Below the pieces are notes generated by a model that saw nothing but the letters and a program-made list of their open reading frames with translations, was not told where the DNA came from and searched no databases. Below are positions 1 to 64,000 of a stretch of DNA of 64,000 nt, in pieces. Each line of letters begins with the position of its first letter. Position 1 is the first letter of the stretch. The DNA is from Nonomuraea roseoviolacea subsp. carminata (lineage in GTDB: Bacteria > Actinomycetota > Actinomycetes > Streptosporangiales > Streptosporangiaceae). The DNA is taken from contig NZ_JAMZEC010000001.1 in NCBI RefSeq assembly GCF_024172185.1, positions 2,914,001 through 2,978,000 on the forward strand. Direction: 5' to 3'. Position numbers and translations under genes: made by a program.

Positions 1-60
1 GTCCCGGACGAGGCGTCCGCCCTCGGCCCGGGGCGGCCGGCCGGCGGTGCGGCGGCCGGG

Positions 61-188
61 TCAGGCGGCGCGCTGACGCGGACGGACAGGCGGCCGGCCG
101 GGTCAGGTGGCACGCTGACGGCGCACGGACAGGCGGCCGGCCGGGTCAGGCGGCGCGCTGACGGCGGACGGGCAGGCGGTCGGCCGGG
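61..188. repeat. Tandem 42-43 bp repeats at the 3' end of a glycosyltransferase-like gene
   Basis: Three imperfect copies of a 42-43 bp unit follow each other. The TCA that serves as the minus-strand stop codon recurs at 61, 103 and 146, so the spacings are 42 and 43 nt. Read on the minus strand, each copy encodes a version of the same tail (VRRQRA followed by a stop), and the one-base difference puts successive copies in different frames. Only the first copy read by the ribosome (ending at 146) belongs to the protein. The others look like duplicated 3' ends of the gene. Confidence 0.8.
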
Positions 189-1162
189 ACGACTCTGACG
201 CCGCGCAGGTTCCGGGACAGCTCCGTGCCGTCACGCGTCTGCTCCGGGTCGTCGCCGAGGGCGGCCGACCTCCGTACCGCCAGCAGCTCTCCCCCGAGCG
301 CGGAGACGTCCCTGGCGCCCTCCCCCGGGTCGGTCTCGCGCCACGTCCGGCCGTCGGGCTCCTGCCCCGTCCACCCGGCGGCCACGGCGCCGTCGTCGAT
401 CGCCGCGACGAGCGGCGTGATCGCGTCGCCCTCCAGCACGACGGAGCCCTCCATGAGGACGAACACCTCCGCCGTGTCCAGGTGCAGCAGCTTGGCCAGG
501 CACTCGCCCCACGTGGCCGTGCCGCCCCGCCACTCCGGCTGCTCCTCGACGTACCAGGCCGTGACGCGCTCCGGGTGGCGCGCGGCCAGCTCGCGCAGCA
601 CCGTGCCCGCGCCGTCCACGTCGCCCAGGTCCAGGGCCAGGATGTGCGCGGCGGTGTGGTCGATGACCGACTGGAGGGCCCGCCGGGTGTCCTCGGGATG
701 GCCGTCCACCAGGAAGCCGACGGTCGTCGCGATGTCCTCGGTGCGCACGCGCTGGCGCTCGGCGTTGACGCCGAGGGCGTCGAGGCGGTTGGTGGCCAGG
801 GTGCCGTCCCAGACGCGCTGGGCGTGGAGGAGGTCGTCGTCGGGGACGCCGTGCTGCGCGGGGTCGCCGGAGAAGCCGAACTCGGCGGCGGGGTTGCCGC
901 GCGCGCCCGTGCCCGCCTCGCCGGCGCCGGAGCCCGCGCCACCGGAGCCGCCGCCCGCGCCGGGCCCGGCGGGCTGCGCCCGCCCGGTGCCCACGCCGGT
1001 GGCGACGGAGCCTGAGGTGTCGCGGCCGGTGCCGGTGCCGCCGGCGATGTCCTGCGGCCTCGGGGGACGCAGGCGTCGCGACGGGGCGCCGTCGGTCACG
1101 GCGGACACGGGGATCGAACGGACCGTGGGCCAGACTGTGACGTGGTGCGGAGCTTCGGTCAT
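146..1162 (-). CDS. Glycosyltransferase-like protein of unknown specificity
   Basis: About 338 residues. The first 110 residues are low-complexity, rich in Pro, Gly and Ala. From about residue 140 on there is a compact domain that resembles a family 2 glycosyltransferase fold: a strand/helix opening (TTVGFLVDGHPEDTRRALQS), a run of hydrophobic strands, and a segment ending in VLMEGSVVLEGD that could stand in for the acidic metal-binding region. No clear DxD motif is visible, so catalytic function is uncertain. A GTG at 1168 and an ATG at 1162 both lie at the start; the ATG was chosen. The gene follows hadB on the same strand after about 70 nt and may be transcribed with it. Its 3' end is tandemly duplicated. 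Confidence 0.55.
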   Translation of the reverse strand: MTEAPHHVTVWPTVRSIPVSAVTDGAPSRRLRPPRPQDIAGGTGTGRDTSGSVATGVGTGRAQPAGPGAGGGSGGAGSGAGEAGTGARGNPAAEFGFSGDPAQHGVPDDDLLHAQRVWDGTLATNRLDALGVNAERQRVRTEDIATTVGFLVDGHPEDTRRALQSVIDHTAAHILALDLGDVDGAGTVLRELAARHPERVTAWYVEEQPEWRGGTATWGECLAKLLHLDTAEVFVLMEGSVVLEGDAITPLVAAIDDGAVAAGWTGQEPDGRTWRETDPGEGARDVSALGGELLAVRRSAALGDDPEQTRDGTELSRNLRGVRVVPADRLPVRRQRAA

Positions 1163-1232
1163 GGTCACACGGCTACCCCGAAGCCGCCCGCCCTATCATC
1201 GCGCCCGCAGGTCAACGGGCCGCGGCGGTCGC

Positions 1233-1661
1233 TCAGGCGAGCTGGACGACGGCACGGGCCCGCGACAGCACCTTGGCGTCGTCCGCGCGGGCGGTCAGGC
1301 CGACGACCACCCGCTTGTCGCCGAGCTTCTCCTCCACCACGCCGCTGACCGTGATCGTGGTCCCCTCGTCGTCGTCCGGGACCACCACCATCGACGAGAA
1401 CCGCACCCCGTAGTCCACCACCGCGGCCGGGTCGCCGGCCCAGTCGGTGACGAAGCGGCCGCCCTGCGCCATCGTGTACATGCCGTGCGCGATGACGTCG
1501 GGCAGCCCGACGGCCTTGGCGAAGCGCTCGTTCCAGTGGATGGGGTTGAAGTCACCCGACGCGCCCGCGTACATGACCAGGTTGACCCGCCGCACCCGGT
1601 ACTCCGCGGCCGGGATCTCCTGCCCCGCCTCCACCTCGTCGTACTTCACCGTCGCGGTCAT
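1233..1661 (-). CDS. hadB: MaoC-family (3R)-hydroxyacyl dehydratase, HadB-type catalytic subunit
   Basis: A 142-residue single hot-dog domain protein. It carries the hydratase motif SGDFNPIHWNERFA at about residues 35-48, with the Asp and His that act as the catalytic pair in (R)-specific hydratases/dehydratases, followed by VIAHGMYTMA. In actinobacteria HadB pairs with HadA to dehydrate 3-hydroxyacyl-ACP during type II fatty-acid elongation. The ATG overlaps the stop codon of the upstream hadA gene by one base (TGATG), so translation is probably coupled. Function in this organism is inferred from the family and from the rpmG-hadA-hadB order, which is the same as in mycobacteria. Confidence 0.9.
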   Translation of the reverse strand: MTATVKYDEVEAGQEIPAAEYRVRRVNLVMYAGASGDFNPIHWNERFAKAVGLPDVIAHGMYTMAQGGRFVTDWAGDPAAVVDYGVRFSSMVVVPDDDEGTTITVSGVVEEKLGDKRVVVGLTARADDAKVLSRARAVVQLA

Positions 1662-2110
1662 CAGGCCGCACCTCCGCGCTCGACGATCGTGTTGTAGGTG
1701 GTGCAGACCGGCTCGCCGGACACGGTGGTGACCTCGCTGCGGATGGTCATCAGCTCGTTGCGGCCGGCGCTGCGGATCTCGGTGATGGTGGCGCTGGTGA
1801 CCAGCTCGTCGCCGGCGTGGACGGGGCGGTGGTACTCGAAGCGCTGCTCGCCGTGGACGACCATCGCGATGTTCAGGCCGAGGTCGGGGTCGACCAGCGC
1901 CTCGCTGCCGCCCTGGAGGCTGAAGACGATGGGGAACGTCGGCGGCGCGACCACGTCGGGGTGCCCGGCCGCGCGGGCGGCCTCCTTGTCCCGGTAGATG
2001 GGGTTGGCGTCGCCGATGGCGGCCGCGAACTCCCTGATCTTCACCCGGCTGACCTCGTACGGGGCGCTGGACGCGTAGGTGCGTCCGACGAAGTCACGGT
2101 TCAAGGCCAT
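1661..2110 (-). CDS. hadA: MaoC-like dehydratase partner subunit, HadA-type
   Basis: A 149-residue hot-dog protein starting MALNRDFVGRTY, like the FAS1/HadA-type N-terminal dehydratase domain. The position matching the hydratase motif reads IGDANPIYRDKEAA, with Tyr where HadB has the catalytic His. This fits a substrate-binding, non-catalytic partner. The start at 2110 is preceded by GAGGGAG at a suitable distance. It lies between rpmG and hadB on the same strand and overlaps hadB by one base. Confidence 0.88.
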   Translation of the reverse strand: MALNRDFVGRTYASSAPYEVSRVKIREFAAAIGDANPIYRDKEAARAAGHPDVVAPPTFPIVFSLQGGSEALVDPDLGLNIAMVVHGEQRFEYHRPVHAGDELVTSATITEIRSAGRNELMTIRSEVTTVSGEPVCTTYNTIVERGGAA

Positions 2111-2260
2111 CTGCGCTCCCTCGCATGTGCTGCGCCGTCGAGGCAGACGCTAACAGAACAACGTTCGGCTGTCGCCGTCGCTTTTCCGGGTTTTTGCCGA
2201 CGGGATCGGCCTGTGCCGTCCCCTCCACGACACAGGCGCGAACCACGTCGGCACACGACA

Positions 2261-2289
2261 AACCGGCGCCTCGATCCGGGGCGCCGGTT
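2261..2289 (-). terminator. Hairpin downstream of rpmG
   Basis: A perfect 10-bp inverted repeat, AACCGGCGCC at 2261-2270 and its complement at 2280-2289 with a 9-nt loop. It lies 55 nt past the rpmG stop codon when read on the minus strand and is followed by TGTCGTG. It could end the tRNA-Met/rpmG transcript or separate rpmG from hadA. There is no long T-tract, so strength is uncertain. Confidence 0.55.
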
Positions 2290-2344
2290 GTGTGGTGCGT
2301 GTGGCCAGGTGGTACTGCCTGGCGAGCCGCGCTCGGGGGAGGAG

Positions 2345-2509
2345 CTAGCGGGTCTCGCGGTGCGCGCGGTGGCAGCGGCAGTTGGGGCAGTACTTCTTCA
2401 GCTCAAGCCGATCCGGGTCGTTGCGCCGGTTCTTCCGCGTGATGTAGTTGCGGTGCTTGCACTCCTGGCAGGCCAGCGTGATCTTCGGCCTAACGTCGGT
2501 GGCAGCCAC
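2345..2509 (-). CDS. rpmG: 50S ribosomal protein L33
   Basis: 54 residues from a GTG at 2509: [20 protein letters not shown] and onward, ending HRAHRETR. It has both zinc-ribbon cysteine pairs (CQEC and CPNC), so it is a zinc-containing (C+) L33. The start was chosen because it gives the usual family length and has an AAAGG Shine-Dalgarno-like element upstream. The open frame extends further upstream but that part overlaps the tRNA gene and is not L33. The tRNA-Met, rpmG, hadA, hadB order is typical of actinobacteria. Confidence 0.96.
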
Positions 2510-2579
2510 GTGGGAGTGCCTTTCTACGTTTGGGACTAGGACATACCACTGCCCAGGTCGGTGACCTGGGGAGGGGCAG

Positions 2580-2653
2580 TAGCGGAGGCCGGACTTGAAC
2601 CGGCGACACAACGATTATGAGCCGTTTGCTCTGCCTGACTGAGCTACTCCGCC
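2580..2653 (-). tRNA. tRNA-Met (anticodon CAT, elongator type)
   Basis: A 74-nt cloverleaf. The acceptor arm GGCGGAG pairs with CTCCGCT, giving a G-U pair at position 1-72. The D arm is AGCTCAG..., the anticodon loop CTCATAA, the T arm contains GGTTCAAGTCC, and the discriminator is A. CCA is not encoded. A G1-U72 pair rules out the initiator, which needs a 1-72 mismatch of the C-A type. Position just upstream of rpmG matches the elongator gene metT of mycobacteria. Confidence 0.93.
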
Positions 2654-2901
2654 TTTGAGCCGGATGAAACGACCCGGCCCGTAGAGGATACCCGACCTGT
2701 GAAGCACATATGTACTTCACCTGATCGGGTAGGTGCTCCCAGTATGCCTCAGGAGCACCACTCTGACGAATTCAACGTCAGCAGCCCGTTCCCGCATTCC
2801 GGGAACCGGCCGATCACTCCGAGCGGGCCTGGAGGGGCGGCGGCTCACGGATCCGCGCCGGAGTGCGCGCCAGCGTAGCAGCGGGGCCAGGAGCACGCCA
2901 C
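2654..2901. other. Intergenic region with inverted repeats
   Basis: No convincing gene. It holds the promoter side of tRNA-Met and the 3' side of the kinase gene. Two inverted repeats stand out: GGTGCTCC at 2732-2739 with GGAGCACC at 2752-2759 (12-nt loop), and GTTCCCG at 2788-2794 with CGGGAAC at 2800-2806. Either could terminate the kinase transcript. A third dyad, GTGAAG/CTTCAC, surrounds about 2699-2720 close to the likely tRNA promoter. Confidence 0.5.
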
Positions 2902-5900
2902 CTACGAGGCCGGGCACACGTCGCGGTAGGACACGCCCTTCAGGTACTGGCTCCACTCCTCCTGGCTCATGGTGCGACCCGCGCGCTTGCACACCAGCTC
3001 GGCGACGCGGTTGCCGTCGACCGGTATCGCGGTCACGGTCCCGGAGCTGTTGCCCGACACGTACAGCGTGTGGTCGTCGGCGCTGAACGCCAGCAGGTCG
3101 AGGATCTCGATGGGGAAGGACCCGAGCCTCTGCCGCGAGCCGACGTCCCAGACCTGGGCGGTGTACACGTCGTCGAACGTCTCACCGATGGACCTGCTGA
3201 TCAGGGCGAGGAGGGCGCCGTCGTGGCTGAAGAGCACGGCCTCGACCTGGGCGTCGTTCGCCACGCGCAAGGCGGGCGGCCTCTCCTCGCCCTGCGCGCT
3301 GTCCCACAGCTCGACGGTGCCGGCGCCGAGGGCGAGGAGCGGCGCCGTGGGGCTGACCGCGATGGCCTCCCCGGCACCGTTGAACCCGCGGCCGACGACC
3401 TTGCCGGTGCTCAGGTCGAACACCTTGCCGATGTTGCTCACCACCGCCTTGCCGTCGCGGGTCGCGACGATGGTGCCCGTGGTGGTGTCGAGCTTGTGCC
3501 GGGCGAGCACGCGGCCGGTGTCGGCGGCCAGCACGACCAGTTCGTTGCGCGCGTCCCGCTCGCTCTCCTCCGCGAGCGACAGCACCAGCTCGCCGCCGTC
3601 GGGGGTGAACGTCCTCGACAGCACGAACTGCCCCTGGGGAACGGGATGGCGCCAGCGGCGCGCGCCCGTGGCCACGTCCCAGAGGGACACTGCCCGGTCC
3701 TCACCGGCGGCGGCCAGCCGCCTGCCCGCCGGATCGAACAGCGGGCTGCCGGCGCCCTCGCTGCCGGCCATCGGCGCGCCCAGGCGGTGCGTGTCCCAGA
3801 CGCGCATGGGGTGGGCGTCCTTCGTGGCGGCGATCAGGCGGCCGTCCTGGCTGAACGCGCTGACCTGGTACCCGTCCGGCAGCCTGCTGGAGGAGACGCG
3901 GGAGCCGAGGTCGACGGTGACGATCGAGCTGTCGAGCAGATAGCGGATGGTCCTGCCGGCGGGGTCCAGCCAGGCGTCGCCGAGCGGGCCCTCGGCCTGG
4001 TAGGTGTAGAGCTCGCCACCCTTCTCGGCGTCCCACAGGTGGATCGTCCTCCCGTCGACGCCGAGCAGCCTGCGGCCGTCCCGGCTGACCCGCAGACGCC
4101 CGTTCACGAAGTCGTCCGAGGCCGACTCCTGCCAGAACGGCCGGTCCTCGTCGGTCACCTTCGTGGCGGTGTCCAGGTTCCACTCCTCGACGTCGCCGTT
4201 CGCGCACAGCAGGCGCCGGCTGTCCGGGGTGAACGCCACCACGGTGCCGCACTTCTTCGGCATCCGGGTGTCCACCGTGAGGTCGGAGAGGCGGATCACC
4301 TTCAGCCCGCCCTGGTTGACCCCGATGCCCGCGACGTAGGCGCCGGACGCCGCGATCGCCGGGGCGGCGGAGTCCGACTCCAGCATCGGGGAGGGCGCGT
4401 AGGACCTGCCCGTCCTGGTGTTCCACAGGTACTCCAGCGTGCTCTCCCGCATCACCGCGACCAGGCTCTCGTGCGCGTCGAAGACGACGTGGACGCCCGG
4501 GGAGTCCTCGCTCACGTCGTGCTCGTGCAGCTTGCGGCCCGTCATGGTGTCCCAGGAGTACGCCCTGTTCCTGCTGACGATCACCAGCGTCCTGCCGCTC
4601 GGGCTGAGCGCGGCGGCCGTCGGCAGCGCGGCGAACCCGCTCGGCCACTTCCAGAACGCCGTCTGCCGCCGCGAGGGGACGTCGTAGACCCGCACGCCGT
4701 CCTCGCCGGCGATGACCCGCGTCCGCCCGTCGGCCGCCGCCGCCGTCGCGGAGACCCCCTTCGCGCCCGGGTCGCGGAAGACCGCGCTCTCCGGCATGGT
4801 CAGCGAGGTCGTCAGGCTCCGCCTGGTGTCGGTGTCCGGGGCCAGCCGCCAGCCCGCCACGCTGAGCAGCATCGCCTTGACCGGGTCGGTGGTGCGCCAC
4901 CTGTCGGCCTCGGCCGCGACCTGCCGGCCCACGGCCTGGTCGCGCTGCCGGGCGACCACGGCGCTCTGCTCGGCCACCTGCCTGCCCTGCAGCACCGCGA
5001 GACCGCCCGCCGCCAGCGCCACCGCCAGCAGCCCGGCCAGCGCGATCGTGGTCAGCCGCCTGCGGCGGATGCGTCTCCTGGTCAGCTCGGTGCCCGCGGC
5101 GAGGAAGTCACGTTCCTGCGGGGTCAGCGTGATGTGCCTGCGCCCGGTGGCGGCCCAGGTGAGCGCGTGGTCGAGGCGGCTGCCCTGCAGCAGGTCGCCG
5201 TCCTTGCGCCCGTTGTCGGCCCATTGGCGGGCCGCGCTGCTGATCTGGCTCAGGACGGCCAGGCCGTCACGGTCGCCGTCCACCCACACCCGCAGCCGCG
5301 GCCAGGCGCGCAGCAGGGCGGGACGCGACAGCGCCACCGCGTCGTCCTTCTGCGTCACCAGGTAGGAGAAGACCTGCAGGATGCGCTCGATGGCCTGGGC
5401 CTCCCGCTCGGAGCGGCCGGCGAGCAGTTCCTCCTTCAGCGCCCAGCGCACGGCCTCGTACCCGTCGTCGGTGACCGCCACCATGCGGAGGAAGACCTCG
5501 GCGGCCAGTTCCCGCTCGTCGGGCGCGAGCGCGCCGTACGCGTCCTCGGCGATCGTGCCCAGCGCCGGGTCGGCCGCGTCGGGCACGTACACGCCCCTGG
5601 CCGCGCGGCTGCCCGCGGTCAGCAGCCCGCGCGTGTCCGCGGCGTTGCCGCTGACCAGCGCGAGCAGCAGGTCGCGGGCCGTGGGACGGGCCGAAGGGTC
5701 CTTCTCCATCGCGGCGGCCACCAGCGAGGCCAACCGGGGCGGCAGGCCGCTCAGGTCGGGCTGCGCCGACAGCACCCGGTGCATGACCCCGCCCAGGTTG
5801 TCGGCCCTGAACGGGTCCTGACCCGTGGAGGCGAACACCATGATCGACCCCCAGGCGAACACGTCGGCGGGCGCGCCCGCCCGCTGCCCGGTGAACACCT

Positions 5901-6435
5901 CGGGCGCCATGTAGCTGGGCGTGCCGGACACCTCGCCGGTCTTGGTCAGCGACATGTCCAGGGTCCGCGCGATGCCGAAGTCGATCACCCGCGGGCCGTC
6001 CGCGTCGAGCAGCACGTTGTCCGGCTTGAGGTCCCGGTGGATCACGCCCGCGTCGTGCACGGCGGTCAGCGCGGTGGCGATCGCGGTGGCCAGCCGGTGC
6101 AGGTCGTCCCCGGTGAAGCGGCGCCCCCGGTCGACCGCCTGGCGCAGGGTCGGCCCCGCCACGTACTCGCTGACGATGTACGGCCTGCTGCCCGACAGGT
6201 CGGAGGCCAGCACCCTGGCCGTGCAGAAGGAGGCCACCCGGCCGGCGGCCGCCACCTCTTTCGCGAACCGGTCGCGGCCCGCCTCGTTGTCGGCCGCATG
6301 GAGCATCTTGAGCGCGACCCTGCGCCCGTCGCGGTCGTAGGCGTCGTAGACGACTCCCTGACCGCCGGAGCCGAGCCGGCCCGCAAGCCAGTACTCCCCG
6401 ATGTGCTGCGGGTCTCCGGCGATCAGCGCTTCCAC
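2902..6435 (-). CDS. Membrane serine/threonine protein kinase with WD40-type beta-propeller
   Basis: 1177 residues. An N-terminal Hanks-type kinase domain (about 15-262) has the glycine loop GRLGSGGQGVVYDA, the ATP-binding Lys in VALKML (K43), catalytic HRDLKPDN (133-140), DFG (152-154) and APE (177-179), so it should be active. Residues about 285-460 form a helical region with AWPRLRVWVDGDRDGL (377-392), the type of winged-helix linker found after nSTAND NTPase domains. A basic stretch precedes one membrane span (about 461-483). The remaining ~690 residues contain repeated strand motifs of WD40 type (for example LSPSGRTLV, FTPDSRRLL, FSQDGRLI, FSHDGALLA), probably two propellers outside the membrane. 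Substrate and ligand are unknown. The start was taken at MEALIAGDPQ. Confidence 0.93.
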   Translation of the reverse strand: MEALIAGDPQHIGEYWLAGRLGSGGQGVVYDAYDRDGRRVALKMLHAADNEAGRDRFAKEVAAAGRVASFCTARVLASDLSGSRPYIVSEYVAGPTLRQAVDRGRRFTGDDLHRLATAIATALTAVHDAGVIHRDLKPDNVLLDADGPRVIDFGIARTLDMSLTKTGEVSGTPSYMAPEVFTGQRAGAPADVFAWGSIMVFASTGQDPFRADNLGGVMHRVLSAQPDLSGLPPRLASLVAAAMEKDPSARPTARDLLLALVSGNAADTRGLLTAGSRAARGVYVPDAADPALGTIAEDAYGALAPDERELAAEVFLRMVAVTDDGYEAVRWALKEELLAGRSEREAQAIERILQVFSYLVTQKDDAVALSRPALLRAWPRLRVWVDGDRDGLAVLSQISSAARQWADNGRKDGDLLQGSRLDHALTWAATGRRHITLTPQERDFLAAGTELTRRRIRRRRLTTIALAGLLAVALAAGGLAVLQGRQVAEQSAVVARQRDQAVGRQVAAEADRWRTTDPVKAMLLSVAGWRLAPDTDTRRSLTTSLTMPESAVFRDPGAKGVSATAAAADGRTRVIAGEDGVRVYDVPSRRQTAFWKWPSGFAALPTAAALSPSGRTLVIVSRNRAYSWDTMTGRKLHEHDVSEDSPGVHVVFDAHESLVAVMRESTLEYLWNTRTGRSYAPSPMLESDSAAPAIAASGAYVAGIGVNQGGLKVIRLSDLTVDTRMPKKCGTVVAFTPDSRRLLCANGDVEEWNLDTATKVTDEDRPFWQESASDDFVNGRLRVSRDGRRLLGVDGRTIHLWDAEKGGELYTYQAEGPLGDAWLDPAGRTIRYLLDSSIVTVDLGSRVSSSRLPDGYQVSAFSQDGRLIAATKDAHPMRVWDTHRLGAPMAGSEGAGSPLFDPAGRRLAAAGEDRAVSLWDVATGARRWRHPVPQGQFVLSRTFTPDGGELVLSLAEESERDARNELVVLAADTGRVLARHKLDTTTGTIVATRDGKAVVSNIGKVFDLSTGKVVGRGFNGAGEAIAVSPTAPLLALGAGTVELWDSAQGEERPPALRVANDAQVEAVLFSHDGALLALISRSIGETFDDVYTAQVWDVGSRQRLGSFPIEILDLLAFSADDHTLYVSGNSSGTVTAIPVDGNRVAELVCKRAGRTMSQEEWSQYLKGVSYRDVCPAS

Positions 6436-6485
6436 GGCGAGTTAGATGCCGGGCCCGCCGACAAAGTTCCGGCCGCCGGAAGGGC

Positions 6486-6920
6486 TCAGCCGGCGCGCAG
6501 CGCCTCGACGACGGCGACGGCCTCGTCGAACAGGTCGATCGGACAGCCCCAGTAGTCGTAGATGCCGCCACGGGCGCGGTTGCTCCCGCAGACGACGAAC
6601 ACCCCGGTGCCCAGCCTCGTCTTGAGCAGGCCGGCCAGCCAGCCGACGAAGCCGCTGTTGTCGAGCTCGGCGGGGAAGTGGAAGGAGAAGATGCCGAAGC
6701 GTTCGACGTGCTCGTGCTCCCGCGCGAGGGGGACCAGGCGGCTCCAGCTCTGGTCGTCGCGGACCACGGCCAGCGTGTCGGCGGTGAGCGCCGGCGGCCG
6801 GTCGATCGGGGACTCCTCGAAGCACCAGACGCCCTCGTGCACGACAAGATCGGCCTGGGCGATCACCCGGCGCAGACGCGCCTCGGTCCGCTCCGGCGTC
6901 TCCCTGCTGACGCTGACCAT
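6486..6920 (-). CDS. Conserved hypothetical protein, about 144 residues
   Basis: Not recognised with certainty. The sequence (MVSVSRETPERTEARLRRVI at the start) is of normal, mixed composition with well-spaced hydrophobic segments (LAVVRDD, FGIFSFHFP, GVFVVCGSNRARGG, YDYWGCPIDLFDEAVAVVEAL). It has no signal peptide and no membrane span, so it is probably cytosolic. Codon use matches its neighbours and supports real coding. It lies 50 nt upstream of the kinase gene on the same strand and just downstream of a tRNA gene. Confidence 0.75.
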   Translation of the reverse strand: MVSVSRETPERTEARLRRVIAQADLVVHEGVWCFEESPIDRPPALTADTLAVVRDDQSWSRLVPLAREHEHVERFGIFSFHFPAELDNSGFVGWLAGLLKTRLGTGVFVVCGSNRARGGIYDYWGCPIDLFDEAVAVVEALRAG

Positions 6921-6941
6921 CGATGATCATCTCCCTGGGGG

Positions 6942-7015
6942 TACCTGCACCGGGACTCGAACCTGGGACCTCCGCATTATGAGTGCGGCGCTCTCACCGA
7001 CTGAGCTATGCAGGC
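6942..7015 (-). tRNA. tRNA with anticodon CAT (Met, or Ile2 if lysidine-modified)
   Basis: A 74-nt cloverleaf. Acceptor GCCTGCA pairs with TGCAGGT, again with G-U at 1-72. The anticodon stem CCGCA/TGCGG holds the loop CTCATAA, the T loop is TTCGAGT, and the discriminator is A. CCA is not encoded. The T stem has one A-C mismatch. It differs in sequence from the other CAT tRNA in this window. One of the two could be the tRNA-Ile2 that is converted by TilS to read AUA. The sequence alone does not settle this. Confidence 0.88.
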
Positions 7016-7096
7016 ATCGGCGAACGATCTCGACTATCGCAGCCGCGGCGGGCCGGCCGCCACCGCTTTATCCGGTACGTCTATCCGGAACGCGAA

Positions 7097-7126
7097 ACGC
7101 CCGACTCCGCGATGCGGGTCGGGCGT
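7097..7126 (-). terminator. Terminator hairpin downstream of tRNA-Thr
   Basis: ACGCCCGAC at 7097-7105 pairs with GTCGGGCGT at 7118-7126, and an inner CCGC/GCGG extends the stem. On the minus strand the hairpin is followed by TTCGCG after a GCGTTT edge. It lies 20 nt beyond the 3' end of tRNA-Thr and separates it from the next tRNA. Confidence 0.7.
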
Positions 7127-7145
7127 CATGCCTGTTCAGAGCGAG

Positions 7146-7218
7146 AGCCCCCAAACGGAATCGAACCGTTGACCTTCTCCTTACCATGGAGACGCTCTGC
7201 CGACTGAGCTATAGGGGC
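7146..7218 (-). tRNA. tRNA-Thr (anticodon GGT)
   Basis: A 73-nt cloverleaf. Acceptor GCCCCTA pairs with TGGGGGC (one T-G wobble), anticodon stem TCTCC/GGAGA with loop ATGGTAA, T arm AACGG TTCGATT CCGTT. CCA is not encoded. Anticodon GGT reads ACC and ACT. Confidence 0.95.
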
Positions 7219-7297
7219 CTGTCCGGCGCTGCGGACAGGTGTAACCATACACGGCCCTCAGCGATGATGCGAACTGGACGAGACCGCGCAGGTCGCG

Positions 7298-7501
7298 TCA
7301 GCCGACGGCCTCGAAGCCGCGCCGCGGCCGCAGGGTGACCACCTCGCACAGGTCGGCCAGATCGACGAGCGCGGCGACCTCCGCGACCGAGAAGCAGTCG
7401 GCGACGACCCGCCCGTCACGGCGCACCCGCAGCACCTGCCGGCCGTCGCGCAGCCCCGGAACGATCTCGAAACCGTCAGGCCCGACCCATCGACTGTCCA
7501 T
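7298..7501 (-). CDS. Small conserved hypothetical protein, 67 residues
   Basis: Sequence begins MDSRWVGPDGFEIVPGLRDG and continues with strand-like segments QVLRVRRDGRVVADCFSVAEVAALVDLADL. It looks like a small alpha/beta domain. I recall similar short proteins in many actinomycetes but know no function. No signal peptide or membrane segment. It sits between tRNA-Thr and the NlpC gene, on the same strand as both. Confidence 0.65.
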   Translation of the reverse strand: MDSRWVGPDGFEIVPGLRDGRQVLRVRRDGRVVADCFSVAEVAALVDLADLCEVVTLRPRRGFEAVG

Positions 7502-7571
7502 AGCGGCACAGATTAGCCCTCGGGTCTCTCATTTTCCGGAAGGCGACACGCGTCACACGCTACCGGGAGCG

Positions 7572-8099
7572 TCAGAGCCGGTAGAAGCCGGCGAAGTCCT
7601 TGAGCCGGGAGATCGGGTCCACCCGGACGAACGCCCCGGTCTCCGGCGCGTTGATCATCTTGCCGTCACCGAGATAGATCCCGACGTGGTGGGTGTCGAG
7701 GCCCTTCGCGGTGGTCCGGCCGAAGAAGACGAGGTCGCCGGGCAGCGCCGAGACGACCCGGCGCATCCTGCGCACCTGGTCGTTCGTGGTGCCCGGGCCG
7801 AGCACGTCCTGGCCGTGCGCCTGCGCGTACACCCAGCGGGACAGGCCCGAGCAGTCGAGCCCGCGCGTCCGCTCGGCCGGGCACGGCAGGATCCTCCCCC
7901 GGTAGCCGGCGCAGGTGCCCTTCGACGGCCCCGGGTCGCTGCCGTGCCCGCCGCCCCACGAGTACGCGATCCGCTGCCCCTCGATCCGCAGGGCGATCCG
8001 CACGATCTCGGGCTGCACGTACGGCATGAGCGGCACCGACGCGGTGGCGGTCACCAGCAGGAGCGCCGTCACCAGCGCGATCCGCCGCCTGATGGACAC
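7572..8099 (-). CDS. Secreted NlpC/P60 cell-wall peptidase
   Basis: 175 residues from a GTG at 8099 with GAGGGGAG upstream. A basic N-terminus and hydrophobic stretch (about 5-22) form a signal peptide or anchor. The NlpC/P60 core has the catalytic Cys in RGLDCSGLSRW (C83) and His in THHVGIYLGDGKMINAP (H138). Such enzymes cut gamma-D-glutamyl-diaminopimelate bonds in peptidoglycan stem peptides. An insert with extra cysteines (GTCAGYRGRILPC) precedes the catalytic Cys and could form a disulfide. Next to a GH25 lysozyme gene on the same strand, suggesting a shared role in wall turnover. Confidence 0.9.
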   Translation of the reverse strand: MSIRRRIALVTALLLVTATASVPLMPYVQPEIVRIALRIEGQRIAYSWGGGHGSDPGPSKGTCAGYRGRILPCPAERTRGLDCSGLSRWVYAQAHGQDVLGPGTTNDQVRRMRRVVSALPGDLVFFGRTTAKGLDTHHVGIYLGDGKMINAPETGAFVRVDPISRLKDFAGFYRL

Positions 8100-8155
8100 C
8101 CGGCGCTCCCCTCGGTAGGTCAGGGTCTCCTCTGTGGAGATCCTGCCTCATCACC

Positions 8156-9190
8156 TCACGAGGCGCTCAGGGTCAGCCGTACGGACCCGACCGTGAACCG
8201 CAGACCCACGGTGCCCTTGGCCCGGCGCGGCCTGGTGGTGAAGGACAGGGTGGTCTTCTGGCCGCGCCCCAGTTCGGCGATCTCGCAGCGCACCGCCGTG
8301 CCGCTGAACGAGCAGCCGGGCGCCGCCACCACGCGCTGCCCGCCGTACGCGCGGCCGGAGACCTTGATCTGCGTCACCGGGTGCGGCCCGGTGTTTGACA
8401 CCGTGACCGTGTAGCGGGTGCGGCTCCTGGCCTGGCCCGCCACGGTGATCTCGGCGGGCGGGTTGGCCAGCTCCTCCAGCTCGTCCTGGGTGCCGTTGAA
8501 GGTGTTCTGCCCTCCGGGCAGCGTGCCCTTCTCGGCCGACTGCCAGAACGTGTGGCGCTTCCAGCCCTTGGGCAGCTCGCCGGGGTCGGCTCCCCAGCGC
8601 GCCAGCCACAGCGGGTTGGCCTTGAACGCGGCGGAGTCGCCCGTGCAGGTGCGCCACCAGCTCGTGGTCGTGTAGATGACCGCCCGCCGGCCGGTCTCCT
8701 GCCGGTACCTGTCAGTGAACCCCTTGATCCAGCTCACCATGTCGGCGGGCGACAGGCCGTAGCAGGCGTTCTTGCCGTTGCGGTCCTTGTACGGGTTGTC
8801 CTCCAGGTCGAGCACGCCGGGCAGCGTCCAGCCGTCGGACTTCCAGGCGCCGCCGTTGAGCAGGAAGAACTCCGCCTGCGCCGCGCCGTCGGACTCGTGC
8901 GGCTGGGCGAAGTGGTACGCGCCGCGGACGAGCCCGGCCGCCAGGGCGCCGCCGTACTGCTCCTCGAAGCGCGGGTTGCGGTAGTCGACGCCCTCGGTCG
9001 CCTGGACGTAGGCGAACCTGCCGCCGCCGGAGGTCACCGCGCCCCAGTCGACCGCGCCGGTCCAGTTGCTGACGTCCACCCCGGCGATCGCACCGTCCGC
9101 CGCCGCGCCGGACCCGCCGGACACGGCCACGGCGGCGGCCGTCACGGCCGCGACGGCGGCCCCCCAGAGACGATTCACGGCGGTGATCAT
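8156..9190 (-). CDS. Secreted GH25 muramidase (lysozyme) with C-terminal beta domain
   Basis: 344 residues from the ATG at 9190. Signal peptide: hydrophobic segment ending at about AAADGAIAG. The GH25 domain starts with GVDVSNW, whose Asp is one catalytic acid, and includes the family signature LPGVLDLEDNP with the Asp/Glu pair, plus QATEG and GAYHFAQP. From about residue 235 a second domain of about 105 residues follows (ITVAGQARSRTRYTVTVSNTGPHP...), an Ig-like or NEW-type beta sandwich. GH25 enzymes hydrolyse the MurNAc-GlcNAc bond of peptidoglycan. An earlier ATG eight codons upstream lacks a better ribosome site. Confidence 0.92.
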   Translation of the reverse strand: MITAVNRLWGAAVAAVTAAAVAVSGGSGAAADGAIAGVDVSNWTGAVDWGAVTSGGGRFAYVQATEGVDYRNPRFEEQYGGALAAGLVRGAYHFAQPHESDGAAQAEFFLLNGGAWKSDGWTLPGVLDLEDNPYKDRNGKNACYGLSPADMVSWIKGFTDRYRQETGRRAVIYTTTSWWRTCTGDSAAFKANPLWLARWGADPGELPKGWKRHTFWQSAEKGTLPGGQNTFNGTQDELEELANPPAEITVAGQARSRTRYTVTVSNTGPHPVTQIKVSGRAYGGQRVVAAPGCSFSGTAVRCEIAELGRGQKTTLSFTTRPRRAKGTVGLRFTVGSVRLTLSAS

Positions 9191-9461
9191 CGCGGAGCCC
9201 TCACCTGGCCGCAAGCCGAATGAGTCGGCCGTTATCGAAGCGCTTTCTCCAAAAAATCGCCTTGTTTCCGAAAAGCGCAGCTCGGGGTCGGAAAAAAACC
9301 TCCGGCAGCCCTTTGCCGATGACGTCGTTTTCGCAGGTCAGCGCCGTATGTGAACACAACGTTCGCGTTTGCCCGGAAGGGATATGCGGTCGCAGGATGG
9401 CCTGGATTCCCAAGAACGACCCCGGCCGGGGTCTCCTCGCCATGCCCTGAGGAGCCACAGC

Positions 9462-10499
9462 ATGATCCACGCCCGGGCGCTGACCCGAGTGTTCACCGTC
9501 AAGAAGGAGACCGTCCACGCCGTACGCGGCATCGACCTCGACGTCGAGGCCGGCAGCCTCGTCGCCCTCCTCGGCCCCAACGGGGCCGGAAAGTCCACCA
9601 CGCTGCGCATGCTCACCACGCTGCTCCCGCCCAGCTCCGGCACCGCGACGGTCGCCGGCCACGACGTCGCCCGCGAGCCCGCCCGGGTGCGCGCCCGCAT
9701 CGGCTACGTCGGCCAGAAGAGCAGCGCCGGCGAGAACTTCCAGGTCCGCGACGAGCTCGTCAGCCAGGGCCGCTGCTACGGCATGACGACCGCGGCGGCG
9801 GCCGGGCGCGCCGACGAGCTGCTGGACCTGCTCGGCCTGCGCGCGCAGGCAAGCCGCAAGCCGGGCACGCTGTCGGGCGGCCAGCGCCGCCGCCTCGACA
9901 TCGCCCTCGGCCTCGTCCACCGGCCCGACCTGCTCTTCCTGGACGAGCCGTCCACCGGCCTCGACCCCAGGAGCCGCGCCGACATCTGGGAGCACATCAC
10001 GCGGCTGCGCGAGGTGTACGGCACGACCCTGTTCATGACCACGCACTACCTGGAGGAGGCCGACACCATGGCCGAGCGGGTGGTGATCGTGGACGGCGGC
10101 CGGATCATCGCCGACGGCACGGCCGGCCGGCTGAAGAACGAGCTGGCCGGCGACCACATCACGATCACCACCAGGACGGAGGCCGAGGCGGCGACGGCCG
10201 CCGCCGTGGCCCGCGCGACGACCGAGGCGCCGGCCCGAGTCACGAGGGAGGCGCCGGACGACGCGGCGACCGAGGCGCCGGCCCGCGTGACGACGGAGGC
10301 GCCGGACGGCGTCACCGTGGACGGGACGACCGTGCGGGTGCGGGTCGCCCGCGCCCCCGCCGCCCTGCCCGCCTACCTGCGCGCGCTTGAGGAGGCCGGC
10401 GTCAAGGCCGCCACCGCCGAGACCAGTCGCCCCACCCTCGACGACGTGTTCCTCACCCTCACCGGGAGAAGCCTCACCGATGACGACCTTCCTGCGTGA
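9462..10499 (+). CDS. ABC exporter ATP-binding protein, DrrA-like
   Basis: 345 residues from ATG 9462, which follows GAGGAG; the frame is open further upstream but without a ribosome site. Walker A is GPNGAGKST, signature LSGGQ, Walker B LLFLDEPSTGLDP and the H loop is in MTTHYLEEAD. The C-terminal region after the ATPase domain (from about residue 230) contains a 16-residue unit repeated twice (TEAPARVT..EAPD, 48-nt period at 10221-10316), then the DrrA-type C-terminal segment ending RPTLDDVFLTLTGR. Its stop lies 20 nt inside the permease gene. Together the two probably export a hydrophobic small molecule such as an antibiotic; the substrate is not known. Confidence 0.92.
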   Translation: MIHARALTRVFTVKKETVHAVRGIDLDVEAGSLVALLGPNGAGKSTTLRMLTTLLPPSSGTATVAGHDVAREPARVRARIGYVGQKSSAGENFQVRDELVSQGRCYGMTTAAAAGRADELLDLLGLRAQASRKPGTLSGGQRRRLDIALGLVHRPDLLFLDEPSTGLDPRSRADIWEHITRLREVYGTTLFMTTHYLEEADTMAERVVIVDGGRIIADGTAGRLKNELAGDHITITTRTEAEAATAAAVARATTEAPARVTREAPDDAATEAPARVTTEAPDGVTVDGTTVRVRVARAPAALPAYLRALEEAGVKAATAETSRPTLDDVFLTLTGRSLTDDDLPA

Positions 10500-11223
10500 C
10501 ACCGCCATCGTCTTCAGCCGCGAGATCACCCCGTCGCTGCGCGCGCCGGTCGGGCTGGTGCTGGAGATGGGGCAGCCGCTGGTGTTCCTGTTCCTGTACG
10601 GGGCGCTGCTGGACGGGGCGGTCGGCTCGTCCTGGCAGTGGTTCGTGCCCGGCATCCTCGTCATGATGTGCCTGACCGGCTCGATGGGCGCCGGCCACAC
10701 GATGCTGGTGGAGCTGATCGGCGGCTCCCTGGAGCGCCTCCTGGTCACCCCGATCGACCGCACGGCCATGCTCGTCGGCCGGACCATGAAGGTCACCGCG
10801 GTGCTGCTCTGCCAGGCCGTGCTCATCGTCGTGCTGGCGCTCCCGCTCGGGTTCCGGCTGTATCCCGTCGGGGCGCTGGCCGGGATCGCGATGCTGCTGC
10901 TGTTCGCGACGGGGCTGGGCGCGCTGTCCTTCGTGCTGGCCATCAGGTCGGCGCCGGACGGCACCCTATTCTGGCTCGTCACGCAGGCGCTGATGTTCCC
11001 GCTGCTGCTCCTGTCCGGCGTCTTCCTGCCGGTGGACGGCGGGCCGGCCTGGCTGCGGGCGGTGGGGGAGGTCAACCCCGTCACGCACGTCGTGGACGCG
11101 CAGCGCGCGCTCTTCTCCGGCGACCTCACCCACCCGTCGGTCCTGTACGGCACGGCCGCCGCGGCGCTGATCGCCGTGGCCGGGCTCGTCGCCGGCAACC
11201 GCGCCCTGCGCAAGGGCGTCTAG
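10480..11223 (+). CDS. ABC-2 type permease, DrrB-like
   Basis: About 247 residues from the ATG at 10480, starting MTTFLRDTAIVFSREITPSL. Six hydrophobic segments, with the ABC-2 family features RLLVTPIDRTAMLVGR and PLLLLSGVFLPVDGGPAWLRAVGEVNPVTHVVD. It overlaps the ATPase gene by 20 nt, which indicates a two-gene exporter operon. It ends 28 nt before the convergent antiporter gene. Confidence 0.92.
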   Translation: MTTFLRDTAIVFSREITPSLRAPVGLVLEMGQPLVFLFLYGALLDGAVGSSWQWFVPGILVMMCLTGSMGAGHTMLVELIGGSLERLLVTPIDRTAMLVGRTMKVTAVLLCQAVLIVVLALPLGFRLYPVGALAGIAMLLLFATGLGALSFVLAIRSAPDGTLFWLVTQALMFPLLLLSGVFLPVDGGPAWLRAVGEVNPVTHVVDAQRALFSGDLTHPSVLYGTAAAALIAVAGLVAGNRALRKGV

Positions 11224-11250
11224 CGCGGGAGGGGCCGACCGCCCGGAGCC

Positions 11251-12366
11251 CTAGGGGCTGATCGCCAGGAACAGGAACGCGGCGAACAGCCCCAGGTGCA
11301 CCCCGCTCTGGAGCAGCGTGGCGCGCCCCGGCACGACGGTGAGCGTGGAGACCGCCACGGTCAGCGCCAGCAGCACCATGTGCGTGCCGCCGAGGCCGAG
11401 CACCAGCGGCCCCTCCAGCCAGATGGACACGACCGCGATGGCCGGGATCGTCAGCCCGATGCTGGCCATCGCGGAGCCCAGCGCCAGGTTCAGGCTGATC
11501 TGGATCTGGTCGCGCCGGGCCGCCCGCACCGCGGCGATGGTCTCGGGGAGCAGCACCAGCAGCGCGATGACCACGCCGACGACGGCCTGGGGCAGCCCGG
11601 CGTTCGCCACGGCCAGCTCGATGATCGGCGACTCGACCTTGGCCAGGCCGACGACCGACACGAGGGCCACGAGCAGCAGCCCGAGACTGGCCAGCGCCGT
11701 CCGCCCGGACGGTCTCGGGGCGTGCTCCTCCGCACCGTCCTCCGCGGCCTTCCGTGCGGCGGCCTCCGTGTGCGGGGTGGCCACGGGGAGGAAGTAGTCG
11801 CGGTGCCGTACGGTCTGGGTGAGGACGAACAGCCCGTACATCCCCAGCGACACCACGGCCGCGAAGCCGAGCTGGGCCGGCGAGAAGGCGGGCCCGCGGG
11901 CGCTCGTCGTGAACGACGGCAGGACCAGGCTGAGCGTGCTCAGCGTGGCCACCGTCGCCAGCGCCCCGCCGGTGCCCTCGGCGTTGAAGACCGCGACGCG
12001 CCGCCGCAGCGTGCCGCTGAGCAACGAGAGCCCGACGATGCCGTTGCACGTGATCATCACGGCGGCGAAGACGGTGTCGCGGGCCAGCGACGCCGTCTTC
12101 TCCCCTCCCGTCAGCATCAGGCTGACGATCAGCGCGACCTCGATCACGGTCACGGCCACCGCCAGCACCAGCGACCCGAACGGTTCGCCCACCCGGTGCG
12201 CGATCACCTCCGCGTGGTGGACGGCGGCCAGCACGGCTCCGGCCAGCAGCAGGGCCAGCAGGCCCCCCGTGAGCGCGGAGACGCTCCTCCCCCAGGTGAG
12301 CGCCAGCGCGACCAGCGCCAGCGCCGGAACGGCCACGGTCCACCAACGAGCGATGTGACGACGCAT
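11251..12366 (-). CDS. Calcium/proton antiporter, ChaA/CaCA family
   Basis: About 371 residues and roughly 11 membrane spans. Two inverted repeat halves carry the acidic alpha motifs of the Ca2+/cation antiporter superfamily: GEPFGSLVLAVAVTVIEVAL in the first half and VVIALLVLLPETIAAVRAA in the second. The large central loop is basic and hydrophilic. The likely role is efflux of Ca2+ (or Na+/K+) in exchange for protons. The ATG at 12366 was chosen; a TTG start 13 codons upstream is also possible because an AAGAAGGG element lies between the two. Confidence 0.88.
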   Translation of the reverse strand: MRRHIARWWTVAVPALALVALALTWGRSVSALTGGLLALLLAGAVLAAVHHAEVIAHRVGEPFGSLVLAVAVTVIEVALIVSLMLTGGEKTASLARDTVFAAVMITCNGIVGLSLLSGTLRRRVAVFNAEGTGGALATVATLSTLSLVLPSFTTSARGPAFSPAQLGFAAVVSLGMYGLFVLTQTVRHRDYFLPVATPHTEAAARKAAEDGAEEHAPRPSGRTALASLGLLLVALVSVVGLAKVESPIIELAVANAGLPQAVVGVVIALLVLLPETIAAVRAARRDQIQISLNLALGSAMASIGLTIPAIAVVSIWLEGPLVLGLGGTHMVLLALTVAVSTLTVVPGRATLLQSGVHLGLFAAFLFLAISP

Positions 12367-12447
12367 ATAGGGTTTTACGCCCTTCTTTCGCAGAAGCAAC
12401 GGCAATCACACTCATCATGCCCGTTTCATGCGAGATGTCGCCCGAGG

Positions 12448-13797
12448 TCAGTCACGCACCGCGGTCACCGTGGCGCCCGGAGGGACCTCCAGAGTCGTGG
12501 CGGAGCCGTCGGGGAAGGCGGCGGTCCACGTGTACGTCACCTGGCCCGACAGGTTGGTGAGCGTCGTGGACTCCCCGCCGTCGTGACGCACCGCGACGGT
12601 GCCCCGCCCGATCGGGATGCCGCTCACGGCGGCCCAGCCGATCTCCGCGGGCAGCCGCGAGAGCGTGGTCAGCGCGTTCGCCGGCGCGTCCGGCCGGACC
12701 CCGAGCAGGCCCGCCACGACCTGGCTGACCAGCGTGAACGAGACCTCCGGATAGTCGCCGTTGAGCCCGCCCGCCACGTGCCCGCCGGTGCGCGCGTGGA
12801 AGATCTCCCGCATCCACCGCCAGGCCGTCTCCGTCCGCCCGTGGCGGAAGAAGACGTCGGGCAGGTACGTCCACGCCTCGACGTTGGCGGGCCGGCCGGG
12901 GCCGCTCGCCTGCGCGTCCACGTAGTCGAGGTAGGCGGGGTCGTCGCGCAGGCCCTTCAACGGCATGAAGAAGCTGTTCTCGGCGCCCCAGCCGGTGACC
13001 GGCCGGCCGTCGAGGGTGAAGCCGCGGGCGCCCTTCCAGTCCTCCTCGTAGTGGCGGCGCAGCTCCGCGGCCCGCGCCTCGAACCGGTCACCGTCCTCGC
13101 CGCGCGCCCTGGCCAGCTCGGCCATGGCCAGGTGGGCGGCGTACTGCGTGGCCAGGCCGTCGCCGGCCACCGCCAGCGGCTCGCCGCCCAGCTCGTTGTA
13201 GCTGGCGACGCCCTCGAAGATGCTCGTCCCGCGCGCGGTGGCGGGCAGGGCGATCGCGTTCGCGCAGTAGTCGCGCAGCACGGGGTCGCGGACGTAGACG
13301 GGGTCCCCGGTCCAGCGATGGAGCTGCGCCACGCACTCCACCAGCTCGAAGACCGCCGGCACCTCACGGACGAAGTCGCCGGGCCCGCGGTAGTCGATCG
13401 ACAGGTACGAGCCGTCGAAGTTGAACGCCCACACCGGGCGACGGCCGTGCTCGGCGGTGGCCGACGCGGCGAAGCGGCGCAGCATCGTCAGGTTGGCCTC
13501 GGCCAGGCCGAGCAGGTGCGCGCCCGCCGCCTGGTGGACGAAGTCGCGCAGGTAGAAGCCGCTGCGGTGGGCGTACCCGGCCCAGTAGGACGGCAGATAG
13601 ACGCCCTCGCCGGTGCCCCGCGGGCGGTGTTCGTCGACGTTGACGGGACCGCGCGTCCCGCCGGGGTGGGCCCAGCGCAGCGCGCGGTCACGCGCCCACG
13701 AGAACATCTCCACGAGCTCGTCGTGGCCGGAGGCCACCATCAGATCATCGTGGCCGGAGGCCATCGTCAGATCGTCGTGGCCGGAGTCACAGTGCAT
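12448..13797 (-). CDS. Putative glycosidase with six-hairpin (alpha/alpha) barrel
   Basis: 449 residues, cytosolic, with no signal peptide. Features of helical-barrel glycoside hydrolases include GVYLPSYWAGYAHRSGFYLRD, WAFNFDGSYLS, FDG/DYRGPGDFVREVPA, GWGAENSFFMPLKG and HVAGGLNGDYPEVSF, followed by a small C-terminal beta domain. The GH family was not assigned. The start overlaps the lacI stop by 11 nt, making it the last gene of the sugar operon. The N-terminus consists of three 9-residue repeats (SGHDDL-type), so the ancestral start may be the later EMFSWARDRAL region. It probably trims the imported oligosaccharide. Confidence 0.75.
   Translation of the reverse strand: MHCDSGHDDLTMASGHDDLMVASGHDELVEMFSWARDRALRWAHPGGTRGPVNVDEHRPRGTGEGVYLPSYWAGYAHRSGFYLRDFVHQAAGAHLLGLAEANLTMLRRFAASATAEHGRRPVWAFNFDGSYLSIDYRGPGDFVREVPAVFELVECVAQLHRWTGDPVYVRDPVLRDYCANAIALPATARGTSIFEGVASYNELGGEPLAVAGDGLATQYAAHLAMAELARARGEDGDRFEARAAELRRHYEEDWKGARGFTLDGRPVTGWGAENSFFMPLKGLRDDPAYLDYVDAQASGPGRPANVEAWTYLPDVFFRHGRTETAWRWMREIFHARTGGHVAGGLNGDYPEVSFTLVSQVVAGLLGVRPDAPANALTTLSRLPAEIGWAAVSGIPIGRGTVAVRHDGGESTTLTNLSGQVTYTWTAAFPDGSATTLEVPPGATVTAVRD
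13717..13797. repeat. 27-bp tandem repeat, three copies
   Basis: The unit beginning GTGGCCGGA recurs at 13723, 13750 and 13777, an exact 27-bp period. On the minus strand it encodes the first 27 residues of the glycosidase as three SGHD(D/E)L units. It spans the overlap with the end of lacI, so expansion also moved the start of one gene relative to the end of the other. Confidence 0.85.
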
Positions 13798-14827
13798 GAG
13801 GGGGTCCCAGGCTCGGGCGGATCACCGGCTCGCCGGGGAGGACGAGGCCGGCCCGCGGGGTGACGCCGTCCTCGATGATCTGGAGGAGGCGGCTGATCAG
13901 GGCCTTCGCTATGCCGTGCAGCGGCAGCCGCACGGTGGTCAGCGCCGGCTGGAGCCACGCGGTGACCGGCAGGTCGTCGAAGGCGGTCACGGCCAGGTCG
14001 GTGCCGATCTCCAGCCCCTCCGCGCGCGCCACGGTGTAGACGCCGAGGGCGAGCCAGTCGCCCCCGGCCACGATCGCGGTGGGCCGGTCGCGGCCCGTGA
14101 GCAGCTCGCGGGTGGCCTTGATGATCTCGCCGGGGTCGTCGCCCGGCACGGAGTAGACCTGCCCGGCCAGGCCGTGGCGCCGCACCCCGGCCAGGAAGCC
14201 GTCGCGCCGGTCGTCCATCCACGGCAGACCGGAGGAGGAGGCCAGGAAGGCGACCCGCCGGTGTCCTCTGGCCGCCACCAGGCCGACCATGTCGATCACC
14301 GCCTGCGCGCTGTCGACGTCCACCCAGGACTGCGGCTGGTCGGGCGCGGTCCGGCCGAAGGCGGCGAACGGGAAGCCCGCCTGGGTCAGGTGGGCCAGGC
14401 GCGGGTCGTCGCGCAGCACGTCCGACAGCAGGAAGCCGTCCACGGTCCGCGCCGCGATCAGCTCGTCGAGCGCCTGCTCCTGGCTCTGGCCGGGGCGCGG
14501 GCGCACGAGCAGGACGCGGTATCCCGCCTCGCCCGAGGCCGCCACGACCGCTTCGAGGAAGCCGCCCATGAGCGCGTTGGGGTTGGCCGGGTCGTCGACG
14601 GGCGCCGGGTAGGCGATGATCCGCCTGGTGCCCGATCTGAGGCTGCGGGCCGACTGGTCGGGCCGGTAGCCGAGCTCCTCGATGACCGCGCTGACCCGTT
14701 CCAGGGTCTCCGGTTTCAGCCGGTGCGGGGCGTTGAGGGCGTTGGAGATGGTCTGGCGGGACACGCCGGCCACCCGTGCGACGTCCTCGACGGTGACCCC
14801 GCGCTCGCGTGGCCGGCGTGCCGCCAC
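13787..14827 (-). CDS. LacI-family repressor of the sugar operon
   Basis: 346 residues from a GTG at 14827 that directly abuts the stop of the alpha-galactosidase gene (TGA then GTG), with GAGGAG inside the upstream gene. The N-terminal helix-turn-helix is VTVEDVARVAGVSRQTISNA, then the hinge helix and the periplasmic-binding-protein-like ligand domain. The recognition helix VSRQTISNA is identical to that of the second LacI protein at 20992, and similarity continues along most of the chain. Expected to bind the TGAACGTTCA sites near 19621 and 20918. The ligand is probably a sugar from the imported glycoside. It lies inside the operon it probably controls. Confidence 0.92.
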   Translation of the reverse strand: MAARRPRERGVTVEDVARVAGVSRQTISNALNAPHRLKPETLERVSAVIEELGYRPDQSARSLRSGTRRIIAYPAPVDDPANPNALMGGFLEAVVAASGEAGYRVLLVRPRPGQSQEQALDELIAARTVDGFLLSDVLRDDPRLAHLTQAGFPFAAFGRTAPDQPQSWVDVDSAQAVIDMVGLVAARGHRRVAFLASSSGLPWMDDRRDGFLAGVRRHGLAGQVYSVPGDDPGEIIKATRELLTGRDRPTAIVAGGDWLALGVYTVARAEGLEIGTDLAVTAFDDLPVTAWLQPALTTVRLPLHGIAKALISRLLQIIEDGVTPRAGLVLPGEPVIRPSLGPPHAL

Positions 14828-16537
14828 TCAGTCTCTCCTCAGCGTGAGCAGGCCGCCCGTGGGCACTTCGACGACGCTCGCCCCGGAGTCCAGCGGCAGG
14901 TCGGTCGTCCGGACCAGGCTCCCGCGGCAGTCGCGGACCTCCACGCGCGCGGGACCCGCGCCGAAGAGGACCACGCGCGGGTCGGTGGCGGCGTTGGCGA
15001 CGAGCAGGTCGCCGGTCTCCGGCACCTCGACGGGCAGCGGCGCGTAGCGGGCGACGATCGTGGCCCGCTCGTCGCGGGCCCGCACCAGCGGGTAGCCGTG
15101 CTCGGGCTGCTCGGGCTCCAGCGTGCCCGACTGCAGCGTCCCCAGGTGGTCGCGGAAGATCCCCAGCCAGAACCGGAGCGTGGCGAGCTGGTCGGGCCGC
15201 TGCGCCGCCAGGTCCACCGAGATCTGCGGCACCGAGAACAGCACGTTGATCAGGTGGACGGCCACCTGCTCCGCGGGCTCGTCCGGATGCCACAGGAGCA
15301 TGTCGGAGTGGACGGCCACGGGCCCGGCCGCGAGCCGCAGGTCCACGGTCCGCTGCCGGTTCTCCTGGGGGCTGAGCGGGCAGTCCGTCGCCCTGACCAT
15401 GTTCGCGTACGGCCACAGGCCGGGGCTCGTGTACGGCTGGCGGTGCTCGACGAGCAGGTCCGGCCGGACCCGGCGCAGCCGCGCGTCCAGGTCGCGCAGC
15501 AGCCGCCTGACCCCCTCGTCCACCTCGGCGCAGTCGGCCCCCTCGGACGGGGCCGGGTCGCCGCCCGGCGTCGCGAAGCGGTCCACGAAGTCGATCTTCA
15601 GGCCGTCCATGCCCCACGCCTCGACCGCCTGGGCGAGCCGGTCGATGAGGAACTCCCGCACCTCCGCGTGGCGCGGGTCCAGCACGGCGGCGTCCATGTG
15701 GTCGAGGTAGCGCAGGCACCTGCCCTCGAAGCGCTCGAAGGCGGCGTTGTGCTTGCCGACGAACGGCAGGGCGTACCAGAGCATGTACGCCATCCCGAGC
15801 TCGCGCACCCGCGCCACGTGCCCGGACATGTCGGGAAACGCGGTGGTGTTCGGCTCCCAGTCGCCGCAGAAGGCGTACCCGCGGGCCCGGTCGGCGGTCT
15901 GCCAGCCGTCGTCCACGATGATCGTCTCGCAGCCCAGCTCCTTGGCCAGCCTCGCCTGGAGCTCGACGGACGCGGCGCCGACCTCCTGGTGCATGCTGTA
16001 CCACGTCGAGTAGACCGGCAGCCGGGCCTGCTCCGGAGTGGAGGGCAGGTCGCCCGCCTCCGCCTGCCACCAGGCCGCCATCCCGGACACCGCCGCCGAG
16101 AACGGCCGCCCCGACAGGTCCAGCCGGAACCGCAGCCCGTCCCCGTGCAGGGTGAACGCGAACTCACCCGTCTCCTCGATCACCCCGCCCGTGAAACTCA
16201 CCGGCGCCACCGGCTCGGCGACGCCCACCGTGCAGACGTTGGCCCCGGCGGTCCCGACGAGCGAGACCACCGGCGCGCCCGCGGTCAGCCGGGACGTCAG
16301 CGGCGCGTTCCAGATCGGGGGCACCCAGCGGGCGCCGCCGATCGGCGTCCAGAACGCGCTGACGCCCACGCACGGCACCCGCCACTGCGCGGCCGTGGCG
16401 CCCGGCGCGTCGACCAGCCACACGCCGTCGGCGACCTCCCTCACCTCCGCCCCGGCCGCTCCGGCCAGGGCCAGTTCGATGGCGCCGGCCCGTACCGTGC
16501 TCGTCTCGCCGAGCGCGTAGGGCTCCCAGACCTGCAT
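14828..16537 (-). CDS. Alpha-galactosidase-like glycoside hydrolase (GH36-like)
   Basis: 569 residues, no signal peptide. An N-terminal beta domain (about 1-165) precedes a TIM-barrel with IIVDDGWQ, the nucleophile motif GLKIDFVDRF (Asp after Ile), VEHRQPYTSPG and RATDCPLSPQENRQ, whose Asp is the likely acid/base. A C-terminal beta domain follows. These are the landmarks of GH36/clan D alpha-galactosidases. Exact specificity (galactose, N-acetylgalactosamine or another sugar) cannot be read from sequence. It starts 2 nt after the upstream permease stop. Inside the cell it would hydrolyse the alpha-linked sugar imported by the ABC system. Confidence 0.85.
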   Translation of the reverse strand: MQVWEPYALGETSTVRAGAIELALAGAAGAEVREVADGVWLVDAPGATAAQWRVPCVGVSAFWTPIGGARWVPPIWNAPLTSRLTAGAPVVSLVGTAGANVCTVGVAEPVAPVSFTGGVIEETGEFAFTLHGDGLRFRLDLSGRPFSAAVSGMAAWWQAEAGDLPSTPEQARLPVYSTWYSMHQEVGAASVELQARLAKELGCETIIVDDGWQTADRARGYAFCGDWEPNTTAFPDMSGHVARVRELGMAYMLWYALPFVGKHNAAFERFEGRCLRYLDHMDAAVLDPRHAEVREFLIDRLAQAVEAWGMDGLKIDFVDRFATPGGDPAPSEGADCAEVDEGVRRLLRDLDARLRRVRPDLLVEHRQPYTSPGLWPYANMVRATDCPLSPQENRQRTVDLRLAAGPVAVHSDMLLWHPDEPAEQVAVHLINVLFSVPQISVDLAAQRPDQLATLRFWLGIFRDHLGTLQSGTLEPEQPEHGYPLVRARDERATIVARYAPLPVEVPETGDLLVANAATDPRVVLFGAGPARVEVRDCRGSLVRTTDLPLDSGASVVEVPTGGLLTLRRD

Positions 16538-16539
16538 GC

Positions 16540-17349
16540 TTATCCCTTCGTGGCACCGGCCAGCAGGCCGGAGATGAACTGTTTCTGGAGGACGAGGAAG
16601 AGGACCATCATCGGCAGCGAGGAGATCGCGGTGCCCACCATGACCTGGCCGAAGTCGGTCCTGGCCAGCCCTTGGAGGGTGGCCAGCGCGACGGGCAGCG
16701 TGTACATCTCGGGCGTGCGCAGCGCGATCAGCGGCCACAGGAAGTCGTTCCACGCCCCGAGGAAGAGGAAGACGCCCAGCGCCGCCAGCACCGGGCGCAT
16801 GACCGGGACCACCACCCGCCACAGCACGCGCAGCTCGCCCGCCCCGTCCACCCGGGCGGCGTCCAGGAGCTCGTCCGGGATGGCGAGCAGGGACTGCCGC
16901 ATGAGGAAGATGCCGAACGGGACCGTCAGGTTGGGCAGGATCAGCGCCGGGAAGCTGTCGATCAGATCGAGGTCGTTCATCATCTCGAAGATCGGGATGA
17001 TCGTGACGCCGCCGGGAATCACCAGCGTGGACAGCAGCAGCACGAAGAACGCGTTCCTGCCGCGGAACTCGAACTTGGCGAAGGCGTACCCGGCCAGCAG
17101 CGCCACGACGATCGCGATCGAGGTCTGCACGATCGCGACGAACAGCGTGTTGCCCAGCACGTGGACCAGGCCGATCGACTCCTCCAGCTTGGCCGTGTTC
17201 GCCCCGAGCTGGTCGCCCGGATAGAACTTCGGCGTCTCGGCGAAGATCTCCGAGTTGGCGTGGGTGGCGGCCATCGCCAGCCAGTAGAACGGCCCGACGC
17301 ACAGCGCGAACACCGCGGCCAGCACGAACGTCAGCGCCCAGCCCTTCAC
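16540..17349 (-). CDS. Carbohydrate ABC transporter permease (MalG-like)
   Basis: 269 residues from a GTG at 17349 that overlaps the preceding permease stop as GTGA. Six membrane segments. The MalF/MalG-type cytoplasmic loop EAA motif is in DELLDAARVDGAGELRVLWRVVVP. It ends with LVLQKQFISGLLAGATKG, typical of CUT1 second permeases. It works with the neighbouring permease and binding protein. No ATPase gene is present in the operon, so a shared MsiK-type ATPase encoded elsewhere is likely, as is known for CUT1 systems in actinomycetes. Confidence 0.93.
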   Translation of the reverse strand: MKGWALTFVLAAVFALCVGPFYWLAMAATHANSEIFAETPKFYPGDQLGANTAKLEESIGLVHVLGNTLFVAIVQTSIAIVVALLAGYAFAKFEFRGRNAFFVLLLSTLVIPGGVTIIPIFEMMNDLDLIDSFPALILPNLTVPFGIFLMRQSLLAIPDELLDAARVDGAGELRVLWRVVVPVMRPVLAALGVFLFLGAWNDFLWPLIALRTPEMYTLPVALATLQGLARTDFGQVMVGTAISSLPMMVLFLVLQKQFISGLLAGATKG

Positions 17350-18269
17350 TTCTTGCCTCCGGTGAGCTTGAGCTGGAGCAGTCCGAACCCAGCGACGATC
17401 AGCGTAAGCGCGTAGGCGATCGCCGCGGCGTAGCCGAAGTCGAAGTAGCGGAATCCGTTCTCGTAGAGGTACAGCGAGATGGTGAGGGTGGAGTTGTCCG
17501 GGCCGCCACCGGTGATCACGAACGGTTCGTCGAACAGTTGCAGCGTGCCGATCGTGGACAGCACGACCGTCAGCAGCAGGATCGGCCGCAGCTGCGGAAC
17601 GGTGATCGACCAGAACCGGCGGACCGCCCCGGCGCCGTCGACCATCGCCGCCTCGTAGAGCTCCTTGGGGATGCTCTGCAGCCCGGCGAGGTAGATCACC
17701 GCGTTGTAGCCGGTGTAGTGCCAGGTGAGCGCGATGACGATGGCGATGCGGGCCCAGAAGGGGCTGCCCAGCCAGTCGATCGCGTCGACGCCGAAGAAGC
17801 CGAGCACCCAGTTGAGCAGGCCGGAGTCCTTGCTCAGGATCACCGAGAACATCACGCCGTAGGCGACCAGGCCGGTCAGTGACGGCATGAAGACGCCCAG
17901 CCGCCACAGGCCGCGCAGCCGTAGGAGCGGGGAGTTGAGCCCGAGCGCCAGCACCAGCGCGAGCAGCAGCATGATCGGCACCTGGACGACGAGGATCAAC
18001 GCGGTGTTCCACAACGCGGTCCAGAACAGCGGGTCGTTCACCAGCCGGACGTAGTTGTCCAGCCCGACGAAGGTGCGAGCCGCGCCCGCGCCGGAGGTCA
18101 GGCTGATGTACAGCGCGGCGAGGATCGGATACGCCTTGAAGGACACGAAGCCGAGCAGCGCGGGCAGGATCAGCAGGTAGGGGATGTTCCTCTTGGTGAT
18201 CAGCGGCCGATGCGGGCGGGGCGAGCCGCCACCCCTGGTGGCGGCATCCCGGGTCATCGTGAGCGTCAT
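17346..18269 (-). CDS. Carbohydrate ABC transporter permease (MalF-like)
   Basis: 307 residues, six membrane spans, with the EAA loop ELYEAAMVDGAGAVRRFWSITVPQ (quoted in part) and the C-terminal motif LFDEPFVITGGGPDNST characteristic of CUT1 MalF/UgpA-type permeases. The start ATG overlaps the stop of the binding-protein gene by 4 nt (ATGA). It overlaps the next permease by 4 nt as well, so the whole set is translationally coupled. Confidence 0.94.
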   Translation of the reverse strand: MTLTMTRDAATRGGGSPRPHRPLITKRNIPYLLILPALLGFVSFKAYPILAALYISLTSGAGAARTFVGLDNYVRLVNDPLFWTALWNTALILVVQVPIMLLLALVLALGLNSPLLRLRGLWRLGVFMPSLTGLVAYGVMFSVILSKDSGLLNWVLGFFGVDAIDWLGSPFWARIAIVIALTWHYTGYNAVIYLAGLQSIPKELYEAAMVDGAGAVRRFWSITVPQLRPILLLTVVLSTIGTLQLFDEPFVITGGGPDNSTLTISLYLYENGFRYFDFGYAAAIAYALTLIVAGFGLLQLKLTGGKK

Positions 18270-19576
18270 CCCGCGAGCTTCCTGCCGGTCTGCTGCGCGA
18301 GCTGCTGGGCGGCGGTGGCCAGGGTCGCCGCCGGGTCGGCGCCCTTGGTCAGAACCTGCGTCTGGGCGTCGCTGGCGATCTTCAGGGCCCTGGCGTAGTC
18401 ACTGGAGTAGAAGGTGGCGTCGGCCCCCTCGGTCAGCGAGTCCACGAACGTCTTGAGCGCGGGCTGCCCGCCGAAGTACTCCGTCGGGGCGGAGAACATC
18501 GGGTCGGAGTAGGCCGCGGTCAGGGCGGGGAAGACGCCGCCCTCCTTGAAGACCTTGTTGATGACCTCGGGCTTGGTCAGCGCGTACTCGATGAACTTGA
18601 ACGCCTCGGCCTTGTGCTCGCTGGTGCCGGAGATGGCCAGATGGGTGGAGTTGACGATCGCGGTCCGCTTGCCGCCCGAGGTGACCGCCGGCGGCTGCAT
18701 GACCCGCCACAGACCCTTCTGCTCCGGGCGCATCTCCGGGATGTAGCTCGCCGCCCAGGCCGCCCACGGCAGCACGGCCAGCTTGCCACTGCTGATCAGC
18801 TTCTTGGCGGTGCCCTCGCCGGAGGTGTCGGCGACGATCCCGGCGTCGTTCATCTTCTTGATCAGGGTCATCGCCTGTACGGCGGGCGCCGAGCCGAGCG
18901 TGACGTCGCCCTGCTGGTTGAAGTAGAAGGCGCCCTGCTGCTGCAGGAGCGACTGGTAGAAGTCCATGTCCATGCTGCCGGCGGCCGGCTTGTTCAGGCC
19001 GATGAGGGACGCCCCGGTCTTCTCCTTGAGCTTCTTGCCCGCTTCGATGGCGTCGTCCCAGGTCTGGATCGCGGCCGCGTCGATCCCGGCCTTCTCGAAG
19101 AGGTCGGAGCGGTAGAAGAAGCCGATCGGGTTGACCTCCCAGGGCATCGCGTAGACGCCGCCGTCCTTGCCGGTGACCGTGGGCCACAGCCCCTTGGCGA
19201 AGGCGTCCTTGTACTTGCCGGCGCCCAGCTTGTTGAGGTCGGCCAGGCCGCCGGGGAACTTGTCCACGTAGCTGGGCAGGTAGTCGATGCCGATGTGCAG
19301 GATGTCGCCGAGGCCCTTGCCGCCCGCCGCCATGCCGACGGTGATCTTCTCCCAGATGGCCGGGTTGCCGATCACCTGGACGTCGACCTTGATGTTCGGG
19401 TTCGCCTTCTCGAAGTCCTTGGCGACGGCGGCCAGGCCGTCCGAGGCGGGCTTCCAGCTCCACACGGTGATCTTGACCGGCCCGCCGCTCTCCGCCTTCT
19501 CCCCACCGCCGCCACAGGCGGCGAGGGTGAGGGTACCGGCGAGGGTGAGCGCGAGGACTCCACGACGGTTGATCAT
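18266..19576 (-). CDS. Sugar-binding lipoprotein of an ABC uptake system
   Basis: 436 residues from the ATG at 19576, with GAAAGGAAG upstream. The signal peptide ends in a lipobox LTLAACGGGG with the lipid-bearing Cys at about residue 21. The mature part is a family 1 extracellular solute-binding protein (ITVWSWKPASDG..., VYAMPWEVNPIGFFYRSDLF). It captures an oligosaccharide outside the cell and delivers it to the two permeases. It is the first gene of the operon, and an operator-like palindrome lies 41 nt upstream of the start codon. Confidence 0.94.
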   Translation of the reverse strand: MINRRGVLALTLAGTLTLAACGGGGEKAESGGPVKITVWSWKPASDGLAAVAKDFEKANPNIKVDVQVIGNPAIWEKITVGMAAGGKGLGDILHIGIDYLPSYVDKFPGGLADLNKLGAGKYKDAFAKGLWPTVTGKDGGVYAMPWEVNPIGFFYRSDLFEKAGIDAAAIQTWDDAIEAGKKLKEKTGASLIGLNKPAAGSMDMDFYQSLLQQQGAFYFNQQGDVTLGSAPAVQAMTLIKKMNDAGIVADTSGEGTAKKLISSGKLAVLPWAAWAASYIPEMRPEQKGLWRVMQPPAVTSGGKRTAIVNSTHLAISGTSEHKAEAFKFIEYALTKPEVINKVFKEGGVFPALTAAYSDPMFSAPTEYFGGQPALKTFVDSLTEGADATFYSSDYARALKIASDAQTQVLTKGADPAATLATAAQQLAQQTGRKLAG

Positions 19577-19613
19577 GCGCGTGCTTCCTTTCGGGGGATG
19601 AGCGCCGCGTCGG

Positions 19614-19626
19614 ATATGAACGTTCA
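19614..19626. promoter_or_regulatory. Putative LacI operator 1
   Basis: ATATGAACGTTCA with the perfect 10-bp palindrome TGAACGTTCA at 19617-19626, 41 nt upstream of the binding-protein start. The 9-bp core ATATGAACG recurs at 20911 and, on the other strand, at 19713-19721. Palindromes centred on CG are typical LacI-family operators. Confidence 0.7.
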
Positions 19627-19708
19627 AACGATCTTCTGCCTGGCTTTTCAGGGCAGGCGAGGGGATGTTTGCCGACCAATCGGCGGGCGACTTGGGGGTT
19701 AAGGTATT

Positions 19709-19721
19709 TGATCGTTCATAT
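19709..19721. promoter_or_regulatory. Putative LacI operator 2 (one mismatch)
   Basis: TGATCGTTCATAT; its reverse complement is ATATGAACGATCA, one base off operator 1. The centre lies 92 bp from the centre of operator 1. It overlaps the stop codon of the aminotransferase gene. With operator 1 it could allow looping or cooperative repression of the sugar operon. Confidence 0.55.
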
Positions 19722-20867
19722 TGCGCGCAAGAGCCCGCGTCGAGAACGGAGGATGTCCGGCAGTCCGGCGGCGAGGCGGTCGTAGTCCCCGGGCGTGTTG
19801 TAGATCTGCGCCGACAGGCGGAGCAGCCCCACCGGCTCGATCTTGATCTGGCAGCCGAGGCGGTCCAGGATCTCCGCGCAGAGCGCGTCGGCCTCCGCCT
19901 TGGTCGAGCCCAGCCCGGACGCCAGCCGCACCACGCGCATCGGCACGCCTGGGTAGCCGGTCGTCTGCGGGGCGTCCGCGCACAGGCCGGCCTCGCGCAG
20001 GGCCTCCGCCACGACCCGCTGCCCGTAGGCCGCCAGCGCCGCGTTGTGCGCGCGCACCCGGTCGAGCCCGAGCCGTTCCAGGACGTCCAGCCCGTACGGC
20101 GCGGCCAGCAGGGCGGTGTAGTCACGCGTGCCCTGGAACTCCACCGCGTCCGGGAACCCCTCGCCGTAGGAGACGACCAGCGGCCTGACCCGGCCCCGCC
20201 AGCGCGGCGCGACGTGCAGCAGCGCCGCCGGACGCGGCGCGAACGCCCACTTGTGCAGGTTGCCGACCCAGAAGTCGGCGTTCACCGCGTCGAGGTCCAC
20301 CGGCAGCATCCCCGGTGCGTGGGCGCCGTCCACCACCGTGACGACGTCCCGGGCGGCCAGTTCGCCGGCCAGCCGGGCGACCGGCAGGAGGCGGGCCCCG
20401 GCCGAGCTGACGTGGTCGAGGACCGCGATCCGGGTCCGCGCGGTGACCCCGCCGAGCACCGCCGCCACCGGATCGTCGCCCAGCGCCACCCTGACCAGCC
20501 GCGCCCCGCTCTCCCCGGCCCGGCGGCGCAGCGCCCGCTCCACGGCCGCGTACCCGTGGTCGGTGTGGAGGATCTCGTCGCCCGCCGCGAGCGGCACGGA
20601 CTCCAGCGCGACGGCGACCCCCTCCGTGGCGTTGGCGACGAAGGCCGCTCCGGAGCTGTTGAGGAAGGCGGCCACCCGCTCCCGCGCCACGGCCAGGCGC
20701 GCGGGCAGGCGGGCGAAGAACCGGTCGGGCATCCGCTCCATCTCGGCACGCAGCTCCGCCTGGCGCTCCTGCACCTCGACCGGCACCGCGCCGTACGAAC
20801 CGTGGTTGAGCTGGATCACCTCCGGGTCCAGCGAGAACATCTCCCTCGCCCCCGGAATCGGCGTCAT
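19716..20867 (-). CDS. Class V aminotransferase-fold PLP enzyme
   Basis: 383 residues. The PLP-binding Lys lies in FWVGNLHKWAFAPRPAALL; the cofactor Asp is in VVTVVDGAHAPG, and the N-terminal IQLNHGSYGAVP and VANATEGV are typical of the cysteine desulfurase/isopenicillin-N-epimerase/EgtE-like branch. The substrate is not known. ATG 20867 was chosen; a GTG two codons upstream is closer to the GGGAGG ribosome site and is equally possible. It is transcribed divergently from the second LacI gene and shares the operator with it, so it may be controlled by the same sugar signal. Confidence 0.85.
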   Translation of the reverse strand: MTPIPGAREMFSLDPEVIQLNHGSYGAVPVEVQERQAELRAEMERMPDRFFARLPARLAVARERVAAFLNSSGAAFVANATEGVAVALESVPLAAGDEILHTDHGYAAVERALRRRAGESGARLVRVALGDDPVAAVLGGVTARTRIAVLDHVSSAGARLLPVARLAGELAARDVVTVVDGAHAPGMLPVDLDAVNADFWVGNLHKWAFAPRPAALLHVAPRWRGRVRPLVVSYGEGFPDAVEFQGTRDYTALLAAPYGLDVLERLGLDRVRAHNAALAAYGQRVVAEALREAGLCADAPQTTGYPGVPMRVVRLASGLGSTKAEADALCAEILDRLGCQIKIEPVGLLRLSAQIYNTPGDYDRLAAGLPDILRSRRGLLRAI

Positions 20868-20910
20868 GTCCACAGGACCTCCCAGGTCGTCATATGTGAC
20901 ATCGCGCGTG

Positions 20911-20923
20911 ATATGAACGTTCA
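20911..20923. promoter_or_regulatory. Putative LacI operator 3 in the divergent promoter
   Basis: ATATGAACGTTCA with the perfect palindrome TGAACGTTCA at 20914-20923, identical over 13 bp to operator 1. It sits in the 124-nt gap between the divergent aminotransferase and lacI-type genes and could control both. Confidence 0.7.
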
Positions 20924-20991
20924 CAGGACCTAGGATGGCCCGGGCCAGGGCAAGGGCGGCACCCTGAGGACCCGAGGAGGAGAACCCGAAC

Positions 20992-22014
20992 ATGCCGGCG
21001 CAACGGCCCCGCGGGGTCAGCATCCAGGACGTCGCGCGCGCCGCGGGTGTGTCCCGGCAGACCATCTCCAACGCGATCAACGCCCCGCACAAGCTGCGCC
21101 CCGACACCCTCGAACGGGTCACCGCGCTGATCGAGGAGATGGGCTACCGCCCCGACCAGTCGGCGCGCAGCCTGCGCTCCGGCACGCGCCGGATCATCGC
21201 CTACACCACCCCGGAGACCGACCCGGACAACCCCAACGCGCTCATGAGCGGCTTCCTGGAGGCGATGGTCGCCGCCGCCGGCGAGGCCGGCTACCGCATC
21301 CTGCTCGTGCGCCCCCGCCCCGGCCAGAGCAGGGCGCGGGCGCTGGAGGACGTCATCGCCGCGCGCACCGCCGACGCCATCCTGCTCTCCGACGTGCTGG
21401 AGGACGACCCGTGCGTGGACTACCTGCACGAGACGGGCTTCCCCTTCGCGGTCTTCGGCCGCACCGGGCCCGGCCGGCCCCAGGCGTGGGTGGACGTCGA
21501 CTCGGCCCAGGCGATGATCGACCTGGTCGGCCTGCTGTCGTCCCACGGCCATCGGCGGGTGGCCTACCTCGGCACGTCGGCGGCGCTGCCCTGGCTGCGG
21601 CACCGGGAGGCCGGGTTCCGCATCGGGATGCGCCGCTTCGGCCTGGCCGGCCACGAGGCGTTCGTCGACGGCCTGGACGAGGTGGTGGCCGTGGCGCGTG
21701 ACCTGCTGAACCGCTCGCCCCGCCCCACCGCGCTGGTCCTGGACGACGACTGGCTGGCGCCCGGCGCCTACGCCGCCGCCCAGGCCGAGGGGCTGACCGT
21801 CGGCGCCGACCTCGCGGTGACCGGGTTCAACGACATGCCGTACACCCGGCTGCTCCAGCCGCCGCTGACGACCGTCCGGCTGCCGCTGCGGCGCATCGCG
21901 GACGCCCTGGTGAGCCGGCTCCTCCAGAGCGTCGAGGAGGGGGAGCCGCCCGAGGCCGGGCTGCTGCTCGCCGGCGACCCGGTGCTCCGGCCGAGCATGA
22001 CAACGGTCGAGTAG
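20992..22014 (+). CDS. Second LacI-family regulator, paralogue of the one at 13787
   Basis: 340 residues. Helix-turn-helix VSIQDVARAAGVSRQTISNA followed by INAPHKLRPDTLERV, and a ligand-binding domain with long identical stretches to the first regulator, for example GYRPDQSARSLRSGTRRIIAY and LLVRPRPGQS. Identical recognition helices predict the same operator. GAGGAG lies upstream of the start. It probably regulates itself and the divergent aminotransferase gene. Confidence 0.92.
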   Translation: MPAQRPRGVSIQDVARAAGVSRQTISNAINAPHKLRPDTLERVTALIEEMGYRPDQSARSLRSGTRRIIAYTTPETDPDNPNALMSGFLEAMVAAAGEAGYRILLVRPRPGQSRARALEDVIAARTADAILLSDVLEDDPCVDYLHETGFPFAVFGRTGPGRPQAWVDVDSAQAMIDLVGLLSSHGHRRVAYLGTSAALPWLRHREAGFRIGMRRFGLAGHEAFVDGLDEVVAVARDLLNRSPRPTALVLDDDWLAPGAYAAAQAEGLTVGADLAVTGFNDMPYTRLLQPPLTTVRLPLRRIADALVSRLLQSVEEGEPPEAGLLLAGDPVLRPSMTTVE

Positions 22015-22111
22015 GCCGCCGGCGATCGAGCGTGGTGCCGCCGCGTCGCGTGTGGTGCGTCTCGTCGCGTGTGGTGCGCCGGGAACGGGGCTCCCGGTGG
22101 ACAATGAGGCA

Positions 22112-22636
22112 ATGACCCGTGTCCTCGCGTCCGTCACCGTGCCGTGGATCCCCGCACCGCACCGCCTGGAGATCGCGCTGACCAGCAGGCTGCCGCCGGT
22201 GGAGCAGACCACCTCCGCCTTCGCGTTCGTCCTCGACGCCGCCGGCCGCACGCTGCTGACCCGCGTCGCCCGCGAGGGGCGCGGCTGGGACATCCCGGGC
22301 GGCCACCTCGACCCGGGCGAGCGGGCCGCCGAGGCCGCCTCCCGCGAGCTGGCCGAGGAGACCGGCCTCGCGCTGCCGCCGGAACGGCTGTCGGTGTTCG
22401 CCTGGCAGCGCATCGAGCTGACCGGTCCAGCCCCGGCCGGCTACCGGTACGCGGCGCTGACGTACATGGTGCTGTTCGAGGCCCGCCTCGCCGAGCCGGG
22501 GCCGCCCACCACGCCGCCCGCCGGTACGGAGAGCACGGGCGCCGAGTGGCTGACGCCCGAGGAGGTCGAGCGGCGCTGCACCGGCCAGGTCTGGCTCACC
22601 GCCCACCGCGCCCTGCTGGCCCGCGACGCCCCCTGA
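22112..22636 (+). CDS. Nudix hydrolase
   Basis: 174 residues from the ATG at 22112. The Nudix box reads GGHLDPGERAAEAASRELAE followed by ETGL, matching GX5EX7REUXEEXGU with all acidic residues present. Nudix enzymes hydrolyse nucleoside diphosphates linked to another group; the substrate cannot be predicted. A short direct repeat (CGTCGCGTGTGGTGCG, twice) lies just upstream at about 22044-22078. Confidence 0.9.
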   Translation: MTRVLASVTVPWIPAPHRLEIALTSRLPPVEQTTSAFAFVLDAAGRTLLTRVAREGRGWDIPGGHLDPGERAAEAASRELAEETGLALPPERLSVFAWQRIELTGPAPAGYRYAALTYMVLFEARLAEPGPPTTPPAGTESTGAEWLTPEEVERRCTGQVWLTAHRALLARDAP

Positions 22637-22643
22637 ACGCGGA

Positions 22644-22676
22644 AGGGCGCCGCCCGGTCGAACCGGTCGGCGCCCT
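22644..22676. terminator. Bidirectional terminator between convergent genes
   Basis: AGGGCGCCG at 22644-22652 pairs with CGGCGCCCT at 22668-22676, and an inner CCGG/CCGG pair extends the stem. It lies between the 3' ends of the Nudix and amidase genes. No T-tract, as is common in very high GC genomes. Confidence 0.75.
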
Positions 22677-22696
22677 CCACCGTCAGGCAGCGAGGG

Positions 22697-24145
22697 TCAC
22701 GAGCAGTGCTCGAACCCGCTGTCGTAGGTGTAAGCGCCCGCCTTGCCGCCCCACTTGACGCACTTGTCGGCGGCGGCGGCGATCACCGGCCCCGCGTAGT
22801 ACGCGAAGTTGCCGCTGTCGGTGACGCGGGTCTGGCCCTGCACCTCCAGGTAGGCGCTGGTGGCCGTGGCCTGGCCGAGCGAGGTGGTCTTCAGCGTGGC
22901 CACGCAGTTCTTGCCGCTGGTGGAGTTGTAGAGCAGGTAGACGTTGCCCGCCGTGCCGAGGGGCGCGGAGTCGATGACCTTGTAGCCGCTGCCGCAGACC
23001 GACTCGGGCGTGTGCGGGTTGCTGGGCCCGCCGGTGCCCTTGACGTAGTTCATGTACGTCGTCCAGTTCCAGTAGGGACCGGGGTCGGTGTGGTCGGCGG
23101 TGGGCACCTCGCTGTGCCCGATGATGTGGGTGCGGTCCTTCGGGATGCCGTAGCGGTCGGCGATGTTGCGGGTCAGCGCGGCCGAGGAGCGGTACATCGC
23201 GTCGGTGAACCAGGACGCCTGGTCCACCCAGCCCTCGTGCTCGATGCCGACCGAACGGCGGTTGTAGTCGCCGGCGTGGAAGGCCCGGTCCTTCTCCCTG
23301 ACCATCTGCGTGATGGCGCCGTCGGAGGAGCGGATGACGTAGTGCGCGGAGGTCGGGTTCGGCCGCGGGCCGGTCTGGAACCAGTCGATCGTCCCGGCGT
23401 ACGAGCCCTGTGTGACATGGATGACGATCCGGTCGATGACGTCGCTGTTGGGCCGGTCGGAGACGGCGTAGTTGGAGCTGTGGGCGGCCGCCCAGGTGGC
23501 CCCGGGGTAGTCGACCGCGGCCGCGGCCAGCGTGTCGTTCTCGCCGAGCTCCTTGACCTTGGCGTACGCGCCGCGGTCGGGCTCGACGGCGCGGGCCGCC
23601 ACCTTCACGGTCTCGCCGTCGGGGGTGGCGGCGCTGACGCCGCCGCCGAGCAGGTCGTACACGGTGTCGGCGTACAGCCTGGCCACCTCGGGCCGGGAGG
23701 CGTTGCCGTACTTGGCGACCACGGAGTACCACTTCGCCGGGTCCTTGCGCGCGTCGGCGCCCAGCCCCAGCTCGTCGGCCAGGGCGCGCAGCACGGCGGC
23801 GCCGCCGGTGATGTTGGCCGTGGTGTCGGTCTTGAGGGAGGCCACGGGCAGCTTGGTCAGCTTGGCGGCCTGCTCCAGCGAGTGCGTCTTGGGGTTGCTG
23901 ACGAGGTGCATCACGCCGTAGCCGCCGGAGGCGCTGGGCTTGCCGTCGTGTCCGTCGAGGTGGGTCTCGGCGTAGGCGACCGACACCAGCAGGTCGCGCG
24001 GCACCTCGTACGCGGCGGAGGCCCGCGCGAAGGCGTCGGCGACGGGACCGGCGCCGGCGGCGTCGGCCGGCTGCCCGATGAGAAGCGAGAGGGGGATGAT
24101 GGCGCCCGCTAACAGCGCGGCCGGACGGCGGAGACGAGCCTTCAC
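22697..24145 (-). CDS. Secreted N-acetylmuramoyl-L-alanine amidase
   Basis: 482 residues from a GTG at 24145 with GAGGAG upstream. A signal peptide ends at about QPADAAG. Residues about 35-170 form a helical, lysozyme/transglycosylase-like region (VAYAETHLDGHDG, GGYGVMHL). The Amidase_2 domain (about 215-375) has the zinc-site pattern IVIHVTQGS, FHAGDYNRRSVGIEHEG and HIIGHSEVPTADHTDPGPYW. A C-terminal Cys-containing beta domain closes the protein. It should cleave the bond between MurNAc and the stem peptide. Outside the membrane; probable role in wall remodelling. Confidence 0.9.
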   Translation of the reverse strand: MKARLRRPAALLAGAIIPLSLLIGQPADAAGAGPVADAFARASAAYEVPRDLLVSVAYAETHLDGHDGKPSASGGYGVMHLVSNPKTHSLEQAAKLTKLPVASLKTDTTANITGGAAVLRALADELGLGADARKDPAKWYSVVAKYGNASRPEVARLYADTVYDLLGGGVSAATPDGETVKVAARAVEPDRGAYAKVKELGENDTLAAAAVDYPGATWAAAHSSNYAVSDRPNSDVIDRIVIHVTQGSYAGTIDWFQTGPRPNPTSAHYVIRSSDGAITQMVREKDRAFHAGDYNRRSVGIEHEGWVDQASWFTDAMYRSSAALTRNIADRYGIPKDRTHIIGHSEVPTADHTDPGPYWNWTTYMNYVKGTGGPSNPHTPESVCGSGYKVIDSAPLGTAGNVYLLYNSTSGKNCVATLKTTSLGQATATSAYLEVQGQTRVTDSGNFAYYAGPVIAAAADKCVKWGGKAGAYTYDSGFEHCS

Positions 24146-24366
24146 GTGTTTCTCCTCAACGTTACGTCGGAGGACTCGCGCGACCGCCGTCTCCGGCCTC
24201 GGGCCGGCTCCGCGTCAGCCGAGCCCCCGAAACGCTCCTGCTGGCGACAAGCGTGATCGCGGTCCGCATAAAGATCGTCCAGAAAACGCACGACTCCTGT
24301 CGGCCTTTCCGGGCCCCGTACGATCACTTCCGAGAACCGGCTCGGGGGGACCGTGTGGAGGAGAGT

Positions 24367-25080
24367 GTGTCGCTGGCCCAGCTCACCCGTCGCCTCGAAG
24401 AGGTGGTGGGCGTGCTGAGCGGCGTGCCCGTCGAGGTCGAGCGGGTGGAGGACAACGAGCGCGTCCGGCGGCAGATCCTCGACCTGGCCGGATCGTCCCG
24501 GGAGCTGCGCGCCCTGCAGCCGGTCGGCTCGCGGGAGGAGGGCCGCGAGGAGCAGCGCAGCCGGCTCGACGTGCTCGGCGCCCTGCGGCGCGGCATGAGG
24601 ATGCGCACGGTCGTCCACTCCAGCGTCCTGGACGACGCCCTCAAGACGGCCCGGATCAGGGAGCTGCACGCCGCCGGCGACCTGCACCGGGTCACCGACG
24701 AGCAGGTGCAGCAGCTCCTCGTCTTCGACCACGCCGTGGCGTTCCTGCGCATCACCCCGGTCGCGTACTCGCCCGGAGCCCTGGTGATCAGGCAGCAGAG
24801 CCTCATCACGGCCCTCATCGACCTGTTCGAGCTGACCTGGGCCCGAGCCAGGGACGTCACCGAGCCGACGCATCGGCTGACCCCGCGCGAGCGCGAGGTG
24901 CTCGCCCTGATGGCCGAGGGACGCTCCAACGGCTCCATCGCCCGCGCCCTGTCCATCACGGAGGCGGCCGTCGGCAAGCACGTGGCGGGCCTGTTCGCCA
25001 AGCTGGAGCTGCCGGCGACCCAGGACGACAACCGGCGGGTGCTGGCCGTGCTCGCCCATCTTCGCGGGACGGCGAGGTAG
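24367..25080 (+). CDS. LuxR-type helix-turn-helix regulator
   Basis: 237 residues from GTG 24367, chosen because GGAGGAG lies just upstream; the frame is open for another 38 codons. The C-terminal HTH is TPREREVLALMAEGRSNGSI followed by ARALSITEAAVGKHV, a standard GerE/LuxR DNA-binding domain. The N-terminal 160 residues hold a TrmB- or PLD-like sensory region (RTVVHSSVLDDALKTARI, VTDEQVQQLLVFDHAVAFL) without a receiver Asp. It is divergent from the amidase gene. Targets unknown. Confidence 0.85.
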   Translation: MSLAQLTRRLEEVVGVLSGVPVEVERVEDNERVRRQILDLAGSSRELRALQPVGSREEGREEQRSRLDVLGALRRGMRMRTVVHSSVLDDALKTARIRELHAAGDLHRVTDEQVQQLLVFDHAVAFLRITPVAYSPGALVIRQQSLITALIDLFELTWARARDVTEPTHRLTPREREVLALMAEGRSNGSIARALSITEAAVGKHVAGLFAKLELPATQDDNRRVLAVLAHLRGTAR

Positions 25081-25141
25081 GGCCAGGCCGACCCCGCCCT
25101 CGTCCCACCCCCCGCGCGGCCGGGATCCGGCGGCCGATTCA

Positions 25142-25687
25142 ATGGCCGTCATGCAAAGAATGACTGGATTGCTGGTGGGCGCCGTCTTCGGCGCGGTCTT
25201 CGTGGTCCTCAACGCGCAGAGCCCGCTGAACACCGTGGCCGTCAACGTCCTGCGGGTCGCCGCCTGCCTGGGGGCCGCGGCCGTGGTGGCCATGTGGTTC
25301 GCCACGGCCCGTAAGGAACGGCCGGCTCCGGAGGCGGCGCGGAAGGGCATGTTCGGCCGCGGATACCTGATCGTCGTGGCCGCCGAGGTGCTGCTGCTCT
25401 TCGGCGGGCTGCGGGTGCTGGCCGCCCTGGACCGGCCCGAACAGGGCAACGTGGCATGGGTGGCGTTCGTGGTGGGCGTGCACTTCGTCGCGCTGGCGCC
25501 GGTGTGGAAGGACTGGAGCATCGCCGTGCCCGGCGCCGTCCTGACCGTGCTGGGGGTGGCGGGCCTCGTCATGGCCTCGACGTCGGCCGTCACGTGGGTG
25601 CCGCTGCTCAGCGGTGTGCTGTCCGGGGTGGTGCTGCTGGCGGGCTCCGTCACCTTCGGGTGGCGCTCTCTTGTCGGTGCCTCCTGA
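25142..25687 (+). CDS. Small integral membrane protein, about 181 residues
   Basis: Five to six hydrophobic segments (LLVGAVFGAVFVVLN, AACLGAAAVVAMWFA, GYLIVVAAEVLLLFGG, VAFVVGVHFVALAPVW, VPGAVLTVLGVAGLVMAS, LLSGVLSGVVLLAGS). No recognised domain. Three in-frame ATGs (25142, 25151, 25160) could start it. It lies 60 nt after the LuxR gene on the same strand. Confidence 0.7.
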   Translation: MAVMQRMTGLLVGAVFGAVFVVLNAQSPLNTVAVNVLRVAACLGAAAVVAMWFATARKERPAPEAARKGMFGRGYLIVVAAEVLLLFGGLRVLAALDRPEQGNVAWVAFVVGVHFVALAPVWKDWSIAVPGAVLTVLGVAGLVMASTSAVTWVPLLSGVLSGVVLLAGSVTFGWRSLVGAS

Positions 25688-25727
25688 TTGTGTGGTCGCC
25701 ACTGATCACACGACCGTAGGAGAACGG

Positions 25728-26009
25728 ATGGAGCGGCGGTTCCCGGCGGAGGACGAGGAGCGTCTCTGGAGCCTGCTGGAGGCGGCGTGGGCGCCCCTGG
25801 GCGCCGAGGTCGGTCACGCGCGATGGGCGCTGGCGAACCGGGCGGCCGGTGACGACGCCGGTGGCCGGCCGCCGTTCACGGTGGTGGAGGAGGCCCTCGA
25901 CGACTTCCTGAGCAACCTGCGCTTCATCAGCGAGAAGGTGCCGTCGGACGAGCTCACGAGCCTCGACCGGGTGGTCGAGGCCAACGCGGCGGGCTGGCGC
26001 GACTCCTAG
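25728..26009 (+). CDS. Small soluble hypothetical protein, 93 residues
   Basis: Begins MERRFPAEDEERLWSLLEAA and contains FTVVEEALDDFLSNLRFISE and TSLDRVVEANAAGWRDS. Mostly helical, acidic and cytosolic. The start is supported by AGGAG eight bases upstream. The function was not recognised. Confidence 0.7.
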   Translation: MERRFPAEDEERLWSLLEAAWAPLGAEVGHARWALANRAAGDDAGGRPPFTVVEEALDDFLSNLRFISEKVPSDELTSLDRVVEANAAGWRDS

Positions 26010-26159
26010 CCACCGACGCCCGTGCTCGTCCCGCTGCTTGTCCCGGGACAAGCAGGGGGCGTCCGGGACCTGATCAGGGACGCGCGCCCCTGCCGGCCCG
26101 GGACGGCGAACGCCGATCGTGGACACCGTCACGCCCCGACGGCCCCACAGGAGGCACTC

Positions 26160-26882
26160 ATGGACGCCCGCATCACCGACGAACCGGCCAAGGCCCGCAC
26201 GGATCTCCCCCCGGCTTCTCCCCCGGGCGGCGCCACCGGATCGCGACCGACCGACGGATCCCGATCGGCAGGTGCGTCCCGACCGGTAGGTGCGTCCCGG
26301 TCGATCGGCGCCGACGCCGTCCGGCGCGCCGGTGCCGGGCTCACGGCCGGGGCCCTCACCTGGGCGGCGGCCATCTCCGTCTTCGGCTCGACCGGCGTCG
26401 GCGTGGGCGAGCGCGTCGTGGACCTGACCGGCCTGTGCTTCCAGCTCGGCGTGTTCTGCCTGCTGTGGGTGCAGATGCGGACCCGGGCCCTCGGCACCTC
26501 CCGCGCCGCCGCCGTCGCGCTCCGCGTCGAGGCGGTCGTGCTCGGCGTGGCCTCCGTCTGGTCGCTGCTGCACGGCGTCCTGCCCGACGACCTCAAGAAC
26601 GGGGCCTGGCTGGCCCCGCTGGACATGTGCTGGCCGCTGTCGATGCTCGGCATGGCCGCCATCAGCGTGAAGCTCGCCGCCGCCGGCCGATGGAGGGGGC
26701 TGCTGCGCTGGTGGCCGCTGGTCGCCGAGAGCTGGGCGGTCGTCACCGTCCCCAGCTTCCTGCTGGTGGGCGAGGACCTCTCCCGCTGGGTGGGCGCCGG
26801 CCACCTGGTCATCGGGTACGCGGCGCTCGGCCTGCTGCTCGTCACCCGGCCGGACGACGTCCTGAACTCCGGAAAGGGCTGA
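26160..26882 (+). CDS. Membrane protein with disordered N-terminus
   Basis: 240 residues from the ATG at 26160 (AGGAGG upstream). The first ~55 residues are polar, with a repeated GASR/VGAS pattern. Five hydrophobic segments follow (LTAGALTWAAAISVFGS, FQLGVFCLLWVQM, VVLGVASVWSLLHGV, LSMLGMAAISVKLA, AWAVVTVPSFLLVG, HLVIGYAALGLLLV). No known domain was recognised. It ends 4 nt before the SARP gene and is probably co-transcribed with it. Confidence 0.72.
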   Translation: MDARITDEPAKARTDLPPASPPGGATGSRPTDGSRSAGASRPVGASRSIGADAVRRAGAGLTAGALTWAAAISVFGSTGVGVGERVVDLTGLCFQLGVFCLLWVQMRTRALGTSRAAAVALRVEAVVLGVASVWSLLHGVLPDDLKNGAWLAPLDMCWPLSMLGMAAISVKLAAAGRWRGLLRWWPLVAESWAVVTVPSFLLVGEDLSRWVGAGHLVIGYAALGLLLVTRPDDVLNSGKG

Positions 26883-26886
26883 GCCG

Positions 26887-27870
26887 GTGGAGTTCCGAGT
26901 CCTCGGACCGCTGGAGGCGCGCGACGACACGGGCCGGGCCGCCGCGCTCGGCGGCCCCCGCCCGCGCACCGTGCTGGCCCGGCTGCTGGCCGCGCCGGGC
27001 GCGACGGTCTCCACCGACGCCCTGATCCACGCCCTGTACGGGGACCGGCCGCCGCCCAGCGCCCTGCCGTCGCTGCACGCGTACGTGTCCCATCTGCGCC
27101 GCGCGCTCGAACCCGGGCGCCGGCCGCGCTCCCGGCAGGCCCTGCTGGTCAGCCGCCCGCCCGGCTACCTGCTGGAGACCGGCCGAGTGGACGCGATCCG
27201 CTTCACCGAGCTCGTGGACCAGGCGGGACGGCGACCGCCCGGCGCGGCCCTGGCCTGCCTGGAGGAGGCGCTGGGGCTGTGGCGGGGGCAGCCGTACGCC
27301 GAGTTCGACGACCAGCCGTGGGCGGTCGCGGAGGTCAGGCGGCTGAACGAGGCGCGGCTGGTCGCCGTGGAGCGGCACGCCCGGGCACTGCTCGCGCTGC
27401 GCCGTCCCGACGCCGTGATCGCGACGCTGGAGGCCGAGACGACGGCCGGCCCGCTGCGCGAGCGGCTGTGGTGCCTGCTCGCGCTCTCGCTGTACCGTAC
27501 GGGCCGGCAGGCGGAGGCGCTGGGCGTGCTCCGCCGGGCGGGACGGCTGCTGGCCGACCAGCTCGGCCTCGACCCCGGCCCTGAGCTGCGCGCCCTGGAA
27601 CGCGACATCCTCCACCACGCGCCCTCCCTCGACGCGGCTCCAGCCCCCGGCCCGGGCCCGGGCCCGGATCCGAGCCGGGAGCTGAGCCGGGATCGGAGCC
27701 CGGATCGGAGCCCGGATCGGAGCCCGGATCCAGGCCCTGCCCTCGGCCCGGCCGCTCCCCCGCGCCGCGAATGCGCCCGCCGCAGGTCGGCGGCCCCGCG
27801 CCGGGCAGGGGAGGCGGGACCGGAAATGTCGGTCCGGGCCCGTACCCTGTGCCGATGGCGGCACCCGTGA
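26887..27870 (+). CDS. SARP-family transcriptional activator (short form)
   Basis: 327 residues from GTG 26887. Residues about 1-95 are the OmpR-type winged helix (EFRVLGPLEARDD, VSTDALIHALYGD, LHAYVSHLRRALEPG) and about 100-245 the bacterial transcriptional activator domain (FTELVDQAGRR, ALGLWRGQPYAEFDD, LSLYRTGRQAEALGVLRRA). The last 80 residues are low-complexity Pro/Arg/Ser with a 12-bp repeat encoding RSPD units. Stand-alone SARPs usually end after the activator domain, so this tail may be a non-functional extension. Such proteins activate secondary-metabolism or peptide gene sets. Confidence 0.88.
   Translation: MEFRVLGPLEARDDTGRAAALGGPRPRTVLARLLAAPGATVSTDALIHALYGDRPPPSALPSLHAYVSHLRRALEPGRRPRSRQALLVSRPPGYLLETGRVDAIRFTELVDQAGRRPPGAALACLEEALGLWRGQPYAEFDDQPWAVAEVRRLNEARLVAVERHARALLALRRPDAVIATLEAETTAGPLRERLWCLLALSLYRTGRQAEALGVLRRAGRLLADQLGLDPGPELRALERDILHHAPSLDAAPAPGPGPGPDPSRELSRDRSPDRSPDRSPDPGPALGPAAPPRRECARRRSAAPRRAGEAGPEMSVRARTLCRWRHP
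27690..27731. repeat. 12-bp tandem repeat in the SARP C-terminal tail
   Basis: GGATCGGAGCCC is repeated at 27690, 27702 and 27714 with a partial fourth copy, encoding (R/D)RSPD units. It lies in the low-complexity tail of the SARP gene. Confidence 0.8.
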
Positions 27871-27921
27871 ACCGGCCCGCCACCCCCTCACACGTCGAAC
27901 GGCACGAATCGAGGCACGATC

Positions 27922-28707
27922 TTGAGCACGGTCATCTCCCAGGACGGCACGGTCATCGACTACGACCGCCACGGTGACGGGCCCGCGATCATCTTCATCG
28001 GCGGCGCCACCCAGTACCGCGCCATCGACCCGAACACCGCGGAGGTCGCCCGGCGGCTCGCCGGCGAGGGCTTCACGGCGATCGACTACGACCGGCGCGG
28101 ACGCGGCCGGTCCGGCGACACCGCGCCGTGGGCGCTGGAGCGGGAGGTCGAGGACGTCGCGGCGCTGGTCAAGGCGGCCGGCGGCACCGCGACCCTCTAC
28201 AGCAGCTCGTCCGGGGCGACCGTGGCGCTGGCCGCCGCGCAGGCCGGCGTCGGCGTCACCGCGCTCGCCCTCTACGAGCCGCCGCTGTTCGCCGGCCTCG
28301 ACCACGGCGAGCACCTGACGACGATGCGCGCCCTGCTGGCCGAGGGCAAGCATGACGAGGCGATGCGCTACGAGATGACCGCGGTGTTCGGCGTGCCGGC
28401 CGAGGCCGTCGAGGGCATGGCCCAGGGCCCCGGCTGGGCCGACCTGGTGGCGGTCGCGCCCACGCTCGTCTACGACCTCGCGGCCGTCCACGACGTCAAC
28501 ACCGACCCCGACTGGGCCGGCCGCTGGTCCGCGGTCACGGTGCCGACGATCGTGTACTCGGGCGACCAGACGTTCCCCGGCATGCCGGAGGCCGCCGACG
28601 CGGTGGCGGCCGCCCTGCCCGACGCCACCCGCCGCGTCCTCCCGGGCCAGGGTCACGGCCCGTCCCCCGACGCCATCGTCCCGGCGCTCCTGGAGTTCCT
28701 CCGCTAG
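27922..28707 (+). CDS. Alpha/beta hydrolase
   Basis: 261 residues from a TTG at 27922. Oxyanion-hole region AIIFIGGATQYRA, nucleophile elbow in LYSSSSGATVALAAA (G/S-x-S-x-G type), acid in VPTIVYSGDQTFPGMPEAAD and catalytic His in VLPGQGHGPSPDAI. Cytosolic. Substrate unknown. The lack of an ATG and of a strong ribosome site makes the exact start uncertain, but the N-terminal strand MSTVISQDGTVIDYDRHGDG matches the usual beginning of the family. Confidence 0.87.
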   Translation: MSTVISQDGTVIDYDRHGDGPAIIFIGGATQYRAIDPNTAEVARRLAGEGFTAIDYDRRGRGRSGDTAPWALEREVEDVAALVKAAGGTATLYSSSSGATVALAAAQAGVGVTALALYEPPLFAGLDHGEHLTTMRALLAEGKHDEAMRYEMTAVFGVPAEAVEGMAQGPGWADLVAVAPTLVYDLAAVHDVNTDPDWAGRWSAVTVPTIVYSGDQTFPGMPEAADAVAAALPDATRRVLPGQGHGPSPDAIVPALLEFLR

Positions 28708-28753
28708 GGACAACGTGCGATCATCGTGGCCATGACATCGACCAGAAAGGGCC

Positions 28754-29106
28754 ATGCCGCGTAGGCGCCCTTCCGAGGTCCGTACGCGCAGGTCGTCGTG
28801 CGGCACCCACAGAGACCTGGTCCACCATGTCCCGGGGCTCGGCCGTCGCCCCATGGTCGCGGTGGTCGCCCTCGAACACACCCGGATGTGGCCGGGGGCC
28901 GTGGCGGACGCCCTGGTGGCCTGGCAGCACGCGGCCCTCCTCGGCAGCGCCGACCGTCTCCTCCATAGGTGCCTCTGCGACGAGTGCACCGGCTACGCGC
29001 CCCGCCTGCGGCTGGACCAGGCTCTCCTCGCCCTGCCGCCGTGGCCGCACGACATCTGTACGCCCTGGTGCTCCCGATCGACCGCTACTACATCGCCCGC
29101 CGGTGA
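28754..29106 (+). pseudogene. Conserved hypothetical gene, apparently frameshifted
   Basis: From the ATG at 28754 the frame reads VAVVALEHTRMWPGAVADAL, WQHAALLGSADRLLHRCLCD and YAPRLRLDQALLALPP, then changes to an unlikely sequence. In the next frame, from about 29038, the codons read AVAARHLYALVLPIDRYYIA and end at TGA 29104-29106. Joining the two with a -1 shift near the CCGCCG at 29036-29041 gives a coherent protein of about 117 residues. Third-position GC agrees with the switch. I recall similar small proteins in actinomycetes but know no function. It is either a real disruption, a sequencing error or a programmed shift. Confidence 0.6.
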
Positions 29107-29110
29107 GGCG

Positions 29111-29227
29111 CTACCTGCGGCTGCGCAGCAGCGTCACGGTGAGCCAGATGACAGTGGGCAGCAGGAGGAGCACCACGGGCACGACCAGGGCGCCGACGAT
29201 GAGTTCGTCGTCGTAAGGGGTGCTCAT
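29111..29227 (-). CDS. 38-residue single-span membrane protein
   Basis: Short gene on the minus strand. It reads MSTPYDDELIVGALVVPVVL and continues LLLPTVIWLTVTLLRSRR, ending in TAG at 29111-29113. An acidic N-terminus, one hydrophobic span of about 22 residues and a basic C-terminus give a clear small membrane protein. A GTG six codons upstream (29245) is an alternative start. Function unknown. It lies between the frameshifted gene and the FtsX-like gene. Confidence 0.55.
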   Translation of the reverse strand: MSTPYDDELIVGALVVPVVLLLLPTVIWLTVTLLRSRR

Positions 29228-29426
29228 GAAGGCGTCGTCGTCCACGGCGCGACCCTACCGGCCGGAGTCCCGGCGCGGAGCCGGGTCTGAGAAGCCGGAC
29301 GGGACAACCACACCGTCAGCTCGGCGCACCACGTCTCTTCACCGTTCACGCTGAACCACGGGATCGAGTTCGCCAGGAGGTCGCGCCGACCGAAGGTCGT
29401 CACGTTAGTCAGCCGCGGACGAGCGA

Positions 29427-30878
29427 TCAACCCCCGCCTCGGTTACCGCGCCGGGTCGTACCGAGAACCGCGGCGATGGCGGCGACGAGGACGGGCAGAC
29501 CGGCGACGAGCACGGCGATCGCCGGCCACGGGGGCTCGAAGGGCACCCGTGGCGGCGATTCCCACTCGCCCGGGGCCGTCAGCGGCCACGCCAGTTGCAG
29601 GCCCATGACACATCCGGCGGCCGCGCCCGTCACCGTTCCGCAGGCCGCCACGAGCCCCGCGTGGCAGGCGGCGAACCACCGCAGGCTCGGACCGCCGCCG
29701 ACGCGCAGCAGCACGCGCATCGGGCGGGAGTCGGCGGGTGTCCGGCGGGTCATGGTCAACGCCGCCCCGAGGGCGAGGGCGATCGCCGCCCCGGCGAAGA
29801 CCTTCCAGCCGTCCTGGGCCTGGAACCCCTGCTCGACGAAGGTGGTCCCCGAGGCGCCGAGCCGGCGGTCGAGCCGCTCCTGCTCGATCGCCGTGGTGCG
29901 GTGAACGGAGGGGTCGATGAGCAGTTCCTCCGGCTCCGGTCGGCAGCCGAGCTCCCGCACGGCCGGCGCCGGGAGGAAGATCTTCTCCTCCTGCGGGGCG
30001 GCGGGTCTGGCGGCGGTCGCGGAGAGGATCTTGGTCGTGGACGACGTGTCGCCGTTCCCGCAGGCTTCGTAGTCGACCGTCACCTTGTCGACGTCCGTGC
30101 CATCAGCCGTGACGATCACGGCCGTCTGCTCGTCGTACGGCGTCGAGGGGTCTCCGGTGAGATAGCGGAGCAGCCCCTCGTCACCGATCACCACGGCCGA
30201 GACATCGCTCTCCCGCTCCCCGTCCACCTTGTGGACGTTCAGGCTCAGGTATCCGAGCACCGGCCGGCGGTAGCTCTGCACGATCGGCACCCCCGGCAGC
30301 TCCTGCTGGACGGCCGCGCGTACGGCCGCCGCCTGTTCCGCCGAGGGCCAGGTCACCACGAGGGCGCCGGAGCGGGCCTGCGGACTGTACGCGGCCCTCT
30401 CCTGCGCCGTCTGGGCCGTACCGACGATCATGAAGGTGAGCGCGAGCGCCGTCGCACTCGCCGTCGTCGCCGCCACCGCGGCCGCCCGGGGGCCGGCCGC
30501 GCCCTGAGCCGCCAGGCGGACCGGCGCCGCCAGCCGTACCGCCCGCCTCCCGAGCAGCGCCGCCAGCCATGGGACGAACGGGCCGATGCCGAGGAGGAGC
30601 AGCGCCGCACCCGCCAGAGCCGCGAGAAGAATGAAGGCCAGCGCGGGGTCGTGGGGCACGACCACGCGCGAGGACCGCGCAGTGACCACCAGCAGCGCGA
30701 CACCGGCGGCCGTCAGAACCACTCCCCAGACCAGGTGGGGCCGGCTCAGGCGAGCATGGCGGCTGATCGGGGCGGTGCGGGCCGCGAGCATCACGGAGCC
30801 GTACACGGGCGCGATGACGACGCACAGGATCGTCACCATCAGCGCGGCGTCGAGCACCGCCAAGATCACTTCCTCCAC
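29427..30878 (-). CDS. FtsX-like ABC permease, orphan
   Basis: 483 residues. Membrane segments at about 8-30, 48-66, 78-110 and 138-155, then a large extracytoplasmic region of about 190 residues (VTWPSAEQAAAVRAAVQQEL...), and three further spans at the C-terminus. This resembles the second half of a MacB/FtsX-type permease, which is often about 800 residues, so the gene may be a half-size or N-terminally shortened version. No ATPase gene is next to it. It starts at GTG 30878; a GGAGGAA inside the first codons suggests that a slightly later start (TTG 30863 or GTG 30857) may be the real one. Confidence 0.72.
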   Translation of the reverse strand: MEEVILAVLDAALMVTILCVVIAPVYGSVMLAARTAPISRHARLSRPHLVWGVVLTAAGVALLVVTARSSRVVVPHDPALAFILLAALAGAALLLLGIGPFVPWLAALLGRRAVRLAAPVRLAAQGAAGPRAAAVAATTASATALALTFMIVGTAQTAQERAAYSPQARSGALVVTWPSAEQAAAVRAAVQQELPGVPIVQSYRRPVLGYLSLNVHKVDGERESDVSAVVIGDEGLLRYLTGDPSTPYDEQTAVIVTADGTDVDKVTVDYEACGNGDTSSTTKILSATAARPAAPQEEKIFLPAPAVRELGCRPEPEELLIDPSVHRTTAIEQERLDRRLGASGTTFVEQGFQAQDGWKVFAGAAIALALGAALTMTRRTPADSRPMRVLLRVGGGPSLRWFAACHAGLVAACGTVTGAAAGCVMGLQLAWPLTAPGEWESPPRVPFEPPWPAIAVLVAGLPVLVAAIAAVLGTTRRGNRGGG

Positions 30879-30939
30879 AGGCAGATCGTACGCATCGCCG
30901 TCCGGTCGAGGACGTGGAGCCGCCAGAGCGGGATCTGCG

Positions 30940-30973
30940 GGTGCTGGCGTACTCGCAGAAGTACGCCAGCACC
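30940..30973. repeat. Perfect 13-bp inverted repeat
   Basis: GGTGCTGGCGTAC at 30940-30952 and its exact complement at 30961-30973 with an 8-nt loop. It lies in the 230-nt gap between the divergently transcribed FtsX-like gene and the DUF5946-like gene. It could be a terminator for an unseen transcript, an operator or an RNA hairpin. Confidence 0.6.
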
Positions 30974-31109
30974 ACCCCGCGCGACCAGGTCCACGCCCGC
31001 TCGGCCCGGGGAGATCGCCTCACCAGGGCACGCACCGGCCATGCACCGGCCGTTCGGCGCCGGGAAATGCGATCGACAAGGCCGTCGCCGTCCGCCTATG
31101 GTGCGGGCC

Positions 31110-31583
31110 ATGACGGATCAGTGCGAGTGCGGGGCGACGGCCGGCCCGCTCGGCGTGTGCGTGGACTACTACCACGGCATCCTGGCCGAGGAGCAGGCCG
31201 ATCCGCAGATGTATGCCTGGCACGCGCCCGTGGTCTGCGCGTACCTCCTGCAGCACCCGTCCCGGGCTCGCGAGAAGTACCTGGACGGCCAGTTCCGGCA
31301 GTTGCAGCTCTACGTGGACCAGGGCCTCGACGCGCTGCTGCGCGTGGCGGCTCACCAGGTGGCGCGCAACGGGCACGGCGCACGGTCCGGCTACGACATG
31401 GAGCCTTTGGCGCCGTACGAGCCGCTTCCGGTGGGCGGGCCTCCCGAGCGGTTCCGCGCCGCGTTCTCGGGCCTGCCGTTCAGGGAGGGCAGCTTCGTGG
31501 CCGACGGGCACGCCGCGTACGGCCGCCACATCCAGCTCATCGCCGAAGCGACGGTGGAGGGCTGGCGCTCCCTCCGGAGCTGA
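31110..31583 (+). CDS. DUF5946-like protein
   Basis: 157 residues from the ATG at 31110 (another ATG lies at 31098). The N-terminal CECGATAGPLGVCVDYYHGI is a likely zinc-binding cluster. The conserved core MYAWHAPVVCAYLLQHPSRA resembles DUF5946. It is cytosolic. The biochemical role of the family is not known to me. Confidence 0.65.
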   Translation: MTDQCECGATAGPLGVCVDYYHGILAEEQADPQMYAWHAPVVCAYLLQHPSRAREKYLDGQFRQLQLYVDQGLDALLRVAAHQVARNGHGARSGYDMEPLAPYEPLPVGGPPERFRAAFSGLPFREGSFVADGHAAYGRHIQLIAEATVEGWRSLRS

Positions 31584-31593
31584 GGCCCTGGCG

Positions 31594-31782
31594 ATGAGCA
31601 GGAGACGCTACGCCGCCCGAGGCGTACCCGGCGGCTACCGGATCTGGGACAACAGGTCTCGCCGATGGTGGGGCGAGCTCTACGAGCTGTGCCCCGACGA
31701 TCTGCTCAGCGAGCTGAACGGCGCCCGCGACCACGCGAAGATCACCGACCTGCTCCGGCGTCACCGCGCCATGAAGCGATGA
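31594..31782 (+). CDS. Small basic hypothetical protein, 62 residues
   Basis: Begins MSRRRYAARGVPGGYRIWDN and continues RSRRWWGELYELCPDDLLSE. The aromatic-rich YRIWDNRSRRWWG motif, a single WW-like beta hairpin, is followed by two helices. It starts 11 nt after the previous gene and is probably in the same transcript. No function recognised. Confidence 0.6.
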   Translation: MSRRRYAARGVPGGYRIWDNRSRRWWGELYELCPDDLLSELNGARDHAKITDLLRRHRAMKR

Positions 31783-31792
31783 CCGCCCGTTG

Positions 31793-31809
31793 CTCTACAG
31801 CCTGTAGAG
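31793..31809. promoter_or_regulatory. Operator-like palindrome upstream of the DUF3817-like gene
   Basis: CTCTACA, GCC, TGTAGAG: a 7-bp perfect inverted repeat, 33 nt before the start codon at 31842. The TACA-n-TGTA core resembles sites bound by BlaI/MecI-type or TetR-type repressors. No such regulator is adjacent. Confidence 0.55.
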
Positions 31810-31841
31810 TGTGCGCGATCGTCCGAGTGGGAAGGTGAGGC

Positions 31842-32138
31842 ATGCTGCGCTGGTTCCGGGTCGTGGCGGTGGCCGAGGCGTGCTCCTGGGCGGGCCTGCT
31901 GGTCGGGATGTTCTTCAAGTACGTGGCCGCCACCGGCGAGCTCGGCGTGAAGATCTTCGGGCCGATCCACGGAGCGCTGTTCGTGCTGTACGCGGCCGGC
32001 GTGATCCTCTCGGCGCGGGAGGCCGGCTGGAGCCGGGGCGCGGTGGTGCTCGGCCTGGCGTGCGCGGTCCCGCCGTTCACCTCCGTGTGGTTCGAACGCC
32101 GGATGGCGGCGCGCGAACCGGCCGGTCAGCCCGCCTGA
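31842..32138 (+). CDS. DUF3817-family membrane protein
   Basis: 98 residues with three hydrophobic segments (VVAVAEACSWAGLLVGMFFK, FGPIHGALFVLYAAGVIL, GAVVLGLACAVPPFTSVW), ending in a positively charged tail. The pattern AEACSWAGLLVGMFFKY...KIFGPIHG...PPFTS matches the DUF3817 family. The function of the family is unknown. GGTGAGGC lies upstream of the start. Its 3' end overlaps the convergent ARPP-2-like gene by 13 nt. Confidence 0.82.
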   Translation: MLRWFRVVAVAEACSWAGLLVGMFFKYVAATGELGVKIFGPIHGALFVLYAAGVILSAREAGWSRGAVVLGLACAVPPFTSVWFERRMAAREPAGQPA

Positions 32139-33241
32139 CCCCGGCGACCGGCTCGGTAGTGGTCCAGGACGTGCCGGCGCAGCAGGTGGCCGAAGCCGGC
32201 GCGTTCGAGGCGTGATCCGAGATCCTCCGGGGTGGTCCCGAGGGCGGCGGCCGTGCGCCCGATGTGCCAGTCGTGCTCGGCCAGCCTGGTCAGCAGGTAG
32301 CCGCGCCTGATCTGCGCCTGCGACAGGCGGAAGGTCTTCAAGTAGGCGACCTGCCCGTCGTCGGAGGTGATCGTCTCCCCGATGTGGTTCTCCCGCCGCG
32401 GCTCGAAGCGCGGCAGGAAGCGGGAGAGGCGGAACGGCCCGAACCGGTAGACCTCCTCCACCCGGCCGGGCGACGACAGCATCCCCGCCGCCATGGTCGT
32501 GTCGTGGAAGGACGCCCACTCCCGTTCGTGCCGCTCGGCCGCCGCGCGCAGGTCGCCCAGCGACGCCACGCGCGAGGCGTCCACCACGGCGGGGACGTCG
32601 CGCACCGGGTGGTACAGGGCGTACTCGTGGATCAGCTCGCCGTACAGGTCGTGGATGAGCGTCGGGTGCAGCGCCCGGTAGTCGTCCGGGTGCGGCACCA
32701 CGGTCGCGGCGGCGAGCGCGTCGGCCACGTAGATCATCAGCCCGCACTGGCCGGGATAGATCTCGAAGATCCGCAGGGCGTCCGCCAGCCCGCTGATCTC
32801 GCCGCCGCTGTAGACGACCTCCACCCGCGGCGACAGGTCGCGGCGTGACCACTCCTCCCAGACGATCTCGGGCCCGTTGAAGTGCAGCGCCAGGTAGCCC
32901 TCGACGGCCAGGTGCATCGGCAGGAAGCGCAGCCGGTTCTTGTCGACGCGCCGCGCCATGCGGCGCCGCGTCCTGATGCCGATGTGGCGGACCGGCTCGT
33001 CGATCTGGGTCCCGTACGCGGCGGCGGGGGTCCCGTCGCGGGTCCAGGAGGCGACGAAGGCGTGCGGGATGTAGGCCCGGTAGCTCGTCCTGTCGGTCAG
33101 CGACACCACGGACGGCTCGTCGCCGTAGATCGTGGCGTGCAGCCGCAGGTCCAGGATGGGCTCGCGGCGGACCAGCGGCACCAGGCGCACCGACCCCCAG
33201 GTCTGCGCGGGCCGCGTCTCCAGCCCGGTCAGGTCGATCAT
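32126..33241 (-). CDS. ARPP-2-like domain protein coupled to the TROVE gene
   Basis: 371 residues. The first ~250 residues resemble what I recall as the ARPP-2 domain (RLVPLVRREPILDLRLHATI, TDRTSYRAYIPHAFVASWTR, GTPAAAYGTQI), followed by a helical C-terminus that includes LAEHDWHIGRTAAALG, helix-turn-helix-like. The assignment is from memory of the family and needs a profile search. The ATG overlaps the stop of the TROVE gene by 4 nt (ATGA), so the two proteins are made together. A role in RNA quality control or repair with the Ro-like protein is an inference from this coupling. Confidence 0.6.
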   Translation of the reverse strand: MIDLTGLETRPAQTWGSVRLVPLVRREPILDLRLHATIYGDEPSVVSLTDRTSYRAYIPHAFVASWTRDGTPAAAYGTQIDEPVRHIGIRTRRRMARRVDKNRLRFLPMHLAVEGYLALHFNGPEIVWEEWSRRDLSPRVEVVYSGGEISGLADALRIFEIYPGQCGLMIYVADALAAATVVPHPDDYRALHPTLIHDLYGELIHEYALYHPVRDVPAVVDASRVASLGDLRAAAERHEREWASFHDTTMAAGMLSSPGRVEEVYRFGPFRLSRFLPRFEPRRENHIGETITSDDGQVAYLKTFRLSQAQIRRGYLLTRLAEHDWHIGRTAAALGTTPEDLGSRLERAGFGHLLRRHVLDHYRAGRRGQAG

Positions 33242-34755
33242 CGCCCCGCCATCCTCTCCGCCACCCCCGCCGCCCGCTCCCCCATCCGCTCTGCCACTCC
33301 CGGCGCCCGCTCCCCCATCCGCTCTGCCACTCCCGGCGCCCGCTCCCCCATCCGCTCCGCCGCCCCCGGCGCCCGCTCCGCCATTCGCTCCGCGGCCCGC
33401 TCGGCCAGGTAGGCGCGCAGCTCGGCCGGGCCGGTCCGGCCCTCGGCGAACTGGGCCAGCTCCACCAGCGCCGGGAGGTCCTCCGCGTCGCGGATGCCCG
33501 CGGTGGGCACGCCCGGCGCCAGCCGGCGCACCTCGAAGCCGCCGGCGTCGTACACCGGGTTGACGTGCACGATGCTGACCCTCCGGTCCGGGTCCAGGCG
33601 GGCGCGCCAGACGCGCAGCACCTCCGCGGCCAGCCCCGGCGGGGCGTTGTCCCAGCCGTCCGAGACGATGACGAGCCGTTCCGGGGCCGTCTCCAGCCCG
33701 TCGACGATCCGCCGCCCGAGCGGCGTGGGCCCGGTCGGGCGCGCCATCAGCGGGTCGTCGCCGCCCGACAGCCAGAGCCCGCGGTAGTCGCCCGCCAGCG
33801 CCTCCAGCAGGTGGTGGCAGGCCACGGCGACCGCGAGCGGCCGGTGCCGCTTGGTGACCGAGCCGAAGGCGGAGAAGCTGTCGTCGAGGACCGCGGTGAC
33901 GCGCCCCCAGGTGCCCGCGCGCGTTCCGGCCGCGCGCGCCGCCGCCGCGCGCAAGGCCGCGGTGAGCTCGGTACGGCGGCGCGCCCGGGTCTGGAAGGGG
34001 AGGGAGAGCGCGTAGGAGGCCAGCCGTACCAGGGGCATCGCGGCCAGGTCGGGCTCGACGCCCTGGTCACGCGCCGACTCGGCCAGCCGCATCCGCTCCA
34101 GCCTGGTCAGGCGGGGCGCGATCCGCTCCATGAAGATCTGTCGCTTGATCCCGTGCCGCGCGGCGAACCCCTCGGCCACGGTGTACGGCAGCTCGTAGAC
34201 GGCGGCCTTCTCGTAGTGCGCGCGGCGCCAGGCGTCCAGCAGCGGGTGGTCGAACCTGGCCCGGCCGCGCGGTGCGAAGAGGAAGTCGCCCAGCTCGCCC
34301 TCCAGCCGCAGGTGGGCGTGGCGCACCGCGTCCTTGAGCGCCGTACGGTACTTGACCGCGTCGAAGGCCAGGTCGGAGCGGCCGGACAGCCATCCGGCGA
34401 TGATCGCCCGGGTGCGCCGGTTGTTGACGCCGAGCCGCCGCAGGTCCTGGAACAGCCGGTAGACGCGCTGCGGCGCCATCCGCGACAGCCGCCAGGCGAT
34501 CAGGGCGCCGTCGCCGCCGTGCCGTACGAGCAGGTTGCGGATGATCATCGCGGCGTTGTGGTCGTTGATCTCCAGCGCCAGCGTCGCCGCGTAGATCTCT
34601 GGATAGTTGCCGTCGATGTAGCTGTGCAGGAACCGCAGCGAGAGCCGCTGCTCGGCCTGCGTGCTGTGGAACTCGCGCTGCCCGGTCGACGTGATCGCCG
34701 CGTTGACGAACAGCAGGACGTCTTCGCACTCGATCAGGTCGGCGAACGTCTCCAT
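33238..34755 (-). CDS. TROVE/vWA (Ro60-like) RNA-binding protein
   Basis: 505 residues from the ATG at 34755, with AAGGGGG upstream. The N-terminal two thirds form an all-helical repeat region (FLHSYIDGNYPEIYAATLAL, AAMIIRNLLVRHGGDGALIA, FQDLRRLGVNNRRTRAIIAG, ALKDAVRHAHLR), as in the HEAT-like ring of Ro60. The vWA domain has an intact MIDAS: D291, S293 and S295 in VLDDSFSAF, then LVIVSDGWDN. The C-terminus carries an 11-residue repeat (AERMGERAPGV). Ro60-like proteins bind misfolded RNA and Y RNA; the RNA partner here is unknown. Translationally coupled to the downstream ARPP-2-like gene. Confidence 0.82.
   Translation of the reverse strand: METFADLIECEDVLLFVNAAITSTGQREFHSTQAEQRLSLRFLHSYIDGNYPEIYAATLALEINDHNAAMIIRNLLVRHGGDGALIAWRLSRMAPQRVYRLFQDLRRLGVNNRRTRAIIAGWLSGRSDLAFDAVKYRTALKDAVRHAHLRLEGELGDFLFAPRGRARFDHPLLDAWRRAHYEKAAVYELPYTVAEGFAARHGIKRQIFMERIAPRLTRLERMRLAESARDQGVEPDLAAMPLVRLASYALSLPFQTRARRRTELTAALRAAAARAAGTRAGTWGRVTAVLDDSFSAFGSVTKRHRPLAVAVACHHLLEALAGDYRGLWLSGGDDPLMARPTGPTPLGRRIVDGLETAPERLVIVSDGWDNAPPGLAAEVLRVWRARLDPDRRVSIVHVNPVYDAGGFEVRRLAPGVPTAGIRDAEDLPALVELAQFAEGRTGPAELRAYLAERAAERMAERAPGAAERMGERAPGVAERMGERAPGVAERMGERAAGVAERMAGR
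33271..33402. repeat. 33-bp tandem repeat in the TROVE gene tail
   Basis: The unit beginning CGCCCGCTCC starts at 33271, 33304 and 33337, an exact 33-bp period, with a diverged fourth copy. It encodes 11-residue ERAPGVAERMG units that would form a charged helix at the C-terminus. Confidence 0.85.
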
Positions 34756-35105
34756 GATCGCCCCCTTGTCCGGGCCGGCCGGGGAATGAGGGCACGAACT
34801 GCGAAGGCATCGCTTTACAGGCGGGTTCCGGAAGTCGCACCGAAGTCCCGCGGCCGACCGGAGACGACGGTACCAACGATCACGGAAGGGCGCATGAGGA
34901 TATCGAACGGGACGAAGCGCCGATCTTCCGACGGCCGACGAGCCGGCTCTGTCGGGCGAGGTGCGCGTACCCGCCTGGTGAAGCGTCGCCACGCTGTGCC
35001 ATCTCATCGCGATGCTCGGACGCGACGGCCACCGCGCTGTGCTGCGGCGGGTGCGGGCGGCCCCGAGTTCGGCGACACGCCGTCGCCGCCGGGCAGGGGG
35101 CTCGT
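34756..35105. other. 350-bp intergenic region upstream of the TROVE gene
   Basis: No protein-coding frame is convincing. Base composition is somewhat lower in GC than the surroundings between 34800 and 35000. It contains the promoter side of the TROVE gene and the 3' side of modC. Because Ro-like proteins in bacteria are often encoded next to their Y RNA, this is the first place to look for a small structured RNA; no confident fold was drawn by eye. Confidence 0.4.
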
Positions 35106-36137
35106 TCAGGCGGGGTAGGCGTGGGTCTCGGTGGCCTTGACCGAGGCCCAGATCGTCTGACCCGGGGCGAGGTCGAGCTCGGCGAGGGCGGCGGGGGTGA
35201 TGTCGGCGAACGCCGTGACGGGGCCTTCGAGGTGGACGCGGACGTTGTCGCCGTGCCGTTCGATGCCGTCGATGCGCGCCTCCCAGAGGTTGCGCGGGCT
35301 GCCGTCCGGACGGGAACGGTAGAGCGCCACGGCGGCGGGCGGGAACGCCACGAACGCGGCCCCCTCCAGCCGTTCCGACGTGCTGATCAGCAGCTCGCCG
35401 ACCTTGACCCGCGGCCCGTCGGCCAGGCCGCGGTACAGGTTGAGCCCGACGAGCCGGGCGACGTAGTCGGTGCGCGGGTGGCGGGCCACCTCGGCGGGCG
35501 CGCCCTGCTGGACGATCGCGCCGTCCTCGATGACGACCAGCCGGTCGGCCAGCACCATCGCGTCCAGCGGGTCGTGGGTGACCAGCACGGTCGCGCCGCC
35601 GAAGTCGGCCAGGTGACGGCGCAGCTCCGAGCGCACCCCCAGGCGGGTGTGCGCGTCGAGGGCGGCCAGCGGCTCGTCGAGCAGCAGCAGGTCGGGCCGT
35701 ACGGCCAGCGCCCGGGCGAGCGCGACGCGCTGGGCCTGGCCGCCGGAGAGCTGTCGCGGCCTGGCGGCGGCCCGGTCGGCCAGGCCGACGCGTTCCAGCA
35801 GGGCGGCGGCCGTGCGCCGGGCCTCGGCCTTGGAGGCGCCCTGGCACCGGGGGCCGAAGGCGACGTTGTCCAGCGCCGACAGGTGCGGGAAGAGCAGGTA
35901 GTCCTGGAAGACCATGCCGATCGGCCGCTGCTCGGGGGCCAGGGTGTGCATCGGATGCCCGTCCAGGACGATCTCGCCCTCCGACAGGGGGACGAGGCCG
36001 GCCAGGGCGCGCAGGGCGGTGGTCTTGCCCGCGCCGTTGGGGCCGAGCAGCGCGACCACTTCCCCGGCGGCGACGTCGAGGTCGAGGTCGAGGGTGAAGG
36101 CGGGCCGGGTCACCACGAGCCGGGCGTGGAGCGTCAT
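35106..36137 (-). CDS. modC: Molybdate ABC transporter ATP-binding protein
   Basis: 343 residues from the ATG at 36137 (a GTG at 36152 is an alternative). Walker A GPNGAGKTT, signature LSGGQAQRVALARALAV, Walker B LLLLDEPLAALDAHTR and H loop VTHDPLDAM. The C-terminal region (from about 265) is a TOBE-type molybdate-binding domain (LWEARIDGIERHGDNVRVHL). It powers molybdate uptake with ModA and ModB. Between modB and modC a 19-bp segment is duplicated with a 32-bp period. Confidence 0.93.
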   Translation of the reverse strand: MTLHARLVVTRPAFTLDLDLDVAAGEVVALLGPNGAGKTTALRALAGLVPLSEGEIVLDGHPMHTLAPEQRPIGMVFQDYLLFPHLSALDNVAFGPRCQGASKAEARRTAAALLERVGLADRAAARPRQLSGGQAQRVALARALAVRPDLLLLDEPLAALDAHTRLGVRSELRRHLADFGGATVLVTHDPLDAMVLADRLVVIEDGAIVQQGAPAEVARHPRTDYVARLVGLNLYRGLADGPRVKVGELLISTSERLEGAAFVAFPPAAVALYRSRPDGSPRNLWEARIDGIERHGDNVRVHLEGPVTAFADITPAALAELDLAPGQTIWASVKATETHAYPA

Positions 36138-36143
36138 GGAGCA

Positions 36144-36196
36144 CTCACCCACCGGTCGCGCACGGTCATGGCGCGCTCACCCACCGGTCGCGCAAA
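36144..36196. repeat. Short tandem duplication at the modB/modC junction
   Basis: CTCACCCACCGGTCGCGCA occurs at 36144 and again at 36176 (32-bp period). On the minus strand it repeats the last codons of modB (DRWVSAP) just before modC, so the modC ribosome-binding region is a copy of the modB 3' end. Confidence 0.85.
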
Positions 36197-36978
36197 CTGG
36201 CCAGGATGACCACCGAGACCGCCAGCAGCACCAGGCTGAGCACGATGGCCGCCTCCGGCTCGGTCTCCAGCGCCAGGTAGACCGCCAGCGGCATGGTGCG
36301 GGTGGTGCCGGGGAAGTTGCCCGCGAACGTGATCGTGGCGCCGAACTCGCCGAGCGCCCGGGCCCAGCACAGCACCGCCCCCGCCACCACGCCCGGCATG
36401 ACCATCGGCAGGGTGACACGGCGGAAGACCGTCCAGCGGGAGGCGCCGAGCGTCGCCGCGGCCTCCTCGTAACGCCGGTCGGCGGCCCGCAGCGCGCCCT
36501 CTACGCTGATGACGAGGAACGGCATCGCCACGAACGCCTCCGCGACGACCACGCCCGCCGTGGTGAACGGCAGCGTGATCCCGAACGCCGACTCCAGCCA
36601 CTGCCCGACCAGCCCGCGCCGCCCCAGCACCAGCAGCAGCGCCACGCCGCCCACCACCGGCGGCAGCACCAGCGGCACGGTCACCAGCGCCCGCACCAGG
36701 CGCCGGCCCGGGAAGTCGGTTCGGGCCAGCAGCCAGGCCAGCGGCACCCCGAGCAGCAGGCTCATGGCGGTGGCGATGGTGGCCGTCACCAGCGACAACC
36801 GCAGCGCCTCCAGCACGTACGGCTCCGCCAGCCGCGCCGGCAGCGTGGACCACGGCGCCCGCACCAGCAGCCCGGCCAGCGGCAGCACCAGGAACGCCAG
36901 TCCCGCCAGCGCCGGCACGAGCAGCACCCACGGCGGCCGCGCCGGAGCGGTGCGATGGTGCTCGGTGGCGGCGCCCAT
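36166..36978 (-). CDS. modB: Molybdate ABC transporter permease
   Basis: 270 residues, about five to six membrane spans. The permease loop motif is in ADRRYEEAAATLGASRWTVF and RRVTLPMVMPGVVAG; CWARALGEFGATITFAGNFP and TMPLAVYLALE are typical of ModB. It starts 5 nt after the modA stop. It forms the membrane channel of the molybdate importer. Confidence 0.94.
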   Translation of the reverse strand: MGAATEHHRTAPARPPWVLLVPALAGLAFLVLPLAGLLVRAPWSTLPARLAEPYVLEALRLSLVTATIATAMSLLLGVPLAWLLARTDFPGRRLVRALVTVPLVLPPVVGGVALLLVLGRRGLVGQWLESAFGITLPFTTAGVVVAEAFVAMPFLVISVEGALRAADRRYEEAAATLGASRWTVFRRVTLPMVMPGVVAGAVLCWARALGEFGATITFAGNFPGTTRTMPLAVYLALETEPEAAIVLSLVLLAVSVVILASLRDRWVSAP

Positions 36979-36983
36979 GCTGA

Positions 36984-37781
36984 TCAGGGGGCCTCGAAAC
37001 CGGCCTTGGTCAGCACGTCCCTGCCCTGCGGGGACAGCACCAGGCCGACGAACTGCTGCGCCAGCTCACCGGCGGGAGCCTTCGCGAGGGCGGCGATCGG
37101 GTAGTCGTTGATCGCCTTGTCGGCCTCGGGGAAGGCGATGCCCTGGACCTTGCCCGCCGAGGCGATCACGTCCGTGCGGTAGACCAGGGCCGCGTCGACC
37201 TCACCCAGCTCGACCTTGGTCAGCGTGGCCTTGACGTCCTGCTCCAGCGTCACGGGCTTGACCTTGAGCCCGGCCGCGCCCAGCGCCTTGACCGCCGCCG
37301 CCCCGCACGGCACCTGCTCGGCGCAGAGCGCCACCTTGACCTTGGGGTCGGCCAGGTCCTTCAGCTCGTCCACCTTGGCCGGGTTGTCCGACGGTACGGC
37401 GATCTGCAGCTTGTTGCGGACGAACGTGGTCGGCGAGCTCGCCAGCGACGCGTCGGTGACCGTCTTCATCGTGGCCGGGCTGGCCGCGGCGAACACATCC
37501 GCCGGCGCGCCCTGCGCGATCTGCTGCGCGAGCGTCGCGCTGGAGCCGAAGTTGAACTTCACCGACGTACCCGGATGGGCCGCCTCGAAGTGCTGGCCGA
37601 GCGCGGTGAAGGCGCCGGTCAGGGACGCCGCCGCGAACACCGTAACCTCCTTCGCCCGCTCGGCCCCGCCGGCGGGGGTGGCCGCCGCCGAGCCGGCCGG
37701 CGCGGCGGAACCGCACCCCGCCAGGCCGAGCACGAGCGCGACGGGGAGGGCGACGGTCCACCGGGGAAAACGCCTCGACAC
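36984..37781 (-). CDS. modA: Molybdate-binding lipoprotein
   Basis: 265 residues from the GTG at 37781, chosen because GAGGAG lies seven bases upstream; a GTG at 37796 overlaps the stop of the upstream gene but has no ribosome site. The signal peptide ends in the lipobox VLGLAGCGS. The mature domain has ModA landmarks EVTVFAAASLTGAFTALGQ, VKFNFGSSATLAQQI, GAPADVFAAAS and ALVYRTDV. It binds molybdate or tungstate outside the membrane. Confidence 0.93.
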   Translation of the reverse strand: MSRRFPRWTVALPVALVLGLAGCGSAAPAGSAAATPAGGAERAKEVTVFAAASLTGAFTALGQHFEAAHPGTSVKFNFGSSATLAQQIAQGAPADVFAAASPATMKTVTDASLASSPTTFVRNKLQIAVPSDNPAKVDELKDLADPKVKVALCAEQVPCGAAAVKALGAAGLKVKPVTLEQDVKATLTKVELGEVDAALVYRTDVIASAGKVQGIAFPEADKAINDYPIAALAKAPAGELAQQFVGLVLSPQGRDVLTKAGFEAP

Positions 37782-37792
37782 CAGGGGGCTCC

Positions 37793-38206
37793 TCACAGGC
37801 TGCTGGGCACGCGCTCATGACCAGGGATCTCGACGACGACGTTGGTGGACTTGATCACGGCGATCGCCACCACGCCCACCTCCAGGCCCAGCTCGTCGGC
37901 GGCCTGGCGGCTCATCAGCGACACCACCCGGAACGGCCCGGCGGCGATCTCCACCTGCGCCATCACCGAATCCCGGAGCACCTCGGTCACGATCCCGCGG
38001 AAGCGGTTGCGCGCCGAGGAACGGTTGCCGCTCTCGGTCTCCCCGACCTGGGCGCGGGCGAAGGCCGCGAGATCGGCGCCGTTCACCTGCCGGTGACCGT
38101 GCTCGTCCCGCTCGGCCGCCAGCCGGCCCGCGTCCACCCACCGGCGGACAGTGTCGGCGCTGACCCCGAGCAGCGCCGCGGCCTCGCTGATCCGAAACGT
38201 CGTCAC
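37793..38206 (-). CDS. HTH/TOBE-domain molybdate-responsive regulator
   Basis: 137 residues from a GTG at 38206, preceded by AAGGTGGGG. The N-terminal 60 residues are a MerR/excisionase-type helix-turn-helix (TTFRISEAAALLGVSADTVR). The C-terminal part (about 68-133) is a single TOBE/Mop-type molybdate-binding domain (NRFRGIVTEVLRDSVMAQVE). It leads the mod operon and its stop overlaps the region of the modA start, so it is probably the operon's own metal-sensing regulator. Confidence 0.88.
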   Translation of the reverse strand: MTTFRISEAAALLGVSADTVRRWVDAGRLAAERDEHGHRQVNGADLAAFARAQVGETESGNRSSARNRFRGIVTEVLRDSVMAQVEIAAGPFRVVSLMSRQAADELGLEVGVVAIAVIKSTNVVVEIPGHERVPSSL

Positions 38207-38319
38207 AGAACCCCACCTTACCCTTCGCACATGCCAGCCTGAAGACCGCCATCGCCCCGAAACAGCGGGCGGATCTCCTCCTTCGGCGTGGCATCCACGA
38301 GAGTGGTGGACCCGCGGCG

Positions 38320-38787
38320 TCAGGCGATCGACAGGCCCTCCTTGAGGGCCGCGGCGATCCCCTTCTTGTCGTAACCGGCGGTGGGCAGGGTGGACCCGTG
38401 GGCGTGACGGACGACGCCCGCGGAGTCGACGAGGACGCTGCCGGACTGCTGGAGCGCGCCGAAGACCTTCCTGCCCAGGCCGATCATCTCGTGCGGCGTG
38501 CCCTGGCGGCCGACGAGCACGGGGAACGGGAGCCCGCGCCTGGCCTTCCACGCGGCCGCCTCCGCACGGTCCTCGGGCACCGCGACCAGCACCTGGACGC
38601 CGGCGTCCGCGAACTCGTCGCGGCGCCGGACGAGGTCCTTGACGTGCAGGTTGCAGACCGGGCACGACGTCGAGCGCATGAAGTAGATCAGTACGGCGCT
38701 CCTGCCCCGGTAGTCGGACAGGCGGACGGTGTGGCCGTCGGTGTCCTGCAGCACCACGTCGGGCGCGGTCGATCCAGTTTCGAGCAT
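38320..38787 (-). CDS. AhpC/TSA-type peroxiredoxin-like protein
   Basis: 155 residues. Thioredoxin-fold redoxin with TGSTAPDVVLQDTDGHTVRL and the active-site region YFMRSTSCPVCNLHVKDL, where a CxxC pair replaces the single peroxidatic Cys plus neighbours. It is cytosolic, with no signal peptide. It lies about 50 nt downstream of the ECF sigma gene on the same strand and is likely co-expressed, which suggests an oxidative-stress response unit. Confidence 0.85.
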   Translation of the reverse strand: MLETGSTAPDVVLQDTDGHTVRLSDYRGRSAVLIYFMRSTSCPVCNLHVKDLVRRRDEFADAGVQVLVAVPEDRAEAAAWKARRGLPFPVLVGRQGTPHEMIGLGRKVFGALQQSGSVLVDSAGVVRHAHGSTLPTAGYDKKGIAAALKEGLSIA

Positions 38788-38839
38788 GACGGAACTTCCT
38801 TTTCAACCTCAGGTTGCTCGGATGGTGAAAAGACGGACC

Positions 38840-39442
38840 TCACGCGGAAGCGGGGTCACGCGGGCCTTCGGCGGGGCCGCTCATGCCTCCGCCGGCCAAG
38901 CCGAGCCGGAGCCTGTTGCGGGCCCGGTGCAGCTGGGACTTCATCGCGGCGTTGCTCAGGCCGAGCGACCGCGCGACCGAAGGCCCCGGGTAGCCGAGGA
39001 CGTCCCGCATGATCAGCACTCTGCGCTGGACCTCGGGCAGCTCCTGGATGGCCCGCGCGACCAGCTCGGCCTCCAGGCGCCGGATGGCCTCGTCCTCGGC
39101 CGAGGACACCAGACCGCTCCTGGCCTCGTCCTGATGCTCGAACAGCAGGCGCTCGTCCTGACGCTCGAACACCAGACGAGCGCGGCGCAGGCACTCGTTC
39201 CGGACGATGCGGAACATCCACGATGCCAGCGCCCCGGTGGCGCGGAGCGAACCGATCTTCCGGTAGAGGATGATCAGCGCTTCCTGCGCGGCGTCCTCGG
39301 CATCCTGCGGAGAGGCGCAAAGGTGCTCCGCGAGGCGCCGCACGTGCGTATGGGCGCCGTAGAGCACCGCGGCGATCGACTCACGATCGCCGGCCTGCGC
39401 GGCCTCGATGAGCTGCGCGCTCGCCCAAGCCCGGTCAGCCAC
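38840..39442 (-). CDS. ECF-type RNA polymerase sigma factor
   Basis: 200 residues from GTG 39442 (AGGGG upstream). Region 2 is visible in LYGAHTHVRRLAEHLCASPQ and DAEDAAQEALIILYRKIGSL, region 4 in ELPEVQRRVLIMRDVLGYPG and PSVARSLGLSNAAMKSQLHR. No anti-sigma factor gene is adjacent. The linker contains a duplicated LVFERQDERLLFEHQDE-like segment. It is divergent from a nucleotidyltransferase-like gene and upstream of a redoxin gene. Confidence 0.9.
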   Translation of the reverse strand: MADRAWASAQLIEAAQAGDRESIAAVLYGAHTHVRRLAEHLCASPQDAEDAAQEALIILYRKIGSLRATGALASWMFRIVRNECLRRARLVFERQDERLLFEHQDEARSGLVSSAEDEAIRRLEAELVARAIQELPEVQRRVLIMRDVLGYPGPSVARSLGLSNAAMKSQLHRARNRLRLGLAGGGMSGPAEGPRDPASA

Positions 39443-39584
39443 GCGCACACCCCTGCCCTCGCCGGAACAAGGCCCTGAAGCGTACCCGCCGCACCGCCGG
39501 CACCACGACGTCCCCCACACCCGTCTCCCTTCCCCGTGTGGCCATCACCTCATAAGAGGGCCGCACGGCGCGAAAGGATTCACC

Positions 39585-40289
39585 ATGGAACGTCCCGACG
39601 AGCTACTGGCCGGCCTGCGAGCTGATCGGAGCCCTGACCCGCCCGCCCACCTGGTCGATACGTTCGTCCCCATGAGCGACGCGACAAGACCACTGACCCT
39701 GACGGACGCGACCACGGCATTAGCCATGACGCTCGACGCGCTCGAAGCGACGGGCGCCGACCTGGCGTATCGCGTGTGCGGCACGAGCGCCGCGCTGCTG
39801 CAGGGCGTCCCGCTCCGCGCCGGGGACATCGACATCCTGCTCGCCGACCGGGACGACCTGGACACGTTCGCCGCGGCACTGTCGTCCTTCCCCTGCCTGT
39901 ACGCGGCGTCATGGCTCCCCGAAACCTCGCAGTACTTCACCAGGTTCGCGGTGAACGGGGTCGAAGTGGAGCTCAGCACCCTCGAAAGGGCGGTCGACTC
40001 GGACGCGCTGGAATGCGCGGGCAGCGGGCCATGGCGGCATTACGTCCTGCTCCCCTGCGGCTCTCACCATGTGCCGGTCGTCCGGCTGGAACTCCGGTTG
40101 GCCACGGAGCTCCTGCGGGACCGGTCCGACCGATATGACCCGCTCATCGACCATCTGGGTACGCACGGGTTCGATCTCGATCTGTTGCGACGGGCGATGG
40201 ACGCCTGCGACATTCCCGTTCAGGGGCGGCGGCTGGTCCAGGACCGCCTGGCCGCTGTGGCGACCACGATCCAAGCCGATCACCCATGA
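39585..40289 (+). CDS. Nucleotidyltransferase-fold protein
   Basis: 234 residues from the ATG at 39585 with AAAGGA upstream. The central region CGTSAALLQGVPLRAGDIDI followed by LLADRDDLDTFAAAL has the G-S/T motif and DxD pair of nucleotidyltransferase-like (MNT/DUF-type) proteins, and ELSTLERAV supplies a third possible acidic residue. It has no known partner toxin or antitoxin gene beside it. Function unknown. Confidence 0.75.
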   Translation: MERPDELLAGLRADRSPDPPAHLVDTFVPMSDATRPLTLTDATTALAMTLDALEATGADLAYRVCGTSAALLQGVPLRAGDIDILLADRDDLDTFAAALSSFPCLYAASWLPETSQYFTRFAVNGVEVELSTLERAVDSDALECAGSGPWRHYVLLPCGSHHVPVVRLELRLATELLRDRSDRYDPLIDHLGTHGFDLDLLRRAMDACDIPVQGRRLVQDRLAAVATTIQADHP

Positions 40290-40374
40290 GCTCTCGCCGG
40301 TCCGCGGTGACAGTGGTTTGCAAGGATCTCGCGCTGAAGTATGCGCTGTCTTACTGGCTTAAAGCGGAGTATCG

Positions 40375-42873
40375 GTGCGCGAAGGCATGAAATGTCCTGA
40401 CTGCGGGGCGATGTTGTCCGGGACCGGGCCGCAGGGGCCGGTGGCCAGGTGTCCGAAGTGCGCGTTGCCTCTGCGGGGACCCGCCGCGCACGAACTCTGG
40501 CTGGTGGACCAGACTCTCGCAGAGCTGCGGGACCGGCAGGCGCGGCTGCAGGCCCGCCGTACCGAACTGCTCGGCATCCTGCGCGCCGGCGCGCCCACCG
40601 AGGGTGCGGCAGGCACGGGACTCGCGACCTCGGGTACGGCGGGTCAGGGGCCCGCGGGAGCGCTGCCACCGAACACCGGAGTCGCCGCAGGACCCGGCGC
40701 CCCGGCGCGCGAGGTCTCCCCAGGCGCCGCGAAGAACGTCCTGCTCATCCTCGGCGGCCTGCTGCTGACGGTGGCGGCGGTGGTGTTCACCGTGGTGAGC
40801 TGGGGTCTGCTGGGCATCGGCGGGCGGGCGGCCGTGCTGGCCGTGTTCACGGCGCTGGTCATGCTGGCGCCGATCGCGCTGCTCCGGCGCCGGCTCACCG
40901 CGACGGCCGAGACCGTGGCCGGATTCGGGGTCGCGCTGCTGCTGCTCGACGGCTACGCGGCCAGGCGGGTGGGGTTCCTCGGAGTGGACGCCCTCGACGC
41001 GCTGGCCTACACCGCCGGGATGCTCGGGCTCATCGCGCTCGTCCTGGTGGCCTATGCGCGGGTGACCCGGCTTCGCGGACCTGCTCCGGTCGCCGTGGTG
41101 CTGGCGCAGCCCGTCCTGCCACTGCTGACCGGCGAGTGGTCGATGACCTGGCTGGTGGCCATGCTGGTGGCCACGGCGGCGCTCGACGTCCCCCTGGTCC
41201 GTTACGGCCGGGGAGCGGTGAGGGTGACGGCCGCGCTGGCCGGCAGCGGGGTCGCGACGCTCGCCCTGCTGGGCGGCGCGACGAACGCCCTCGGAGCGCC
41301 GTCCGTCGGTGAGGCGGCGGTCAGGTCGGTTCCGCTGGTCGCGCTGGCTGTGCTCGGCGGGTTCGTGACATGGCTGCTGGCCGAGCCGGGCAAGGACGAA
41401 GGGCAGACCTGGGCCGCCGCCGTCACCGTCGGAACCACGCTCACGCTGATCGCCGTACCGGCCGCGCTGGCGCAGCCCGCGCTGAACGGTCCCGGCACGT
41501 ACTGGCGTCCCCTGGCCTACCTGGTCCCCGCACTCGCCGTCGCGCTCGCGGCCACCTGGCTGCCCTGGCGGAAGGTACGGTCGGCGGGCATGGCCACCGG
41601 CGGGCTGGTGGCGCTGCTGACCACGCTGACGTTGCTGTCCCGGCTCGTGTCCACGCTGGCGGCGCCGTTCGCCTGGCTGGACGTGCTCTGGACGGGCACG
41701 TGGCACGGACCGCGGTGGCGGCCGTTCGAGGCGGCGTCGCCGGCGGACGTGGTGGCGCTGGGGGTGCTGGCGGCCGGCCTCCTGGCGGCGGCCGTGCGCG
41801 GCACCGGCACGCGCCCGGCGAAGCCGGCGGAGCCGGCGGAGCCCGGGGCGATGGCGTCCGGGGGGATGGTGTCCGGGGGGATGGTGTCCGGGGGGATGGT
41901 GTCCGCGGCGCTGATGGTCGCGGCGCTGATGGTCGCGGTCGCCCCACAAGCCTTCGGGATGCCGTACCCGGCCGCGGTGGCGGTCCAGGCGGTGCTGGCC
42001 GTCGCACTGACGACGGCCGCCGCACTGGGCCGGGCGCCCTGGTGGTCGGTGACCTGTGCGCTCGTCGCCGGCCCGGTCTCGCTACGGGCGGCGGCGTACG
42101 CGTTCGGCAGCGAGCCGGCAACGCTGATCGTCCTGCCGATCCTGGCGCTGGCCACGGCGGCCCTGGCGCTGCGGGCCAGGCTGAAGGAACTCCGGATCTG
42201 GGGACTGGGCTTCGCCGCGCTGTTCCTCGGGCTGGAGGCGGTGGTGGTGGGCTTCTCGCTGGGCCTGCGCGTTCTGGTCGCGGCGAGCGTGGGCTTCGCC
42301 GTGGCCGGGGTGCTGGTGCTGCTCATGTCGCTGTGGGCGGGCTCGGCCGTCCGAGGCGGCGCGAACGGCCTCAGGTATACGGGCACTGTCCTGCTGTTGC
42401 TGGCCTCGTGGCTGCGGCTGGCGGTGGACGAGGTCACCGTCGTCGAGGCGTACACGGTGCCGTGCTCGCTGGTCCTGCTGGGAGCCGGGTGGTGGCGGCG
42501 GCGTCGCGGCGCACCGGTCTCGTCCTGGACGGCCTATGGTGCCGGCCTCTCGTTCACGATGCTGCCCAGCCTGGTGGCGGTCTACGTGGACACCGAATGG
42601 CGGCGCTCGCTGACGCTCGGCGTGCTGGCGCTGGCGGTGCTGCTCGCCGGAGCCCGGCTCCGGCTCCAGGCCCCCACGGCGATCGGCGCCGTCGTGGTCG
42701 CGGGGGTCGCGGTGCGGGAACTGGCCCCGTACGTCTCGGAACTGCTCCTCACCGTGCCGAACTGGGTGCCGATCGCCGTGGGCGGCCTGCTGCTCGTGGT
42801 GGTCGGCGCTACGTACGAGGCCCGCATGCGCGACCTGCGCCGATTGCGCGAAACCCTGACGGCGATGAGCTGA
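40375..42873 (+). CDS. Large membrane protein with N-terminal zinc ribbon (SCO7613-like)
   Basis: 832 residues. A zinc ribbon at the start (MKCPDCGAMLSGTG, RCPKCALPL), a helix (about 45-65), a disordered linker, then more than twenty hydrophobic segments. This architecture matches the actinobacterial family annotated as SCO7613 C-terminal domain membrane proteins. The role is unknown. Between about 491 and 510 the five-residue unit SGGMV is repeated (15-bp tandem repeat). The start may be at the GTG-adjacent ATG 40375 or at ATG 40387, four codons later. Confidence 0.85.
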   Translation: MREGMKCPDCGAMLSGTGPQGPVARCPKCALPLRGPAAHELWLVDQTLAELRDRQARLQARRTELLGILRAGAPTEGAAGTGLATSGTAGQGPAGALPPNTGVAAGPGAPAREVSPGAAKNVLLILGGLLLTVAAVVFTVVSWGLLGIGGRAAVLAVFTALVMLAPIALLRRRLTATAETVAGFGVALLLLDGYAARRVGFLGVDALDALAYTAGMLGLIALVLVAYARVTRLRGPAPVAVVLAQPVLPLLTGEWSMTWLVAMLVATAALDVPLVRYGRGAVRVTAALAGSGVATLALLGGATNALGAPSVGEAAVRSVPLVALAVLGGFVTWLLAEPGKDEGQTWAAAVTVGTTLTLIAVPAALAQPALNGPGTYWRPLAYLVPALAVALAATWLPWRKVRSAGMATGGLVALLTTLTLLSRLVSTLAAPFAWLDVLWTGTWHGPRWRPFEAASPADVVALGVLAAGLLAAAVRGTGTRPAKPAEPAEPGAMASGGMVSGGMVSGGMVSAALMVAALMVAVAPQAFGMPYPAAVAVQAVLAVALTTAAALGRAPWWSVTCALVAGPVSLRAAAYAFGSEPATLIVLPILALATAALALRARLKELRIWGLGFAALFLGLEAVVVGFSLGLRVLVAASVGFAVAGVLVLLMSLWAGSAVRGGANGLRYTGTVLLLLASWLRLAVDEVTVVEAYTVPCSLVLLGAGWWRRRRGAPVSSWTAYGAGLSFTMLPSLVAVYVDTEWRRSLTLGVLALAVLLAGARLRLQAPTAIGAVVVAGVAVRELAPYVSELLLTVPNWVPIAVGGLLLVVVGATYEARMRDLRRLRETLTAMS
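41861..41905. repeat. 15-bp tandem repeat in the zinc-ribbon membrane protein gene
   Basis: GGGGGATGGTGTCCG is repeated at 41861, 41876 and 41891, encoding GGMVS units in a loop between membrane segments. A similar alanine/valine duplication (AALMVAALMVA) follows directly. Confidence 0.85.
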
Positions 42874-42916
42874 CGCACCGCCCCCGAAAGGTCATTACTG
42901 ATAGAATGTACGAAAC

Positions 42917-42949
42917 GCGTCGGACACCGCTGCCGGGTCCGACGCTTTT
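42917..42949 (+). terminator. Intrinsic-terminator-like hairpin before the next start codon
   Basis: GCGTCGGAC at 42917-42925 pairs with GTCCGACGC at 42937-42945 and is followed by TTTTC. It would end transcription of the upstream 832-residue membrane protein gene. A TAGAAT -10-like element lies at 42902-42907, directly before the hairpin, and the next ATG is at 42953. It may therefore also act as a 5' leader hairpin of the following gene. Confidence 0.75.
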
Positions 42950-42952
42950 CAT

Positions 42953-43513
42953 ATGTCCACCAGAATTCCTCCTCGGCGCGCTCGCGGAACCCTCTTCCAC
43001 ACCGCGATCACAGATCCGCGTGGCGACCATGTGCTGCCGCTGGCGATGCTCCGGGACCGTCACCCGGACCTCCACGCACGCCACGTCGCCAAATACATCG
43101 GCCGCGAGGACCGCCTGCGCGAGCGGGTGATACCGCTCGACTGCGCATGGGCTGACGTGGTCTTCCTTTCACCGTTCGACCCCACGGTGTTGTTCGACGC
43201 AGCGCGGAGCGCCGGCCGACGTGTGTGGGACGGCCCGGTCTGGACACTCGACGCGGCGAAGCTCGCCCCGGAGCGATGCTGCATCCGGCTCATGCGTGTC
43301 ACACCAGGATCCGGGACCGCCGACCCAGGCACGGAGGACGACTGTCTCCCTCTGACCACCGCCACGCTGCGGGCTGTCTCCGAGGTGACCCACCGCGCTC
43401 TTGAGCGGCTCCGGAACCTCGGCCCCGAGGAGCCGCTGCTCCCGTGGGGTGACGTGCCACACGTCCTTCACCGCGGACCAGTGGCGCTCAACCTCTTCCA
43501 GGAAGGAGCTTGA
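42953..43513 (+). CDS. Conserved hypothetical protein, 186 residues
   Basis: Characteristic segment HTAITDPRGDHVLPLAMLRD followed by RHPDLHARHVAKYIGREDRL and WADVVFLSPFDPTVLFDAAR. I recall related actinomycete proteins with the same ITDPRGD and DLHARH motifs, without known function. The start is uncertain because the ATG lies four bases after a terminator-like hairpin and has no ribosome site. After the stop another frame (43500-43583) encodes KELEQRLPTWDLLRVVWHIE with good codon use, so the original C-terminus may have been longer. Confidence 0.65.
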   Translation: MSTRIPPRRARGTLFHTAITDPRGDHVLPLAMLRDRHPDLHARHVAKYIGREDRLRERVIPLDCAWADVVFLSPFDPTVLFDAARSAGRRVWDGPVWTLDAAKLAPERCCIRLMRVTPGSGTADPGTEDDCLPLTTATLRAVSEVTHRALERLRNLGPEEPLLPWGDVPHVLHRGPVALNLFQEGA

Positions 43514-43653
43514 GCAGCGGCTGCCGACGTGGGATCTGCTGCGTGTGGTGTGGCACATCGAGGTGGCGGCCGGTCTGCGGTAGCGGACGTGGGCGGCGGG
43601 CGGGCCTGGTCCGGGTCAGGTCGCCCGCGTGTCCGCCGCCGGTACGCCGGGGC

Positions 43654-44292
43654 CTACAGTGCGCGCATCAGCAGGTGGCCGCGGCGGAAGCGTTCGCCCT
43701 CCAGAGGCTCGCGCAGCATCCGCCCCACCTCGACGAACCCCTCCTTGCCGGTCAGATCGGCCAGGTCGTCGATCGGCCATCGGTAGGCCGGGATGACCTT
43801 GTGGTCGAACTGCTGCACCGGGCCGCCCTCGGATTCGAAGAAGCCGAGCAGGAGGTGTCCACCCGGGGCCAGCACCCGGCGGAACTCGGCGAGGTACGGC
43901 GGCAGCTCCGGCGGGGGGATGTGGATGACGGAGTACCAGGAGAGCAGACCGCCCAGCTCGCCGTCGGCCACGTCGAGGTCGCCCATCGAACCGATCTCGA
44001 AGCGCAGGTCGGGGTGGTCTTTGCGGGCGATGTCGATCAGCGCGGGAGACAGGTCGACGCCGAAGGCGTCCAGCCCGAGGTCACGCAGGTGCGCCGTCAT
44101 GTGCCCGGGACCGCAGCCGGCCTCGGCGACGCGCCGGGGTCCGGCGGCCCGTACGAGTTCGGCGAACGCGGCGAGTATCGCGCGATCCAGCGGCAGGCGG
44201 TCGAGCGAGTCCCGGGCGAGGTCGGCGTAGAGGTCGGCGACGGCGTCGTAGGCGTCCGCGGTCGCGGTCAGATAGGGGGAGGATTCGGCCAC
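43654..44292 (-). CDS. SAM-dependent class I methyltransferase
   Basis: 212 residues. The SAM-binding motif I is VAEAGCGPGHMTAHL, motif II FGVDLSPALIDIAR, and the conserved post-motif region is LLSWYSVIHIPPPELPPYLA followed by LAPGGHLLLGFF. It methylates an unknown small molecule. Cytosolic. It is followed 40 nt upstream by the TetR gene on the same strand. Confidence 0.9.
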   Translation of the reverse strand: MAESSPYLTATADAYDAVADLYADLARDSLDRLPLDRAILAAFAELVRAAGPRRVAEAGCGPGHMTAHLRDLGLDAFGVDLSPALIDIARKDHPDLRFEIGSMGDLDVADGELGGLLSWYSVIHIPPPELPPYLAEFRRVLAPGGHLLLGFFESEGGPVQQFDHKVIPAYRWPIDDLADLTGKEGFVEVGRMLREPLEGERFRRGHLLMRAL

Positions 44293-44332
44293 GGCGGACG
44301 ACTGTAGTTCATCGGCCGGGGAAAGTCGTCGA

Positions 44333-45028
44333 TCATCGACGCTCGTGCAGCAAGGCGAGGGTGAGCGGCGGCGCCGGCGGCAGGGGCGCGGCGTGCTCGG
44401 CCCGGAAGGACTGCAGCAGGTACGCCACCAGCCGCCGCGACCCCGCCTCGGCGGCCTCCCGCGCTCCGGCGGCGACGCCGCAGTTGGCCTTGAGCAACAG
44501 CGTCAGGTCGGCCAGGTCGAAGTCGGCGCGCAGCCGCCCCGCGGCCTTGGCCCGCCGCACCACCTCGGCGAAGCCCCGCTCGGCCCGCACCCGCGTACGC
44601 TCGTAGTCGATCGCGTCGGGGAACGCCGTCAGGAACGCCTCGGTGAACCCCAGATCGGCGACCTGCATCGCGCACACCTTCTCGATCGCCGAGCAGAACC
44701 CCCGCCACGGGTCCGGGTCGGCCAGTGCCTCGTCCACGACCGACGCGCACGCCGCCAGCTCGTCGCCGAAGACCTCCGTGATCAGCGTCTCCCGTGACGG
44801 GAAACGCCGGTAGAGCGTGGCCACGCCGACCCCGGCGCGCCGCGCGATGGCGGCCATGGGCACGTCGAGCCCCCGCGTGGCGAACGCCTCCCGCGCGGCT
44901 TCGAGGATGCGCGCGCGATTGTGCCGCGCGTCGGCCCGCAGCGCCGGCGCGGGCTCCATCCGAGGCTCCATCCGCGGCTCCAGAGGAGGCTTCATCTGAG
45001 ACCCCATCTGAGAGGCATGACCAGGCAT
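44333..45028 (-). CDS. TetR-family repressor
   Basis: About 231 residues from ATG 45028; a GTG at 45037 is an alternative. The N-terminal HTH follows a Met/Pro/Glu-rich tail with repeated EPRM units: ILEAAREAFATRGLDVPMAA and IARRAGVGVATLYRRFPSRE. The ligand domain is all-helical. Divergent from the oxidoreductase gene at 45088, with a palindrome between them that overlaps its own start region, so it probably represses both itself and the oxidoreductase. Confidence 0.9.
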   Translation of the reverse strand: MPGHASQMGSQMKPPLEPRMEPRMEPAPALRADARHNRARILEAAREAFATRGLDVPMAAIARRAGVGVATLYRRFPSRETLITEVFGDELAACASVVDEALADPDPWRGFCSAIEKVCAMQVADLGFTEAFLTAFPDAIDYERTRVRAERGFAEVVRRAKAAGRLRADFDLADLTLLLKANCGVAAGAREAAEAGSRRLVAYLLQSFRAEHAAPLPPAPPLTLALLHERR

Positions 45029-45036
45029 GTTTCTCA

Positions 45037-45050
45037 CATTAACGTAAATG
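45037..45050. promoter_or_regulatory. Putative TetR operator
   Basis: CATTAACGTAAATG is a 12-of-14 palindrome centred on ACGT in an otherwise GC-rich gap between the divergent TetR and oxidoreductase genes. It overlaps the GTG alternative start of the TetR gene. A direct repeat CCGGTTAG lies beside it at 45062-45077. Confidence 0.5.
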
Positions 45051-45087
45051 GACGGCCCTCTCCGGTTAGCCGGTTAGCGTCACCCCT

Positions 45088-46068
45088 ATGGAGATGAATG
45101 CGACCGAGATGCGCGCCGTCCTGTTCGACCGGTACGGGCCCCCGGAAGTGCTGTACGTGGGCAAGACGCCCAAGCCGGTCCCCGGACCCGGCGAGGTGCT
45201 GGTGCGCGTGCACGCCGCCAGCGTGAACGGCGGCGAGCTGCACGGCCGGGCGGGCAGGCTGCGGCCCGTGACGGCGCTGATGCAGCGAGGCTTCCCGAAA
45301 CGCATGGGGCTCGACTTCACCGGCGAGGTCGTCGCCCTGGGCCCCGACCCGGCCGAACCCGGCCCCCGGGTGGGCGACCGGGTGTGGGGCGTGCTGGACC
45401 GCACGTTCGGCAGTCTCGCCGAGTACCTGGCCGTCCGTCCCCGTCACCTGTCCCTCGTGCCGGCGGGCCTCGACCTGGTGGAGGCCGCGGCGCTCCCGGT
45501 GGGCACGACGGCGATCACGGCACTGCGCGACCTGGCGCGGCTGCGACCGGGCGAGCGCCTGCTCGTACGCGGCGGCAGCGGCGGCGTAGGCGTCGTGGCG
45601 GTGCAGCTCGGCAGGGCGCTCGGCGCCCACGTCACCGCCCTCGCCGGGGCCCGCAACCTCGACCTCGTCCGCGACCTCGGCGCCCATGAGGCCCATGACT
45701 ACGCCGCCACGCGCCCCGCCGATCTGCCGCGGTTCGACGTGGTCATGGACACCGCCGGCACCGAGCTGGCCGCCTACCGGCGCCTCCTGACGCCGTCGGG
45801 CCGCATGGTGGCGATCGCCTTCGACGTCGACCGCCCCGCCGCGTCCCTGGCGTACATCGCCGCCTCCACCGTGTACGGCCGGCGGCGCGTGCGCTTCTTC
45901 AGCGGCCGGCCCACCCATCGCCTGTTCGCCGACCTCACCCGGTACGTGGAGATCGGGGCCGTCCGCCCGGTCGTGGACACCACGTACCCCCTGGAAGAGA
46001 TCGCCCAGGCACACCGCGCCCTGGAGGCGGGCGGCGTCCGCGGCAAGATCATCGTCCGGGTCGTCTGA
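45088..46068 (+). CDS. NAD(P)H-dependent quinone oxidoreductase-like protein (MDR family)
   Basis: 326 residues, zinc-independent medium-chain reductase. N-terminal GroES-like domain (GPGEVLVRVHAASVNGGELH, MGLDFTGEVVALG) and Rossmann domain with LLVRGGSGGVGVVAVQLGRA. The C-terminal pattern YPLEEIAQAHRALEAGGVRG and KIIVRV is typical. It probably reduces quinones or enones. The first ATG was used; two further ATGs follow within eight codons. Likely controlled by the divergent TetR protein. Confidence 0.9.
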   Translation: MEMNATEMRAVLFDRYGPPEVLYVGKTPKPVPGPGEVLVRVHAASVNGGELHGRAGRLRPVTALMQRGFPKRMGLDFTGEVVALGPDPAEPGPRVGDRVWGVLDRTFGSLAEYLAVRPRHLSLVPAGLDLVEAAALPVGTTAITALRDLARLRPGERLLVRGGSGGVGVVAVQLGRALGAHVTALAGARNLDLVRDLGAHEAHDYAATRPADLPRFDVVMDTAGTELAAYRRLLTPSGRMVAIAFDVDRPAASLAYIAASTVYGRRRVRFFSGRPTHRLFADLTRYVEIGAVRPVVDTTYPLEEIAQAHRALEAGGVRGKIIVRVV

Positions 46069-46078
46069 GAGCCAGGGG

Positions 46079-46522
46079 TCATCCGGCGGTCTTGGGGAAG
46101 GCCGCGCTCAGCGCGGAACCGCGGGTGACGAAGGCGACGCCGACGAGGGCCAGCGCGGACAGGCCCTGGAGCACGGCGTACCACGCCGGGCAGAGGCCGG
46201 GGATCAGGTCGACGCCGATGATCGCGATCGGCATGATGGTGGACAGGGTGCGCACCCGGTCGAAAGCCTTGGACGACCCCTCCGAAGCGCGGACGGTCAT
46301 CCGGTGGAGCAGCGGGGCGATCGCGAGCAGGACGGCTCCCCGGATCCACATGAACGAGGTCGCCTCGTGGCCGGTGAACGCCATCACCGCGACCACCCCG
46401 AGGATGATGGCGCTGACGGCGCCGAAGAGCGTGACGCACTTCTTCACCGTGGCGAAGGCCTCCTGGGTGCGGGCGTCGCCGAGGTGCGCCGTCGTGGTCG
46501 TGCTGTCGCCGGCGTTCGCCAT
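46079..46522 (-). CDS. Four-span membrane protein, 147 residues
   Basis: From the ATG at 46522 with GGAGGAG upstream. A polar N-terminus (MANAGDSTTTTAHLGDARTQ) is followed by four hydrophobic segments (LFGAVSAIILGVVAVMAF, FMWIRGAVLLAIAPLL, IMPIAIIGVDLIPGL, YAVLQGLSALALVGVAF). I recall similar actinomycete membrane proteins; function unknown. Convergent with the oxidoreductase gene, 10 nt apart. Confidence 0.75.
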   Translation of the reverse strand: MANAGDSTTTTAHLGDARTQEAFATVKKCVTLFGAVSAIILGVVAVMAFTGHEATSFMWIRGAVLLAIAPLLHRMTVRASEGSSKAFDRVRTLSTIMPIAIIGVDLIPGLCPAWYAVLQGLSALALVGVAFVTRGSALSAAFPKTAG

Positions 46523-46643
46523 GATTCTTCTCCTCCGTGTCGTTGTGGTAGCGATGCTAGGCAGCGCCTGACCTGGCCCGATATGGAGTTGGCCGTACGG
46601 GTGGGTGGGGCCAGACCCACTCCCGCCCGCCGTGGCCCACGCC

Positions 46644-46868
46644 TCAGCCGCGCTCCAGTGCGGTGTCCAGCAGGCCGAGCGGAGGAGCACCGAGGTCGAA
46701 CAGCGCGGTGTGGAACCCGCGCGGCGAGAACCCGGTGCCCCAACGCTCGCGCGCCCGGTCCCGCAGGTCGCGGATGGCCAGCTTGCCCCAGGCGTACCCG
46801 CCGCAGAGCGAGTCGAGCAGCAGCCGGTGCACCGCCCTGTCGGCGGGGCGCGCAGGGGCGGGCTGCCG
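46644..46868 (-). pseudogene. C-terminal remnant of a DUF885-family gene
   Basis: About 75 codons open between an in-frame TAA at 46869-46871 and the stop at 46644. The reading GGYAWGKLAIRDLRDRARER and FSPRGFHTALFDLGAPPLGL matches the extreme C-terminus of DUF885 proteins (the YKLGxxxIRxLRxxA and AFHDxVLxxGxLPL region). The remaining ~450 residues are missing. The break lies next to the start of the internally deleted MocR gene, so both may result from one rearrangement. Confidence 0.6.
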
Positions 46869-46916
46869 TTAGCCTCTGGCGGCAGCGGCTCGTACACCCG
46901 TGCAGATGGAGGGAAC

Positions 46917-47882
46917 GTGGACCGGCATCGCGGGATGTCCGAGACATCCGAACTGATCGACCTGCTGGGCGAGTGGAGTTCGGCCGAGGGGCCCCTGTAC
47001 CGGCGGCTCACCGAGGCGTTCGTCCGAGCGGTGCGGTCGGGGGACCTGCGTACGGGTGACCGGTTGCCGTCCGAGCGGCGGCTCGCCGACGCGCTCTCGG
47101 TCAGCCGGGCGACGGTGGTCGCCGTCTACGACGCGCTGCGCGGCTCGGGCCTGGTCGAGACCCGTCGGGGCAGCAGCACGCGGGTGTCGGGAGCAGCCGC
47201 CGACCAGCGGACTCCGGCGGACGGCCGGGTACGGGGCGGCCAGGCCACCGCGGTGATCCGGGTGGCCGAGCTCGCCGCGGAACACGGCGTCCCCCTCCTC
47301 GAGGACAGCGCCCGCGCGGCGGCTCTCGCCCCCGGGCAGGCCCCGCCGCCGATCGCCGCGCACCATGCCGGAGGAACGGTGCTGACGGTGGGCTCGCTGG
47401 CCAAGGCGGTATGGGGCGGCCTGCGGATCGGGTGGATCCGCGCGCCGCGGGACGCCGTGACACGCCTGGCCCGGCTCAAGGCGCTCAGCGACCTCGGCAG
47501 CCCGCTCCTCGACCAGGCCCTCGCCGCCCGGCTGCTTCCCGAGCTCCCGGCGCTCGCGCCCGAGCGGGACCGCATCCGCCGTGAGCGGCTCGCCACCGTC
47601 ACCCGGCTGCTGGCTGAGCGGCTTCCCGACTGGCGCTGGCGGGAACCACAGGGAGGCTCCGTGCTGTGGATCCGGCTTCCCCCGGGCACCGACGCACGGA
47701 TCTACGCGCAGGTGGCACTGCGCCATGGCGCGGAGGTCGTCCCGGGCGCCACGATGGATCCGACCGGCGCCCACGACGACTACATCCGCCTCCCCTGCTC
47801 CTTCGCCCCGGACATCTCGGCGGAGCTGGTCAGTCGCCTCGCGACGGCCTGGGCCGCGCTGCCCCGGAGCGGTGGCCGCTGA
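46917..47882 (+). CDS. MocR/GntR-type PLP regulator with a large internal deletion
   Basis: 321 residues from GTG 46917 (GGAGGG upstream; ATG at 46935 also possible). The N-terminal GntR winged helix is complete (PLYRRLTEAFVRAVRSGDLR, LADALSVSRATVVAVYDALR). After ETRRGSSTRVSG the sequence jumps to IRVAELAAEHGVPLLEDSAR, the middle of the aminotransferase domain. The PLP lysine is present in LTVGSLAKAVWGGLRIGW and the C-terminal small domain follows. MocR proteins are normally about 450-480 residues, so about 130-160 residues with the substrate and cofactor-phosphate sites are absent. The frame is kept. Probably non-functional as a PLP sensor, possibly still DNA-binding. Confidence 0.75.
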   Translation: MDRHRGMSETSELIDLLGEWSSAEGPLYRRLTEAFVRAVRSGDLRTGDRLPSERRLADALSVSRATVVAVYDALRGSGLVETRRGSSTRVSGAAADQRTPADGRVRGGQATAVIRVAELAAEHGVPLLEDSARAAALAPGQAPPPIAAHHAGGTVLTVGSLAKAVWGGLRIGWIRAPRDAVTRLARLKALSDLGSPLLDQALAARLLPELPALAPERDRIRRERLATVTRLLAERLPDWRWREPQGGSVLWIRLPPGTDARIYAQVALRHGAEVVPGATMDPTGAHDDYIRLPCSFAPDISAELVSRLATAWAALPRSGGR

Positions 47883-47939
47883 GGCGGCTGGTGGTGCGGG
47901 CCGGGGCGCCGCTCTCGGAGACCCCGCCCGGCCCTTCCG

Positions 47940-48506
47940 TCACCAACGAGCGCGAGCCAGGACGCCGGCCAGTTCGGCATGGTTCCAACCGTCCACGACG
48001 AGGACCTTCTCCTTGGGGAGGTACCACACGCGCTGGACGAAGCGCTTGACCGTCTTCCCGGTCTTGAAGGAGTAGCACTCCCCCGCCCACTCCCTGTACT
48101 GGGCCTTACGCGTGCCCACCGGCCGGAACTCGTTCACCAGGGGCTTGGCCGACGGGAAGCGCTCAGCGTGGTTCAGGTCAGCAATGAACCGGCAAGGAAC
48201 CTCGCCGGTTCCGGGCGCGAAGGGCCGGTCAGTGCGGTACCCCTTCATGTCACCCACGCCCTTGATCGTCTGGGCGCCCGCCAGCGTGAAGCTCCGGCAC
48301 CATTCCACGTTCTTGCCGCACTTCTCGGTGGTGACCGTCAGCCAGTCATCGCCGGCGGTGAGATGACGCGGGGTCCATCCGCCGGGCACGGTCAGGGTCA
48401 TGCCGCCGAAGGAGATCGTCTTGGTTCGCGCGGCAGCGGGAGCGGCGGGGGAGGCCGCGAGGAGTGTCGTCGCCACGGCCGCGGCCACCGTCATCGTCTT
48501 GATCAT
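47940..48506 (-). CDS. Secreted hypothetical protein, 188 residues
   Basis: Cleavable signal peptide (MTVAAAVATTLLAASPAAPA then AARTKT). The mature part begins ISFGGMTLTVPGGWTPRHLT and contains paired cysteines (EKCGKNVEWCRSF, PCRFIADL, GECYSF), so it is likely disulfide-bonded outside the membrane. No family recognised. It looks like a small beta-rich domain. Confidence 0.75.
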   Translation of the reverse strand: MIKTMTVAAAVATTLLAASPAAPAAARTKTISFGGMTLTVPGGWTPRHLTAGDDWLTVTTEKCGKNVEWCRSFTLAGAQTIKGVGDMKGYRTDRPFAPGTGEVPCRFIADLNHAERFPSAKPLVNEFRPVGTRKAQYREWAGECYSFKTGKTVKRFVQRVWYLPKEKVLVVDGWNHAELAGVLARARW

Positions 48507-48588
48507 GCCGGATTAGAGTGCCGATCCCGCCGAGAAGTTGCGGCTCACATGCCGTCGCCGGCGGCGCCGTGGAGAACGCGGGAGCCGT

Positions 48589-49488
48589 TCAGATCTTCTT
48601 GTCGAGGAAGGCGAGCACGAGTTCGTTGTAGCGGTCCGGCTTCTCGGCCGGGACGATGTGCCCGGCCCCTTCGACGAAGGCGACCTCGGAGTCCTTGTTG
48701 CTCTCGGCGAGGGCGGCGCCGATGGCGTCCAGGGTCTCCTGGTCCATCACGACGCTCTTGTCCTCGGTGCCGTGCAGATACAGGGTCGGCTGGCTCGGCA
48801 GGCTGCCCCACAGACGGCCGTGCTCGGCGGCCCATTCCGGCGTGCCCATCTGCTTGGGCCCGAAGTTGGTCCGGTAGAGGTCCAGGGCCGCACGGAGGCG
48901 GGCGGGCTCGCCCAGGGCCTTGCGCATGCCGTCGATCTCCTCGGTGGCGTCGAAGCCGGGGGCGGTCCACTTGTCCTGCAGGCCCCGGCGCAGCCAGGCC
49001 ATGTCGTCGGCGGCCAGGACGTCGGTGGCCAGGTCCATCTGGATGAACCAGAAGTGGTTGAGGTTCTCGATGCCCTCGAAGGTGGCGGCGTAGGCGCCGA
49101 AGAACCGCAGCGGCGGGACGTCGCTGACCACCAGCCGCGACCACCGCTCGGGGGCGGTGACGGCGGCGGACCAGGCCATGCCCGCCCCCCAGTCGTGCCC
49201 CACCAGGATCGCGTCGTCGCCGCCGCCCAGCTCCTGGTGCAGGGCGTTGACGTCGTCGACGAGGTCGCGCAGCAGCATGCTGCCGTCCGACGGGAGCGCG
49301 GTGGGGGCGAAGCCCCGCATGTTCGGGGCGACGGCCCGGTAGCCCGCCGCCGCGAGGGCCGGGATGAGGTGGCGGTAGGTGACGTCCCCGGACTCGGGGA
49401 AGCCGTGCAGCAGCAGGGCCAGCGGTCCCTCCCCCTCCTCGGCGTAGGAGAAGTCGATGCCGTTGGCGGTGATGCGCCCGTAGTTCAT
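48589..49488 (-). CDS. Epoxide hydrolase-like alpha/beta hydrolase
   Basis: 299 residues from the ATG at 49488 with GGAGACC upstream. The oxyanion motif is LLLHGFPESGDVTYRHLIPA, the nucleophile Asp lies in ILVGHDWGAGMAW, and the catalytic His is in VEGAGHIVPAEKP; the acid is probably in YLHGTEDKSVV. The HGFP and HDWG motifs place it with epoxide hydrolases and haloalkane dehalogenases. Divergent from the HxlR regulator gene, which probably controls it. Confidence 0.9.
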   Translation of the reverse strand: MNYGRITANGIDFSYAEEGEGPLALLLHGFPESGDVTYRHLIPALAAAGYRAVAPNMRGFAPTALPSDGSMLLRDLVDDVNALHQELGGGDDAILVGHDWGAGMAWSAAVTAPERWSRLVVSDVPPLRFFGAYAATFEGIENLNHFWFIQMDLATDVLAADDMAWLRRGLQDKWTAPGFDATEEIDGMRKALGEPARLRAALDLYRTNFGPKQMGTPEWAAEHGRLWGSLPSQPTLYLHGTEDKSVVMDQETLDAIGAALAESNKDSEVAFVEGAGHIVPAEKPDRYNELVLAFLDKKI

Positions 49489-49582
49489 GGTGGTCTCCGT
49501 GCTGGTGAAGAAATGGATGACGCCGGGGATGGGCCCCTCCCGCGGCGTCACCGATCCTGCTTTCCGTGCAGCACTCCCGACA

Positions 49583-49611
49583 AGTACCTACTATTTTTTC
49601 AGGTACCTACC
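49583..49611. promoter_or_regulatory. Putative HxlR-type binding site
   Basis: The octamer GTACCTAC occurs at 49584 and 49603 (19-bp period), separated by an AT-rich stretch with six T residues, within the divergent promoter between the hydrolase and HxlR genes. Two half-sites about two helical turns apart would suit a dimeric winged-helix repressor. Confidence 0.5.
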
Positions 49612-49637
49612 TTTTCTTCAGTATGGGAGGACGCAGG

Positions 49638-49973
49638 GTGAAGAAGCGCAGCTACTCGTGCGGACTGGACGCCGCCGTGGACGTGGTGGGCGGCAAGTGG
49701 AAGGCGCTGATCCTGTGGGCCCTGCATGAAGGCCCGCGCCGTTTCGGGGACCTGAGGAGGGGCGTGCCCGGCATCAGCGAGAAGTCGCTGATCATCCAGT
49801 TGCGCGAGATGGAGCACTGCGGCCTGGTGCACCGCGAGGTGTATCACCAGGTCCCGCCGAAGGTGGAGTACTCGCTGACCCCACTCGGGGAGTCACTCAA
49901 CCAGGCCCTCATCCCCCTCGGCGAATGGGGTGAGAAGCACATGGAGACCATCGAGGCCATTCCCGCCGCCTGA
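49638..49973 (+). CDS. HxlR-family winged-helix regulator
   Basis: 111 residues from the GTG at 49638, chosen because GGAGG lies seven bases upstream; an ATG at 49623 is an alternative. The HxlR signature is complete: CGLDAAVDVVGGKWKALILW, FGDLRRGVPGISEKSLIIQL and EYSLTPLGESL. Such proteins usually sense electrophiles, often through the conserved Cys near the N-terminus (SYSCGLD). Confidence 0.9.
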   Translation: MKKRSYSCGLDAAVDVVGGKWKALILWALHEGPRRFGDLRRGVPGISEKSLIIQLREMEHCGLVHREVYHQVPPKVEYSLTPLGESLNQALIPLGEWGEKHMETIEAIPAA

Positions 49974-49997
49974 GCGAACCGGAGATCTCCCGGCTCG

Positions 49998-50032
49998 CCA
50001 CGACCGCCGGCCCCGTGGGTCGGCGGTCGTGG
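49998..50032. terminator. Bidirectional terminator hairpin
   Basis: A perfect 12-bp stem, CCACGACCGCCG at 49998-50009 and CGGCGGTCGTGG at 50021-50032, loop of 11 nt. It separates the 3' ends of the HxlR gene and the convergent beta-helix gene. Confidence 0.8.
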
Positions 50033-50044
50033 ACGTCGAAGCCG

Positions 50045-52099
50045 TTACCGCTGGTCGGCCACCACGATGTCGTCGAGGTGGAGGGAGTTGCCGACGGCGC
50101 CGTTGGCGCTCCTGACCTCCAGCATGACGGTGGCGGTCGACGCGGGCGCGGTGAGCTGCGCGGTGAACTCCTGCCAGTTCGTGCTCAGGCCGTTGATCGG
50201 AACCTGATCGGTGCGCAGCAGTTGCTGATCGGAGTCGAACCAGAGCACGCTGACGGTCGCGGCGGAAATGCCGGCAGTGCCCTGCCTGGCCCACAGGCTG
50301 ACCCGCTTGGCGCCCGGGGCGGCCGCGAATCCGGGCCAGTTGCCGAGCTGCACGCCCCATCCTCCGCCCGCGGTGACATCGATCTGCAACCCGTACGCGC
50401 CCGAGTGGGCTGCTCCGGCGGCTCTCTGCACGGAGCTGCCGTACCAGGCGGCCCACTTGCCGAGCGAACCTTCGAGCGTCGCGGTGTCGGCGTCGAGGGC
50501 GTTGGGCACGGGAGGCGGTTCCGTCGCGCCGTTGAGGGTGCTGCCCGCCTCCTGGTTGTAGGGGGCGGAGCGCCAGGCGTTCCACGAGATCGCCTCGCCC
50601 CAACCCTTCACGAACGTCCAGTCACCGACATAGGTGTTGTCGTGGAAGCTGTTGCCGCCGGTCAGCATGACGTTCTGCTGGATCTCGGCGACCGTGTACG
50701 GCATCCAGGGCAGGTTGTTCTCGCCCTGGGCGTACAGGGCCTGAACGCCGCAGTAGGTTCCGGCGCAGGGCACGTTCGCCTTGTTGAAGCGGAACTCGTT
50801 GTCGAACACCTTGACATTGCGCGAATGCCAGCGGCAGTCGCTGCGATAAGGCTCGTTCTTGATGGACGTGTAGCAGGGGTGGGTGGCGTTGATGGGGTGG
50901 AGATAGTCGTAGTCGTACGGCTTCGGAATGATCGTCGGGGCGACGAACGGCGTGCAGTAGGACTTGCTGGTGTTGCCGTTGGAATTGCAGAAGCGATTGG
51001 TGTTCTCGAAGATCGAGATGCCGGAGAAGTTGTCCTCGAAGTAATTGTCGTTGATATTGAGGTTCGTGCTGCCGCTCTTGGCGCTCGCGAGCCGGGCGTC
51101 ACCGCCGGACTCCGAGACGTAGATCGCCGGCCCCGGCGAGCCGAGGTTCTCCTTGCCGCTCACCCACGCGTTCCGCTTGAAGACGTTGCGGGTGATGGTG
51201 GCGTTGTAGCTGATCTCGTACCAGAGACCGATGCTGTCGTTGTGCTCGATCCAGTTGCGGTCGAACAGGAAGTCGATGTTGTTGGTGTCGGCCCAGAGAC
51301 CGACGCTCAGGTTGTCGTGCACGTAGTTCTCGGTGACGGTGGCGCCCTGGACGTCCCAGAACTTCACGCCGCCGGTGCAGCCGCACCCTTCGATCCGCGA
51401 CTCCCAGTCGTCCTGGTTGTTGCCGGCGATCTCGTTGTTGTTCACGACGATGTTCTTGATCGCCGAGTCGCCCTCGACCTGATCCTTGAACATGCTGATG
51501 CCGTACTGGCCGTTGTCCTTCAGGCAGCTGTGGCGGATCGTGTTGCCGTCGCCGAGGAACACCGCCGCGCCGTCGTTGTCGTGCGCGTAGAGGTACTCCA
51601 TCACCCAGCCGCTGGCTGAGTTGTGGTTGATGACGCCTTCGTTGTTGTTGTCCTTGCCGGTGCCGAAGTTGCGGACCTCCAGGTACGCGATGCGCACATT
51701 GGCCGCCCCGCCGGCGAAGGCGTAGAGATTGATGTTCTTGCCGTCCAGGACGGCGCCCGGAGCTCCGACGAAGACGCTGTCGCCGCCAGGAGTGATCTTG
51801 CTGTAGCTGCCGTCACCCAGAGTGTGCGTGCCCGGGGCGAACCAGTAGGTCTTGCCGGCCTGGCCGAAGTCGAATCCCTTGTTGTCGCCCGCCGGGACCA
51901 CTATGGCGCCTGACGGCGCGCTGGCCGGTCCGCCTTTCCATGGCGCATTTTCGCAGACTCGTAAGGCGTCCGGTAATTCGGCGTACCAGCCGCCGGATGC
52001 GCGCTCCGCCGTGGTCGCCGCGCTTGCGGCCTGACCGACCAGGAGATTGGTAATGGTGACCACGGCGAGTAACGCGCCCACGACAACAGAATGTCGCAT
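50045..52099 (-). CDS. Secreted right-handed parallel beta-helix protein with C-terminal carbohydrate-binding-like domain
   Basis: 684 residues from ATG 52099 with GGAAAAA upstream. Signal peptide up to about QAASAATT. Residues about 90-520 contain many Asn-rich coil repeats (NIVVNNNEIAGNNQ, TVTENYVHDNLSVGLWADTN, ATITRNVFKRN, LNINDNYFEDNFSGISIFEN), the pattern of pectate-lyase-like or polysaccharide-lyase beta-helices. The last 150 residues form a jelly-roll (LEGSLGKWAAWYG... to LHLDDIVVADQ), as in carbohydrate-binding modules. Probable substrate: a plant or fungal polysaccharide. Codon and base composition are less GC-rich than in the neighbours, reflecting many Asn codons. Confidence 0.85.
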   Translation of the reverse strand: MRHSVVVGALLAVVTITNLLVGQAASAATTAERASGGWYAELPDALRVCENAPWKGGPASAPSGAIVVPAGDNKGFDFGQAGKTYWFAPGTHTLGDGSYSKITPGGDSVFVGAPGAVLDGKNINLYAFAGGAANVRIAYLEVRNFGTGKDNNNEGVINHNSASGWVMEYLYAHDNDGAAVFLGDGNTIRHSCLKDNGQYGISMFKDQVEGDSAIKNIVVNNNEIAGNNQDDWESRIEGCGCTGGVKFWDVQGATVTENYVHDNLSVGLWADTNNIDFLFDRNWIEHNDSIGLWYEISYNATITRNVFKRNAWVSGKENLGSPGPAIYVSESGGDARLASAKSGSTNLNINDNYFEDNFSGISIFENTNRFCNSNGNTSKSYCTPFVAPTIIPKPYDYDYLHPINATHPCYTSIKNEPYRSDCRWHSRNVKVFDNEFRFNKANVPCAGTYCGVQALYAQGENNLPWMPYTVAEIQQNVMLTGGNSFHDNTYVGDWTFVKGWGEAISWNAWRSAPYNQEAGSTLNGATEPPPVPNALDADTATLEGSLGKWAAWYGSSVQRAAGAAHSGAYGLQIDVTAGGGWGVQLGNWPGFAAAPGAKRVSLWARQGTAGISAATVSVLWFDSDQQLLRTDQVPINGLSTNWQEFTAQLTAPASTATVMLEVRSANGAVGNSLHLDDIVVADQR

Positions 52100-52990
52100 G
52101 GATTTTTCCGTTCTACCGGTGACGTTGTTGCGAGCGTAGAGTAGCGTCGAAGATCGCCCGCGCGTGGGCAAATCACGTCAAGGCGCCCGGTCAAGGCGGC
52201 GACGGCCGCCCTGACCTCGTGATCCAGCGACCGAAGATCGCACTCCGGGGAGACAGGCCGGGCGACGATGCAGGCGTCAGAGGCCCAGCGGCTCGCCGCC
52301 TCCGGGTGCCGGTTCGGCTCGACGTCCCGGCACCGCACTTCACTGACCGGGTCGAGCAGGCTCAACACCTCATCGCGAGCCGCGACCGCACGCCGGATCT
52401 CGCCGACGCGGACCGGGAGCTGCTCGGCGACACGTTGCGACGCCTGAGACGAGTGATCGGCGAGCGCGGCGACGGCGAGCAGTGGCTCAGCCAGATGCGA
52501 GCAGCGCTCGACGGCGAAGGGCTGGAGCGCCCTGACCGACCGAACCGACCGGAAGCCCGGAGATGAAAATCTGTAGTGGCCGCAGTAGACATTCGTGCTC
52601 AGCGGGGCTAATGTTTCTGTCAGCGCAAGAACGGATCTGCGGGGCGGCAAGAAGCAGGAGTGCACCACGACGAACGCCCCGCAACAGGATGAAGTCAAGG
52701 TTGATGGCAGAAGGTCGGACGTGACGGGCCAGCGCAGTGGTAAGGGGCCCAGATCGTGGACGCGCTGCCGACGGTGAAATCGGACAGTGGTCCGGATAGG
52801 GATGAAGGGAGCGTTGAACGCCATCAGGATCGCCCGGCGCCGGCTGAGTATCGCCGCTCGGGTACCGCAGTTCCACAGATAGGAAGGTGGTCTACGGTCA
52901 CACATCCGCGATCCCCGCATCACCGTCGCGAAGCACGGCGAGTGCGGAAACAGTAAGCCGGCCAGACGGCCGGTAGATGGTGTTGAACCT
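52100..52990. other. 890-bp region without a convincing gene
   Basis: GC content falls and codon bias is weak. A plus-strand frame at 52219-52566 has a plausible helical segment near its end (ADADRELLGDTLRRLRRVIG) but no good start. Short frames near 52595-52777 and 52804-52881 lack family resemblance. It may contain gene remnants and the long leader of the MerR gene. Confidence 0.45.
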
Positions 52991-52994
52991 CTTC

Positions 52995-53025
52995 GGGGCC
53001 CCGACGCGACAGGCGTCGGGGCCCC
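52995..53025 (+). promoter_or_regulatory. Strong leader hairpin upstream of the MerR gene
   Basis: A perfect 13-bp stem, GGGGCCCCGACGC at 52995-53007 and GCGTCGGGGCCCC at 53013-53025, with a 5-nt loop, 25 nt before the start codon. It is followed by CTGTT, not by a long T-tract. It could end an upstream transcript or act as an attenuator in the 5' leader of the MerR gene. Confidence 0.7.
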
Positions 53026-53049
53026 CTGTTCGCGTGATGAAGGGGATGC

Positions 53050-53412
53050 ATGGATCAAGCCACTCCAGCCGGCGTCGACCAGCCCGCTCCCGACGGGGCC
53101 ACAGGCAACGCCGAAGACCGGTTCGACGATGACGACTATCCCGCCTACAGCATGGGGGCGGCCGCGGAGATGCTCGGCGTCACCGCGGCGTTCCTGCGCG
53201 CTCTGGGCGCCGCCAAGCTGATCGAACCTCGACGCTCCAGCGGCGGCCACCGCCGCTACTCCCGCTACCAGCTACGCCTTGCCGCCAGAGCCCGTGAGCT
53301 CGTCGACCAGGGCACACCCGTCGAAGCCGCCTGTCGGATCATCATCCTGGAAGACCAGCTCGCCGAGGCGCTGCGCATCAACGAGGCTCGCGCCCGCCAG
53401 GCGGGACCCTGA
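53050..53412 (+). CDS. MerR-family regulator, 120 residues
   Basis: Starts at ATG 53050 with AAGGGG upstream. An acidic N-terminus is followed by a MerR helix-turn-helix (AYSMGAAAEMLGVTAAFLRA, LIEPRRSSGGHRRYSRYQLR) and a short dimerisation helix (VEAACRIIILEDQLAEALRI). No effector-binding domain or metal-binding cysteines. I recall this short MerR type as common in actinomycetes, often behind a long leader. Confidence 0.88.
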   Translation: MDQATPAGVDQPAPDGATGNAEDRFDDDDYPAYSMGAAAEMLGVTAAFLRALGAAKLIEPRRSSGGHRRYSRYQLRLAARARELVDQGTPVEAACRIIILEDQLAEALRINEARARQAGP

Positions 53413-53530
53413 ATTCGTATCCGGTGTGTGGGCCGGCCGGCTGGTCACGAGGCGACTAATCCCGCAAGCCGCACACGCCCCACGTGGTCTCATGGTGCCC
53501 TGAGATCCACGTGCGGAGAGGTTGGCTGCC

Positions 53531-56254
53531 ATGCTGATCCGGTTACTGGGGCCGGTGGAGGCCGAGCGCGCGGGACAGGCATGGCCGGTGCGCCCGCCCC
53601 AGGTCGCGCTCACGCTCGCCGCGCTGGCGTGGGAGGCCGGACGGGTGGTGCCGGTCGAGTCGCTGCTCGCCCGCGTGTGGGGTGAGGCCGCCCCGCCGGG
53701 CGCGCGGCGCACCCTCCAGACGGTGATCGCCCGGATCCGGCGGGACGTGCTGGCCGAGAGCGGCACCGTCGTCCAGCGGGTCGGCGGCTATCTGCTCGAC
53801 GTGGACGAGTCCGCCGTGGACGTGCGCCGCTTCCGCGTCCTCGCCGAACAGGCCACGAGCGTGCCGGATCCCGCGGCGCCGCTGGGCGAGGCACTGGCGC
53901 TGTGGCGCGGCGACCCCCTGACCGGGCTGTCCGGCGAGTGGGCCGAGCGGGTCCGCCAGCGCCTGTGTGACGAACGCAAGGATGCCCTGCTGCGCTGGGC
54001 GCGGGCGATGACCGGCCGCGACGCCGCCGCCGTGGTGCGGGCGCTGGCGCCGCTGGCCGAGCAGTACCCGCTGGACGAGCTGGTGGCGGCGGCGCTGATC
54101 GAGGCGCTGCACGCGTGCGGGCGCACCGCCGAGGCACTGGCACACTTCGCGCACGTACGCCGGACGCTCGACGAGGAACTGGGCGTCGAGCCCGGCGCGT
54201 CCCTCCAGCAGACGCACCGGACGTTGCTGCGCTCCGGCGCCCCGCCCGAGCCCGCCGGCTTGGTCCCGGCGCAGCTGCCGGTCGGGCTGAGGTGCTTCGT
54301 CGGCAGGGCCGCCGAGTTCGACCGGCTGGCCGTGATCGCCTGCGGTGAGCGACCGGTCACCGCGACCGTCTGCGCCATCTCGGGACCGCCCGGGGTGGGC
54401 AAGTCGTCGCTCGCGCTGCGCTGGGCGCACCTGAACCGCGACCGCTTCCCCGACGGGCAGCTCTACGCCGATCTCAGCGGCGTGGACGCCGACGACGCGT
54501 CCGTGGTGCTGCCGCGCTTCCTCAGCGCGCTGGGAGTGCCGGAGGCGCGGGTGCCGTCCGGGTCGGAAGCGCAGATCGGGCTCTATCGCAGCCTGATGGC
54601 CGGTCGGCGGGTTCTCGTGGTGCTCGACGACGCGAGAGGGGCCGCCCAGGTCCGCCCGTTGCTGGCCACCGCGCCGGGATGCCTGACGCTGGTGACCAGT
54701 CGTGCCGAGCTGTCCGGGCTGGCGGTCACGGCCGGCGCGCACCTGCTGCGCCTGGACGTCCTGCCGGACGACGACGCGTACCACCTGCTGGTGACGTGGC
54801 TGGGTGAGGCGCGACCGGCGGCGGAACCGGAGGCGGCGGCGCTGATCATCCGGCGCTGCGGGCGGCTGCCGCTGGCGCTGGCGATCGTCGCGGCCCGGCT
54901 GGCGCAACGCCCTGAGCTGCCGCTGGCCGAGGCCGCCGCGGACCTGGAGCGGGCCGCGGCGGGCCTGGAACCGTTCGCCGACGACGACCCTGCGGTCGAC
55001 CTGCGTGGTGTGTTCGGGCGCTCCTACCGCGACCTGCCCGCCGCCGCGGCCGGGCTGTTCCGCCGCCTCGGGCTGCACCCCGGGCCGCACCTGCCGCTGG
55101 CGGCGGCGGCGAGCCTGGCCGCCCTGCCCGTGGCCCGCGCCCGAGAGCTGGCCGTGCACCTCGACCGCGCCAACCTGGCCGAACTCCGCCCGCCCGCCCG
55201 CCTGCACCTGCACGACCTGCTCCGGGTGTACGCGGCCGAGCAGGGGCGCGTCGCCGGCGGCCGGGCGGCCCGGAGCGCGGCGACCCTTCGGCTGCTGGAC
55301 TACTACCTGCACTCGGCGTGCGCCGCCAACTCCGTGTGCTACCCGCACCGCGACGACCTGCGTCCGGAGCCCCCCGCCCGGGGGGTCGCGGTCGAGCGGT
55401 TCGCCGGGGAGGCCGAGGCCCTGCGCTGGTACGCCGACGAGGTCGTGGCGCTGCCCGCGCTGCTGGCCGAGGCGGGCGCGGCCGGGCTGGACCGGCAGGC
55501 GTGGCAGCTCGCGTGGGCGTTCACGGAGTTCATGCAGCGGCGTGGCATGTGGGAGGAGATCCTGCGGGTCCAGGCGGTGGCGCTCGACGCCGCCCGGCGG
55601 CTCGGCGACCGGCTGGCCGAGGCCCGCTGCCACAACAGCGCCGCCCGCGCCCACTACCGGCTCGGCCGGCACCGCGAGGCGGTCGAGCACTTCGAGCAGG
55701 CCGCCGCGAGGCACCGCGACCTCGACGAACCGGTGCTGCACGGGCACGTCCTCCTGGGCCTGTGCGTCGCGCTGAGCCGGACGGACCCCGGCGAGGCGCT
55801 GGAGCGGGCGCTGCGCGCGCTGGCACTGTTCCGGAGCGCGGGCGACGCCGTCGGCGAGGCGCGGGCGCTCAACAACTCGGGCTGGCTGCGGGCCGAGGGC
55901 GGCGCGTACGACGAGGCGCTGGCCGACTGCCGCCGCGCACAGCGGCTCCTGGCCGACCTCGGGTACGCCCAGGGCGAGGGGCACGCGTGGGACAGCGTCG
56001 CCCACGTCCTGTGCCTCAAGGGCGACCACGAGGGGGCGGTGGCGGCTTTCGAGCGGGCGGCGGAGCTGCTGCGCGGCTGCGACGACCGGCACGCCGCCGC
56101 CGAGACGCTGGTCCGTCTGGGTGAGACGCATCTGGGGGCGGGCGACGTCGCCGCCGCGCTCGACGCCTGGAAGCAGGCGGCGGACTGCTACGACGCCGTC
56201 GGCGACGCGCGGGCGGCCGCCGTCCGGGACCGCATCGCCGTCGCGGGCGGCTGA
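53531..56254 (+). CDS. AfsR-like SARP/NB-ARC/TPR regulator
   Basis: 907 residues from the ATG at 53531 (GGAGAGG upstream). Residues about 1-95 are the winged-helix DNA-binding domain (MLIRLLGPVEAERAG, LQTVIARIRRDVLAESGTVV), 96-240 the bacterial transcriptional activator domain (ALALWRGDPLTGLSGEWAER, LDEELGVEPGASLQQTHRTL), about 260-560 an NB-ARC ATPase with Walker A SGPPGVGKSS (about 285-293) and Walker B VLVVLDDARGAAQ. The rest is TPR repeats (ARAHYRLGRHREAVEHFEQA, LNNSGWLRAEGGAYDEALAD). Such proteins integrate a signal and activate nearby promoters. It lies directly upstream of the Cys-rich peptide operon on the same strand, so it is probably that operon's activator. Confidence 0.92.
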   Translation: MLIRLLGPVEAERAGQAWPVRPPQVALTLAALAWEAGRVVPVESLLARVWGEAAPPGARRTLQTVIARIRRDVLAESGTVVQRVGGYLLDVDESAVDVRRFRVLAEQATSVPDPAAPLGEALALWRGDPLTGLSGEWAERVRQRLCDERKDALLRWARAMTGRDAAAVVRALAPLAEQYPLDELVAAALIEALHACGRTAEALAHFAHVRRTLDEELGVEPGASLQQTHRTLLRSGAPPEPAGLVPAQLPVGLRCFVGRAAEFDRLAVIACGERPVTATVCAISGPPGVGKSSLALRWAHLNRDRFPDGQLYADLSGVDADDASVVLPRFLSALGVPEARVPSGSEAQIGLYRSLMAGRRVLVVLDDARGAAQVRPLLATAPGCLTLVTSRAELSGLAVTAGAHLLRLDVLPDDDAYHLLVTWLGEARPAAEPEAAALIIRRCGRLPLALAIVAARLAQRPELPLAEAAADLERAAAGLEPFADDDPAVDLRGVFGRSYRDLPAAAAGLFRRLGLHPGPHLPLAAAASLAALPVARARELAVHLDRANLAELRPPARLHLHDLLRVYAAEQGRVAGGRAARSAATLRLLDYYLHSACAANSVCYPHRDDLRPEPPARGVAVERFAGEAEALRWYADEVVALPALLAEAGAAGLDRQAWQLAWAFTEFMQRRGMWEEILRVQAVALDAARRLGDRLAEARCHNSAARAHYRLGRHREAVEHFEQAAARHRDLDEPVLHGHVLLGLCVALSRTDPGEALERALRALALFRSAGDAVGEARALNNSGWLRAEGGAYDEALADCRRAQRLLADLGYAQGEGHAWDSVAHVLCLKGDHEGAVAAFERAAELLRGCDDRHAAAETLVRLGETHLGAGDVAAALDAWKQAADCYDAVGDARAAAVRDRIAVAGG

Positions 56255-56280
56255 CGGAGCGGCGCGCGCGGACGGGCCGT

Positions 56281-56320
56281 TCGCATTTCGTTGACAAATC
56301 GCCCAGCCCTTTGGTCCAGG
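56281..56320 (+). promoter_or_regulatory. Probable promoter of the Cys-rich peptide operon
   Basis: A consensus -35 element TTGACA at 56291-56296 stands in the 103-nt gap before the peptide gene. The -10 is weak; GTCCAG (17-nt spacing) or CAGGCT (20-nt spacing) are candidates. Two TTCG-containing heptads (TTCGCAT, TTCGTTG) overlap the -35, as expected for promoters that depend on a SARP activator. Confidence 0.5.
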
Positions 56321-56357
56321 CTGCCACGAGCGCCGGAACTAACGAAGGGAAGGTTCG

Positions 56358-56540
56358 ATGCGCGTTGTGACCAGGATGGCCGACCGGATTCTCGAACTGA
56401 TGGCGCCGCACACGGTGGCCCGCGCCGCCGACTGCGGCTGGGAGTGCTGCGGCCCGATCAACGCCGGGAGGTACTGCTGCTACTACCCGAGCGGCAGGCG
56501 CTCCTGCGGCTCCTGCCAGACGTACATCTACTGCTCGTGA
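56358..56540 (+). CDS. Cys-rich secreted-peptide precursor, 60 residues
   Basis: Starts at ATG 56358 with AAGGGAAGG upstream. Residues 1-23 (MRVVTRMADRILELMAPHTV, then ARA) form an amphipathic, moderately basic leader without a long hydrophobic core. The C-terminal part has eight cysteines at 26, 30, 31, 40, 41, 50, 53 and 59, with aromatic and Gly residues between them (CGWECCG, GRYCCYY, SCGSCQTYIYC). An even Cys number suggests four disulfides. A small-residue stretch ARAAD at 21-25 is a likely cleavage site. Followed by thioredoxin-like, ABC and signal-peptidase genes. Its activity is unknown; similarity to any characterised peptide family was not recognised. Confidence 0.8.
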   Translation: MRVVTRMADRILELMAPHTVARAADCGWECCGPINAGRYCCYYPSGRRSCGSCQTYIYCS

Positions 56541-56647
56541 TCGGCGCGGGCGCATCGCCCGGCCCAGCGAGATGAGCGCGCGCCCGGCGAGCGGGTCCCG
56601 CCCGCCGGGCGCGCGCCGCCGTAGCCCCGCCGACATGGAGGTGTCTT

Positions 56648-57202
56648 GTGTCCTATCTGATCGCCGTGGTGGCCCTCCTCTGCGCCCTGTGCCTGGTGCT
56701 GCTGCTGGTGACCCTCGGGCTGGTCCGGCGGATCCGGGAGCACACCAAGCTGCTGGACGCCCTGTACGAGCAGGTCGACCTCATGGGCCCGCTCCCGGCG
56801 GGCGCCGGCCCCGCCGTCGGCGACGTCGTCGCCGAGTTCGCCGCGACCACCGTGGACGGAGCCCCGGTGACCCGCGACCTCCTGCCCGACGGGACGGTCG
56901 TGGCGTTCCTGTCGCCGGACTGCGCGGGCTGCCACGAGCAGCTTCCCGAGCTGGCCTCCTGGGCGGCCGAGCAGGACAGGGAGCGGGTGCTGGCAGTGGT
57001 CGACGGCCGGTCCGGCGACCCCGGGAGCCTCGTGGCGACGCTGACGCCGGTGGCCCAGGTGGTCGTGGACGACGCGGCGGCGCCGGTCGGCTCGGCGTTC
57101 GGGGTGCGGTCGTACCCGACCTTCTTCCAGGTGGCGACCGGCGGGAGGCTGCTCGCCGTGGCGCCCCGGATCTCCCGGCTGCCCGCCGGATCGGCCGCGT
57201 GA
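56648..57202 (+). CDS. Membrane-anchored thioredoxin-like protein (MauD/TlpA-like)
   Basis: 184 residues from GTG 56648. One membrane span (about 3-26), then a thioredoxin fold with active site SPDCAGCHEQLPEL (C92 and C95) and cis-proline region RSYPTFFQV (P157). The domain should face the outside of the membrane. The arrangement resembles MauD, which helps form disulfides in methylamine dehydrogenase small subunits. Expected job here: forming or shuffling disulfides in the Cys-rich peptide. No MauE-type membrane electron-transfer partner is encoded in the operon. The stop overlaps the ABC gene start as GTGA. Confidence 0.87.
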   Translation: MSYLIAVVALLCALCLVLLLVTLGLVRRIREHTKLLDALYEQVDLMGPLPAGAGPAVGDVVAEFAATTVDGAPVTRDLLPDGTVVAFLSPDCAGCHEQLPELASWAAEQDRERVLAVVDGRSGDPGSLVATLTPVAQVVVDDAAAPVGSAFGVRSYPTFFQVATGGRLLAVAPRISRLPAGSAA

Positions 57203-59124
57203 GCGAGCGCGAGCCGATCAGCCGCGTGAGCGAGCGTGAGCCGCGGGTCACGGCGGCGGCCCTGGCACGCTGTGCCACCCGGGCCGCCGCGCTGGTGTGG
57301 CGGTCGGCGCCGCTCCACGTCCTCGGTTACCTGGCGGTCACGGTCGTCGGCGCCGCCGTCCCGGTCACCGTGGCCTGGCTGACCAAGGCCGTGCTGGACG
57401 GGGTGGCGCACCGGCAGACCGGGGCCTTGCTCGCCCCGGCGATCGCCATCGCCGTGGCCGGGACGGCCGCGGCGGCGGCCACACACGCCGGGCAGTACCT
57501 GCGCGCCGAGGTGGACCGGCGCGCGGCGCTCGACGCGAAGGACGAGCTGTTCGCGGCGGTGTCCCGCTTCACGGGGCTGGACAGGTTCGAGACCCCGGCC
57601 TTCCTCGACCGGCTGCGGCTGGCCCAGCAGAGCGCGAGCAACCCGGGCCGGCTGGTGGACACCGCGCTCTCGGCCGCGCGCAGCGCGGTGACCGTCACCG
57701 GCTTCGTCGCCTCTCTGGCTCTGGTCAACACCGCGTTCACCGCGCTGGTCCTGCTGTCGGCCCTACCCGCGCTGCTCATCGAGCTGCGGCTGTCGCGGCA
57801 ACGGGCCGCGATGTTGTGGCGGATCGGGCCGGCCGAGCGCCGCGAGTTCTTCTACGCCCGGCTGATGTCCACGGTGGACGCCGCCAAGGAGATCCGCCTG
57901 TTCGACCTCGGCGCCTTCCTGCGGCTGCGCATGCTGACCGAGCTGCGCACCGCGAACGCCGCCCGCCGCCGCATGGACCGGCGGGAGCTCCTCGTCCAGG
58001 GCGGCCTGGCGGGGGCCTCGGCCGTCGTCGCCGGCGCCGGACTGGTGTGGGCGATCACGGCGGCCGGGCAGGGACGGCTCGGCGTCGGCGACGTGTCGAT
58101 GTTCGCGGCGGCGCTGGCCGGCGTGCAGGCGGCGCTGAGCGGCCTGGTGGGGTCCGGGGTGATGGCGTACGAGCACCTGCTGACCTTCCACCACCACGTC
58201 GAGATCGTGGACGCCGCCCCGGAGCCGTCCCACCGCCCCGCCTCGTTGGCTCCGCTGCGGCGGGGCATCGAACTCCGTGACGTCTGGTTCCGCTACGGCC
58301 CCGACCATCCCTGGATCCTGCGCGGCGTCGACCTGTTCATCCCGTACGGGGAGACCGTCGCGCTGGTCGGCCGCAACGGCGCCGGCAAGAGCACGCTGGT
58401 GAAGCTGCTGTGCCGGTTCTACGACCCCACCCGCGGCACCATCCTGTGGGACGGCACCGACCTGCGCGACGTGCCGCCGGAGGCGCTGCGCGCCCGGATC
58501 GGCGCGACCTTCCAGGACTTCGTGTCGTACGAGCTGACGGCCACCGACAACATCGCGGTGGGCGACCTCCCCGCCGCGGCCGACCGGACGCGCATCGAGC
58601 GGGCGGCGCGGGACGCCGGCGTCCACGACACCCTGACGGCCCTGCCCCACGGCTACCGCACCCTGCTGAGCCGCGGATTTCCGCTGGAGGAGGAGGGCGA
58701 GGACGAGGAGGGCCCGGACTCCGGTGCGTCGCTCTCCGGTGCGTCGCTCTCCGGCGTGTCGCTCTCCGGCGGGCAGTGGCAGCGGCTGGCGCTCGCCCGG
58801 GCGTTCCTGCGCCGCGACCGGGACCTGATGATCCTCGACGAGCCCAGCTCCGGCCTGGACCCCGAGGCCGAGCACGAGGTGCACCGGCGCCTCGCCGAGC
58901 TGCGGTCCGGGCGCACCAGTGTCGTCGTCTCCCACCGGCTCGGCGCGGTCCGGGACGCCGGGCGCATCGTGGTGCTGGCCGACGGTGTCGTCATCGAGAC
59001 GGGCACGCACGCGGGGCTGCTGGCCGCGGGCGGCACGTACGCGCGGCTGTTCGACCGGCAGGCGGCCGGGTACCGGGACGACGCGGAACCCGCGACGGCC
59101 GAGGCGACAGGACCGTCGCGGTGA
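57199..59124 (+). CDS. ABC exporter with fused permease and ATPase domains
   Basis: 641 residues from GTG 57199, overlapping the previous stop by 4 nt. About six membrane spans (1-310) then the ATPase domain: Walker A VGRNGAGKST (about 391-398), Q loop ATFQDF, signature LSGGQ (522-526), Walker B LMILDEPSSGLDP, H loop VVSHRLG. No C39 peptidase domain at the N-terminus, so processing must be done by another enzyme. Two duplications: SEREP at the start (27-bp repeat; a GTG at 57226 could be the true start) and a 15-bp triplication (SGASL units) placed immediately before LSGGQ. Likely exports the Cys-rich peptide. Confidence 0.9.
   Translation: MSEREPISRVSEREPRVTAAALARCATRAAALVWRSAPLHVLGYLAVTVVGAAVPVTVAWLTKAVLDGVAHRQTGALLAPAIAIAVAGTAAAAATHAGQYLRAEVDRRAALDAKDELFAAVSRFTGLDRFETPAFLDRLRLAQQSASNPGRLVDTALSAARSAVTVTGFVASLALVNTAFTALVLLSALPALLIELRLSRQRAAMLWRIGPAERREFFYARLMSTVDAAKEIRLFDLGAFLRLRMLTELRTANAARRRMDRRELLVQGGLAGASAVVAGAGLVWAITAAGQGRLGVGDVSMFAAALAGVQAALSGLVGSGVMAYEHLLTFHHHVEIVDAAPEPSHRPASLAPLRRGIELRDVWFRYGPDHPWILRGVDLFIPYGETVALVGRNGAGKSTLVKLLCRFYDPTRGTILWDGTDLRDVPPEALRARIGATFQDFVSYELTATDNIAVGDLPAAADRTRIERAARDAGVHDTLTALPHGYRTLLSRGFPLEEEGEDEEGPDSGASLSGASLSGVSLSGGQWQRLALARAFLRRDRDLMILDEPSSGLDPEAEHEVHRRLAELRSGRTSVVVSHRLGAVRDAGRIVVLADGVVIETGTHAGLLAAGGTYARLFDRQAAGYRDDAEPATAEATGPSR
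58720..58770. repeat. 15-bp tandem repeat next to the ABC signature motif
   Basis: The unit TCCGGTGCGTCGCTC starts at 58720, 58735 and 58750. It encodes SGASL, SGASL, SGVSL and then the genuine SLSGGQ. The repeat appears to have arisen by duplication of the signature codons themselves. Confidence 0.85.
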
Positions 59125-59567
59125 GCGGGGCGGTGGCTCTCGTCGCCGGCCCCGGCCTCCTCGTGGCGTTTGTCGCCGTGATCGTCGGGGTGCGGCGGCG
59201 GTACCTGGTGGTGACCGTCCACGGCGAGAGCATGCTGCCGACGTACCGGCCGGGAGAGCGGGTGCTGGTCCGGCGGGCGCGGGCCGGCTCGCTGCGGACC
59301 GGGCAGGTCGTCGTCCTCAGGGAGCTCGTTCCCGACGGTCAGGCCGAGCCGAGGCCCCACTGGATCGTCAAGCGCGTCACCGCCCTGCCGGGCGACCCCG
59401 TCCCGCGCGACACCGTCCCCGCCCTGCGGGCCGCGGCCGGCACCCGGGTCCCGGCCGGCCACCTGGTCGTCCTGGGCGACAACCCTGACCGTTCGCACGA
59501 CTCCCGCCACTCCGGCTATCTGACGACGGACCGCCTGTACGGGGTGGTCCTTCGCCGGCTCGGCTAG
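59121..59567 (+). CDS. S26-family signal peptidase
   Basis: 148 residues from GTG 59121, overlapping the ABC gene stop by 4 nt (GTGA). An N-terminal membrane span (about 4-24) precedes the catalytic Ser in VTVHGESMLPTYRPGE (S37) and the catalytic Lys in HWIVKRVTALPGD (K84); the family box GDNPDRSHDSR is present. It is shorter than housekeeping LepB and belongs to the small S26 type. It probably cuts the leader from the Cys-rich peptide during or after export. The stop overlaps the convergent TPR gene stop as CTAG. Confidence 0.9.
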   Translation: MSGAVALVAGPGLLVAFVAVIVGVRRRYLVVTVHGESMLPTYRPGERVLVRRARAGSLRTGQVVVLRELVPDGQAEPRPHWIVKRVTALPGDPVPRDTVPALRAAAGTRVPAGHLVVLGDNPDRSHDSRHSGYLTTDRLYGVVLRRLG

Positions 59568-59848
59568 CCGGGCGGATCCTCTCGGGTCTCCGCCACGTCC
59601 ACCATCGTCCGCGCGCCGAGCGGGAACACCGTTCGCACCAGCTCGGCGCCCGCGAGCGCGGCCTCGACGTGTCCCATGGAATTGAGCGCCTGTCCGCGCG
59701 AGCCGAGCGCGTAGCCGTGGCCGGGCACGAGGTCGAGGGCCCGGGTGAACTCCTCGACGGCTGCTTCGTGGCGCCCCGCCAGCCGATGCTCCTCCCCGCG
59801 TTCGGCCGCCTTCTCCGCCCTCTCCACCCTTGGGTCGGCGAGTCCCAC
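59564..59848 (-). CDS. TPR-repeat protein, 94 residues
   Basis: From GTG 59848. Two TPR-like helical pairs are visible (AAERGEEHRLAGRHEAAVEE, FTRALDLVPGHGYALGSRGQ, ALNSMGHVEAALAGAELV). Soluble and cytosolic. Its stop codon overlaps the stop of the convergent S26 gene. A protein-interaction module with unknown partner; it may be a fragment of a longer TPR regulator. Confidence 0.7.
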   Translation of the reverse strand: MGLADPRVERAEKAAERGEEHRLAGRHEAAVEEFTRALDLVPGHGYALGSRGQALNSMGHVEAALAGAELVRTVFPLGARTMVDVAETREDPPG

Positions 59849-59937
59849 AGCGCCCCCCGGAGAAGCGATCAGTTACCCCCAACGACTCCGCATGCGCGGC
59901 GAAAGTTCCGAGAAGCGACCACCTGGAGGGCGCAGGG

Positions 59938-60726
59938 TCACTTCGTCAGCACCCGGATCTGATCGGCCGGAGGAGCGGCCACGGCCGTATCGCCCCAGTG
60001 GGAAAAGGTGATCTCCGTCGGGGTCTTCGCGGTCAGTCTCAGCCGCACTGGCCGCCCCTGGCCGTCGAGCCAGAGCTCGTACGTGGCCCGCGCGCCGTAC
60101 TCCGTGAGCAACTGGTCGCGCAGCCGCGTCCGTGCCGCCCTGTCGCCGGCCCGGACCAGGCCGTACTCGTCCTCGGTGTCCTGCATGAGCGGCAGCGGGT
60201 CGTACACCTCAAGGAACGCACCGAGATCCATCGCGTCGAGCGCCTCCCGCACGTCGATGGTGACCGTGTAATGGTCGAGCCCGCCATCGGATGCCGGGCC
60301 GCTCACTCGTCCTCTCGCTGCCAGCAGCGCGCACACCCGGTGGCCGTTCACCAGCGTCATGGCCTGGCCCGTCACCACGCCGATGCCCCACAGGTTGTAC
60401 GGCTCGTGCTCTTCGGTGATCCTGTCCCAGCTCTTGCCGGGTGCCACCTCCTCCCCCTGCGTCTGCATGTACGACGCACCGCCCGTCCGGACGAGCCGCC
60501 CGCGCAAGCCCCCGCCCAGGTCGGCGGAGACGTCCTGGTCCTGCCCCTTGGTGACCACGGTCGCGCTCTGGATCCCCTTCTTCGCCACCCGCTTGACGTC
60601 CGGGCGAGCCCGCAGATACGTCTCGACATATCCCGCGACCTCGGGAGCGGTCTTCCCTCCCCAGCCGCAACCCGCCACCAGCAGCGCCAACACGGTGATC
60701 ACCACATATCTCGGCACGCCGGGCAT
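59938..60726 (-). CDS. Secreted lipoprotein, LppX/LprG-like
   Basis: 262 residues. The signal peptide ends in the lipobox LLVAGCGWGG. The mature domain has alternating strands (RGRLVRTGGASYMQTQGEEV, DHYTVTIDVREALDAM, YELWLDGQGRPVRLRLTAKT), the pattern of LolA/LprG-like lipid or glycolipid carriers. The substrate is unknown. It is anchored outside the cell membrane. Confidence 0.78.
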   Translation of the reverse strand: MPGVPRYVVITVLALLVAGCGWGGKTAPEVAGYVETYLRARPDVKRVAKKGIQSATVVTKGQDQDVSADLGGGLRGRLVRTGGASYMQTQGEEVAPGKSWDRITEEHEPYNLWGIGVVTGQAMTLVNGHRVCALLAARGRVSGPASDGGLDHYTVTIDVREALDAMDLGAFLEVYDPLPLMQDTEDEYGLVRAGDRAARTRLRDQLLTEYGARATYELWLDGQGRPVRLRLTAKTPTEITFSHWGDTAVAAPPADQIRVLTK

Positions 60727-60907
60727 GCTCGCACAGCCGCGTGCAGAGCCCCCTGGGCAAGACGTGCAGAACTAGTGCGGAAAGACCCTGGCGGGCACAT
60801 CGACCCAGTGATCGAGCCGTTCGGTCAGGATCCCTTGGCCTTGTGCGATCATGACGTTGACCTCAACCTCGGCCGGCGTCGCCGCGCGCCTTCCTAGGCT
60901 GACAGGC

Positions 60908-62050
60908 ATGCGACTGCGCTGGATGACGAGCATGCTCGGTGCGGCCGCCGTCGCCGCGGCCTCCTGCGCTGCCCCGCCCACCCCCATGGCGGCGGCCCCC
61001 CAGCCCGTGTCGTCGCCGCGGCGGCAGCACCCACAGGTCTCCGAACGCGAATCCCCGACCGACGTCTACGCCCACGACAGGCCGGGGATGCTCGACCCGA
61101 AGGTCCGGAACGTGACCCCTCGCGTGTACGTCCCCAACAGCGAGTCGGGCACGGTGGACGTGATCAACCCGCGGACCTTCCAGGTCGTGCGCCACTTCCG
61201 GGTCGGCAGCCTGCCCCAGCACGTCGTGCCCTCCTGGGACCTCAGGACGCTGTGGGTCAACGAGAACAAGGGCAACAACCTCACCCCCATCGACCCGGTG
61301 ACGGGCCGCCCCGGCAGGCCGGTGCCCGTGGACGACCCGTACAACCTGTACTTCACCCCCGACGGCTCGTACGCCCTGGTCATGGCCGAGCGCAACAACC
61401 GCCTCGACTTCCGCGACCCCCGCACGATGCGCCTGGTCCGCTCCCTCCCTCTGCCGTGCCGGGGCGTCAACCACGGCGACTTCACCGCCGACGGATCCGT
61501 GTTCCTGGCCAGCTGCGAGTTCTCCGGGCAGCTTGTGGCGATCGACTGGAAGCGTCCCCGCGTACGGAAAGTGATCAGCGTCGGGGCGGGGAACATGCCG
61601 CAGGACGTCAAGCTCTCGCCCGACGGCCGGGTCTTCTACGTCGCCGACATGATGGCCGGCGGCACCTGGATCATCGACGCCGCCGCCTTCCGGCGTCTGG
61701 GCTTCCTGCGCACCGGCAAGGGCGCGCACGGCCTGTACGTCAGCAGGGACTCGCGCTCCCTCTACGTCTCCAACCGGGACGAGGGGACCGTCTCCGTCGT
61801 CTCCTTCGCCGGCCGCAAGGTGGTCGACCGGTGGCGGATCCCGGGCGGCGGCTCACCCGACATGGGTGGGGTGTCGGCGGACGGCAAGCAGCTCTGGCTG
61901 TCCGGCAGGTATCACGGGGTCGTGTACGTCTTCTCCACCGGGACGGGCAAGCTGCTGCACACGATCAAGGTGGGCCGGGGACCGCACGGCCTGTGCTTCT
62001 TCCCCCAGCCCGGACGCTACTCCCTCGGCCACACCGGCGTGTTCCGATGA
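60908..62050 (+). CDS. Secreted YVTN-type beta-propeller lipoprotein
   Basis: 380 residues from ATG 60908. N-terminal signal with possible lipobox VAAASCAAPP. The mature protein contains seven or so repeats of the YVTN/cytochrome-D1-like propeller (RVYVPNSESGTVDVINPRTF, TLWVNENKGNNLTPIDPVTG, VFYVADMMAGGTWIIDAAAF, SLYVSNRDEGTVSVVSFAGR). It acts outside the cell, perhaps as a binding or scaffold protein. Divergent from the LppX-like gene. Confidence 0.85.
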   Translation: MRLRWMTSMLGAAAVAAASCAAPPTPMAAAPQPVSSPRRQHPQVSERESPTDVYAHDRPGMLDPKVRNVTPRVYVPNSESGTVDVINPRTFQVVRHFRVGSLPQHVVPSWDLRTLWVNENKGNNLTPIDPVTGRPGRPVPVDDPYNLYFTPDGSYALVMAERNNRLDFRDPRTMRLVRSLPLPCRGVNHGDFTADGSVFLASCEFSGQLVAIDWKRPRVRKVISVGAGNMPQDVKLSPDGRVFYVADMMAGGTWIIDAAAFRRLGFLRTGKGAHGLYVSRDSRSLYVSNRDEGTVSVVSFAGRKVVDRWRIPGGGSPDMGGVSADGKQLWLSGRYHGVVYVFSTGTGKLLHTIKVGRGPHGLCFFPQPGRYSLGHTGVFR

Positions 62051-62393
62051 CCGGTGTGGGCGGCGACGCACAGAAAGCCAGGACACCCGGAATTGAGTGA
62101 CCTCGAGCCAGGAAAGGTGCATATGCGTCGTTCGTCTCCGCGCGGCGCGACGAGGTGCACGCCCGCGAGGAAGTGGTGGATCTCGTCCGTGGGGGAACTC
62201 CACGCCGGCAGGTCGGTGGAACGCTCCGGTTCGGGACTGTGAGTTACCGAAGGCTCGCTGCTGACATTCGTCCACCGACAGACCCGCTCACGGCCCTCGG
62301 GTACCTCTCGTGTCAATCATCGGCCACACAGACACGGACGAGGTCTCACCGACCGTAACGTGGTGGCTGCTCCCAGGTGGGGCAGGAGGGGAG
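62051..62393. other. 340-bp region without a convincing gene
   Basis: Short frames exist on both strands (for example 62054-62242 and 62017-62316 minus), but none has a ribosome site with a recognisable protein. It is the 5' region of the nSTAND1 gene and is lower in GC than its surroundings. Confidence 0.5.
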
Positions 62394-64000
62394 ATGACGG
62401 GCGTGGTCGAAGGTGAGCCGGACCTGCCGGACCCCGGGCGGATCCGTACTCGGCACGACTTCGCGCGGGAGCTGACGCTGCTGCGCGAACGGTCGGGGAT
62501 GACCGTCCGGCAGGTGGCGGTCAAGATCGGCGTCGGCGGCGCGCACAGCACGATCGGCGACTGGTTCGCCGGGCGCGGGCTGCCGTCCACGGCCCTGCGC
62601 GACCTGCTGGTACGGCTCCTCAACGCGTGCGGCGCGGACGATCCCGACACAGTCGAACAGTGGTTACGCGCCTGGCTGCGGGTCCGGCGGGCACCTGGTC
62701 GCCGTCCGGTGGGGGCCGAGCCGTACAAGGGGCTGGCGAGCTTCGGGCCCGAGGACGCCGCCTGGTTCTTCGGGCGTGAGACGCTGACGAGCCTGCTGCT
62801 CGATCGGATCGACGGGCTGAGGGCGGCGGGCGGCGGGGTGCAGGTGGTCGTGGGGGCGTCCGGGGCGGGCAAGTCGTCCCTGCTGCGGGCCGGTCTGATC
62901 CCCGCCCTCTCGGCCGGACGGGTGCCGGGGGTGGCGCTGTGGCAGGAGCCGCTGCTCACCCCGGGCGCCCATCCGATGGGCGAGCTGGCCGCCCGGCTGA
63001 CACCCGCCCGGCCGTCCGGCGCCGACGCGGCGAGTCTGGCCGCGGCTATGCGTCCTGCCCCGGACGATCCGACGCCCGTGCTGGTCGTCGACCAGTTCGA
63101 GGAGGTCTTCAGCGCGTGCGCCGACGAGGGCGAGCGGCAGGCGTTCATCGGCGCCCTGTGCTCGGCGGCCGACGCCGGCGCGCTGATCGTGGTGGGCCTG
63201 CGAGCCGACTTCTACGGCCGTATGCTCCGCCATCCGCGCCTGGTCGAGGCGGTGCAGGCGGGCCAGGTCGCGGTCGGCCCGATGAGCGAGGCCGAGCTGC
63301 GCGCGGCGATCGTCGAGCCCGCCCGCAAGGCGAAGCTGGAGTTGGAGGAGGGCCTGGTCGAGCTGCTGCTGCGCGACGTGGCGCCGCCCGGCGGGCAACG
63401 GGGCACCGCTCACGAGGCAGGGGTGTTGCCGCTGCTGTCACACGCCCTGTACGCCACCTGGTCCCGTGCCCAGGGCAGACGCCTGACGATCGGCGACTAC
63501 CGCGAGGTCGGCGGGATCGACGGCGCCGTGGCGGCCAGCGCGGGCAAGGTCTACGACGAGCTCGGTCCGCGTGAGCGGGAACAGGCCCGCCGGCTGTTCC
63601 TCAGCCTGGTCCACGTAGCCTCCGACACCGCTGACACGCGCCGCCGGATGCCCACCGCCGAACTGCTCGCCGAGGGCGGGGACGGCGGGGACGACGGCGG
63701 GGACGACGGCGGGGACGAGGGCCGCGAGGACGTGCTCGACCGGTTCGTCGCGGCGCGGCTGATCACGGCCGACGTGGACACCGTGGAGATCAGCCACGAG
63801 GCGCTGCTGACCGCCTGGCCGCGGCTGCGCGCCTGGCTGGACGCGGACCGGGCGGGCCTGGTCGTGGGGCGGCGGCTGGCCGAGGCGGCCGCCACCTGGC
63901 ACCGCGAGCACCGCGACCCGGCCGCGCTGTACCGGGGCGCCCGCCTGGCCGCCGCGCGGGAATGGATGGCCGGCACGACCACCGACGCCCATCTGAGCCC
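62394..64000 (+). CDS. HTH/nSTAND1 NTPase protein, 3' end outside the window
   Basis: At least 535 residues from ATG 62394 (GGAGGGGAG upstream). An N-terminal Xre-like HTH (FARELTLLRERSGMTVRQVA) is followed from about residue 110 by the nSTAND1 start YKGLASFGPEDAAWFFGRET, Walker A VGASGAGKSS (153-162), Walker B VLVVDQFEEVF (229-239) and the C-terminal helical region with SHEALLTAWPRLRAWLDADR (from about 467). A (GGDD)n linker lies at about 427-440. The usual continuation is a WD40 propeller. Signal-sensing ATPase switch; the output is unknown. The gene is cut by the window edge. Confidence 0.88.
   Translation, partial: MTGVVEGEPDLPDPGRIRTRHDFARELTLLRERSGMTVRQVAVKIGVGGAHSTIGDWFAGRGLPSTALRDLLVRLLNACGADDPDTVEQWLRAWLRVRRAPGRRPVGAEPYKGLASFGPEDAAWFFGRETLTSLLLDRIDGLRAAGGGVQVVVGASGAGKSSLLRAGLIPALSAGRVPGVALWQEPLLTPGAHPMGELAARLTPARPSGADAASLAAAMRPAPDDPTPVLVVDQFEEVFSACADEGERQAFIGALCSAADAGALIVVGLRADFYGRMLRHPRLVEAVQAGQVAVGPMSEAELRAAIVEPARKAKLELEEGLVELLLRDVAPPGGQRGTAHEAGVLPLLSHALYATWSRAQGRRLTIGDYREVGGIDGAVAASAGKVYDELGPREREQARRLFLSLVHVASDTADTRRRMPTAELLAEGGDGGDDGGDDGGDEGREDVLDRFVAARLITADVDTVEISHEALLTAWPRLRAWLDADRAGLVVGRRLAEAAATWHREHRDPAALYRGARLAAAREWMAGTTTDAHLS

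What the first reader, a model, noticed from the sequence alone, without database searches (positions are those of the whole stretch)
53531..59567. Candidate undescribed system: Cys-rich peptide with its own oxidase, exporter, signal peptidase and SARP/NB-ARC activator
Seen directly: a 60-residue gene with eight Cys in its last 35 residues is followed on the same strand by a membrane thioredoxin-like protein with CAGC, an ABC exporter without peptidase domain, and an S26 signal peptidase. The last three are joined by GTGA overlaps. Upstream is a SARP/NB-ARC/TPR protein, and a TTGACA promoter element sits before the peptide gene. Known families: MauD-like proteins form disulfides; S26 enzymes cleave leaders; AfsR-like proteins activate adjacent promoters. 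Inference: the locus makes, folds, exports and matures a disulfide-rich peptide. No lanthipeptide, lasso or other RiPP-modifying enzyme is present, so disulfides would be the main modification.
Basis: partly seen in the sequence, partly recalled or inferred. Interest (0 to 1): 0.88.

Follow-up and report, generated by a model that had tools for sequence, protein, structure and literature searches.

The report
Widespread Cys-rich peptide cassette with folding genes
This actinobacterium carries a small gene cassette that appears to make, fold with disulfide bonds, export and trim a short cysteine-rich peptide, and related cassettes with fast-changing peptide cores occur, often several per genome, in its relatives, which points to a large and almost unstudied family of natural peptides.

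Summary
The 60-residue, 8-Cys gene is a true gene: a paralogous five-gene cassette lies elsewhere in the genome, and searches with precursors alone land beside the same genes. Of 62 loci examined, 54 have MauD, ABC and S26 within 6 kb. In the genus, 124 of 143 precursor places have a MauD place within 5 kb. Precursors share a leader with DR...P...AxA, Cys-free in 73 of 74, and a variable core. Cys number is even in 71 of 74, over 53 spacing patterns, as expected if the Cys pair. In the window's subfamily leader dN/dS is 0.24, core about 1, and eight Cys are invariant.

Two corrections. TTGACA is not a plain -35 box; it lies in three 11-bp repeats resembling a SARP operator. Most relatives also have MauE (50 of 60 loci), which the window copy lacks.

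decRiPPter (2020) predicted MauE/MauD clusters with precursors of at least 8 Cys; my nine searches found no other report. Activity, disulfide pattern, MauD topology and cleavage site are untested.

The parts
53531..56254 (+). SARP (OmpR-type DNA-binding + BTAD) / NB-ARC / TPR regulator, AfsR-like
   Evidence: Pfam BTAD 4.1e-23, NB-ARC 7.4e-10, TPR_12 1.5e-22; a SARP hit lies within 6 kb of the precursor in 41 of 62 loci
56278..56306 (+).
   Evidence: Best match 22-28 of 29 consensus positions in all 17 close-relative upstream regions tested; at least 3 of the 17 rows repeat a genome already counted. 11-bp spacing of SARP sites: PMC10936776 (passages), PMC5930380 (passages)
56317..56322 (+). 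Possible -10 element CAGGCT, 10 nt after the third heptamer
   Evidence: CAGGCT, CAGTCT or CACGCT at the same offset in all 17 rows; the cited SARP rule is 8 bp, so the assignment as -10 is inference
56348..56353 (+). Ribosome-binding site GGAAGG
   Evidence: Read from the sequence; purine run also in the alignment of six loci
56358..56426 (+). Leader of the precursor (residues 1-23, Cys-free, ...ADRILELMAPHTVARA), ending in A-x-A
   Evidence: Alignments A2 and A6; leader dN/dS 0.24; Ala at -3 in 70 of 74 precursors (the pattern allowed A, V or G there)
56427..56540 (+). Core peptide (residues 24-60), eight Cys
   Evidence: Cys invariant in 14 of 14 aligned sequences; core dN/dS 1.01, 1.28 without the invariant Cys
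56576..56616 (+). GC-rich hairpin between precursor and mauD-like gene; possible attenuator or mRNA-stability element
   Evidence: RNA fold z -2.54 in the window; stems also in L005, L037, L038 with z -3.37, -3.39, -1.88; function inferred
56648..57202 (+). MauD-like membrane-anchored thioredoxin-fold protein, CAGC
   Evidence: Model pLDDT 86.7, helix 2-45 then thioredoxin fold; PDB fold matches Etrx2, ResA, CcmG, SdbA, TlpA; first Cys 58 of 58, second 56 of 58; the two exceptions have a second MauD copy with CPSC
57199..59124 (+). ABC exporter (membrane and ATPase parts fused), no C39 peptidase
   Evidence: Pfam ABC_tran 5.8e-29; MsbA-type and peptide-exporter models, all below their cut-offs in the 25 shown; within 6 kb in 56 of 62 loci
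59121..59567 (+). S26 (type I) signal peptidase with Ser37/Lys84
   Evidence: TIGR02227 5.4e-21, 75.1 bits against cut-off 47; Ser37 and Lys84 in 58 of 58 relatives

Best explanation
The locus is a self-contained factory for a small secreted disulfide-rich peptide. The SARP/NB-ARC/TPR protein binds the triple 11-bp repeat and switches on the precursor gene and the operon behind it. The precursor carries an amphipathic leader that the ABC exporter is proposed to recognise. The membrane-anchored MauD-like thioredoxin, in most relatives with MauE as its membrane redox partner, pairs the Cys into disulfides (four in this peptide) at the membrane. The S26 peptidase cuts after the A-x-A at residues 21-23, freeing a 37-residue mature peptide. 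Shown here: gene order, conservation, leader/core split, even Cys numbers, fold and conserved catalytic residues. Inferred: each step of the mechanism, and that the fast-evolving core acts outside the cell, most likely against competitors.
For: Precursor-only searches find the same neighbours: of 62 loci, MauD in 58, ABC 56, S26 58, SARP 41, MauD+ABC+S26 in 54. A MauD profile made without own-genome sequences finds six strong hits in the own genome (E 4e-30 or better), one beside each of the six precursor sites, and only two weak further hits; in the genus 124 of 143 precursor places have a MauD place within 5 kb, 118 of 137 without the own genome. MauE within 7 kb in 50 of 60 loci, C-x-C in 44 of 44 aligned, Pfam MauE 1e-21 for the L113 copy. 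Cys count even in 71 of 74; 43 of 46 after 60% clustering, p = 2e-10 against one half. Against the control rate of 122 of 200 ORFs with 6-9 Cys, 42 of 45 clusters gives p = 9e-7. Leader free of Cys in 73 of 74. Leader dN/dS 0.24, core 1.01. S26 Ser/Lys 58 of 58. Thioredoxin fold. SARP-like repeats.
Against: No product, mass or activity is known. The window copy and nine other loci of 60 have no MauE within 7 kb. Thioredoxins of this fold include reductases (ResA, CcmG) as well as oxidases. Positive charges follow the MauD membrane helix (net charge of the next 12 residues positive in 57 of 58), which by the positive-inside rule does not favour an outside catalytic domain. No immunity gene was identified. 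Three of 74 precursors have odd Cys numbers.
Confidence: 0.82

Rival explanations
1. The MauD-like protein is not the oxidase but a reductase or isomerase: it keeps the precursor reduced for export or reshuffles wrong bonds, and general DsbA/VKOR enzymes or air form the disulfides.
For: PDB fold matches include reductases (ResA, CcmG) beside SdbA. The window copy lacks MauE. Positive charges follow the membrane helix.
Against: MauE, speculated to form disulfides in methylamine dehydrogenase (as told in PMC7794033, passages), is near the precursor in 50 of 60 loci.
Confidence: 0.25
2. The Cys-rich core is a metal-binding peptide (metallothionein- or metallophore-like), not a disulfide-locked one.
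For: CC and CxxC motifs in many cores. Control ORFs also lean to even counts (122 of 200 at 6-9 Cys).
Against: Even Cys number in 71 of 74 with 53 different spacings fits pairing better than a metal site, and thiol-redox genes sit beside it.
Confidence: 0.07
3. The secreted peptide is a signal rather than a weapon; the TPR part of the neighbouring SARP or another receptor senses it and the cassette regulates itself.
For: SARP hits lie near the precursor in 41 of 62 loci. Operator-like repeats stand before the precursor.
Against: The core varies freely (dN/dS about 1) and some loci carry several different precursors (seven in L042), unusual for one receptor.
Confidence: 0.15
4. Further, unseen modifications are the point (thioether or other cross-links) and disulfides are secondary.
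For: General knowledge: RiPP families often use unannotated enzymes.
Against: A search for other shared genes within 7 kb of the precursor found one broadly shared gene, MauE (42 other loci); the next families had 11 or fewer (23 families printed).
Confidence: 0.1

Closest known systems
decRiPPter candidate families with MauE/MauD (PMC7794033; passages read)
   Same: Three candidate families with mauE, one also with mauD, each with a predicted precursor of at least 8 Cys, in Streptomyces; proposed to modify RiPP precursors.
   Different: Prediction only in the passages read; no leader motif, S26 role, Cys parity, operator or distribution outside Streptomyces there. Their S2 Table could not be read here, so identity with this family is likely but unproven.
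Pediocin PA-1 with PedC (PMC4919988; abstract and section list)
   Same: Works-like: Cys peptide with a putative thiol-disulfide oxidoreductase that raised its potency; ABC transporter in the same operon (PMC9148482, start of abstract in the search listing).
   Different: Here no C39 peptidase hit, A-x-A leader end instead of the double-glycine type (recalled), a separate S26 peptidase, MauD/MauE instead of PedC, cluster SARP, many unrelated cores.
TMcin (PMC13252029; abstract and first part of Results)
   Same: RiPP whose cluster encodes an oxidoreductase (TmcD) needed for proper disulfide formation, plus protease and ABC transporter.
   Different: Staphylococcal, precursor with a transmembrane helix, one disulfide, S2P-clan protease, DsbA-type enzyme.
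LPP RiPPs with SipW-like signal peptidase (PMC13381572; passages)
   Same: A signal peptidase I homologue removes a RiPP leader; that paper says such peptidases had not been described in RiPP pathways before.
   Different: Bacillota, RRE-dependent, archaeal-type peptidase, polyphosphorylated product; the word disulfide does not occur in its text.
Actifensins (PMC6989792; passages)
   Same: Actinobacterial Cys-rich peptides, up to seven copies in an operon, divergent cores.
   Different: Six-Cys defensin-like motif; operon with subtilisin-like protease, LuxR and ABC genes; no MauD, MauE, S26 or SARP in the passages read.
AfsR and SARP regulators (PMC10936776; passages)
   Same: Same domain order (SARP, NOD, TPR); 11-bp direct repeats before a poor -10 element.
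   Different: Cluster-situated; far below the NCBIfam AfsR cut-off (404.6 against 1430 bits).

Membership tests
RiPP (ribosomal peptide with leader and core) | Conserved leader, variable core in a short precursor | tested here: met
   Leader dN/dS 0.24, core 1.01; shared leader across 74 precursors with 53 Cys spacings
RiPP (ribosomal peptide with leader and core) | Dedicated post-translational modification of the core | not testable with these tools
   Disulfides are inferred from even Cys numbers and MauD/MauE neighbours; no product mass available
RiPP (ribosomal peptide with leader and core) | Leader removed by a cluster peptidase | tested here: inconclusive
   S26 gene in 58 of 62 loci, Ser/Lys intact in 58 of 58; A-x-A at the leader end; cleavage not shown
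decRiPPter MauE/MauD candidate families | Precursor with at least 8 Cys beside mauE, in one family also mauD | tested here: inconclusive
   8 Cys and MauD present; MauE absent near the window copy but in 50 of 60 loci; their precursors could not be read for comparison
MauD (TIGR02661, methylamine dehydrogenase accessory protein) | Score above the NCBIfam equivalog cut-off | tested here: not met
   28.6 bits against 188.6; it is MauD-like only
Methylamine dehydrogenase maturation cluster | Methylamine dehydrogenase subunit genes nearby | not tested
   No dedicated search for these subunits was run
Class II (pediocin-like) bacteriocin | ABC exporter with C39 leader peptidase | tested here: not met
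   No Peptidase_C39 hit on the ABC protein
Class II (pediocin-like) bacteriocin | Double-glycine leader end | tested here: not met
   The window leader reads TVARAADC with no Gly pair; the pattern could not have placed Gly at -1 in the others, so only the window is judged
Lanthipeptide or lasso peptide | Lan or lasso enzymes in the cluster | tested here: not met
   None among Pfam hits of the six genes scanned, nor among the NCBIfam hits shown
Type I signal peptidase (S26) | Family score and Ser/Lys dyad | tested here: met
   TIGR02227 75.1 bits, cut-off 47; Ser37 and Lys84 58 of 58
SARP regulator with direct-repeat operator | Repeats at 11-bp period upstream of a -10 element | tested here: inconclusive
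   Repeats at 11-bp period in 17 of 17 rows; the candidate -10 stands 10 nt, not 8, after the last heptamer; binding not testable here
Actifensin/defensin | Six-Cys defensin motif (C-x5-12-C-x3-C-x9-10-C-x4-5-C-x-C) | tested here: not met
   The window peptide has eight Cys with other spacing; no PDB chain matches the precursor profile at E up to 1
Any precursor family in Pfam or NCBIfam | Match to a library model | tested here: not met
   No NCBIfam match for any of 27 members at E 0.1; scattered weak Pfam matches only, best E 0.0016 in one member

The most novel reading that the evidence does not exclude
These cassettes form a general bacterial system for making disulfide-locked mini-proteins: one conserved leader feeds almost any even-Cys core into a MauD/MauE-ABC-S26 line, and many genomes keep several such lines with rapidly changing cores, a bacterial counterpart of cone-snail toxin or defensin repertoires and an experimentally uncharacterised class of natural product.
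Probability: 0.45. Interest if true: 0.9.

Novelty: new variant of a known kind. Interest (0 to 1): 0.76.

Why it matters
If right, one genus of actinomycetes (47 of 54 genomes searched had at least one precursor hit at E 0.001, up to seven per genome; these hits were not inspected one by one) holds a large reserve of small stable peptides that the Pfam and NCBIfam models tested here do not recognise. The leader motif and the MauE/MauD/S26 neighbourhood give a simple search rule. A leader that serves 53 different Cys spacings could be a tool for producing designed disulfide-rich peptides in bacteria, and MauD/MauE would gain a testable role outside methylamine metabolism.

Tried and rejected
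Viral contigs: a scan with the MauD-like protein gave 72 pattern matches and no relative, so no phage link was found. Sec export was considered and set aside because the leader is amphipathic rather than strongly hydrophobic (best 11-residue Kyte-Doolittle mean in the first 26 residues: median 0.96, range 0.32-2.25 over 74 precursors). A fold for the core: model pLDDT 64.7 with three strands, and no PDB match at E 0.001 or better; not used.

MauE elsewhere in the own genome: two close copies, and ten places matching Pfam MauE at E 0.01, six of them over the cut-off. Three of these places were opened (L151, L152, L153): no MauD, S26 or significant precursor hit there; a SARP hit in L151 and an ABC hit in L153. 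Help in trans is possible but unsupported. Of the 50 loci counted with MauE, two are weak or partial (L089 E 1.6e-5, L094 E 3.9e-7).

Rows dropped. Two of the 62 loci (L115, L116) had none of the cassette genes and were treated as false hits; the counts out of 62 include them, the precursor counts (74) and MauE counts (60) do not. The eight loci without the MauD+ABC+S26 trio within 6 kb are L034, L043, L092, L103, L112, L115, L116 and L126. The script also dropped two weak precursors seen (L090 5189-5353, 7 Cys; L120 3427-3588, 6 Cys); with them the even count would be 72 of 76. One hit genome (G123) was not fetched.

My first own-genome MauD search used a profile that contained the six own-genome MauD genes, so it found them by construction; it was repeated with a profile free of own-genome sequence. 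The genus profile A7 holds one sequence from the genus (L127, G069), and the MauD list was capped at 150 rows.

Literature: nine searches. One search (MauE, RiPP, precursor as whole words) returned one paper, decRiPPter. The MauE hit in PMC13192320 was part of a surname. Most subscription papers are not in that library.
Full report
What is there. The window lies at C1:2914001-2978000 of a 9.75-Mb genome. The named records with the closest precursors are Nonomuraea species, Microtetraspora malaysiensis and Sphaerimonospora mesophila; N. montanisoli, family Streptosporangiaceae, is nearest with 93% precursor identity. The cassette runs from 53531 to 59567: SARP/NB-ARC/TPR regulator, a 60-residue precursor with eight Cys, a MauD-like thioredoxin with CAGC, an ABC exporter without a C39 peptidase hit, and an S26 peptidase, the last three joined by GTGA overlaps.

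Is the small gene real? Yes. A second cassette in the same genome (C1:4246396) has all five genes in the same order, with a precursor 56% identical and all eight Cys kept. In 14 aligned sequences of this subfamily the eight Cys are invariant. Codon substitution shows a constrained leader (dN/dS 0.24) and a core near neutrality or faster (1.01; 1.28 without the invariant Cys). These are simple counting estimates summed over pairs; indels in the core make the core value rough.

Is the association real? The first searches used precursors only. (two-row profile) hit 17 of 200 genomes of the family, the own genome among them. (27-row profile) hit 24 of 394 genomes of the class, own genome included; two of the 24 (G320, G386) proved false. 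One search hit 3 of 296 at phylum level: the own genome, one true relative (G216) and the false G320. One search hit 47 of 54 genomes of the genus, up to seven places per genome. I examined 62 loci: the window, its paralogue, 20 and 40. Within 6 kb of the best precursor, MauD was found in 58, ABC in 56, S26 in 58, SARP in 41, and MauD+ABC+S26 together in 54.

Reverse test. A MauD profile built from eight sequences of other genomes finds six strong hits in the own genome (E 4e-30 or better), one beside each of the six precursor sites, and two weak ones (E 4e-6 and 1e-4) away from them. Across the 54 genus genomes, 124 of 143 precursor places have a listed MauD place within 5 kb (118 of 137 without the own genome), and 113 of 150 listed MauD places have a precursor hit within 5 kb. 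So the link is strong but not perfect: some precursors stand alone, and some MauD genes have no precursor that this profile sees. In the loci that I opened, L034 (own genome, 6143957) has no ABC hit and L043 has a precursor beside a SARP only.

A search for other shared neighbours turned up one broadly shared gene. It is MauE (Pfam PF07291, E 1e-21 for the L113 copy), within 7 kb in 50 of 60 loci, with C-x-C in 44 of 44 aligned copies. In 7 of the 11 named close relatives MauE is present: in six it lies divergently upstream of the SARP gene, in one (L135) beside the precursor. The window copy has none within 7 kb and has probably lost it; the genome holds MauE genes elsewhere.

What the precursors say. 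Among 74 distinct precursors the Cys number is 4 (1), 6 (44), 7 (2), 8 (26), 9 (1): even in 71 of 74, and in 43 of 46 after clustering at 60% identity, p = 2e-10 against one half. Control ORFs from the same loci with 6-9 Cys, mostly not genes, are even in 122 of 200. Against that rate the 42 of 45 clusters with 6-9 Cys give p = 9e-7; unclustered, 70 of 73, Fisher p = 7e-10. Leaders lack Cys in 73 of 74; one 7-Cys precursor (L091) owes its odd count to a leader Cys. The other 7-Cys precursor (L090) sits in a locus with a second, weaker-scoring 7-Cys precursor, so the two might pair between chains; that is a guess. The 9-Cys one (L089) is unexplained. The spacings are very diverse (53 patterns in 74), so 'conserved eight-Cys spacing' holds only within the window's own subfamily.

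Machinery. Ser37 and Lys84 of the S26 protein are kept in 58 of 58 relatives; the first MauD Cys in 58 of 58, the second in 56 of 58, and the two exceptions (L106, L114) carry a second MauD copy with CPSC. The predicted MauD structure (pLDDT 86.7) is a long helix followed by a thioredoxin fold that matches Etrx2, ResA, CcmG, TlpA and SdbA. That group holds reductases and oxidases (recalled), so direction cannot be read from the fold. Positive charges follow the helix in 57 of 58 copies, so the topology is open.

Regulation. Upstream of the precursor, 17 of 17 close-relative rows carry three heptamers at 11-bp period followed by CAGGCT or a one-base variant (at least three rows repeat a genome seen under another handle). 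SARP sites are described as direct repeats 11 or 22 bp apart with the 3' repeat 8 bp from the -10 element (PMC10936776, passages), and three heptamers with 4-bp spacers form the main PimR operator (PMC5930380, passages). Here the candidate -10 stands 10 nt after the last heptamer, close to but not exactly the stated distance. TTGACA at 56291-56296 is inside this block. A GC-rich hairpin sits between precursor and mauD-like gene in the window and in the three relatives folded, perhaps keeping precursor mRNA more abundant.

How it most likely works. SARP turns on the cassette; the leader guides the precursor to the ABC exporter; MauD, with MauE where present, forms the disulfides; S26 cuts after A-x-A. 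Every step after 'these genes belong together' is inference. The fast-changing core suggests an outward-acting role such as competition, at moderate confidence.

Known or new. The closest report found is decRiPPter (PMC7794033, passages): three candidate families with mauE, one with mauD too, each with a precursor of at least 8 Cys, left as prediction in those passages. Functional parallels are PedC with pediocin (PMC4919988, abstract), TmcD with TMcin (PMC13252029, abstract and part of Results) and the signal peptidase of LPP RiPPs (PMC13381572, passages). I file this as a new variant of a known kind: a disulfide-dependent RiPP or bacteriocin-like system with its own leader, protease and redox pair.

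Noticed in passing
L042 7078-9072 and 12791-12964: Seven different precursors around one machinery set: six in tandem upstream and one downstream, with varied cores.
   Followed up: partly
L043 9875-10060: A precursor near a SARP gene but without MauD, S26 or a strong ABC hit in the 19 kb fetched, in a genome with other full cassettes; it may be processed in trans.
   Followed up: partly
L034 (own genome, C1:6135000-6153000): Third own-genome cassette has precursor, MauD, S26 and SARP but no ABC exporter hit; L036 and L044, with the same core type, have one.
   Followed up: partly
L090 5189-5353 and 9092-9253: Two precursors with seven Cys each in one locus; an interchain disulfide pair is conceivable.
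   Followed up: no
window 58719-58769: A 15-bp tandem repeat (3.4 copies) extends the ABC protein just before its LSGGQ signature; six relatives compared at that place lack these repeats.
   Followed up: partly
window 57189-57243: A 27-bp direct duplication (2.0 copies, 92% match) at the start of the ABC gene gives two possible GTG starts.
   Followed up: no
L106 7809-9697, L114 8112-10035: Two MauD-like genes flank the precursor; one of each pair has lost the second Cys of CxxC, the other has CPSC.
   Followed up: partly
window 53050-53412: A MerR/HspR-like regulator gene lies directly upstream of the SARP gene, where six named close relatives have a divergent MauE gene.
   Followed up: partly
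window 38320-38787 (- strand): A 155-aa redoxin-like ORF with CPVC is the weak seventh MauD-profile hit of the own genome (E 4e-6); its sequence looks like an ordinary peroxiredoxin-type protein.
   Followed up: partly
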